From positions 1-30,118 of IMG/VR virus record IMGVR_UViG_3300049846_001995: a stretch of 30,118 nt of DNA, one strand, 5' to 3'. Every line of letters begins with the position of its first letter. Position 1 is the stretch's first letter. The notes below the pieces were generated by a model, which had not been told where the DNA came from, did no database searches, and was given only the letters and a program-made list of their open reading frames with translations. This DNA is from a virus. Position numbers and translations under genes: made by a program. Below, in pieces: positions 1-30,118 of this stretch.

Positions 1-2
1 AA

Positions 3-260
3 TCAGTAAAAGTTTCTAAAGAAACATACGAAGTTTTTCAAGCTGTTGGTTCAATCGTGGATGCCACAAAAGCCGCGCTTAAAGATGGATGGCAGCCTGG
101 AATGGATATCCCAGTTGTTTTAATGGCGGCAATGCCAGCACTTGGTCTTGCCATTTCTGGTATGGATCAAATTCCGGTGGAAATGAAAGAGGATCTATCT
201 TCTTTTCTTATGGCTGGAACTATCGGCGGCGCAGAAGTTGTTAGTAAATTAATGAAATAA
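3..260 (+). CDS. Hypothetical phage protein, 5'-truncated by the window edge
   Basis: The reading frame is open from the first bases of the window, so the true start lies upstream; the GTG at 57 is only an internal codon. The visible 85 residues end at a TAA at 258-260. The middle is hydrophobic (PVVLMAAMPALGLAISG) and is followed by an acidic stretch (EMKEDLSS) and a short hydrophobic C-terminus. I do not recognise the family. It is followed at once by a hairpin terminator, which suggests it is the last gene of a transcription unit coming from the left. A small membrane-interacting or virion-associated role is possible, but nothing in the sequence proves it. Confidence 0.6.
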   Translation, partial: SVKVSKETYEVFQAVGSIVDATKAALKDGWQPGMDIPVVLMAAMPALGLAISGMDQIPVEMKEDLSSFLMAGTIGGAEVVSKLMK

Positions 261-297
261 GACATTAGTGGGAAAATTATTTCCCACCTGTCTTTTT
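259..297 (+). terminator. Intrinsic terminator hairpin
   Basis: GTGGGAAA (268-275) pairs perfectly with TTTCCCAC (280-287) around an ATTA tetraloop. Below a small internal loop, AAGAC (259-263) can pair with GTCTT (290-294). A TTTTT run sits at 293-297. It follows directly on the stop codon of the preceding gene and precedes the Shine-Dalgarno of the next, so it probably attenuates transcription between them. Confidence 0.6.
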
Positions 298-314
298 AAA
301 AAAGGAGTAACAAA

Positions 315-434
315 ATGCCTCAGTGGATCAAAAATCTTTTAATGATAATTATTCCTGAAATCATTAAAAATCTATTTGTTTCAAAGCCACAGTCTTGCCC
401 AGAGAAAAAAGATGGCGAGCAAGAAAAAAACTAG
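315..434 (+). CDS. Small amphipathic/membrane protein (39 aa), possible holin-type
   Basis: ATG at 315 has a strong Shine-Dalgarno (AAAGGAG, 301-307) seven bases upstream and the frame runs to TAG at 432-434. The N-terminal half is strongly hydrophobic (LLMIIIPEIIKNLF) and the C-terminal tail is hydrophilic and charged (CPEKKDGEQEKN). It overlaps the next gene by 23 nt in another frame, which suggests translational coupling. Seen: good ribosome-binding site, one hydrophobic segment, charged tail. Inferred: a small membrane-active protein, perhaps part of a lysis pair with the next gene. The family is not recognised. Confidence 0.55.
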   Translation: MPQWIKNLLMIIIPEIIKNLFVSKPQSCPEKKDGEQEKN

Positions 435-654
435 CGTAAAAGATACTTGGGGAGAATGGGGAAACCACGTTCTATTAGAGCTTGAGCGCCTCAATGATAA
501 CATTGAGAAAATGCAAATAGAGGTAACTAAATCTCATGCCGATATGTGGGCCGAGATTACTACCTTAAAAGTAAAGTCTGGGCTTTGGGGATTAATTGGC
601 GGCATTCTCGCCGTAATCCCTTCCCTTATTTTCTTTTGGTTAAAAAAGTCATAG
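412..654 (+). CDS. Coiled-coil plus C-terminal membrane anchor protein (XhlA/holin-like topology)
   Basis: I start at ATG 412, giving 80 residues; the frame can extend to a TTG at 376, but those extra residues lie inside the previous gene and look non-native. Order of parts: a basic N-terminus (ASKKKTSVKD), a probable helix or coiled coil (LLELERLNDNIEKMQIEV), then one C-terminal transmembrane segment (LWGLIGGILAVIPSLIFFWL) ending in KKS. This is the layout of hemolysin XhlA-like and related lysis-accessory phage proteins. The overlap with the preceding small hydrophobic gene supports a two-gene membrane cassette. Function is inferred from topology only; a membrane-anchored structural or exclusion protein is also possible. 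Confidence 0.6.
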   Translation: MASKKKTSVKDTWGEWGNHVLLELERLNDNIEKMQIEVTKSHADMWAEITTLKVKSGLWGLIGGILAVIPSLIFFWLKKS

Positions 655-686
655 GGTTTACAATTTAATTCTCAAGAGGTTTACAA

Positions 687-2960
687 TTGTCTTTACAATT
701 AACTCAAACGGCCCTGGCTAAATCTAAAGAGGGAATAGTAAAGCCCAACATAGTTCTTGAAATTGAGGGCCACGACCAGTTTTACGGCTCAATTCAAATT
801 CTTAAAATTATTAAAATTGGTGACCCTGGTCTTTTAATTGGCGATGATTGGGTCATCGGCGGTCTAGCTGATTTAGAAAATTCAGACGATATCATTTCTT
901 TTACAGCCGGAACATCAAACACAATAAAAACTCAGCTAAATCCAGACAAGGGAACTGGTGAAGCTATCACGTCAATGCAAATCGCTTTGATTGATAAGAA
1001 TGAATCAATAACTGAATTAATGACCCCGGGCGTTTTGTTAGAAGATATAATGGCAAGACGCTGCAAAGTATGGTTTGGCTTTGATGAGACAGCCTTCAAA
1101 GACGATTATGTTTTAATTTTCCAAGGCTTTATTGACGAAATAAATGCAACACCTGGATCCATAATAATAAATTTGGCGCACCCAGATACTCTAAAGAAAT
1201 CATCTATATTTCCTAAAGCAAATACTCTTTTAAATGGGGCAATAAATAATTCTGTCACCACAATAACGGTGGACGATACTTCAAAGTTTTTCGCTCCCAT
1301 TTTAGGTCCAGACGGTTCCACTTATGACACCACTTCAATAAAATACTATCTAAGAATCAACGACGAATTTATTGAATATACAGGCAAGACAGCGACAACA
1401 TTTACAGGCTGTGTGCGCGGCAGACTTACCTCAACAGCGGCAAATCATTCTGATAATGCTGAGGTAAATTCTTTTATTCGCCTAACTGGAAACACTGTAG
1501 ATTTAGCTCTTAAAACTATGTTTTCTGGACTATCCGGTCCATTTATAGAATCCGTTGAAATAGAAAACTTTGTAAGAATTTCGCCGACTGAGACTGTTTC
1601 AAATACAATTTTTTTCATGGATTACGACATCGAATTAGAAACTGGTGTCGTCGTTGGTGATTATATTACAACTTCCGGTGCATCAAATGGCGCCAACAAC
1701 GTATCTAATAAACAAATTTTATCTATTACAAAAACAGATATCGGCTCTTATATAGAAATAAACGGAGTTTCTTTCGTTGAAGAAAATGATTCTGCGGCCG
1801 TTTTGTCTATCAGGTCTCAATATGACGTTTGGGCCGACGGTTTGAAAATGTCGGCAGAGGATGTCGAAGTAAAAGAGCATTTAACAGTAAAAGGAAATTT
1901 CTTAAGTAACTTTGATCAAGATTTTCTAATTGATGATACAATAGAAAATGCAAAAACATTTATTTCAGAGCAATTATATAATCCAGCGGCGGCATATTCT
2001 GTTCCAAGAAAGACAAAATCATCGGTTAGTTATCATCTTGGGCCTCTGCCAACGGAAGAAATAAAAACATTAGATATAACTAATGTATTAAATCCGTCTG
2101 GTCTTTCAATTAAAAGAAGTACGTCAAAGAATTTTTATAATACTATAGCCTATAAATATCAACCGGATGTTTTTGACAATAACTTTTTAAGGGGAACCGT
2201 AGCCTTCAGCCAAACGTCAAGAGATAGAATCCCCATTGGAAATAAGCAACAAACAATAGAGGCTAAAGGATTAAGAGAGTACTCGATAGATAATCCAAAC
2301 GTCGCGCAAAATGGATTGTCATTAGCGACTACAGCGTCTAATAGAAAGTTAAAAAAGTTTAAATTTGGCGCCGAATATATTAATGGAATTAAAGTAAATC
2401 TATCCACTGGATTTAATTTAGAAGTTGATGATACGGTTTTGCTAGACCTTCCGTCTTTAAAAATAACAGATATAACGTCTGGCACAAGAGATGGGGAACC
2501 GAGATTATTTAGTATTACAAACTGGTCTTTAGATTTAAAATCTGGTGTTGTAACTTTAGATTTGATTGATCCTAATTTTGATAAGGATGCAAGATATGGT
2601 CTTATCTCGCCAACTTCGATTATTAAAACAGGGATTTCGACAACGCAATTTATTATTGAGCCAACTTATAACACGACAAGATTCGGGACGAATGAATATA
2701 AAAAATGGGAAGAATATATTGGAACGGCTGTCAGGATTCATGATGATTCGTTTTCTTCTTCTGATAGCTCTATTCTTTCTGATATCACTGGCAATACGGT
2801 CACAGTTAGTCCGGCTTTGTCGTTTACTCCATCTGCAGGAATGAAACTTGATTTAGATCCTTATGGCGTTGACACTATAGACGCAGTAAAACTACGATAT
2901 GTCCATATGGAAGATTCAGCAACATTTGCGGATGGAAAATCGCAATATAAAATGATTTAA
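687..2960 (+). CDS. Large tail protein, putative tail hub/tip structural protein (757 aa)
   Basis: A TTG start at 687 is supported by AAGAGG at 673-678 with normal spacing; no upstream ATG fits. The N-terminal ~190 residues (NIVLEIEGHDQFYG, FQGFIDEI) look like a tail hub-type domain. A middle segment (SVTTITVDDTSKF ... YLRINDEFIEYTG ... GCVRGR) resembles a beta-rich module common in phage tail and baseplate proteins. The C-terminal third (LDLPSLKITDI, SITNWSLDLKSGVVTLDLID) is typical of hub proteins that handle coordinates or ligands. It is immediately upstream of a glycine-rich adhesin, the usual position for a tail-tip scaffold. The hub role is inference from size, order and motif flavour. 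No catalytic motif is seen. Confidence 0.6.
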   Translation: MSLQLTQTALAKSKEGIVKPNIVLEIEGHDQFYGSIQILKIIKIGDPGLLIGDDWVIGGLADLENSDDIISFTAGTSNTIKTQLNPDKGTGEAITSMQIALIDKNESITELMTPGVLLEDIMARRCKVWFGFDETAFKDDYVLIFQGFIDEINATPGSIIINLAHPDTLKKSSIFPKANTLLNGAINNSVTTITVDDTSKFFAPILGPDGSTYDTTSIKYYLRINDEFIEYTGKTATTFTGCVRGRLTSTAANHSDNAEVNSFIRLTGNTVDLALKTMFSGLSGPFIESVEIENFVRISPTETVSNTIFFMDYDIELETGVVVGDYITTSGASNGANNVSNKQILSITKTDIGSYIEINGVSFVEENDSAAVLSIRSQYDVWADGLKMSAEDVEVKEHLTVKGNFLSNFDQDFLIDDTIENAKTFISEQLYNPAAAYSVPRKTKSSVSYHLGPLPTEEIKTLDITNVLNPSGLSIKRSTSKNFYNTIAYKYQPDVFDNNFLRGTVAFSQTSRDRIPIGNKQQTIEAKGLREYSIDNPNVAQNGLSLATTASNRKLKKFKFGAEYINGIKVNLSTGFNLEVDDTVLLDLPSLKITDITSGTRDGEPRLFSITNWSLDLKSGVVTLDLIDPNFDKDARYGLISPTSIIKTGISTTQFIIEPTYNTTRFGTNEYKKWEEYIGTAVRIHDDSFSSSDSSILSDITGNTVTVSPALSFTPSAGMKLDLDPYGVDTIDAVKLRYVHMEDSATFADGKSQYKMI

Positions 2961-2968
2961 GGAGACTT

Positions 2969-3745
2969 ATGTCAGATTTACCGAGTACTTTTTCTTCTAA
3001 AATGAATGACATTGAAATTGCAAATGAAGCTCCGGTGACAGAAGACTTAATGCGAAAAATGGGTTCTTTGCTTAATTTTTTATATGATAGACAAGGCGTT
3101 ACGTATCAAGAATTTACTTCCAATGGCACATTCGTGGTTCCGGCCAATGTAAATCATGTTTGGGTTTTAGGTTGTGGAGGCGGGGGAGGCGGTGGAGGAA
3201 CCAGCAACACTAGCGGAGTCGGGAACGCCGGGGGCGGAGGGGGCGGAGCCGTACCTGTTCTTATTCATACCTTAGTAACGCCTTCGGCTTCAATATCAGT
3301 AACAATAGGTGGGGGCGGAGCCGGCGGAAATGATGCCGCCGGAGCAGCTGGATCAAATACGACTTTTGGTTCCATACTAACATTTAGAGGAGCAGCTGGA
3401 GGGGCCAGAGGAACAACTGGTCTTGGGGCAACATTTTCATCAAATGCTAGAGGAATAACTTCGGCCGGTGGAGATGGAACGCAGGGGAGTAGCGGTGGCG
3501 GGGCCGCCGGAGAATCTTCATTCTACGCAAGCGGTGGAGCCGGAGGATCTTCCTCGGGCGGGGGCGGAGGTGGCGCTGGTCTTGGCGCTGGCGGCGCAGG
3601 ATCAGCGCCTAATACAAACGGAGTTTCTGCCTCTGCAAATTCAGGAGGCGGCGGGGGTGGCGCTGGGGGATATACCAGCGGGGGTCCATATACAGGCGGA
3701 AACGGTGGATCAGGATATTTAAGAGTCATTTACGCAAATGCATAA
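2969..3745 (+). CDS. Glycine-rich tail tip adhesin/receptor-binding protein candidate
   Basis: 258 residues, start ATG with GGAGA five bases upstream. Residues 1-45 are ordinary and probably helical (EAPVTEDLMRKMGSLLNFLYD), a likely attachment domain. Residues ~48-70 carry the pattern FTSNGTFVVP...VWVLGCGGG, which often introduces glycine-rich phage domains. From residue ~70 to the end the protein is dominated by runs of Gly with Ala and Ser, ending GYLRVIYANA. Long glycine-rich segments of this sort form packed polyglycine II helices in some phage adhesins. Its position just after the hub-like gene fits a distal tail receptor-binding role. The receptor cannot be predicted. Confidence 0.6.
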   Translation: MSDLPSTFSSKMNDIEIANEAPVTEDLMRKMGSLLNFLYDRQGVTYQEFTSNGTFVVPANVNHVWVLGCGGGGGGGGTSNTSGVGNAGGGGGGAVPVLIHTLVTPSASISVTIGGGGAGGNDAAGAAGSNTTFGSILTFRGAAGGARGTTGLGATFSSNARGITSAGGDGTQGSSGGGAAGESSFYASGGAGGSSSGGGGGGAGLGAGGAGSAPNTNGVSASANSGGGGGGAGGYTSGGPYTGGNGGSGYLRVIYANA

Positions 3746-3757
3746 GGAGAATTTAAA

Positions 3758-3889
3758 ATGATTTGGCCAGTTGTTGTTTTTACTTTAGTTGTGCTTCAGG
3801 GTTATGGATATAACAAATTAGAAACAAAATATAAAAAAGAAGTAGCTAAAGTCTATAAATGCAAAAATCAAAAAAGCCAGAAAAAATAG
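3758..3889 (+). CDS. Small N-terminal membrane protein (43 aa)
   Basis: ATG at 3758 follows the Shine-Dalgarno AAGGAG (3744-3749) with 8 nt spacing, and TAG is at 3887-3889. Residues 1-16 form one hydrophobic segment (MIWPVVVFTLVVLQGYG); the rest is strongly basic (KYKKEVAKVYKCKNQKSQKK), so the tail is probably cytoplasmic if the protein is inserted in the inner membrane. It overlaps the next gene by 31 nt. Family not recognised. The leader and start match 18 bases of the major capsid gene leader exactly (TAAGGAGAATTTAAAATG), which supports real expression. A holin, anti-holin or small spanin-like role is only a guess. Confidence 0.55.
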   Translation: MIWPVVVFTLVVLQGYGYNKLETKYKKEVAKVYKCKNQKSQKK

Positions 3890-4305
3890 TCGAAGCCGAG
3901 GTAATGTCTTGGCTTCATCAAAATGGCTTTTCCTGTAATGTTGTAGAGTCAAAAGCAGTATACTCACAAAAAGCTGGAAGATATATTTCAGGACAAACCG
4001 TTGCCGGCATGTCTGATATTGTTGGCGTAGACCCGGTTGGCAGAGCTTGCTTTATAGAGCTAAAAGCTAAAGGCAAACGCAATAATCTAGCTATGAGTCA
4101 GTATGTTTTCTTACAAGCTAAAATTGAAAAACACGCTTTCGGCGTTGTGGTTGATTCAGCCGATCTTTTAGAAAAATACTACAAAAGCTTTTGCTCTTTT
4201 ATCAAAGACGCAGACCATAACGGCGCAAGAAACTATCTCCGAGAAATTCTCCCGACCAATTCCATTATTGAAATGATGGATCGCGATTTAGACTTTGAGG
4301 ATTGA
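3859..4305 (+). CDS. VRR-NUC (PD-(D/E)XK) nuclease-like protein
   Basis: 148 residues. The core is a PD-(D/E)XK nuclease of the VRR-NUC type: an acidic helix (KIVEAEVMSWL), then GMSDIVGV with the first catalytic Asp, and FIELKAKGKR with the E-x-K pair, followed by a helix of the type QYVFLQAKI. Such small stand-alone enzymes are common in phages, where they are thought to resolve or trim branched or foreign DNA. The ATG at 3859 lies inside the preceding small gene with no clear Shine-Dalgarno, so coupling is likely. The 3' end overlaps the convergent amidase gene by 18 nt. Confidence in the fold is high; the biological substrate is unknown. Confidence 0.8.
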   Translation: MQKSKKPEKIVEAEVMSWLHQNGFSCNVVESKAVYSQKAGRYISGQTVAGMSDIVGVDPVGRACFIELKAKGKRNNLAMSQYVFLQAKIEKHAFGVVVDSADLLEKYYKSFCSFIKDADHNGARNYLREILPTNSIIEMMDRDLDFED

Positions 4306-4740
4306 TCTTTTAAAATTTTCAACGGATAAAAAAGACCTGACTAAATTCATGTCTAAACAAGGGCATTCTTTTCTATTATTAAATTCATAATGACCAAAAA
4401 CATTTTCAATAGAAATTTTATGTCGGTCTCGAATGGCGCGGACTAAAGTAACTAAAGCTTCATATTGCGCATAAGTAAAATGCCTGGTGCCAACTAGGCA
4501 AATGCCTAAAGAGTCGTTATTTTGCCCTTGGCAATGGGCGCCGATTTCATCTTCAGGCCTACCGATTTCAATCAAGCCTGTACGGCGTATGACATAATGA
4601 TAACCAATATCCAGGAATCCACGCTCGGTAATATGCCACTGACGAATTTCTTTTAAACCGATTTTGTCTCCAGAATCTTCGGTATCAGAGCAATGGATAA
4701 TAATTCTATTTGGATCGTTTTTTTTCAAATTCTCGTTCAT
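4288..4740 (-). CDS. Endolysin: N-acetylmuramoyl-L-alanine amidase (T7 lysozyme type)
   Basis: 150 residues of the Amidase_2 fold; it cleaves the amide bond between MurNAc and the stem peptide. Key features align by eye with T7 lysozyme: HCS with the zinc ligand His16, the helix EIRQWH, GFLDIGYHYVI with catalytic Tyr47, H117 and C126 as the other zinc ligands, and Lys124 two residues before the Cys. Length matches the T7 family. There is no signal peptide, so release would need a holin or similar. It is the last gene of the leftward operon, downstream of an internal terminator, and overlaps the zinc-ribbon gene by 35 nt. T7 lysozyme also inhibits T7 RNA polymerase, but no phage polymerase is seen here. 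Confidence 0.9.
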   Translation of the reverse strand: MNENLKKNDPNRIIIHCSDTEDSGDKIGLKEIRQWHITERGFLDIGYHYVIRRTGLIEIGRPEDEIGAHCQGQNNDSLGICLVGTRHFTYAQYEALVTLVRAIRDRHKISIENVFGHYEFNNRKECPCLDMNLVRSFLSVENFKRSILKV

Positions 4741-4891
4741 ATTCCATTTTCTTCATTTCTTTTTCTTCATCACCATTTGACGGCCTAATATCATATTCGA
4801 CCCATTTATACCCACAGGTGGGGCATCTTGCGGGATTTATATTATGGACGCCTGAATCAAAACAATGCGGGCATTGCCAAAGATATAACAT
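4706..4891 (-). CDS. Small zinc-ribbon protein (61 aa)
   Basis: Two CxxC pairs, C7-P-H-C10 and C23-P-T-C26 followed by GYKW, form a classical zinc ribbon. The C-terminal half is a highly charged helix (EEKEMKKMEYEREFEKKRSK). No clear Shine-Dalgarno precedes ATG 4891, but a 10-bp palindrome lies just upstream (4898-4907). The gene overlaps the amidase start by 35 nt, so the two are probably translated together. Function is unknown; such proteins can bind nucleic acid or act as adaptors. Confidence 0.65.
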   Translation of the reverse strand: MLYLWQCPHCFDSGVHNINPARCPTCGYKWVEYDIRPSNGDEEKEMKKMEYEREFEKKRSK

Positions 4892-4917
4892 AGAAAAATG
4901 CTAGCATATATTTACAT

Positions 4918-4948
4918 AAAAAAAAGCCCAGTGGATAAAACTGGGCTT
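4918..4948 (-). terminator. Intrinsic terminator within the leftward operon
   Basis: AAGCCCAG (4924-4931) pairs perfectly with CTGGGCTT (4941-4948) around a 9-nt loop. On the minus strand the stem runs straight into eight T residues (complement of A 4918-4925). It therefore ends leftward transcripts after the DUF669-like gene and should reduce expression of the zinc-ribbon and endolysin genes. Plus-strand termination is less likely because no long T run follows. Confidence 0.8.
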
Positions 4949-4990
4949 CTTCGAGGAAAACACATGATTGATGAGATCAAATAAAGTTTA

Positions 4991-5431
4991 TTAAAACCCC
5001 ATATCCATGTCAACGGCAGAATTAATATAAGGCGTAGTAAACATCTTAGATGGATTCTTTGTCGAAGGCTTATTCTTTACATAAACCTCCACGTGCTTAT
5101 CAACAAGTAGGCCTAAAGTCGTGCTTAAATCTTCTAGGCCTTTAATCCCCGAATGATCTACGCCAAGGCGAGCGAGGTCTCTTTTGAAAAATCCAATGCC
5201 TTGCGGGCTCATTTGATAATTTGCCCAGACTTTGCGGCCTTTAAATTTTGATTCTGTCCTATCATCATTAGTGACTATATCCAAAGTCAATACCGCGCGG
5301 TTTGGATGTTTTGTCATATCAAAATTAGTATCTGATATTTTACAAATATAAGTACCCTCATCTATTGTCTCAAATCCGCCTTCGTCAGATACGGCTTCTG
5401 TTTCATTCCATAGTTGTTCAAATTCATTCAT
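4991..5431 (-). CDS. DUF669-like phage protein, putative ssDNA-binding recombination partner
   Basis: 146 residues. The pattern FETIDEGTYICKISDTNFDMTK ... LTLDIV ... GRKVWANYQM...GIGFFKRDLARLG ... LVDKHVEVYVKNKP matches DUF669-type proteins, a beta-rich OB-like family usually found next to Sak4/RecA-like phage ATPases. Neighbours fit: the ATPase gene is two genes upstream in the same operon. The start has a good Shine-Dalgarno (AAGGAG read on the minus strand) and overlaps the upstream stop by 4 nt. It ends in an acidic tail (VDMDMGF), as ssDNA-binding proteins often do. The ssDNA-binding role is inferred from context. Confidence 0.75.
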   Translation of the reverse strand: MNEFEQLWNETEAVSDEGGFETIDEGTYICKISDTNFDMTKHPNRAVLTLDIVTNDDRTESKFKGRKVWANYQMSPQGIGFFKRDLARLGVDHSGIKGLEDLSTTLGLLVDKHVEVYVKNKPSTKNPSKMFTTPYINSAVDMDMGF

Positions 5432-5880
5432 TTTTTGTCTCCTTGTATTGGTTGTTTTTGTTGTTGTCTCAAAAATTTATGTCTCTGTTTATGATGTAAA
5501 CTGCAAAGCCAAATAACATTTAAAGGCTTAGAATAGTCATCGTGATGAGCCTCGGAGGTTTTATCCCCGCATCTTTCGCACGGCATTTTGATAAGCCTAC
5601 CTGTTTTCAAAGCGTATTTTACTCTATCGTGCGCTTTCGATTGTCCTCTCAGTTTTCGCTTAATCCTAGCCCTAATAGAATTTTTCTTTCCTTTTTTTGT
5701 TTTAAAATAATCTCGTCCATATTTTCTAGCATATTTTCTATATGCATCATTATTTTTATAAATTTCATATATACATTCCTTGCAGGCCGAACCAAACCCT
5801 ATAGCCCTATCCCTTCTTTTAAAGAACATATCAATTGATTTATCCTTTTTGCACTTAGAGCAAATTTTATTTTTTAACAT
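5428..5880 (-). CDS. Zinc-finger/HNH-like protein
   Basis: 150 residues in two parts. The N-terminal part (~8-40) is CSKCKKDKSIDMFF...CKEC, a small treble-clef-like zinc motif. A very basic helical linker follows (KTKKGKKNSIRARIKRKLRG). The C-terminal part has CERCG...EAHHDDYSKPLNVIWLC..HHKQRH, with the His and Cys spacing of HNH/treble-clef phage proteins that bind zinc. The family is common in phages and may be a nicking nuclease or only a DNA-binding protein; I cannot tell which. It sits between the Sak4-like and DUF669-like genes, overlapping by 14 and 4 nt, so it is probably co-expressed with recombination functions. Confidence 0.7.
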   Translation of the reverse strand: MLKNKICSKCKKDKSIDMFFKRRDRAIGFGSACKECIYEIYKNNDAYRKYARKYGRDYFKTKKGKKNSIRARIKRKLRGQSKAHDRVKYALKTGRLIKMPCERCGDKTSEAHHDDYSKPLNVIWLCSLHHKQRHKFLRQQQKQPIQGDKK

Positions 5881-6556
5881 TCACTGACTCATTAAAAATT
5901 TTTACAAATTGCTCATAATCAAAAGATAAAATATCAGGCAGCTTTCCGCTTCTATCGCCGGCATTAATATATGGTGTTGGTTTTGTGCGCATTAATCTTT
6001 GACCTTTATCGTCTATATATGCATAGAAAATATAATCGCAAAGTCCACATATAAGCTGACTAGAGGCTCCCGACAAAGTCGTGTCCATATAAGTAAATGA
6101 CATGTTCTTCTTTTTCATTTCACGTTCTTTAGCATGAGAAATAAAAATCATTCCGAATCCCATTTGGCTAAGACCATTCATTACTCGGACAAATTCGTCT
6201 TTGACTAAGGAAAAACCTTTTCCGTAAGCAAGGTCAGAAGGATGGAATACTTCAAACTTGTTACAAATATAATGCTCACAATGCTTATAAAGCCAATCAA
6301 CAATATCAATAACAAGCGTCGTAAATCCATGACCTGGCTTTTGTAATTCTTTTGTAAGCGCATAAATATCCTCCCATTTTGTGATATTAACTTTAAAAAC
6401 TTCTAAATGATTGTGGCCTTCCTCGGTCGCCAAAAATAAAGCATTCGGAATTTTTGAGGCAAAGGTAGATTTCCCACATTTCGGCAAAGCATATAATAAA
6501 GAATTACATTTTCTAAATTCTGTTTTCTTAATTGTCTTGGTTTTCGGTAATATCAT
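5867..6556 (-). CDS. Sak4-like RecA-fold ATPase (AAA_24), single-strand annealing/recombination
   Basis: 229 residues. Walker A is ALPKCGKST (23-31) and Walker B is TLVIDIVD with Asp84. The stretch GFGMIFISHAKE (~130-145) is the sensor-like strand. These features and the length fit the Sak4 type of phage recombinase, usually paired with an SSB-like DUF669 partner, which is present here. It would promote strand annealing or exchange during phage replication. The start (ATG 6556) has AGGGG upstream on the minus strand. It overlaps the Gp157-like gene by 29 nt. Cys17, Cys27 and several later cysteines are notable but not obviously zinc-binding. Confidence 0.85.
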   Translation of the reverse strand: MILPKTKTIKKTEFRKCNSLLYALPKCGKSTFASKIPNALFLATEEGHNHLEVFKVNITKWEDIYALTKELQKPGHGFTTLVIDIVDWLYKHCEHYICNKFEVFHPSDLAYGKGFSLVKDEFVRVMNGLSQMGFGMIFISHAKEREMKKKNMSFTYMDTTLSGASSQLICGLCDYIFYAYIDDKGQRLMRTKPTPYINAGDRSGKLPDILSFDYEQFVKIFNESVNVKK

Positions 6557-7091
6557 TTTTTTCCCCTTTTTTTGTTTTTTCTCTCGCGTCTATAAATTTG
6601 GTTTCTGATTCTATTACTTGGTATCCCATTGGCTCGTTCTTTGTTGCTATTTTTATTAAATCGTCTTTTGAAAGCCTAATAGTTCTAACATTATCAAATG
6701 TTGAAATGGTCACGCATTCAGGATGAAACTTCTGAACTAGATCAAAGTCCTCAATAATTACTTTTTTCGTCTTGCGTGTTTGGATCTTTATTGACGCAAA
6801 TGGAGTGCGTAAATCCCCAGTAAACTCTAGCGTCCATTTCAAGAAATCATCTAAGCGCGCAAGCTTTTTTTCCTGCACTCCAACAAAATGCCTTAAAGCA
6901 TCTTTATATTTATCGACTGAATCCTTTAGATATTTTCTATATCTAACTGTGGAATCAATAGACGAAGCGATTGATCTTTTTACTTCTATCAATTCCTCAG
7001 AAGTTTTTTCTGAAACGTCGCCTTCTGATTCTTCTATTTCTTTTATGATTGCGCAATAATGATCAAATTGATTTACTGATATTAAAGACAT
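6528..7091 (-). CDS. Gp157-like siphovirus protein
   Basis: 187 residues. The N-terminal 100 residues are helical and probably coiled-coil (IKEIEESEGDVSEKTSEEL ... DKYKDALRHFVGVQEKK). They are followed by a basic strand (SIKIQTRKTKKVIIEDFD) and a C-terminal pattern (VTISTFDNVRTIRLSKDDLIKIATKNEPMGYQVIE) that fits the Gp157 family, first described in a streptococcal phage and usually encoded with recombination genes. The exact role is not settled. It is the first gene of the leftward operon, with Shine-Dalgarno motif CACGAGGGG at 7099-7107 (minus strand) seven bases from ATG 7091. The structured RNA element lies directly upstream. Confidence 0.65.
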   Translation of the reverse strand: MSLISVNQFDHYCAIIKEIEESEGDVSEKTSEELIEVKRSIASSIDSTVRYRKYLKDSVDKYKDALRHFVGVQEKKLARLDDFLKWTLEFTGDLRTPFASIKIQTRKTKKVIIEDFDLVQKFHPECVTISTFDNVRTIRLSKDDLIKIATKNEPMGYQVIESETKFIDAREKTKKGEKNDITENQDN

Positions 7092-7098
7092 TTATTTT

Positions 7099-7107
7099 CC
7101 CCTCGTG
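7099..7107 (-). promoter_or_regulatory. CACGAGGGG ribosome-binding motif for the Gp157-like gene
   Basis: The minus strand reads CACGAGGGG, seven bases before ATG 7091. The ACGAGGGG core recurs at the starts of the primase (7260-7267), the 9823 gene (9806-9814 with its C) and the 10728 gene (10714-10722). GAGG supplies the Shine-Dalgarno; conservation of the flanks goes beyond what ribosome binding needs. Confidence 0.65.
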
Positions 7108-7120
7108 TATTGAGAGGATT

Positions 7121-7217
7121 AAAAAAAAATTGCCCGACTGTCAACTGACGAAATCTCTTACGAGGGGATTTGTCGCATGAGGCCGCTAGACCTTTGCTTT
7201 ATTGACAAGTCGGGCTT
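7121..7217 (-). ncRNA. Candidate small structured RNA / attenuated leader (three-way junction with U-tract)
   Basis: Read on the minus strand, transcription should start near 7217 at the foot of a closing stem P1. GCCCGAC... (7215-7202) pairs with 7144-7132 for 13 bp with one bulged base. Inside are hairpin P3 (7197-7175, with AGGUC/GGCCU closing a UAGC tetraloop) and hairpin P2 (7174-7147, eight base pairs with one bulged C). The 3' arm of P1 is followed by AA and nine U (7129-7121). The P2 loop is CCCUCGUAAGA. A G-U pair in P3 on the minus strand would be a C-A mismatch on the plus strand, favouring minus; P2 is slightly better on the plus strand, so this is mixed. Nothing here matches an RNA family I know. 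Confidence 0.6.
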
Positions 7218-7232
7218 GGGTAAATTTATATT
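7202..7232 (+). promoter_or_regulatory. Putative rightward promoter for the primase operon
   Basis: A consensus -35 TTGACA (7202-7207) is followed after 19 nt by TATATT (7227-7232). The spacing is longer than ideal. It would start transcripts near 7239, 39 nt before the primase ATG, leaving the ACGAGGGG ribosome-binding motif in the leader. It overlaps the leftward promoter at 7225-7253, so both cannot be occupied at once. Confidence 0.4.
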
Positions 7233-7253
7233 TTAAATTCTAACATTTTTCAA
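7225..7253 (-). promoter_or_regulatory. Leftward sigma70-like promoter for the structured RNA and recombination operon
   Basis: On the minus strand: TTGAAA (7253-7248), exactly 17 nt, TATAAA (7230-7225). Each hexamer matches consensus in five of six positions. The predicted start is about 7216-7218, exactly where the P1 stem of the RNA element begins. No other promoter is visible between this and the Gp157-like gene, so it probably serves both the small RNA and the operon by read-through. Confidence 0.7.
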
Positions 7254-7277
7254 TTTAAAACGAGGGGAGCTACTTGA

Positions 7278-9503
7278 ATGGGCATCTTTGGAGATAATGC
7301 ACAAAAATTTTGGGAGTATGGTTTATCTGTCATTCCTGTTAATGGAAAGCGACCCTTTACAGATGATTTTCAAGAATGGAGCTTTAAGCCACAGACACAA
7401 AAAGAGATAGAAGATTTAATTAAAGCGCATGGCAATTGCAATATAGGATTAATTATGGGGCCGCAATCTGGCCTTTGTGCTTTTGACTTAGATGCTGATA
7501 AAAAATTCGAAAATGTGGCCCCTGGTATTACAGCTATAAGCGATGCTATCAAGGACATGCTTATACCTTCTCCTTGTGAAAAAAAAGGAAGCAAAGGATT
7601 TACCGCTCTATTTAAACACTCTGATCTTCCAAATGTATCTAGACGATATATGGGGCAACAGATTTTCGATTTCATTTCAGAAAGAAAAATGATCGTTATC
7701 CCGCCTTCTATCCATCCCGATACGGGGAAGCCTTTTGAATGGGTAAACGGTATAAATATAATAGACGTTCTAGATGATTTGCCTGAATTTCCAAAAGATT
7801 TACTTTTTAAAATAACCGATTTTGTTGATAGCGTTAATAAAAATAGCGACGGTAACAACAAAAAATCTGGAAGAAATGAAATTTTAAAAAGCTATGTCTG
7901 CGCCATTATGGAGAAACACAGCACCGATGAAGTCGTAAGATTAGTAATAAGAAAAGATAAAATTCTTCATCCTAAAAATCCATTATTTTCTGATCCAGGT
8001 GAATTTAAAACTACAGAGGAAGAAGTCAACGCATTTGGGTTTGTAACTTCTATTAAAAAAACAATTTATAGAGAGAAGGGTCGTAGAGGAGAAAAAGTTA
8101 ATACTATAGTTGAACAAAAAATTTATCCCGATAAAGATTTTGGATTTTTTAAAATTGTTGAAAGTAGAAATGGATCTACAAAAGAAGTTCCTCAATATAT
8201 AGAGCTTGCAAATTTCATGAAAAATGAAAACGGTTTCATTCATAATGAATCTTTAGATTATATTTACAAAAATAATTATTATCAGTCTGTGTCGGAGGAT
8301 TTTTTGCGAAATGAAATAGTAAAAATGACACTAGATAAATCATCACCTAGACAGGTTTCGCAGTTTCTCCAAACGACTCAAGATCGTTGTTATAAAAATA
8401 TAAAAGAAATAGAGTGCGCATTTGAAGGAAAAATAAATCTTAAAAATGGAATTTTGGATATTAAAACAATGACACTATCTCCTCATGTTCCAGATATTTT
8501 TAGATCTTATATTTTAGATTATGAATTTGACCCCGATGCTGATTGTCCAAAAACATTAGATTTTTTAAATTATATTTTTGAAGGAGATAAGGATTTGTCG
8601 GCGGCATCATTTATTCCAATTGGTTATTCATTGGCTGGAGGTAATCCCTGGCTCCATAAAGCGTTTATATTATATGGAGAAGGCCGGAACGGTAAGTCCA
8701 CATATCTCGATTTAATAATGAGTATTTTAGGAGAAAAAAATTTTTCTTCAGTATCTATGAAGGATATTGCAAAGCCATTTAGTACCATTCTAATGCATAA
8801 AAAGCTTGCCAATATAGTTGAAGAAACTCCTACCAAGCATATAGATGCAGAAGCATTCAAGGCTATTGTTGGCGGTGGTCATGTTAATATGGCATTTAAG
8901 GGTAAAGATGAGTTTAGTGCAAAATTAACTGCTAGGTTGATTTTTGCCTGTAATAAACTTCCATCGTTTGCCGATTTCTCGTCTGGTCTAGAAGAAAGAC
9001 TCTGCATAATTCCATTTAAGAAATGGATACCGCCCGAAGAAAGAATACCAGAGATGGTAAATCTTCTAAAACAAGAAAGATCAGGTATTTTAAATAGGGC
9101 AATTCAAGAATATAAAAAAGTATTAACTAACAAAAGTCTGCCAAGAGTTGCAGCTATTGATAGTGCTTTTGATGAATACAAAAGAGAATCTGATTCCATC
9201 TACTGGTGGGCCTGCGAATGCCTTGAACAAGGGGCGCCATCTTCTTTTTTAGAGACCGAATTTTTATACACAATGTTTGTTGATGATATGAAATATAAGG
9301 TAAAAAATTTACCTCAATTTCAGTCGTTTGCTAAAAGACTAGGCGCAGTAATTAAGAGTAAATTTACTGACAGATCGACAAATCAATCTGTCAGGTTATC
9401 TGTCAATAATGGGTCCAAAAGAGGGGTCTCGGGATTAAAATATAACTCCTCAAACAATAATGCCAAAAAAATAAGCTATTTTGACAGTTTTACTGACAGA
9501 TGA
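7278..9503 (+). CDS. Primase-polymerase / SF3 helicase fusion (replication protein)
   Basis: 741 residues. The N-terminal Prim-Pol domain (~1-175) has GLSVIPVNGKRP, the acidic pair in FDLDAD (D70, D72), a GSKGFTALF segment where many relatives have a His motif, and PPSIHPDTGKPFEW. A middle region is followed by a D5_N-type segment and an SF3 helicase. Walker A is GEGRNGKST (~466-474), Walker B-like VEETP is near 511, and motif C FACNKLP is near 553. The enzyme should prime and unwind phage DNA. ATG 7278 has ACGAGGGG at 7260-7267. It is the first gene of the rightward early unit. The last ~50 codons contain CTGACAGAT-type repeats that continue into the origin-like region. The Prim-Pol motif variation should be checked by alignment. 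Confidence 0.9.
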   Translation: MGIFGDNAQKFWEYGLSVIPVNGKRPFTDDFQEWSFKPQTQKEIEDLIKAHGNCNIGLIMGPQSGLCAFDLDADKKFENVAPGITAISDAIKDMLIPSPCEKKGSKGFTALFKHSDLPNVSRRYMGQQIFDFISERKMIVIPPSIHPDTGKPFEWVNGINIIDVLDDLPEFPKDLLFKITDFVDSVNKNSDGNNKKSGRNEILKSYVCAIMEKHSTDEVVRLVIRKDKILHPKNPLFSDPGEFKTTEEEVNAFGFVTSIKKTIYREKGRRGEKVNTIVEQKIYPDKDFGFFKIVESRNGSTKEVPQYIELANFMKNENGFIHNESLDYIYKNNYYQSVSEDFLRNEIVKMTLDKSSPRQVSQFLQTTQDRCYKNIKEIECAFEGKINLKNGILDIKTMTLSPHVPDIFRSYILDYEFDPDADCPKTLDFLNYIFEGDKDLSAASFIPIGYSLAGGNPWLHKAFILYGEGRNGKSTYLDLIMSILGEKNFSSVSMKDIAKPFSTILMHKKLANIVEETPTKHIDAEAFKAIVGGGHVNMAFKGKDEFSAKLTARLIFACNKLPSFADFSSGLEERLCIIPFKKWIPPEERIPEMVNLLKQERSGILNRAIQEYKKVLTNKSLPRVAAIDSAFDEYKRESDSIYWWACECLEQGAPSSFLETEFLYTMFVDDMKYKVKNLPQFQSFAKRLGAVIKSKFTDRSTNQSVRLSVNNGSKRGVSGLKYNSSNNNAKKISYFDSFTDR

Positions 9504-9680
9504 CTGACACTTATTGACAGATTAAAAACTCGATCTGTCAGTAACTAAGTTATTTATTTTATTACATTTTTTAATTTTTACTGACAGATTGACACTTCTT
9601 TTTCAATATTTAACAAATAAAAAATAAATATTAAATAAATATATCAGCCGGATATTGAAAAACATCTGTCAATCTGTCAG
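9366..9680. repeat. Iteron-like CTGACAGAT repeats, candidate replication origin
   Basis: The 10-mer ACTGACAGAT occurs at 9366-9375, 9492-9501 and 9580-9589, with its complement at 9533-9542. Nine-base versions ATCTGTCAG lie at 9386-9394 and 9672-9680. Partial copies lie at 9398-9406, 9481-9487, 9503-9510, 9514-9522, 9589-9595 and 9664-9671. They start in the 3' end of the primase-helicase gene and fill most of the 319-nt gap after it (9504-9822), which holds no convincing gene. The gap is very AT-rich. Iterons, an AT-rich core and adjacency to a replication gene are typical of origins; repressor operators are the alternative. Confidence 0.6.
9581..9680. repeat. Long imperfect inverted repeat, 30-nt arms
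   Basis: Arms 9581-9610 and 9651-9680 match at 26 of 30 positions when one is reverse-complemented: 14 identical bases (CTGACAGATTGACA), a short divergent patch, then TTTTTCAATAT. A 40-nt, almost purely A/T spacer separates them. It could extrude as a cruciform or form a replication or regulatory structure. Confidence 0.7.
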
Positions 9681-9805
9681 CGTAAATTGTCACTTTATAA
9701 AAAGTAGAAAATCTTAAATTGTCTTACATAAATTAATAATGCTATGCGATATAAAAGATTTATTGAATACTTTAATTTTTAATAATAAAAAAATTTCCAC
9801 TAACA

Positions 9806-9814
9806 CACGAGGGG
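9806..9814 (+). promoter_or_regulatory. CACGAGGGG ribosome-binding motif
   Basis: The same CACGAGGGG as before the Gp157-like gene, eight bases before ATG 9823. It fixes the start of that gene and links it to the early set sharing this motif. Confidence 0.6.
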
Positions 9815-9822
9815 TCTTTTAA

Positions 9823-10161
9823 ATGGAAAAAGTTTTATTATGCCCAAATTGTCCTGATAGTGTTTGTAATCATTTTTATACTTTAGAAGTAATGCAAGGT
9901 ACTGATGATTATTTAGCCATAAATAAAATTATAGTTGATCGCGATTTAAAAATAATAAAAACACCTCTAGTCGAAAAAAGATCAAATAGAACCAGGAATG
10001 GTGAATTAGAGTTTAGATTTACTTTTAGCTGTGAAAACTGTAACGGCATATGGACTAAGGAATTTGGTTTTCATAAAGGTTCTTATTTAGAAAATGACAA
10101 ATTTTTGCAAAAAGACGCCGCCCAAGGATGGAATATCCCGGCACAGCAATCTAATCACTAA
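9823..10161 (+). CDS. Small cysteine-rich zinc-binding protein (112 aa)
   Basis: Cysteines C7, C10 and C15 (CPNCPDSVC) at the N-terminus and a CENCNGIW knuckle near residue 70 form a probable split zinc ribbon; the rest is beta-rich and charged. The start is fixed by CACGAGGGG eight bases upstream. It is the first gene after the origin-like region. Family and partner are not recognised; a nucleic-acid or protein-binding role is possible. The last 68 nt overlap the next gene in another frame. Confidence 0.65.
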   Translation: MEKVLLCPNCPDSVCNHFYTLEVMQGTDDYLAINKIIVDRDLKIIKTPLVEKRSNRTRNGELEFRFTFSCENCNGIWTKEFGFHKGSYLENDKFLQKDAAQGWNIPAQQSNH

Positions 10162-10417
10162 AATTAAGCGCATATCTGGCTATCCTGTCACGCATCCAAT
10201 CTATGGCGACGTTCTAGTGTCCTTAAGAGAAAAATCTGACTCCGTGGCTATTAGGCGATTTAAAGGCGACATTCCAATTTTTATAGAATCAGATATTTTT
10301 TTCGAGACCCTAGACTGGACCGTAGAAATTATGCAATGTGTTGATTTAGATGATATGTGCTTGAAGGCAAAATATCTTTTAAATAAATTTGATTCCATCA
10401 AGGAGAGCAAAAAATGA
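10094..10417 (+). CDS. Hypothetical phage protein (107 aa)
   Basis: Only ATG 10094 gives a start near the beginning; no later ATG, GTG or TTG precedes the likely folded core (KRISGYPVTHPIYGDVLVSLREKSDSVAIRRF). The first ~20 residues lie inside the preceding gene and look like carry-over. The core appears beta-rich, followed by helices (DDMCLKAKYLLNKFDSI). It overlaps the lipoprotein gene by 4 nt (ATGA), so the run of genes is translationally coupled. No family is recognised. Confidence 0.55.
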   Translation: MTNFCKKTPPKDGISRHSNLITKIKRISGYPVTHPIYGDVLVSLREKSDSVAIRRFKGDIPIFIESDIFFETLDWTVEIMQCVDLDDMCLKAKYLLNKFDSIKESKK

Positions 10418-10653
10418 AACACATTTTAATGATTTTACTTCTTACAAGCTGTGGACGAAAAGACACACTGGTTTATCAAGCCCAGACGGTACCGCCAACG
10501 CAACAGCAGTGCTATTTGATTCCTGTCATCAACCATTCTTGTTACGTTGATCCTAGGTGCCTTTACGCTATCTGTACGCTGTGGTATCAGGACGGCACTC
10601 AAGCCACGATGTGCACTAATAATCCATTACAGCCAAAGCAAGTGTGTCAATAA
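10414..10653 (+). CDS. Small cysteine-rich lipoprotein (79 aa)
   Basis: The N-terminus MKHILMILLLTSC is a very short signal peptide with lipobox L-T-S-C13, followed by GRKD; mature protein would be lipid-anchored, most likely to the outer membrane. The mature part has six more Cys (QQCYLIPVINHSCYVDPRCLYAICTLW...MCTNN...VCQ), suggesting disulfides in the periplasm. A Shine-Dalgarno (GGAG) lies in the end of the previous gene. Phage lipoproteins of this size act in superinfection exclusion or as outer-membrane spanins; neither can be assigned. The gene is evidence for a Gram-negative host. Confidence 0.7.
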   Translation: MKHILMILLLTSCGRKDTLVYQAQTVPPTQQQCYLIPVINHSCYVDPRCLYAICTLWYQDGTQATMCTNNPLQPKQVCQ

Positions 10654-10713
10654 TTCATAAATGGTTAAAAAAGTGGAAAAATTTATTTATAGAATGTTAA
10701 GTAATCCGGACAA

Positions 10714-10722
10714 ACGAGGGGG
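10714..10722 (+). promoter_or_regulatory. ACGAGGGGG ribosome-binding motif
   Basis: ACGAGGGGG lies five bases before ATG 10728, the fourth copy of the early-gene motif at a start codon. The 74-nt gap before the gene (10654-10727) shows no clear promoter. Confidence 0.6.
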
Positions 10723-10727
10723 AAAAT

Positions 10728-10997
10728 ATGACAAAATGGATATTTTATTTATTAGCTATAGCGTCAGCGCTTTTTGCTGGATATAAGCTCGGACAATCAA
10801 CTGTAAAAAAAGAAATGTCGATGATGATGGAGCTAGATGCCATAGCAAAACGACAAGCCGATAAAATGGCAAAAAAAGCATATGTTTTGGTTTATAAAAA
10901 CAAAAAAGATATTTATTTTACTTCCCAGGATAGAGTTGATTCTTTCATAAAAGCAAATTCTGAAAAAATAGATAGAGTCTGGTCTTGTAATTTATGA
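10728..10997 (+). CDS. N-terminally membrane-anchored small protein (89 aa)
   Basis: One N-terminal transmembrane segment (WIFYLLAIASALFAGYKLG, residues 4-22) is followed by a helical, Met-rich charged part (KKEMSMMMELDAIAKRQADKMAKKAYV) and a short globular end. This is the layout of an inner-membrane protein with a soluble tail, comparable with i-spanins or exclusion proteins, and it follows a lipoprotein gene. It has its own strong ribosome-binding motif and overlaps the next gene by 4 nt. Family not recognised. Confidence 0.6.
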   Translation: MTKWIFYLLAIASALFAGYKLGQSTVKKEMSMMMELDAIAKRQADKMAKKAYVLVYKNKKDIYFTSQDRVDSFIKANSEKIDRVWSCNL

Positions 10998-11398
10998 GAC
11001 CGGAGAAAAAAATAAATATAGAACAATTGAGAAAATTGATGGTTTTTAATCCTACTGCAGAAGAAGTCGCGGGATTTTTTAACTGCTCATCGGATTCGAT
11101 AACAAGAAAAATAAAGAATTTATATAATTGTAGTTTTATAGAATATAAGAAAAGAAATAATTCTAAAAAAACAATAAGAAAACAATTTTTTGAAGAATTA
11201 AATAAAATGATAACTTATCATGATCCCTATGACGATTGTTCTGGATGTCGACGCAGATTAAAATTAACAATAGAAAGACATACAAAGAATGCGGCAAATG
11301 AATATATAAGAGCAATGAGAAAAAAGTGGGGAGAATACACTGAAACAAAAATAGCTTATAATAATTTAACAAGAGATTTAATAAGGAGGAAAAAATGA
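10994..11398 (+). CDS. Helix-turn-helix DNA-binding protein candidate (134 aa)
   Basis: Residues ~8-50 read LRKLMVFNPTAEEVAGFFNCSSDSITRKIKNLYN, a plausible helix-turn-helix (turn at CSSD, recognition helix SITRKIKNL). The C-terminal part is basic and helical with an isolated CSGC pair. ATG overlaps the upstream stop (ATGA). It could be a regulator of this operon or a small terminase-like DNA-binding protein; its position among accessory genes favours regulation. Role is inference. Confidence 0.6.
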   Translation: MRPEKKINIEQLRKLMVFNPTAEEVAGFFNCSSDSITRKIKNLYNCSFIEYKKRNNSKKTIRKQFFEELNKMITYHDPYDDCSGCRRRLKLTIERHTKNAANEYIRAMRKKWGEYTETKIAYNNLTRDLIRRKK

Positions 11399-11595
11399 AA
11401 AGAGATAAATTTTCTGCGAAGTCTTTAAAAGAAACACTATGGGAAACCTTAAGTGAATTAAGGGTTAATGAAATTGATCCTAAAAAAGCTAATGCAATTG
11501 CGGCTCAATCTAGGGAATTAATGCGAGTAGTTGCCTTGGAGCTTAGAGCTGCCCAAATGCTAAATAAAAAACCTAGTGAAAAACTTTTATCTTAA
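11395..11595 (+). CDS. Conserved-looking small phage protein (66 aa)
   Basis: A strong Shine-Dalgarno (AAGGAGG) precedes ATG 11395, which overlaps the upstream stop. The sequence is one helical hairpin in outline: SLKETLWETLSELRVNEIDPKKANAIAAQSRELMRVVALELRAAQML. Small phage proteins with the pattern 'LWETL...DPKxAxAxxxQxRE' are frequent near replication genes, but the function is not known to me. Likely dimeric by its helical pattern. Confidence 0.6.
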   Translation: MKRDKFSAKSLKETLWETLSELRVNEIDPKKANAIAAQSRELMRVVALELRAAQMLNKKPSEKLLS

Positions 11596-11666
11596 ATGAC
11601 TAACCTATTTTCACCAGACTGAAAACTTAAAGGAGAGATGTAGGAAAATTGGTAAGGAGCAAAAAT

Positions 11667-12011
11667 ATGGATCTTAAATCGCCGAGAGAGTTTTGGATAT
11701 TTAAGGGGACGTCTTGTCATGGGGATCATTTTGAATACTGCTTAGAAGACGATCAACAAATAAAAACTAAGCCTTGTGGTTTTTATGATTTAGTTTCTGC
11801 AAACGACTCTATTGAAGGCGGCATTCACGTCATCGAGAAGTCCGCCTACGACGCCTTACTTAAAGTTACGCAAGAACAGGAAGCGGAGATTGAGGAACTC
11901 AAAATCCGCCTAGAGGACCGCGAGCAAGAGTATGATAAGAAGTTTAAAGAGCTAGAGGCTTTACGCTTGGCTTTACGTTCTGGAGCAATAGGAAATTTAG
12001 GAGAAAAATAA
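11667..12011 (+). CDS. Hypothetical protein with C-terminal coiled coil (114 aa)
   Basis: I start at ATG 11667, seven bases after AAGGAG (11654-11659); the upstream TTG at 11649 would sit before that site and is unlikely. The N-terminal ~60 residues look globular (FWIFKGTSCHGDHFEYCLED, IEGGIHVIEKSAYDALL); the C-terminal half is a coiled coil (QEQEAEIEELKIRLEDREQEYDKKF...). Not recognised. Codon usage in this gene is somewhat more GC-rich than its neighbours. Confidence 0.6.
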   Translation: MDLKSPREFWIFKGTSCHGDHFEYCLEDDQQIKTKPCGFYDLVSANDSIEGGIHVIEKSAYDALLKVTQEQEAEIEELKIRLEDREQEYDKKFKELEALRLALRSGAIGNLGEK

Positions 12012-12012
12012 A

Positions 12013-13188
12013 ATGAAAAAATTTAATTGGTATTTAATCGGTAAATATCTTGTTGGAGTCGGCGCCGCAATAACTCTTATTGGCTTAACATTAATTAACC
12101 TTTATGAAGATTATCGCCCGAGAGAATATGTACAATGGTCGATGCTAAATGGCGAGCCTGATATTCTAGGAACTGTTAAATCAAATAAGAAAACGGCTGA
12201 GGCCAGGGCATTCGATGGCATAGTTTGGGAAGAAAACATTAAATTTTATGCACAAGTAGAGCCTCAGCCCGTGGATTGGTCTGGTGTATGGGATTCGATG
12301 ACAAAAATGTTTGCAAGCTGTTCGGGTGGATCTCCACAGAATCCACAACCCAATCCACAGCCGGCGCCAAATCCACCTAATCAAAACTATCCTGCCCAAC
12401 AATTAGATTGGGGATACCAGAAAATACAAGGCATGGAGGCTAATCAAATTAATCAAGGTGAAGGGATTACCGTTTGTATAACGGACACTGGAATAGATTT
12501 ATCTCATCCCGATTTAGTTATATCTAAATTTATTTCATTTTCCGGCCCATACTCTCCGAGGCATGGACATGGCACCCATGTTGCGGGAATTATTGCGGCC
12601 CAAGACAATGGATACGGGACCAAAGGCGTTGCTCCAAGGGCAAAATTAATTTCTGCCCAAGTTTTAGGAGCTGATGGGAGCGGTTCGTTAGACGGGATAG
12701 CCGAAGGAATAAAATGGTGCGTTGATAGTGGCGCGCAGATTATCAATATGTCCTTGGGTGGCGGTGGGCCAACTCAGCTTATGTATCAAACCCTGCTTTA
12801 TGCTACTCAAAAAGGAGTAAAGGTTATTGCCGCCGCCGGAAACGATGGCGGCCAGACAAACTTTCCAGCCGCTTATCAAATGAACGGACTTTTTGCGATT
12901 TCTGCAACAGACCAAAATGATTCGATTACTAGATTTTCGTCTAGAGGCAAAATTGAATTTGCGGCCCCAGGTCTTGATATTTTATCAAGTATTCCGATGA
13001 GCGGCTGTGAGATATGCTCGGGCAATACGGGATGGGGTAGAATGAGTGGAACTTCTATGGCAACGCCGTATGTATCGGGCGCGATGGCATTGGCTTTGAG
13101 TTCAAAAAGGTCAATTAAAGCTGATCCTATAGGAATTCAGCCATACTATGGATTTGGAAGAATTAATGCGCTAAAATCGGTGCAATGA
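12013..13188 (+). CDS. Membrane-anchored subtilisin-like serine protease (S8)
   Basis: 391 residues. A single N-terminal transmembrane segment (~8-30, YLIGKYLVGVGAAITLIGLT) is followed by an 80-residue region, a Pro/Asn-rich linker (~105-128), and a complete subtilase domain. The triad is Asp158 in TDTGID, His186 in HGHGTHVAG and Ser348 in GTSMATP; the oxyanion Asn277 is in AAGNDGG. The protease would sit in the inner membrane with the catalytic part in the periplasm, unless processed. No pro-domain of the usual type is obvious. ATG follows AGGAG by nine bases. It lies in an accessory run of small membrane and lipid-anchored genes, so a host-envelope or competitor role is more likely than virion assembly. 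Confidence 0.9.
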   Translation: MKKFNWYLIGKYLVGVGAAITLIGLTLINLYEDYRPREYVQWSMLNGEPDILGTVKSNKKTAEARAFDGIVWEENIKFYAQVEPQPVDWSGVWDSMTKMFASCSGGSPQNPQPNPQPAPNPPNQNYPAQQLDWGYQKIQGMEANQINQGEGITVCITDTGIDLSHPDLVISKFISFSGPYSPRHGHGTHVAGIIAAQDNGYGTKGVAPRAKLISAQVLGADGSGSLDGIAEGIKWCVDSGAQIINMSLGGGGPTQLMYQTLLYATQKGVKVIAAAGNDGGQTNFPAAYQMNGLFAISATDQNDSITRFSSRGKIEFAAPGLDILSSIPMSGCEICSGNTGWGRMSGTSMATPYVSGAMALALSSKRSIKADPIGIQPYYGFGRINALKSVQ

Positions 13189-13313
13189 AATGGATTATAT
13201 TATTTATGTTAATTGTGTTAGTTTCTTGTCTTAGTTCTAGAAACTATGAGTTGATTCACGAGCCATGTAAATGTGAGTGTCCAGATTATTATTTTGAGGA
13301 AGATGTCGAATGA
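13185..13313 (+). CDS. Short lipoprotein (42 aa)
   Basis: ATG 13185 overlaps the protease stop, and TGA ends at 13313, overlapping the next ATG. The signal peptide MKWIILFMLIVLVSC has lipobox L-V-S-C15, followed by SSRNYELIHEP and a cysteine cluster (CKCEC). The mature lipoprotein would be only 28 residues. Such tiny lipoproteins include Rz1-type outer-membrane spanins, but this one is not proline-rich. Tight coupling to the protease gene suggests a joint function. Confidence 0.6.
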   Translation: MKWIILFMLIVLVSCLSSRNYELIHEPCKCECPDYYFEEDVE

Positions 13314-13507
13314 AGCTTTTTAAATTAAGAGAAATCATAGAGGAATCTCTTGATAGAGTTTTATCTGATCTTCAAAAACCAAATTTATCTGAGATCCATC
13401 ATTACTATTTAATCGGATTAAAGGATTCTTACGCATATACTTTAGATATGTGTAAAATCTTAGAGGCCAAGGAAGGGCAGCTAGTTCAGGATGAATGCGA
13501 CGGATGA
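13310..13507 (+). CDS. Small hypothetical helical protein (65 aa)
   Basis: Starts inside the lipoprotein stop (ATGA) with GAGGA a few bases upstream. The sequence is mostly helical: IEESLDRVLSDLQKPNLSEIHHYYLIGLKDSYAYTLDMCKIL. No signal, no membrane segment, no recognised family. It is part of a tightly overlapping run of five small genes from 13185 to 13956. Confidence 0.5.
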   Translation: MKLFKLREIIEESLDRVLSDLQKPNLSEIHHYYLIGLKDSYAYTLDMCKILEAKEGQLVQDECDG

Positions 13508-13805
13508 ATTAGAGATATTGAGAAATAAAATTAATTGTTTGATGTCGAAGCGCTATCAAACAAAGATGAAACTTAGAAAACATTTTCATTCATTAGAACC
13601 TTGGGAAGTTGAAAAACACCATCTTAAAATAAAAAAAATAAATGAAGAAATAGAAGAGTTAACAATGATTCGCGATGATCTTTACGCCGATATTAGGCGT
13701 GAGGAGCGGATTAAAAAGAAAATGGTCGAGGATAATCATATTCCGGACCTACCTCTAGGTGCAAGGCCGCTTTCTTTGGTGTTAAAATTGCCTGATGAGA
13801 GATAA
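13491..13805 (+). CDS. Small coiled-coil protein (104 aa)
   Basis: Overlaps the previous gene by 17 nt. Nearly the whole protein is charged helix, with heptad-like segments (LEILRNKINCLMSKRYQTKMKLRKHF; HHLKIKKINEEIEELTMIRDDLYADI), then a short Pro/Leu tail (IPDLPLGARPLSLVLKLP). Probably oligomeric. No function can be assigned. Confidence 0.55.
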   Translation: MNATDELEILRNKINCLMSKRYQTKMKLRKHFHSLEPWEVEKHHLKIKKINEEIEELTMIRDDLYADIRREERIKKKMVEDNHIPDLPLGARPLSLVLKLPDER

Positions 13806-13956
13806 AATTCTTCAATACTGTGGCATCTTATTTTTGATTTTAATCATATTTTTTAGTTACCAGTATTTTCAATATCAAATGCTAACCAGGGCTTTGATGA
13901 ACTCAAATCAATTCCTCTTGGAGGTATTGGCGCAGTTCCTTAGCTCCCGCCCATAA
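13795..13956 (+). CDS. Single-span membrane protein (53 aa)
   Basis: ATG 13795 lies 11 nt inside the previous gene; TAA ends at 13956. Residues 9-22 form a strong transmembrane segment (CGILFLILIIFFSY), followed by a polar, probably helical tail (QYFQYQMLTRALMNSNQFLLEVLAQFL). It is the last gene before the strong terminator. A holin-like or lysis-regulatory role would fit a small membrane protein, but the distance from the endolysin gene argues for caution. Confidence 0.55.
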   Translation: MRDKILQYCGILFLILIIFFSYQYFQYQMLTRALMNSNQFLLEVLAQFLSSRP

Positions 13957-13988
13957 AGCATTTTGATTTTATTTGCTAATATGGTTTG

Positions 13989-14016
13989 GCCCGCGTTGCA
14001 ATAGCGCGGGCTTTTT
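13989..14016 (+). terminator. Strong intrinsic terminator
   Basis: GCCCGCG (13989-13995) pairs with CGCGGGC (14005-14011) around a 9-nt loop, followed at once by TTTTT (14012-14016). It closes the rightward early unit and separates it from the late genes. Confidence 0.9.
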
Positions 14017-14029
14017 GTTATGAGGGGAT

Positions 14030-14221
14030 ATGGAAAACACAAATGAAGATACTCCCTGCGGTTGTGTAGTTGAGGAATCTTGTCCTTATCATAAGTGTCG
14101 ATTTGCAAGGTGCTTTCAATGTGGAGAGATAAGAATCAGTAATTTTCATTTACCTTTTTTTAGGTCAACAAATGAGGAATTTGATTCATTTTACTGCGGA
14201 AAGTGTTACGGATGGGATTGA
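14030..14221 (+). CDS. Small cysteine-rich protein, double zinc knuckle (63 aa)
   Basis: Eight cysteines (C10, C12, C18, C23, C28, C31, C56, C59) plus His21 suggest two zinc sites; CFQCGEI and CGKCYGW look like rubredoxin-type knuckles. ATG 14030 follows GAGGGG with only two bases between, unusually close. It starts 13 bases after the terminator, so a promoter would have to lie within or before the terminator hairpin, or transcription reads through. Function unknown. Confidence 0.55.
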   Translation: MENTNEDTPCGCVVEESCPYHKCRFARCFQCGEIRISNFHLPFFRSTNEEFDSFYCGKCYGWD

Positions 14222-14222
14222 A

Positions 14223-14723
14223 ATGAATTTTCATGATTATTTTGAGTATAGAGATGGCGAGATTTATTGGAAATCGAGGCCTGCTTATTGCTGTAGAATA
14301 GGAGATATTGCGGGCGGAGTCAATTCAAAAGGATATCGACGAGTACATATAAAAAGAGAGTATGCCGTTCACAGGGTTATATGGGAAATGCATCATGGTA
14401 AAATTCCAAGGGGTTTTCAGATTGACCATATAGATAGAAATCCGTTGAATAATAGGATCGAAAATCTTAGGCTCGCCTCTTTAGGCCAAAACAGGGCAAA
14501 TATAAAGAAATTAAATCATAAAAACGCCTCTCCCTTCATATCAAAATTCAAGGGCGTTAGAAGAACTCCGTTTAATTGCTTTAAGGTGACGGTTAAGCAA
14601 AAATATATTGGTTCTTTTAAATGTGAAAAAGAAGCTGCAATGGCTTATGATAGAGAAGCGGAAAAAGTTTTTGGATCATATTCTTTGAAAAATAAAGATT
14701 TGTATCCTGATGATTTAAAATAG
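14223..14723 (+). CDS. HNH homing endonuclease with AP2 domain
   Basis: 167 residues from ATG 14223, one base after the previous stop; an earlier in-frame ATG at 14172 lies inside the preceding gene. The HNH core is VHRVIWEMHHGKIPRGFQIDHIDRNPLNNRIENLRLAS. The C-terminal AP2/ERF-like DNA-binding unit is FKGVRRTPFNCFKVTVKQKYIGSFKCEKEAAMAYDREAEKVFG. This pairing is typical of free-standing phage homing endonucleases that cut intron-less or marker-less relatives. It lies at the edge of the late region, a usual insertion place. No intron is evident beside it. Confidence 0.85.
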   Translation: MNFHDYFEYRDGEIYWKSRPAYCCRIGDIAGGVNSKGYRRVHIKREYAVHRVIWEMHHGKIPRGFQIDHIDRNPLNNRIENLRLASLGQNRANIKKLNHKNASPFISKFKGVRRTPFNCFKVTVKQKYIGSFKCEKEAAMAYDREAEKVFGSYSLKNKDLYPDDLK

Positions 14724-14758
14724 TCCTTAGTCGTGTATTAATAAAAAAAATATAACAA

Positions 14759-14764
14759 TATAAT
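14759..14764 (+). promoter_or_regulatory. Perfect -10 TATAAT, possible late promoter giving a leaderless transcript
   Basis: TATAAT at 14759-14764 lies in the only gap (14724-14770) before the packaging genes. The expected start is seven bases on, at 14771, which is the GTG start codon itself. No good -35 is seen 17 nt upstream (TATTAA), so an activator or a different sigma would be needed. Confidence 0.35.
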
Positions 14765-14770
14765 TGGCTC

Positions 14771-15469
14771 GTGAGGACGCTTGTAATATCAGACCTCCAA
14801 AGCCCATTCCATCATCAAGATGCATTGCCATTTTTACTTTCTGTATCCGACAAATATCGTTGCAATAATTTTGTTTGCATTGGCGATGAGACAGATAACA
14901 GCACTATTTCTACATCTTTTGTTCAAGATCCAGACGGCATAGGCTTTAAAGAAGAGTTTGGTCAGGCCCTAGATTTTTTAAAAAAGATGTACAAGCTATG
15001 GCCTAAAATGTCTGTGTGTATTTCTAATCATGGAATAAGGCCATTTAAAAAAGCATTCAATGCTGGCTTGCCTAGTATATTTCTAAAATCATATGAGGAA
15101 TTCCTAGAAGCACCCCCCGGATGGAGATGGGCTGATGAGTTTGAATTCGATGGCGTAAGATATGTTCATGGAGATGGAGTAGCTGGACAGCTTGGTCATA
15201 TTAAGATGGCAGAAAAGGCAAGGATATCTACTTGTATTGGACATATTCACTCCTATGGCGGAGTCAATTATTTAAATAATTATAAGGGCCAATTGATTTG
15301 GGCGATGAATGTTGGTTGTTTGATTGATGTAAAATCGTATGCATTTAAATATGGAAAACATTTCTTGCATAAACCAACACTAGGCTGTGGAATAGTTCTA
15401 GATGGTATTCCGTTTTTTATACCGATGTTGTTAAATTCGAAAGGCCGATGGATTGGAAAACTCCCCTGA
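14771..15469 (+). CDS. Metallophosphoesterase (calcineurin-like)
   Basis: 232 residues from GTG 14771; no Shine-Dalgarno is visible. Motifs in order: ISDLQSPFHH (Asp8, with Gln where many relatives have His), CIGDETDN (~36-43), SNHGIRP (~85), HGDG (~135) and GHIHSYG (~157). This set places it in the calcineurin-like phosphoesterases common in phages, where a role in nucleic-acid or nucleotide turnover is usually assumed. It precedes the terminase genes. Confidence 0.8.
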   Translation: MRTLVISDLQSPFHHQDALPFLLSVSDKYRCNNFVCIGDETDNSTISTSFVQDPDGIGFKEEFGQALDFLKKMYKLWPKMSVCISNHGIRPFKKAFNAGLPSIFLKSYEEFLEAPPGWRWADEFEFDGVRYVHGDGVAGQLGHIKMAEKARISTCIGHIHSYGGVNYLNNYKGQLIWAMNVGCLIDVKSYAFKYGKHFLHKPTLGCGIVLDGIPFFIPMLLNSKGRWIGKLP

Positions 15470-15653
15470 AGACGATGATTCATTATATCTTGTTACTCGT
15501 GATGAAAAATGTAATAAAATTACTTTGATTATTAGTTCCAAAAATAGAATGACTGGCGCTAACTTTATAGACCATTTGGTTAATTTTGTTGAAGCATACG
15601 AAGAAACCGCACAAGAAATACTAGACACTGCGCCAAAAATAACATCTCATTAG
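15453..15653 (+). CDS. Small hypothetical protein (66 aa)
   Basis: The frame starts at TTG 15453, inside the previous gene (17 nt overlap); no ATG is available early. The protein begins with an acidic stretch (ENSPEDDDSLYLVTRDE), then a strand (KITLIISSKN) and a helix (ANFIDHLVNFVEAYEETAQEIL). Not recognised. Its place immediately before the terminase genes suggests a packaging-linked or regulatory accessory gene. Confidence 0.5.
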   Translation: MENSPEDDDSLYLVTRDEKCNKITLIISSKNRMTGANFIDHLVNFVEAYEETAQEILDTAPKITSH

Positions 15654-15658
15654 GGAAA

Positions 15659-16114
15659 ATGATTTTAACAGAAAAAGAAAAATTATATGTTGATTTAAAA
15701 TTGTCTTCTGTTTCTACAGATCAGGATTTTTCTATTAAATTTACTCAAGAGGAATTAATTGATTTTAGGGATAATAAAGAGCTTCAGAATTTTATTGTTG
15801 ATGAGAAATTGAAAAAAGAAATAGAAGAAATAGATTTAAAAAGAAGAAAAATTGCAAAACAGATTTTAGATTTAGAGAATCTTGATAAAATAATGCCTCT
15901 GGCATATCAATGTATTGTTAATATATTAAAAGATCCGAACAACAAAAATGCTGCTCCTGTAATAAAAGCTCTTATTAGTGGTAAAATTAGATTCTTAGAA
16001 AAGTTCGCAGAAAATCAGGCCAATTCTGATTTACCTAATGAATCATCTAAAGCTATTGGCTTTGAACCTTTTAATAAATCAAAAAGAGCCTATGACCCCG
16101 ACGACTGGGAATAG
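15659..16114 (+). CDS. Putative small terminase subunit
   Basis: 151 residues. The N-terminal half has a possible helix-turn-helix (KFTQEELIDFRDNKELQNFIVDEKL), then a long helical part (KEIEEIDLKRRKIAKQILDLENLDKI) like the oligomerisation core of TerS, and a charged C-terminal tail ending YDPDDWE. It overlaps the large terminase gene by 23 nt, the classical order. Identification rests on position, size and helical content; no diagnostic motif is present. It would recognise the packaging site. Confidence 0.55.
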   Translation: MILTEKEKLYVDLKLSSVSTDQDFSIKFTQEELIDFRDNKELQNFIVDEKLKKEIEEIDLKRRKIAKQILDLENLDKIMPLAYQCIVNILKDPNNKNAAPVIKALISGKIRFLEKFAENQANSDLPNESSKAIGFEPFNKSKRAYDPDDWE

Positions 16115-17471
16115 TTCGCCAACCTATTATGATTTTGATCCGACAATAATTCCTTATCAAAAGGATGTTTTAAGAACAATCAATGGATTTGATTATTCTA
16201 GAGGTGTTTTAGAAATTCTTTTATCTGGATCTGTTGGTAGTGCCAAATCTACATTAATGGCTCATGCCGGTATTTCTCATTGTTTAGAAAACCCTGGTGC
16301 TATTCTTGGCATCGGAAGAAAAGCAATGCCAGATTTAAAGGATACAATTTTCCAGGATATTTTAGATCATTTATCAGAGGATTTTGATGAGGGCATTCAT
16401 TATAAGGTTAATAATACTAGAGCGCAGATATTTTTTTATAATGGATCAAAAATAATATCTAGGTCATGGTCTGATGGTAAATATAAAAAATGGCGGTCTA
16501 TTCGTTTGTCTGCTGCTTTGATTGAAGAGGTTACGGAAAACGATGATGATGACAAAGAGGCCATTGACGAAATGAGAATGCGCGTAGGCAGGGTTCCGGG
16601 TGTAAAAGAGAATTTTATTATTTATGCTACTAATCCAGATAGTCCCGCTCATTGGGCATACAAGTATTTTATAAAAAACCCTACTCCGACAAGAATGGTA
16701 TTTTACTCTAAAACTACTGATAATCCGTTTTTACCGCCACATTATATAAATAGTCTGCGTGAAAACTTAGATCCTTTATTGGCAAGAAGAATGATTGACG
16801 GCGAATGGCTAGAAATTAAAGACGATATTATTTATCATCAATATCAAAGAGAGCATAATTTTTTAAAACGATCTTATGATATAAACACTAAGTATTCTAT
16901 TCACATGAGTTTTGATTTTAACATTGGAGATGGCAAGCCAATGAGTGCAGTTTTTTTTCAGTACATAGGAGGACAATTTCATTTTTTTGATGAGATTGTT
17001 ATCCATGGGGCTAGAACTGAAGAAATAATGGAGGATGCTACAACTAGGGGGCTTTTTGATTTTGATTGCGAGTATGAAATAAATGGAGATGCCGCCGGAA
17101 AGCATCGAGACACTAGGTCAAAGTCATCTGATTATGAAATAATTCAAAGTTTTTTGAGAAATTACAGACAAAAGTCAGGTAATTTTATTAGATTTATAAT
17201 GAATGTTCCGATGTCTAATCCTCCTGTAAGAACAAGGCATAATACAATCAACGCATATTTATGTAATGCAAACGGACTTCGTAGGCTTTTTGTTTATGAG
17301 AAATGTGTTACACTAGATGAGGGTTTTTCTTTGACAAAACTAAAAAAAGGCGGGCAGTATTTAGAAGATGATTCAAAGCATTATCAACATATTACTACTG
17401 CTGCCGGATATGGGATAATGAGTACAATTTCCAATGAAAACAAAAAAGGACCATCATTAATCCCAAGATAA
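16092..17471 (+). CDS. terL: Terminase large subunit
   Basis: I start at ATG 16092 (459 residues); the frame is open further upstream within the small subunit gene but those codons look unrelated. ATPase: Walker A variant GSVGSAKST (46-54), Walker B LIEEVTE (~143-149) with the EE of the PBSX-like group. Nuclease: acidic residues in MSFDFNIGDG (~272-281), NGDAAGKHRD and YLEDDSKHYQHITTAAGY near the C-terminus. It translocates DNA into the procapsid and cuts the concatemer. The packaging mode (pac or cos) cannot be told from the sequence seen. Confidence 0.9.
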   Translation: MTPTTGNSSPTYYDFDPTIIPYQKDVLRTINGFDYSRGVLEILLSGSVGSAKSTLMAHAGISHCLENPGAILGIGRKAMPDLKDTIFQDILDHLSEDFDEGIHYKVNNTRAQIFFYNGSKIISRSWSDGKYKKWRSIRLSAALIEEVTENDDDDKEAIDEMRMRVGRVPGVKENFIIYATNPDSPAHWAYKYFIKNPTPTRMVFYSKTTDNPFLPPHYINSLRENLDPLLARRMIDGEWLEIKDDIIYHQYQREHNFLKRSYDINTKYSIHMSFDFNIGDGKPMSAVFFQYIGGQFHFFDEIVIHGARTEEIMEDATTRGLFDFDCEYEINGDAAGKHRDTRSKSSDYEIIQSFLRNYRQKSGNFIRFIMNVPMSNPPVRTRHNTINAYLCNANGLRRLFVYEKCVTLDEGFSLTKLKKGGQYLEDDSKHYQHITTAAGYGIMSTISNENKKGPSLIPR

Positions 17472-17480
17472 GGAATCAAA

Positions 17481-19025
17481 ATGGCCAACGTTGATCTGAT
17501 GAATATAAATGTTAGGCGTTCGATTATTGAAGAAATAACTTCGGATGAAAATAAGGCGAGAAAAGCCGAAAGCTTAAAAAGATTTGAAATTTATCGCGAG
17601 CGACAAGAAAAGTATTTAGTTGAAAAATTAGAAAGAGAATTTAGCAGAAAAACAGTCTCAAACATGAGAAGGATTTCTTCTATTAATCTTACTAAGAGAA
17701 TAACCGATGAGATTGCGTCTATTTATAATCAATGTCCCTATAGGGTATTTGATGAAAAATTAAGTGATAACGAAAAAGAGCAAATTGACAATTTATATAA
17801 GTATGGAAAAGTTGACAATCGGCTTAAGCTTGCCAATCGGTATTTTAAATTATTTGACCAGTGTGCTTTGCAGGTAATACCGAGAAAAGGGATTATTCAA
17901 CTTAAGGTTTTAGCTCCGCATAATTATGACGTGGTTCCAGATGCAGATGATCCAGAGCAACCGTATGCTTATGTTCTTAGTTCAGTTGATAAATATGATT
18001 ATTTTCAGAATGTGGTTACTGACGCTAATCTTGCAAATCCCAGTAGTGATGCTAGGTCATTTTTTAATTCTGATGGGATAAATCAACAAATTGGAGACCC
18101 TGAAGATTATAAAGATCAGGTTATGCGATATATAGTCTGGACCGATGACATTCATTTTGTCATGGATTCTAAGGGTAATTTTATCAGTGAAGTAATGCCT
18201 AACCCAATTGGAAAAATGCCATTTATTGATATAGCTGACGAAAAAGATATGGAATTTTTCGTTAGAAAAGGAAATGGAATTGTAGATTTTAGTTTAGACT
18301 ACAGTGTATTGCTTAGTGATATAGCAACGATTAATAGGCTTCAAGGGTATTCGCAGGCGGTTATTTCTGCTGAAAAACAGCCAACAGATATGGTTGTTGG
18401 TCCTAATCACATTTTATTTTTACAGCTTGATAGAAATGCGCCGGAGATTTCTCCAAATTTTCAATTTGTGACGCCAAATCCTGACATGGCGGCAAGTATT
18501 GATCTTTTGGAAACTACTCTTAGATTATTTTTAACTTCTCGCGGTGTTGATCCTAAAACAGTAAGCGGAAAAATTGAAGGAACTAGTTTTTCGTCTGGCA
18601 TTGAAAGGCTTTTATCTAACATTGAAAAGTTTGAGGCCTCTTCATCTGACTTTGAGCTATTTAAGCAAATAGAATACAAATTATTTGAAGTAATGAAATC
18701 ATGGTCAAATGTAATGCAAGGCGTTCGCGGAGATGGTGAATTGATTCCTGATTTACAGGTCGCAACAATTTCTCCGTCTACCGATATAGAAGAAATTAAT
18801 TTTAATAGGCCTGAGATTATACAGACGAAAGCAGAGCAAGAGGATTCTGTTATTAAGCTTGTTCAAGAGGGATTAATGAGTAAGTCAGAAGCTATAATGG
18901 AGCTTCGCGGGGTTGACGAGGACTCTGCTAAATTAATCATTGATAAAATTGAATCTGAAGGAATAGTAATAAATGGCGGAGCCAATCTACAAAAAGACCA
19001 AGGTTCAGCAGACATTCAACCTTAA
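17481..19025 (+). CDS. Portal protein (SPP1 Gp6-like family)
   Basis: 514 residues; AAGGAA lies just before the ATG. The N-terminal pattern RFEIYRERQEKYLVEKL ... NLTKRITDEIASIYNQCPYRVF and the later LAPHNYDVVPDADDPEQPYAYVLSS fit the phage portal family of the SPP1 type, with the typical C-terminal helical region (KAEQEDSVIKLVQEGLMSKSEAIMELRGV). It forms the dodecameric ring through which DNA enters. It follows terL by 9 nt, as expected. The 3' end overlaps the next gene by 53 nt. Confidence 0.9.
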   Translation: MANVDLMNINVRRSIIEEITSDENKARKAESLKRFEIYRERQEKYLVEKLEREFSRKTVSNMRRISSINLTKRITDEIASIYNQCPYRVFDEKLSDNEKEQIDNLYKYGKVDNRLKLANRYFKLFDQCALQVIPRKGIIQLKVLAPHNYDVVPDADDPEQPYAYVLSSVDKYDYFQNVVTDANLANPSSDARSFFNSDGINQQIGDPEDYKDQVMRYIVWTDDIHFVMDSKGNFISEVMPNPIGKMPFIDIADEKDMEFFVRKGNGIVDFSLDYSVLLSDIATINRLQGYSQAVISAEKQPTDMVVGPNHILFLQLDRNAPEISPNFQFVTPNPDMAASIDLLETTLRLFLTSRGVDPKTVSGKIEGTSFSSGIERLLSNIEKFEASSSDFELFKQIEYKLFEVMKSWSNVMQGVRGDGELIPDLQVATISPSTDIEEINFNRPEIIQTKAEQEDSVIKLVQEGLMSKSEAIMELRGVDEDSAKLIIDKIESEGIVINGGANLQKDQGSADIQP

Positions 19026-19524
19026 AGAGATTTTTGACGGAATTTCTTTTAAGGATGAAAGAGCTCTAAAAGAAGCTATCGGTCAGGCTATAATTGACAA
19101 AATTATAGAAAGGACTAAGTCCGGCGTTGATATAAATGGTAAAGCATTTAAAAATTATTCGAAATCATATATAGAAAGCGATGAATTTAAGGCTTTCGGG
19201 AAAAATAAAAAAGAAGTTAACCTAACATTATCCGGTGCGATGCTGGACACGATGGATATTATTTCAGAAGATGGAAATAAAATAACCATTGGCTGGGATG
19301 ACGACACAGAAATTGCCAAGGCTTTTAATCATAATACCGGTGATACGGTAAGTAAAAGACAGTTCTTTGGTCTTAAATCTAAAGATATAAAGGAAATAAA
19401 ATCTTTATTTTATGATGATGTTAAGCAAGCGCTTGAGATCAAAAAAGATGAAGGCAAGAAAGCTTTTGAGGATTACATTTTAGAAAATATAGATTTAGCA
19501 AGGGCAGAAGATGGCGAAGGTTAA
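18973..19524 (+). CDS. Gp10/gpG-like neck or morphogenesis protein, copy 1
   Basis: 183 residues. The N-terminal helix-rich part includes GVDINGKAFKNYSKSYIES, followed by LTLSGAMLDTMDIISEDGNKITIGWDDDTEIAKAFNHNTGDTVSKRQFFGLKSKDIKEIKSLF. The 'G(x)AF..YS..Y', 'L..SG.ML..M' and '(R)(x)FFGL' signatures are those of the virion morphogenesis/neck family (Mu gpG- and HK97 gp10-like), which helps join head and tail. It overlaps both neighbours (53 and 14 nt). A second, diverged copy follows immediately. Confidence 0.65.
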   Translation: MAEPIYKKTKVQQTFNLKEIFDGISFKDERALKEAIGQAIIDKIIERTKSGVDINGKAFKNYSKSYIESDEFKAFGKNKKEVNLTLSGAMLDTMDIISEDGNKITIGWDDDTEIAKAFNHNTGDTVSKRQFFGLKSKDIKEIKSLFYDDVKQALEIKKDEGKKAFEDYILENIDLARAEDGEG

Positions 19525-19999
19525 AATCAGAGGTCTTGATAAATTAAATTCGAAGTTGAAAAAGATATTTAATGCAAATGATCCGGCTTTACTTGAAGAA
19601 ATTGGTAAAAAGGTTGTTTCTTTGATTCAGGGATTTACTCGCAGCGGGAAATCAATTGCTGAATCTGTGCCTCAGGACCTAAAGCCGCTTAGTGAAAAAT
19701 ACATACAGAAAAGAAAATCATTTAAAAATGGTGATCCAGACTTTTTTAAGCCTACAAAATCTAATTTAACATTAACCGGACAAATGCTTAAAAGTTTAGA
19801 CTTTACTAAATTTATGAATCCCGCAAAAGTTGTTATCGAGGCAACCGGAAAAAGAAATGATAGCAATTTAAGCAATAAAGAAGTTTCAAAATTTGTTGCG
19901 GAGGGCGGTAGGCCATTTCTTGGGTTGCACGACAAAGGTATAGAACAGGTTAGGCAATTAATTATTAGAGACTTAAGAAGAAAATTACAGTCAAGGTGA
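19511..19999 (+). CDS. Gp10/gpG-like neck or morphogenesis protein, copy 2
   Basis: 162 residues, with PLSEKYIQKRKSF, LTLTGQMLKSLDF and a C-terminal EGGRPFLGLHDKGIEQVRQLIIRDL that parallel copy 1 (YSKSYIES, LTLSGAMLDTMDI, KRQFFGLKSKDIKEIKSLF). The pair therefore looks like an old tandem duplication. Copy 2 has a basic N-terminus (MAKVKIRGLDKLNSKLKKIF). Placement between portal and scaffold is unusual for a tail-completion protein and supports an assembly or head-vertex role. Confidence 0.65.
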   Translation: MAKVKIRGLDKLNSKLKKIFNANDPALLEEIGKKVVSLIQGFTRSGKSIAESVPQDLKPLSEKYIQKRKSFKNGDPDFFKPTKSNLTLTGQMLKSLDFTKFMNPAKVVIEATGKRNDSNLSNKEVSKFVAEGGRPFLGLHDKGIEQVRQLIIRDLRRKLQSR

Positions 20000-20028
20000 T
20001 TGTATTATAACCATATAGGAGTTAAAAT

Positions 20029-20652
20029 ATGTCAGAATCTGAAAGTCCCAGTGGGACAACTGAGGCTACGGCCAGTGGCGCGACTCAGGAAAAAGAACAA
20101 GAAACATCTAGCACCAGTGGTGCAGATTTAAAAGACAGTGTTGCTTACGATACATATCGTAAAGTATTAAGCGAAAAGAAAAAAGCATCTGAAAAACTAA
20201 CTAACTTAGAGGCTGAGCTTCAAAAGATGAAAGAAGAAAGATTGCAGTTAGAAGGTAAAAAGGATGAATATATCGACACGCTTAAGAAAAAACTAACTGA
20301 TCTTGAGACAAATCATAAGAAGGCCGTTGGTACATTTGCTTATAATGCGGTTACAAATGCTTTGCAAAACGAGGCTTTGAAGCATGGATGCATTGATTCC
20401 GATGCGCTTATAAAATTAGTTGATGTTTCTTCTCTGGAAGTTTCTGATGATTTTAAAGTAGATGGTGAAAATTTAAAAACAACGATTGAGGATTTAAAAA
20501 AATCTAAACCTTATTTGTTTTCAAAAGAGGCCCCGAAATTTGCTGATGCAAAAAAACCAGTGGTTGACGTAAAGCAAAGTGGATTAAAGGGCAAATCTGT
20601 TGATGAGCTAAGTAAGATGTTAGCTAATTTAAATAATCAAACTAAGAATTAA
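20029..20652 (+). CDS. Capsid scaffolding protein
   Basis: 207 residues. A Ser/Thr/Glu-rich disordered N-terminus (ESPSGTTEATASGATQ) is followed by a long coiled coil (~45-95, EKKKASEKLTNLEAELQKMKEE...), then an alpha/beta region and a basic Lys-rich tail (SGLKGKSVDELSKMLANL). Position directly before the major capsid gene, size and composition are typical of phage scaffold proteins, which drive shell assembly and then leave. AGGAG precedes the ATG. No protease gene is evident, so scaffold is probably released rather than digested. Confidence 0.85.
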   Translation: MSESESPSGTTEATASGATQEKEQETSSTSGADLKDSVAYDTYRKVLSEKKKASEKLTNLEAELQKMKEERLQLEGKKDEYIDTLKKKLTDLETNHKKAVGTFAYNAVTNALQNEALKHGCIDSDALIKLVDVSSLEVSDDFKVDGENLKTTIEDLKKSKPYLFSKEAPKFADAKKPVVDVKQSGLKGKSVDELSKMLANLNNQTKN

Positions 20653-20664
20653 GGAGAATTTAAA

Positions 20665-21510
20665 ATGGCAATTATTGGAGCAACCGATGTCGGCACAACC
20701 AGACAGGATTTGGTGAGTGCTGTCGTTCAAGAAACACTCAAAGCAAAAAGTATTTTGATTCCTACTGTTCTAGATTATTCTAGTTCAGTTCCGGCGGGAT
20801 CGAAATCCGTATATATTCCTCGTCGCGCTCAGTTTACAGCGGAGACAAAGGTCGAAGATACAGATTTAACAGCGCAAGCAATGATCTTCACTCAAGATCA
20901 ATTAACATTATCTCATGTTGGTTGTTTGGCAGAGGTTGAGATTATTGCTGAACTTCAATCGGCTGTAAACGTAGAAGCTGAAGTTATCAAAGAAGCGGCT
21001 GAAGAGCTAGCCAAGAAAATGGATGATTTGATCATCGTCCAACTTAAATTAGCCTCATCTGCTTCGCCTGACCATATTTTGGATTATGCGAATAGTCCTA
21101 CTGATACTTTACAAGTAACAGATATCGTCAATGCGCGCATGCTTTTGAATAAACAAAACGTGCCGATGGGCGATAGATATATGGTAATCAGTCCTGACCA
21201 AGAGGCAGCTGTATTACAGCTTTCAAACTTTATTCAGGCTGAACGCTACGGCAATGCAGAGCCGGTGCAAAACGGTGAAGTTGGAAAAATCTTTGGTTTC
21301 AAAGTTTTAGTACATCCTTCATTGAGTGCGGCTGATGCTCTTTTCTATCACAAAATGCATAGTGCATTTGCGGTTCAATTGGCTCCGTCATTTGAATCAA
21401 TGATGAATTTACCTGGTATCAAAAAACAATACTTGCTGCACACAATTGCTGGATCAAAAGTTCTGCAAGGTGGTAAAGCCGGTGTTTATTATAACGGTAC
21501 AGGTTCTTAA
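20665..21510 (+). CDS. Major capsid protein (HK97-fold)
   Basis: 281 residues. LVSAVVQETLKAKSILIPTVLDYSSSVPAGSKSVYIPRRAQFTAETKVE is the N-terminal arm and E-loop type region, followed by a spine-like helix (AEVIKEAAEELAKKMDDLIIVQL) and VTDIVNARMLLNKQNVPMGDRYMVISPDQ, all typical of HK97-fold coat proteins. The gene follows the scaffold by 12 nt with the leader TAAGGAGAATTTAAAATG. Codon choice is less AT-skewed than elsewhere, as expected for the most abundant virion protein. Confidence 0.9.
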   Translation: MAIIGATDVGTTRQDLVSAVVQETLKAKSILIPTVLDYSSSVPAGSKSVYIPRRAQFTAETKVEDTDLTAQAMIFTQDQLTLSHVGCLAEVEIIAELQSAVNVEAEVIKEAAEELAKKMDDLIIVQLKLASSASPDHILDYANSPTDTLQVTDIVNARMLLNKQNVPMGDRYMVISPDQEAAVLQLSNFIQAERYGNAEPVQNGEVGKIFGFKVLVHPSLSAADALFYHKMHSAFAVQLAPSFESMMNLPGIKKQYLLHTIAGSKVLQGGKAGVYYNGTGS

Positions 21511-21519
21511 TAGCTTTAA

Positions 21520-21732
21520 GTGGATGCTGGAAATTCTTTTCGCATTCCGCAGTTTTTGGTTGCTACCAGTCCGAAAGGATTGGTAGCTGCCATGCTTAAA
21601 AATAATTTAAAATACGGGGCTGAATTTAGATATTTCGACATTCAATTTTCAAATGGGAAATGGTATGCGTGGTTCAATGTCGCAATATCTAAAGATCAGT
21701 TTATTAATGACGCTTTAAAGGTTAATAAATGA
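21520..21732 (+). CDS. Small hypothetical protein after the capsid gene (70 aa)
   Basis: GTG 21520 begins nine bases after the capsid stop; no ATG is available until far inside. The protein is basic and compact ([38 protein letters not shown]), beta-rich by eye. It overlaps the next gene by 4 nt (ATGA). A head-decoration or assembly-linked role is possible by position only. Confidence 0.5.
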
Positions 21733-24197
21733 ATTTAGGGAGTCGCGAAGACAACGACCAGAATAGTTACATGCTTGATGACGACGGAAACGTCGCCAAA
21801 AGGGTTGTTGTCTCTAAAACCGTTGCAGGTGGTGGCGGCTCTACTAATACAGAATATACAGAAGGCGAGACTGATTCTACAATTACCGGCATCGCGGCAA
21901 TGGCAGAAAAGCCGGGAGATGTTTTATCTCCTATTCAGGCTGATTCCTCTGGCAATATAAAAACAAATGTACAATCATCTGTTTTACCAACTGGGGCGGC
22001 AACAGAATCGACTCTGTCTAGCATAGATTCAAAAATACCTTCTCAAATTAGCGGTAGGATACCTGTTGATATCGGCGGATCTGGGTCGATAACGATTACA
22101 AGTGGAACGATTACGGTCTCAAATGAAGTTGAAGTAAAAAATGATTCAGGAAATCCTGTTCCGGTATCCGGTACAGTTACGGCTAATCAAGGCGGAACAT
22201 GGAATGTTAACAATGTTTCAGGGACCGTATCACTTCCAACTGGCGCCTCTACTTCGGCATTACAGACAACGGGAAATACGTCTCTATCTAATATAGATGG
22301 AAAATTAAATAGTCTTGGTCAAAAAACAATGGCTAACTCTATGCCGGTAACTTTGGCCTCTGATCAATCGGCGATTCCAAATGTTTCTGGAAGAACTTCT
22401 TCGGCATCATTAACGGGCTCTCAAAATGTTTCAATGTCTTGTGACGGGCTTGGAACTGTAATAATGGACATCGCGGGAACTTGGGCTGGATCTATTTCTT
22501 TTGAAATGAGTTTAGACGGCACAAATTGGTATTCCTTAGCTGGTATTGATGTCCAGGCTTTAAATGGTCAATTGACATTATTTACCGGAGCAAATGGGCA
22601 ATTCGGATTTCCTGTGGCCGGGATAAAAAGTATTAGAGCTTTAGCTAACGGAATAACTGGAACTGCCAATGTTGTTATATATGGATCAATAGCTAGCTCA
22701 ATTCAAAACGCAATTTTAGCATATACATTTATAAAGCAAACGGATGGCGATGTCATAAGCGCCGCTGGAAGATATAATTCAACGCCGCCAACGGTAGCAA
22801 ATGGCGATAGAAATGAATTACAAATAAGTTCTTCGGGTAAATTATTAATAGATGGTTCTGGTGTAACTCAGCCAGTTAGTGGGACTGTAGCCGCCACGCA
22901 ATCAGGAAATTGGTCTGTTAGAAATCAAGATGGATCTGGGAATAATTTAACTTCTCATGCTCCAGGATCTGCTCGCGCTTTAGATGTTTCTGTGGTTGAT
23001 GGTTCGGGAAATCAAATAACTTCATTTGGCGGAGGTACGCAGTTCGCTGACGGCGCTGCCCGAGGTACTGCAACCGGAACCTTAATGATGGTTGATGACG
23101 GGACCAACATTCAGTCTGCTGCAGGCACAACGGCGGGGGTTTTAAAGGTTGATTTATCTGCAACGACCGCAAATGCCACGGCGGTTAAGGTCGATGGGAG
23201 CGCGTTTACTCAACCTATCTCTGGCACGGTAACGGCAAATGCTGGAACAAACTTAAATACATCAGCCTTAGCTTTAGAATCTGGTGGAAATTTAGCGACT
23301 ATAAAAACTAATACTGACAATTTGGCTTTAGCTCAAGCGTCTACAACATCTGGGCAAAAAGGTAATTTAATTCTAGGCGCAGTAACAACAGGATCTCCAA
23401 GCTACACAAACGCACAGACAAATCCTCTTTCGCTTACTACGTCAGGGGCCTTGAGAACAGATTCAAGCGCAACGACACAACCAGTGAGTGGAACAGTAAG
23501 CGCGAATCAAAGTGGAAGCTGGACAATTCAGCCTTTAACTAATTCAAGTGTAGTAAAAGCACAGCTACAAGATAATGCGGGAACCGCAGTAGTTCTTGGG
23601 CAAACAACAATGTCGGCATCTTTGCCGGTAACTATAGCTTCAAATCAATCTGCCGTTCCGGCTTCTCAAAGCGGCACATGGAATATAGGGACGGTGTCAA
23701 CAGTAACAAACGTGGTTCATGTTGATGACAATGCCGGATCTTTAACTGTTGATAATAGTGGAACATTTGCTGTACAGGCTTCGCAATCAGGAACATGGAC
23801 TGTTCAGCCAGGGAATACGGCAAACACAACACCGTGGCTGATTACAAATAAAGAGCAGCCCGATTCAACTTCTACATTTTCTCCAGCAAACGCAACATCA
23901 ACAGCATATGAGGCAAGCAGAGTTGTAAAAGCAGGCGCAGGGACGCTTTATTCTATAAATGGGTATAATTCTAAAGCTTCAGCCCAATTTGTACAGGTTC
24001 ACAATACAACATCTGTTCCTGCTGATGCGTCTGTGCCAACAGTTATTTTTATTGTTCCTGCTCAAAGTAATTTTTCATATTCAGCAGATAAATTTGGAAG
24101 ATTTTTTTCAACTGGAATTACTATTTGTAACTCGTCAACTGGACCTACTAAAACAATAGGAAGCGCAGACTGTTGGTTTGACGTTCAATATCAATGA
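21729..24197 (+). CDS. Modular repeat-rich virion protein, candidate head fibre or decoration protein (822 aa)
   Basis: A disordered N-terminus with a GGGGS-like linker leads into a low-complexity, Ser/Thr/Gly-rich body. Repeats of the form [16 protein letters not shown] recur near residues ~144, 380, 494 and 583, with shorter QSGTW versions near 642 and 681; [13 protein letters not shown] (~204) and [13 protein letters not shown] (~632) are another repeat. The C-terminal ~140 residues form a separate globular domain ([19 protein letters not shown] ... [12 protein letters not shown]). Such modular proteins are widespread in phages and form fibrous virion parts. Its place between capsid and connector genes suggests a head-attached fibre rather than a tail fibre; that assignment is inference. 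Confidence 0.7.
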
Positions 24198-24745
24198 AGA
24201 TTTCAATTAGTGGTCAATCTACATCTGGATCTGGATATGCAACAGTAGAAGACGAAGGATCTCCATTAACACAAAGAACGACATTAAATTTTACTGGAGC
24301 AGGTGTTAGCGCAAGTGATTCTGGCGGTAAGACTGTTGTTAATATCCCCGGAGGAGCTGGCGCCGGAGCTAGCGGACAAACTACAGTTGATTTTGGATCT
24401 TTCCCCGGAAAATCTGATGCTAGTGTTGCGATTACGGGACAATCATCTATAGCGACAAACTCAATTGTAAATGCCTGGATTTTTGCTAAAGCAACATCAG
24501 ACCATAGCGCGGACGAGCATTTAGTTGAAACAATAAGCATTAAAGCTGGAAATATAGTTGCTGGAACTGGGTTTACAATTTACGCTACTAATAATAGCTA
24601 TTTAAGTGAACCTATTTTGAGTTTAAATAAAAATGATAGGCAGAACGGTGGATTGGTGAATACGCAGGGTATTCAAAATCCAAAAGTGGGTGGAAAAGGA
24701 ACCAGAATTTATGGTCAATGGACTGTAAACTGGAAATGGGAGTAA
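24194..24745 (+). CDS. Virion structural protein, beta-rich (183 aa)
   Basis: ATG overlaps the upstream stop (ATGA). A Gly/Ser-rich first 60 residues (including [11 protein letters not shown]) is followed by [71 protein letters not shown] and a C-terminal [11 protein letters not shown]. This second part belongs to a beta-sandwich family I recognise from many phage structural genes. It is probably a decoration or fibre component that acts with its neighbour. Confidence 0.65.
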
Positions 24746-24748
24746 AAT

Positions 24749-25024
24749 ATGGCAAAAGCAATTGTTTCTGTAATGCATGGGGCAAATAGACAAATGGAAA
24801 ATGAATTTGAATTAAAATTAAATATTACATATTTTGGGTCTGATGTAGACAGTACTGCTGAGATTCAAGGTCCACATGAGGTATTTTCTGGACCAATTAA
24901 TGTTTCATCTTCTGCAACGCAAATTGAAACACAAATACGAGCGGCTGTAGATACTCATGCTGCAACTAAAAATTTAACCATAAGCAATAATGCTGTTTTA
25001 TTTACAGGGCTAACTTTTATTTAA
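24749..25024 (+). CDS. Small structural-cluster protein (91 aa)
   Basis: Starts three bases after the previous stop, with GGGAG just upstream. Beta-rich appearance (AKAIVSVMHGANRQMENEFELKLNITYFGSDVD). IQGPHEVFSGPINVSSSATQIETQIRAAVDTHAATKNLTI resembles small modules seen beside phage fibre proteins. Family not recognised; virion protein inferred from position. Confidence 0.55.
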   Translation: MAKAIVSVMHGANRQMENEFELKLNITYFGSDVDSTAEIQGPHEVFSGPINVSSSATQIETQIRAAVDTHAATKNLTISNNAVLFTGLTFI

Positions 25025-25034
25025 GGAGTTTTAA

Positions 25035-25709
25035 ATGGCCATACAAATTCAGGGCAACGGCGGAACAACAGCAGAAGTTGATGGAACAACATTTAGAGCA
25101 ATGAGATTTACCCCAAGGCCAGTAGATCATGGGTCTCTTGGCGCATATTCTGTTTCGTCTACAAGCGGAACTATGGCGGCAGCCCTATCTGCAAACTCTG
25201 AAATTTTTCAATTTAGATGGCCAGACGCTACAAATTTGGCTTTGATTCATAGGGTTCAGTTTAGCGCAGGGGCTAACGTTGCTGCAACAGCAGCGGGTCT
25301 TTTTTCTGTACGCATGACAGCTGCTCGCTCTTGGACGGCGGCGGGCTCTGGTGGAACACGCCTAACAATGACAGGAAATAATGCAAAACTTAGAACATCA
25401 ATGGGAACATCACTTGTTAATGATATTGGTATATCAACAACGGCGGCTCTTACGGCTGGAACAAAAACTCTTGATACTCAGGACATTTCAACCGTGAGCA
25501 CTGGAATTATAACAGGAGCAATTACTGTCGCTCCAACTTTTGAAATATTTCCCCTGTCTGATCTTTTTGATTCTTCTGAAAATTTATTCCATCCGATTGT
25601 TTTGGCTCAAAATGAGGGTTTTGTTTTAAGAATTGGCGCCGCAGCCCCGGCATCAATGACCTGGCATTTTAGTGTAAATGTTGTTTGGCAAGAGGTAGCT
25701 AGTTACTAA
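25035..25709 (+). CDS. Virion structural protein (224 aa)
   Basis: TAAGGAG precedes the ATG by a few bases and overlaps the upstream stop. The sequence is Ala/Ser/Thr-rich and beta-type throughout (TFRAMRFTPRPVDHGSLGAYSVSSTSGTMAAAL ... MTWHFSVNVVWQEVASY), with EIFQFRWPDATNLALIHRVQFSAG resembling proteins found in clusters of phage decoration and fibre genes. No enzyme motif. It overlaps the next small gene by one base (TAATG). Confidence 0.6.
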   Translation: MAIQIQGNGGTTAEVDGTTFRAMRFTPRPVDHGSLGAYSVSSTSGTMAAALSANSEIFQFRWPDATNLALIHRVQFSAGANVAATAAGLFSVRMTAARSWTAAGSGGTRLTMTGNNAKLRTSMGTSLVNDIGISTTAALTAGTKTLDTQDISTVSTGIITGAITVAPTFEIFPLSDLFDSSENLFHPIVLAQNEGFVLRIGAAAPASMTWHFSVNVVWQEVASY

Positions 25710-25834
25710 TGGGCAAAACAGAAGAACAGCTATTTGAAGACTTTAAAACATTGTCCGGTCGCTCTGACTGGACAATGGAAGATGGGGTTTTAGAGATTAG
25801 AGAAAAATCTGTTAACAAACAAAGGGCATTATAA
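25709..25834 (+). CDS. Tiny conserved-position protein (41 aa)
   Basis: ATG 25709 shares a base with the upstream stop, and its TAA shares a base with the next ATG (25834), so it fits perfectly between two structural genes. The product is charged and helical (KTEEQLFEDFKTLSGRSDWTMEDGVLEIREKS). No family recognised. The exact overlap at both ends argues for a real gene. Confidence 0.55.
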   Translation: MGKTEEQLFEDFKTLSGRSDWTMEDGVLEIREKSVNKQRAL

Positions 25835-26538
25835 TGGCTATTTTTGGCGACATTAAAAATGAAATATATGTCCAGGTAGATGATAAAACCAGAATTGATT
25901 GCTCTGGAAGCTATGTAAGCAAAGGATCTGCTGCAATAACTCTAGTTGAAATCCAGCCGTTTGCCTCGGCTGGGTTTGTCGATGTAACTGGATCTAGTTC
26001 TAATGATTGGTATTTGGATTATGAGTACTCTACGGACGGAGATAAGGTGGTAACACTGAGAATCACCACGGACGGTGCTCCCTCTTCTTTTACATCGACA
26101 ATATCTGTTTTAACTTCTACCAATGATAAACTATTGTCAAATGATTCTGATTTGCAATTACATGAGCCGGACATTTTAAAATATATTAAAGAGGGAAGAA
26201 ATTCATACTTGGATGTTCATCGACGGGCTAGAGATTTAATTTTGGACTGGTTAAATGAAAATGGTCATACTGATTCTAATGGTGCCGCTTTAACTAAAAC
26301 AGCTTTAATTAATACTGAAGAATTTAGAAAATGGTCTACATATCTAGCCTTAAGACTTATTTTTGATGGAATTTCAAATCAGGTTGATGATGTATTTTCA
26401 TTTAAAGCAAAGCGTTATGATTCTTTTGCAAATGAAGCTAGAGACAGAGCGATTTTGAGGTTAGATATCGATGGAAGTGGAACGGTTGGGGTTAATGAAG
26501 GCATAAATGTTAAATCAATGGATATTCTTCGTCGATGA
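25834..26538 (+). CDS. Head-tail connector protein with EF-hand-like loop
   Basis: 234 residues. The N-terminal ~100 residues form a beta-rich domain (EIYVQVDDKTRIDC...DYEYSTDGDKVVTLRITTDG). The C-terminal half is helical (YLDVHRRARDLILDWLNENGH ... EEFRKWSTYLALRLIFDGISNQVDDVF), of the type seen in phage head-tail adaptors. Near the end is DIDGSGTVGVNE (211-222), which has the 1-3-5-7-9-12 ligand pattern of an EF-hand or dockerin calcium loop. It overlaps the next gene by 4 nt. Adaptor role is inferred from position and fold; calcium binding is a prediction. Confidence 0.6.
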   Translation: MAIFGDIKNEIYVQVDDKTRIDCSGSYVSKGSAAITLVEIQPFASAGFVDVTGSSSNDWYLDYEYSTDGDKVVTLRITTDGAPSSFTSTISVLTSTNDKLLSNDSDLQLHEPDILKYIKEGRNSYLDVHRRARDLILDWLNENGHTDSNGAALTKTALINTEEFRKWSTYLALRLIFDGISNQVDDVFSFKAKRYDSFANEARDRAILRLDIDGSGTVGVNEGINVKSMDILRR

Positions 26539-26957
26539 GCCTGTCTTCCGTTAGACCTTATTTTAGAGCTAGACTAAATGAGAAGGGCTACAAAGAGCAT
26601 GAAGATGGATTTAATACAAACAATATACCTTCAACTTTGCTTAACAAGTCTTACCATATATCTACTCCGTCAATATCGACGATTAAACAGAATCAAGATA
26701 TAATCGAGATGAATGTTTTGGTTGAGGTAAGATTTTTTATTAAAGGCTATAGAAGACCATCGACAGCGATTGATACTGCGATTTCAGAGCAAGAATCTAT
26801 GTTAAAAAGTATTTTATCGGCGGCAAATAGAACTTTGGGAAATATAAAAAATGTTTCTTTTAGTGGCTCAACGATTGAGCCGCTTGGCGATACTAATGAT
26901 AATTCTGTTTTAGTTACTTTGAGTTTTGACACATTAATAATGATATGTCCTAATTAA
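26535..26957 (+). CDS. Putative tail terminator/neck protein (140 aa)
   Basis: ATG overlaps the upstream stop. The sequence is mixed alpha/beta: SVRPYFRARLNEKGYKEHEDGFNTNNIPSTLL at the start, a strand pair (EMNVLVEVRFFIKGYRRP), a helix (EQESMLKSILSAANR) and a final strand (NSVLVTLSFDTLIMIC). Size, layout and position between the adaptor and the tail tube match tail-completion/terminator proteins of siphoviruses. No family signature is certain. Confidence 0.6.
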   Translation: MSLSSVRPYFRARLNEKGYKEHEDGFNTNNIPSTLLNKSYHISTPSISTIKQNQDIIEMNVLVEVRFFIKGYRRPSTAIDTAISEQESMLKSILSAANRTLGNIKNVSFSGSTIEPLGDTNDNSVLVTLSFDTLIMICPN

Positions 26958-26981
26958 TTATAAATTACCCACGGAGGGAAA

Positions 26982-27896
26982 ATGAGTTGCGGAAATAGTG
27001 CAAATATAAGGATTGAGCCAGTAGATGCCACATGGGAAATCGAAGAAAAATGGTGTATTGACACTGTTGCCGATGTTTCTCAATCTCTAGAAAATAAATA
27101 CTTTAAAATTCATACAGCGCTTGATGCTATTCATTACTATATTTGGTATGAGGTTGGTGGATCGGGAGGTATTGATCCGGCCATAGCTGGATATACTGGA
27201 GTCAAAGTAAGTATTTCCACAAATGCTACAGCGACAGCGGTTGCGACTGCTACAGCGGCAGCGATTGATGCATTGGCTGGTTTTGTTTCTACATCTTCTT
27301 CAAATACAGTGACAATTACTTGTGTAGACGTTGGTGATACAACAAATTTCACAGATGGCGCAGCTGCTACAGGGTTTACATTTACCCAACAACAAGACGG
27401 TGGAACAATTAATCTTGGGCTTTTAGACGGCGACGTTGAGGTAAGTTTTGAAGAAACTCTTTTGGAGGTTACGGCTCATCAAAGCGGCGTAACTCCACTG
27501 GCTGATCTTCGTCAAGGCGTTGTTACATCTTTAAAATTAACTTTGAAAGAATCTCATCTATCTTTGCAAAAAGAAATTTTAGCAAAGGCAGCGGGTGGAA
27601 CATATACTCCATCGGGAGGTAGCGAGGTATTCGGCTGGGGCGTTAGTCGTCAAGGTTTGAATACGGTAGTTCAAGCTCGTAGATTGATTCTACATCCCGT
27701 TGCATTGTCTTCATCAGATTATTCTCGTGACATGTGTTTTTGGAAAGCTTACCCGATTCCAGAAAGCATTGTGTTCTCAGGTGAGAACCCAGAGACAATG
27801 AGTGTAACTTTTAAAATTTATCTTGATGATGGTAAGCCTGATGCAATTCAACAATTCATTCGTGGAAATTGGAATCAAACTGAATTTATTCCTTAA
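26982..27896 (+). CDS. Major tail tube protein with an inserted domain
   Basis: 304 residues; GGAGG precedes the ATG. The tail-tube part is split: the N-terminus (NIRIEPVDATWEIEEKW) and from ~148 on (GDVEVSFEETLLEVTAHQSGVTPLADLRQGVVTSLKLTLKES ...). Between ~27 and 147 sits a module (KYFKIHTALDAIHYYIWYEVGGSG...DPAIAGYTGVKVSISTNATATAVATATAAAIDAL...GFTFTQQQDGG) that I recognise as a repeat domain common in phage structural proteins, likely displayed on the tube surface. It precedes the tail chaperone genes, as expected. The tube role is well supported by order; the domain's job is unknown. Confidence 0.8.
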   Translation: MSCGNSANIRIEPVDATWEIEEKWCIDTVADVSQSLENKYFKIHTALDAIHYYIWYEVGGSGGIDPAIAGYTGVKVSISTNATATAVATATAAAIDALAGFVSTSSSNTVTITCVDVGDTTNFTDGAAATGFTFTQQQDGGTINLGLLDGDVEVSFEETLLEVTAHQSGVTPLADLRQGVVTSLKLTLKESHLSLQKEILAKAAGGTYTPSGGSEVFGWGVSRQGLNTVVQARRLILHPVALSSSDYSRDMCFWKAYPIPESIVFSGENPETMSVTFKIYLDDGKPDAIQQFIRGNWNQTEFIP

Positions 27897-27906
27897 TAGG
27901 TGAAAA

Positions 27907-28164
27907 ATGGATATTGATTTAGGCAGCGGAGAAAAATTTAATGTTAAATATGCGGGGAATACTTATTCCCTGCGCGAGCCGATGGCTTATGAAATAGATT
28001 TATTTGGTAAGCAATTAAAATCATCTGAAGGCGGAGAATCATCTGCCTTTATTGATTTAGTTGTTAAAATGGGAATGCCGAAAGACATTGCTGATTCAAT
28101 GGGTATTTTAACATTAAAAAAACTAGCTGATAAATTAGTTGGAGAATTGTCTGGAAAAAAGTAG
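27907..28164 (+). CDS. Tail assembly chaperone (gpG-like), zero-frame product
   Basis: 85 residues; AGGTGA precedes the ATG. The product (SGEKFNVKYAGNTYSLREPMAYEIDLFGKQLKSSEGG ... MGILTLKKLADKLVGELSGKK) is the size and position of the lambda gpG-type chaperone between tail tube and tape measure. Its last two codons lie in the slippery heptamer A AAA AAG and the stop TAG follows at once, so part of the ribosomes should shift into the next frame (see the site at 28155-28193). Confidence 0.85.
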   Translation: MDIDLGSGEKFNVKYAGNTYSLREPMAYEIDLFGKQLKSSEGGESSAFIDLVVKMGMPKDIADSMGILTLKKLADKLVGELSGKK

Positions 28165-28193
28165 ATAGCCTTGACTATATGAAAGCAAGGCTA
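28155..28193 (+). other. Programmed -1 ribosomal frameshift site with stem-loop
   Basis: A AAA AAG (28155-28161) is in the correct frame of the chaperone gene and is followed directly by TAG. Four bases later TAGCCTTG (28166-28173) pairs with CAAGGCTA (28186-28193) in an 8-bp stem with a 12-nt loop. Reading -1 passes 28161 as the first base of GTA and stays open to 28463. Slippery site, stop and stimulator are all present. Confidence 0.9.
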
Positions 28194-28463
28194 GCTTATT
28201 ATTATGGGTGGACCGATAAAGAGATTTTAAAATTAAAATGGAGTACATTTAGAAATTATTTAAAATGTACAGAATCTTTTGAGGCACAAGAAGCAATGAC
28301 AATGATACAAGCCAGTGCTTATCCAAATTTAAAAAGCAAAAAAGATCGAGACAAAATTTTTAATTCATATTCAAAAATGGCTGATATTATTAAAAAGGAT
28401 AATGAAAAAGTTTCTAGCATAGAAGATTTCGCAAATATATTGTCTGGTAAAATAAATGGCTGA
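28179..28463 (+). CDS. Tail assembly chaperone T-domain, made by -1 frameshift
   Basis: The frame from 28179 encodes 94 residues (KARLAYYYGWTDKEILKLKWSTFRNYLKCTESFEAQEAMTMIQASAYPNL...). The ATG has no Shine-Dalgarno and lies in the loop of the frameshift stem, so free initiation is unlikely. Expected product is a G-T fusion: 85 residues from 27907, then 100 residues from 28161 to 28463, about 185 in all. In lambda-type phages the fusion and gpG hold the tape measure unfolded until the tube polymerises around it. Confidence 0.85.
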   Translation: MKARLAYYYGWTDKEILKLKWSTFRNYLKCTESFEAQEAMTMIQASAYPNLKSKKDRDKIFNSYSKMADIIKKDNEKVSSIEDFANILSGKING

Positions 28464-30087
28464 TGTAAATTTAGAAATTGAATTAGATTCAAGCGGTGCG
28501 CAAAAATCAATTGATGCACTTGGTGAATCATTTTCTAAACTAGGATCTATTGCCGTCGCCGTTGGCGCTAGCATAGCGGCAGCATTTGCCGGAAAAAAGA
28601 TTTTAGAAGCTGCCATCGAATCAGATAATGCAATAAATAAATTAAATACATCGCTGTCAAATTCTGGAAGATATAGCAAGGAAGCTTCTTTATCATTTCA
28701 AGCATTTGCCGACCAATTGCAAAAAACGGCAGGCATACAAGATGAAACTGTTTTGTCTTTAGTTTCTTTAGCTACTGTTTATACAAAAACAAATGAGCAA
28801 ACAAAACAACTAACAAAAGCGGCAATTGAATTAAGTGCTGCAACCGGAAAAGATTTAGATTCTTCAATACAAGCATTGGGAAAATCTTTATCTGGGCATT
28901 CGACTGAATTATCTAGACAGCTTCCTATTTATAAACAATTTTCAGAATCTCAATTGCGTGCCGGTGCTGCAATAGAGTTTACTCTTAGCCGTTTTGGTGG
29001 ATCTGCAGAAGCGCAAACAAAAACATTTGCTGGAGCTGTAAATTTATTAAAATTAAATTTTGATGATTTATTAGAATCTTTAGGAAAAGTTGTTACTCAA
29101 AACCCTGCGATTCGAGGAGCAATTTTAGAGACTGCAAAAATTTTTGGTGAATTTGGAGATAAATTTAAATCATTAAAAGACAATACTGATCTTTTGCAAC
29201 AAATCGCGCATGGGTTTGTTGTCGTTGGCTCGACAATTAGTCAGTTTTTTTTAGGGCCAATAGAACTCATTAGTCATCTTCTAGGCGGGGTTGCTGCAGA
29301 TCTTGGAGTTTTGTCTGTTGCATTTCAACAATTCATTTCTGGAGATTTTAAAAAAGCATGGGAGACAATAAAAAATACTCCGATTGAATCAAAAGATATA
29401 ATAAAAGTAGATGTCGCGGACAATGTAGAATCTGCATTTAAAAGAATTGATAATGCAATTTTAAATTCAAAAGGTAAGATTGAGGAATTTCATCAAAACA
29501 TAGATCAAATAAGCGGTCCGATTGGTATTTCATTTAAAAATATAGCAGACGCATGGAATGTTGCGTCTTTAAAGATGACAGTTACTGCAGATACTTTGGC
29601 GCAAACATTTAGAAATTCGTTTGTCTCAGGAATTTCAAATGCATTTGCGGCATTTGGAAATGCTCTTGCCAGGGGCGGCAATGCTTTTGAAAATTTTGGA
29701 AAATCAATTTTAAATACAATTGGCGCTTTAGCTATACAGCTTGGGCAATTTTTTCTCTTAGTTGGGTTTGGCATGACGGCCACAGGTCCTTTACTTGGAT
29801 TAAGTGGGGGCGAAGCTGTCGCGGCAGGTATTGGTTTAATTGTTTTGGGTGGAGTTTTACAAGGATTAGCGGGTGGAGGTCAATCTACGCCAGGAGTAGC
29901 GGGAGGGGCAACATCGCCTTCTGCAACAGAAGCTCCACAGGCGCCAGATGTAAAAGAAAAAACAACGGCAGTTACAATTAATGTCGAAGGTACAGTATTA
30001 AGTCCGCGTGAAGTTGGACTCCAAATTGCTCAAATCTTAAATGATACTTTTGACTCAAATGATACAAGAGTGGTGGCAAGCGCATAA
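28456..30087 (+). CDS. Tape measure protein
   Basis: 543 residues. Features: a helical, Ser/Ala-rich first 100 residues with a small hydrophobic stretch (IAVAVGASIAAAFAG), a long helical body, a hydrophobic region near ~415-475 (ALAIQLGQFFLLVGFGMTATGPLLG...AAGIGLIVLGGVLQGLAGGG) and a Gly/Ser/Pro-rich end. It starts 8 nt inside the chaperone frame. At roughly 1.5 Angstrom per residue the tail would be about 80 nm (an estimate). It is short for a tape measure protein. Confidence 0.9.
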   Translation: MADVNLEIELDSSGAQKSIDALGESFSKLGSIAVAVGASIAAAFAGKKILEAAIESDNAINKLNTSLSNSGRYSKEASLSFQAFADQLQKTAGIQDETVLSLVSLATVYTKTNEQTKQLTKAAIELSAATGKDLDSSIQALGKSLSGHSTELSRQLPIYKQFSESQLRAGAAIEFTLSRFGGSAEAQTKTFAGAVNLLKLNFDDLLESLGKVVTQNPAIRGAILETAKIFGEFGDKFKSLKDNTDLLQQIAHGFVVVGSTISQFFLGPIELISHLLGGVAADLGVLSVAFQQFISGDFKKAWETIKNTPIESKDIIKVDVADNVESAFKRIDNAILNSKGKIEEFHQNIDQISGPIGISFKNIADAWNVASLKMTVTADTLAQTFRNSFVSGISNAFAAFGNALARGGNAFENFGKSILNTIGALAIQLGQFFLLVGFGMTATGPLLGLSGGEAVAAGIGLIVLGGVLQGLAGGGQSTPGVAGGATSPSATEAPQAPDVKEKTTAVTINVEGTVLSPREVGLQIAQILNDTFDSNDTRVVASA

Positions 30088-30118
30088 TGGCAATAGATAC
30101 TTTTTCAACTTTTTATTA
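30087..30118 (+). CDS. Start of the next tail gene, truncated at the window edge
   Basis: ATG 30087 shares a base with the tape measure stop (TAATG). Only MAIDTFSTFY is visible. By order it should be the first distal tail or baseplate gene. Confidence 0.55.
   Translation, partial: MAIDTFSTFY

Follow-up and report, generated by a model that had tools for sequence, protein, structure and literature searches.

The window analysed here, i.e. the whole stretch of DNA, is a virus record of 30,118 bases with a G+C content of 36.8%, and its genes include those for tail, lysis, recombination, primase, terminase, capsid and tape-measure functions. It also carries a phage-borne gene for a subtilase-family peptidase (12013-13188; PF00082, E 2.8e-46). 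A gap of 186 bases separates a leftward operon from a rightward gene encoding a Prim-Pol/D5 primase-helicase, which includes a D5_N domain. The first gene of the leftward operon is followed by a gene for a Sak4-like recombinase and then by endonuclease and SSB-like genes. The divergent gap holds the element described below, and the coordinates of its parts and of the genes concerned are collected in Table 1.

Table 1. Features of the divergent gap and of the genes whose ribosome-binding sites match the loop (coordinates of the window)
Feature	Position	Strand	Remarks
First gene of the minus operon, 187 aa	6528..7091	-	weak Mu Gam-like match, E 0.028
Predicted target site 1, ACGAGGGGA	7098..7106	-	ribosome-binding site of gene 6528-7091
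U9 run, terminator tail	7121..7129	-	sequence
Predicted small RNA, ~97-100 nt	7121..7219	-	two inner hairpins within a bulged outer stem of 14 bp, then a U9 tail
Outer stem, 3' arm	7132..7145	-	fold prediction
Second inner hairpin, bearing the putative antisense loop	7147..7174	-	fold prediction
Putative antisense loop UCCCCUCGUAAG	7157..7168	-	within it, UCCCCUCGU is complementary to ACGAGGGGA, the shared ribosome-binding sequence
First inner hairpin	7175..7197	-	fold prediction
Outer stem, 5' arm	7201..7215	-	fold prediction
Sigma-70-like promoter TTGAAA-N17-TATAAA	7225..7253	-	10/12 consensus positions
Predicted target site 2, ACGAGGGGA	7260..7268	+	ribosome-binding site of the primase gene
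Prim-Pol / D5-type primase-helicase gene (predicted target)	7278..9503	+	Pfam PF09250, PF08706, PF19263; PHROG primases
Predicted target site 3, ACGAGGGG	9807..9814	+	ribosome-binding site of gene 9823
Small early gene, 112 aa (predicted target)	9823..10161	+	
Predicted target site 4, ACGAGGGG	10714..10721	+	ribosome-binding site of gene 10728
Small early gene, 89 aa (predicted target)	10728..10997	+	
Predicted target site 5, UUAUGAGGGGA	14018..14028	+	ribosome-binding site of gene 14030
Small gene, 63 aa, upstream of HNH gene (predicted target)	14030..14221	+	

A preliminary description of this DNA had placed in the gap a minus-strand RNA gene or attenuator, with a promoter of 17-nt spacing, a predicted start coinciding with the foot of a stem, two hairpins enclosed by that stem and nine U behind it. 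All of these parts were recovered, and promoter, fold and U-run follow one another in the right order, beyond what chance would give. The TTGAAA of the promoter begins at 7253 and the TATAAA ends at 7225, and the predicted start (~7217-7219) coincides with the stem foot. The stem had been given as 13 bp; it exists, at a different length, namely 14 bp with one bulged base, 7215-7208 and 7206-7201 pairing with 7145-7132, and it is followed by AA and then by the U-run. Thermodynamic folding of 7217-7121, the check that had been proposed, yields a minimum free energy of -35.3 kcal/mol vs a shuffle mean of -18.9 (sd 3.06), i.e. a z of -5.37, and random sequences, named earlier as the comparison that could speak against an RNA, do not fold as well (0/200 shuffles). 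Since the plus strand of the element folds about equally well (-36.4, z -5.25), the strand is not given by folding and is set by the U-run and the promoter. Promoter-like sites this good (at least 10/12 consensus positions, spacing 16-18) number just 20 on both strands of the 30 kb, or 0.33 per kb per strand, so that the chance of meeting one at the stem foot is roughly 0.01 or less. The same promoter probably also serves the minus-strand early operon. It is overlapped by an inverted repeat, TTTTAAATT / AATTTAAAA (7231-7260), a possible operator. On the plus strand, TTGACA (within the stem arm) and TATATT lie at 7203-7233 with a 19-nt spacing; they would overlap the minus -10, making overlapping divergent promoters possible.

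The element stands outside known RNA families, as had been supposed: Rfam gave no match at gathering scores and, up to E 10, just unrelated sub-threshold matches, and a tRNA/tmRNA search found none. It does possess the feature of an intrinsic terminator, a G+C-rich stem followed, after AA, by a U-run. It might accordingly be a plain terminator or insulator between divergent operons, in which any complementarity to ribosome-binding sites arose by chance, favoured by G-rich sites and C-rich loops; we regard this as quite improbable. The promoter points at the stem foot, and the outer stem encloses ~55 nt with two hairpins, far more than the loop of an ordinary terminator. A packaged terminator scanner does not list the element, because it permits loops of 3-8 nt and nothing larger.

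What the preliminary description overlooked is a loop antisense to five ribosome-binding sites, which gives the likely function of the element. The loop of the second hairpin is UCCCCUCGUAAG, and the minus-strand RNA carries CCCCUCGU in it. The atypical 8-mer ACGAGGGG occurs five times in the 30 kb, as four ribosome-binding sites, those of genes 7091 (minus), 7278 (primase), 9823 and 10728, and as the copy in the hairpin loop. Gene 14030 is preceded by the near copy UUAUGAGGGGA, which pairs with the loop over 11 bp with one G-U, and the remaining genes of the window have ordinary AAGGAG-type sites or no clear site. Complementarity between loop and sites spans 8-11 nt, and the RNA overlaps none of its predicted targets. 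Evaluated against 43 gene starts, the duplex energies of the loop are bimodal, with values of -18.1, -18.1, -17.9, -17.2 and -15.9 kcal/mol and the next at -10.8.

Such a match is rarely produced at random when its position and letters are counted. None of 4000 random 12-mers from the genome reached at least three genes at -15 kcal/mol, permutations of the loop reached at least four genes in 5/4000 cases, and dinucleotide shuffles of the 97-mer held an 8-mer complementary to at least four gene starts in 33/20000. When the rest of the genome was scanned for 8-mer complementarity, 36 windows that overlap one another gave a count of four; we take these to be the antisense strands of the sites. 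Once the cost of opening the structures is added, the first four ranks among the 43 gene starts go to four of the five sites (-7.1 to -7.9 kcal/mol). Net energies of -7 to -8 kcal/mol are modest, since some of the loop is paired and some of the site sequence folded. The UCCCC of the loop straddles the stem/loop border, with unpaired probabilities of 0.66-0.89 for three of its four C, 0.28 for the first C and 0.08 for the U. The site of gene 7091 falls out of this ranking, being masked by a local hairpin of the read-through leader. The whole-RNA accessibility test, run with unconstrained dinucleotide shuffles and pairing anywhere from -40 to +30, is weak, 8/100 shuffled RNAs reaching as many genes at the chosen energy cut, so that support for the claim comes from where the match lies and which letters it has, and not from binding energy. 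Pairing of a loop with a site is outside what RNAcofold models, and its result is uninformative here. Some complementarity is cheap, given that C-rich loops in general can pair with the G-rich sites of ribosome binding, and the weakness of the energy-based shuffle test counts in favour of a plain terminator. Against a terminator stand the location of the complementarity within a loop, its coverage of four to five gene starts and its recurrence, in different letters, in a second phage.

The masking of the gene 7091 site bears on another explanation. Between the U-run and the start codon lie ~30 nt with no promoter-like site, so that the leftward operon is probably read through the element, and the read-through leader places the ribosome-binding site in a local 7-bp hairpin (UCCUCUC/GAGGGGA, 7098-7118, minus strand). 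As this hairpin already masks its site, the leftward gene may need no small RNA. The element could then be a leader attenuator only, whose U-run stops most transcription of the leftward operon and whose read-through mRNA is masked in cis, by the local hairpin or by the loop, with no action in trans. We consider this unlikely, though worth serious attention, because it leaves unexplained why the same 8-mer serves three to four rightward genes as ribosome-binding site and is absent elsewhere. In the second phage, moreover, a 77-nt gap with promoter-like sequence separates the hairpin from the Sak4 gene, and the loop matches rightward genes too.

This second phage, L007 (with longer flanks, L088; IMG/VR 3300033153_007322), is a distant relative, its primase being 27-28% identical to that of the window. 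Its Sak4-type gene is divergent from the primase gene, and a hairpin with a 10-bp stem, then U8, occupies the same gap in the same orientation as the element of the window. The loop of this hairpin, UUUUGACCGCC, and the ribosome-binding region of the Sak4 gene there, GGCGGUCAAAA, are exact complements. The loop is also complementary to GGCGGUCAA, which stands before two genes beyond the primase gene; a third such gene has GGCGGU. In the whole 27.9-kb record AAAGGCGGTNAA is found at those four starts only, with no matches in the control. The loop duplexes reach -19.7, -18.6 and -17.7, the next being -12.6, and shuffles reached three genes with a 9-mer (K=9) in 46/20000 cases. A promoter-like site (9/12) leads to a predicted RNA of ~97 nt with a fold z of -3.8. 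Here too the whole-RNA accessibility test is weak (10/150 shuffled RNAs reach as many genes), and Rfam, sub-threshold matches included, returned nothing credible for L088, the matches to CopA and RNA-OUT being weak and far below threshold. A 5' hairpin of the L088 element (4834-4867, minus strand) bears the loop CGAAAUAUCUUCUC, which can pair over 14 bp (three G-U) with GGGGAGAUAUUUUG, i.e. the ribosome-binding site and start codon of the L088 primase gene; 20/1000 shuffles equalled this pairing.

Loop and sites thus differ in concert between the window and L007 while the arrangement is kept, the kind of co-variation to be expected of an antisense regulator. We tentatively extend this to a general proposal, to which we give a chance somewhat short of even: some phages may label an early regulon with an off-consensus ribosome-binding sequence of its own and brake it with a matching antisense RNA, the pair co-evolving so that the logic persists among distant phages although the letters are unrelated.

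Several early gene starts with the same element, and one further copy in the control region, would also be seen if ACGAGGGG were a protein site, bound by a translational repressor that acts on RNA, as T4 RegA does, or by a DNA-binding repressor, the hairpin holding an extra copy. We judge this very improbable: in the likely transcript the copy in the hairpin appears as antisense, and is hence invisible to an RNA-binding protein, the sites lie at ribosome-binding positions and not at promoters, and the element of L007 is antisense again. We give even less credence to a role of the plus strand, on which a 19-codon open reading frame (7178-7237, MRPLDLCFIDKSGLGKFIF) with its own ACGAGGGGA site could encode a leader peptide before the primase. 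Its spacing from ACGAGGGGATTTGTCGC to ATG is plausible; however, the plus strand has no promoter-like sites of at least 9/12 in 7050-7280, the U-run suits the minus strand only, and no start codon follows the L007 copy.

The reading that we favour, and hold to be probable, is that 7217-7121 (minus strand) specifies a phage antisense small RNA and/or leader attenuator, which represses an early regulon sharing the atypical ribosome-binding sequence. The sequence itself shows the fold, the promoter, the U-run, the complementarity of loop and sites, the confinement of the site to these gene starts, and the parallel in L007; transcription, pairing, repression and a role in timing are inferred. An RNA of ~97 nt would be made from its own promoter, end at the U-run and display the loop. 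This loop would form 8-11 bp with the ribosome-binding site of each of five phage genes, namely the gene that heads the leftward recombination operon and four rightward genes, one of them the primase gene; the pairing would hide the ribosome-binding site and lower the translation of both divergent early operons, in trans. RNA output would rise with genome copies and so, once replication has begun, restrain the genes for replication and recombination. Antisense copy-number control in plasmids follows the same logic of output following template number. Any polymerase passing the U-run would make leftward mRNA, and the element would then double as the leader (attenuator) of the leftward operon.

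Several known systems resemble this proposal in part. The c4 RNA lies upstream of its target in the same transcript. Similarly, the window element is upstream of the leftward operon, and UCCCCUCGU of its loop is complementary to ACGAGGGGA downstream at 7106-7098. In P1 and P7, complementary sequences of the c4 RNA, probably in loops, pair around the ribosome-binding site and block translation (PMC12197685), and the P1 c4 antisense RNA has 77 nt according to a title cited in PMC8546580. Unlike c4 (RF01695), the window RNA has no match to the covariance model at gathering scores or up to E 10, possesses its own U-run, and has a loop that matches five genes of two divergent operons through one shared site. 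Whereas c4 controls antirepressor synthesis (icd/ant), the predicted targets in the window are a recombination operon, a primase gene and small genes. The window RNA would thus work like P1 c4 RNA but outside that family, since the model match is absent and the targets differ.

The satellite phage P4 makes CI RNA, an antisense RNA derived from an untranslated leader transcript, which keeps replication genes from being expressed (PMC4825925). The placement logic is shared, although P4 CI belongs to a leader upstream of the replication operon, whereas the window element adjoins the primase gene and is transcribed away from it. P4 CI is processed and acts by premature transcription termination through seqA/seqC; in contrast, the complementarity in the window concerns ribosome-binding sites in trans. 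In Staphylococcus aureus, RNAs of the Rsa family and RNAIII use an accessible UCCC in a hairpin loop to pair with the translation start signals of several mRNAs (PMC3861533). The window loop contains UCCCC, part of which is predicted to be paired, and, as with these Gram-positive C-rich-loop RNAs, it is predicted by duplex energy to match the ribosome-binding sites of several genes, here five. They are, however, host RNAs directed at ordinary sites, whereas the predicted targets here are the phage's own and share an atypical site, and the L007 loop (GACCGCC) lacks UCCC. P22 sar and lambda OOP are encoded on the strand opposite their target. Both are phage RNAs that control phage genes via mRNA pairing, with one target mRNA each (PMC12197685). 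Unlike sar and OOP, the window RNA overlaps no target and matches several; nor does it have the full-length complementarity of cis-encoded antisense RNAs such as CopA and OOP. Within the subset of open-access literature covered, a single loop fitted to an off-consensus site that several genes have in common, together with a loop-site pair spelled differently in a second phage, appears to be new; an earlier description is possible.

If the proposal is true, a single short loop could shut down five genes spread over two operons by way of their shared atypical site, forming a regulon written in ribosome-binding sequences, whereas phage antisense RNAs such as P1 c4 and P22 sar are known for single-target control (antirepressor synthesis). 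It would also explain the odd ribosome-binding sites at certain early genes. The resulting search rule, a repeated non-canonical site together with its complement in an intergenic hairpin loop, does not need sequence conservation and could find RNAs that are invisible to Rfam-type searches.

Close relatives of the window were not found by a GenBank phage DNA search, by 30-nt and triple-motif patterns in viral contigs or by protein queries. Among the ~80 relatives surveyed, those with divergent Sak4 and primase genes have either an HTH gene or a U-tailed stem-loop in the gap. A small HTH regulator gene occupies it in L006 and L033, which fits a regulatory role for this place, and L081 and L022 have a similar small open reading frame there. 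In L057 and L033 a U-tailed stem-loop lies in the same gap and on the same strand, with a loop that has no complementarity to shared sites, as a plain terminator would. The GenBank isolates examined do not have the divergent Sak4/primase layout.

L007/L088 is the one clear second case, most other Sak4/primase phages being without such an element, and a word scan over the loci of the relatives gave no further clear one. A stricter hairpin scan, which replaced a noisier one that counted spurious open reading frames, returned L088 as the sole multi-gene 9-mer case among 38 intergenic hairpins; it missed the window's element, probably owing to the bulged stem. A candidate in Staphylococcus phage PI-Sepi-HH2 was set aside, as it is probably itself the ribosome-binding site of a missed gene. 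A possible third case occurs in L139, where a terminator-like hairpin of 36 nt after a gene (4518-4553, plus strand) has the loop CGCUCCUUAGUU, a 12-nt complement of AACUAAGGAGCG before the gene at ~2407. This case is weaker, because its ribosome-binding site is the canonical one. In L057, the entire divergent gap (2836-2985) is a nested near-palindrome with both ribosome-binding sites (ACAGGAGT) and a U-tailed hairpin.
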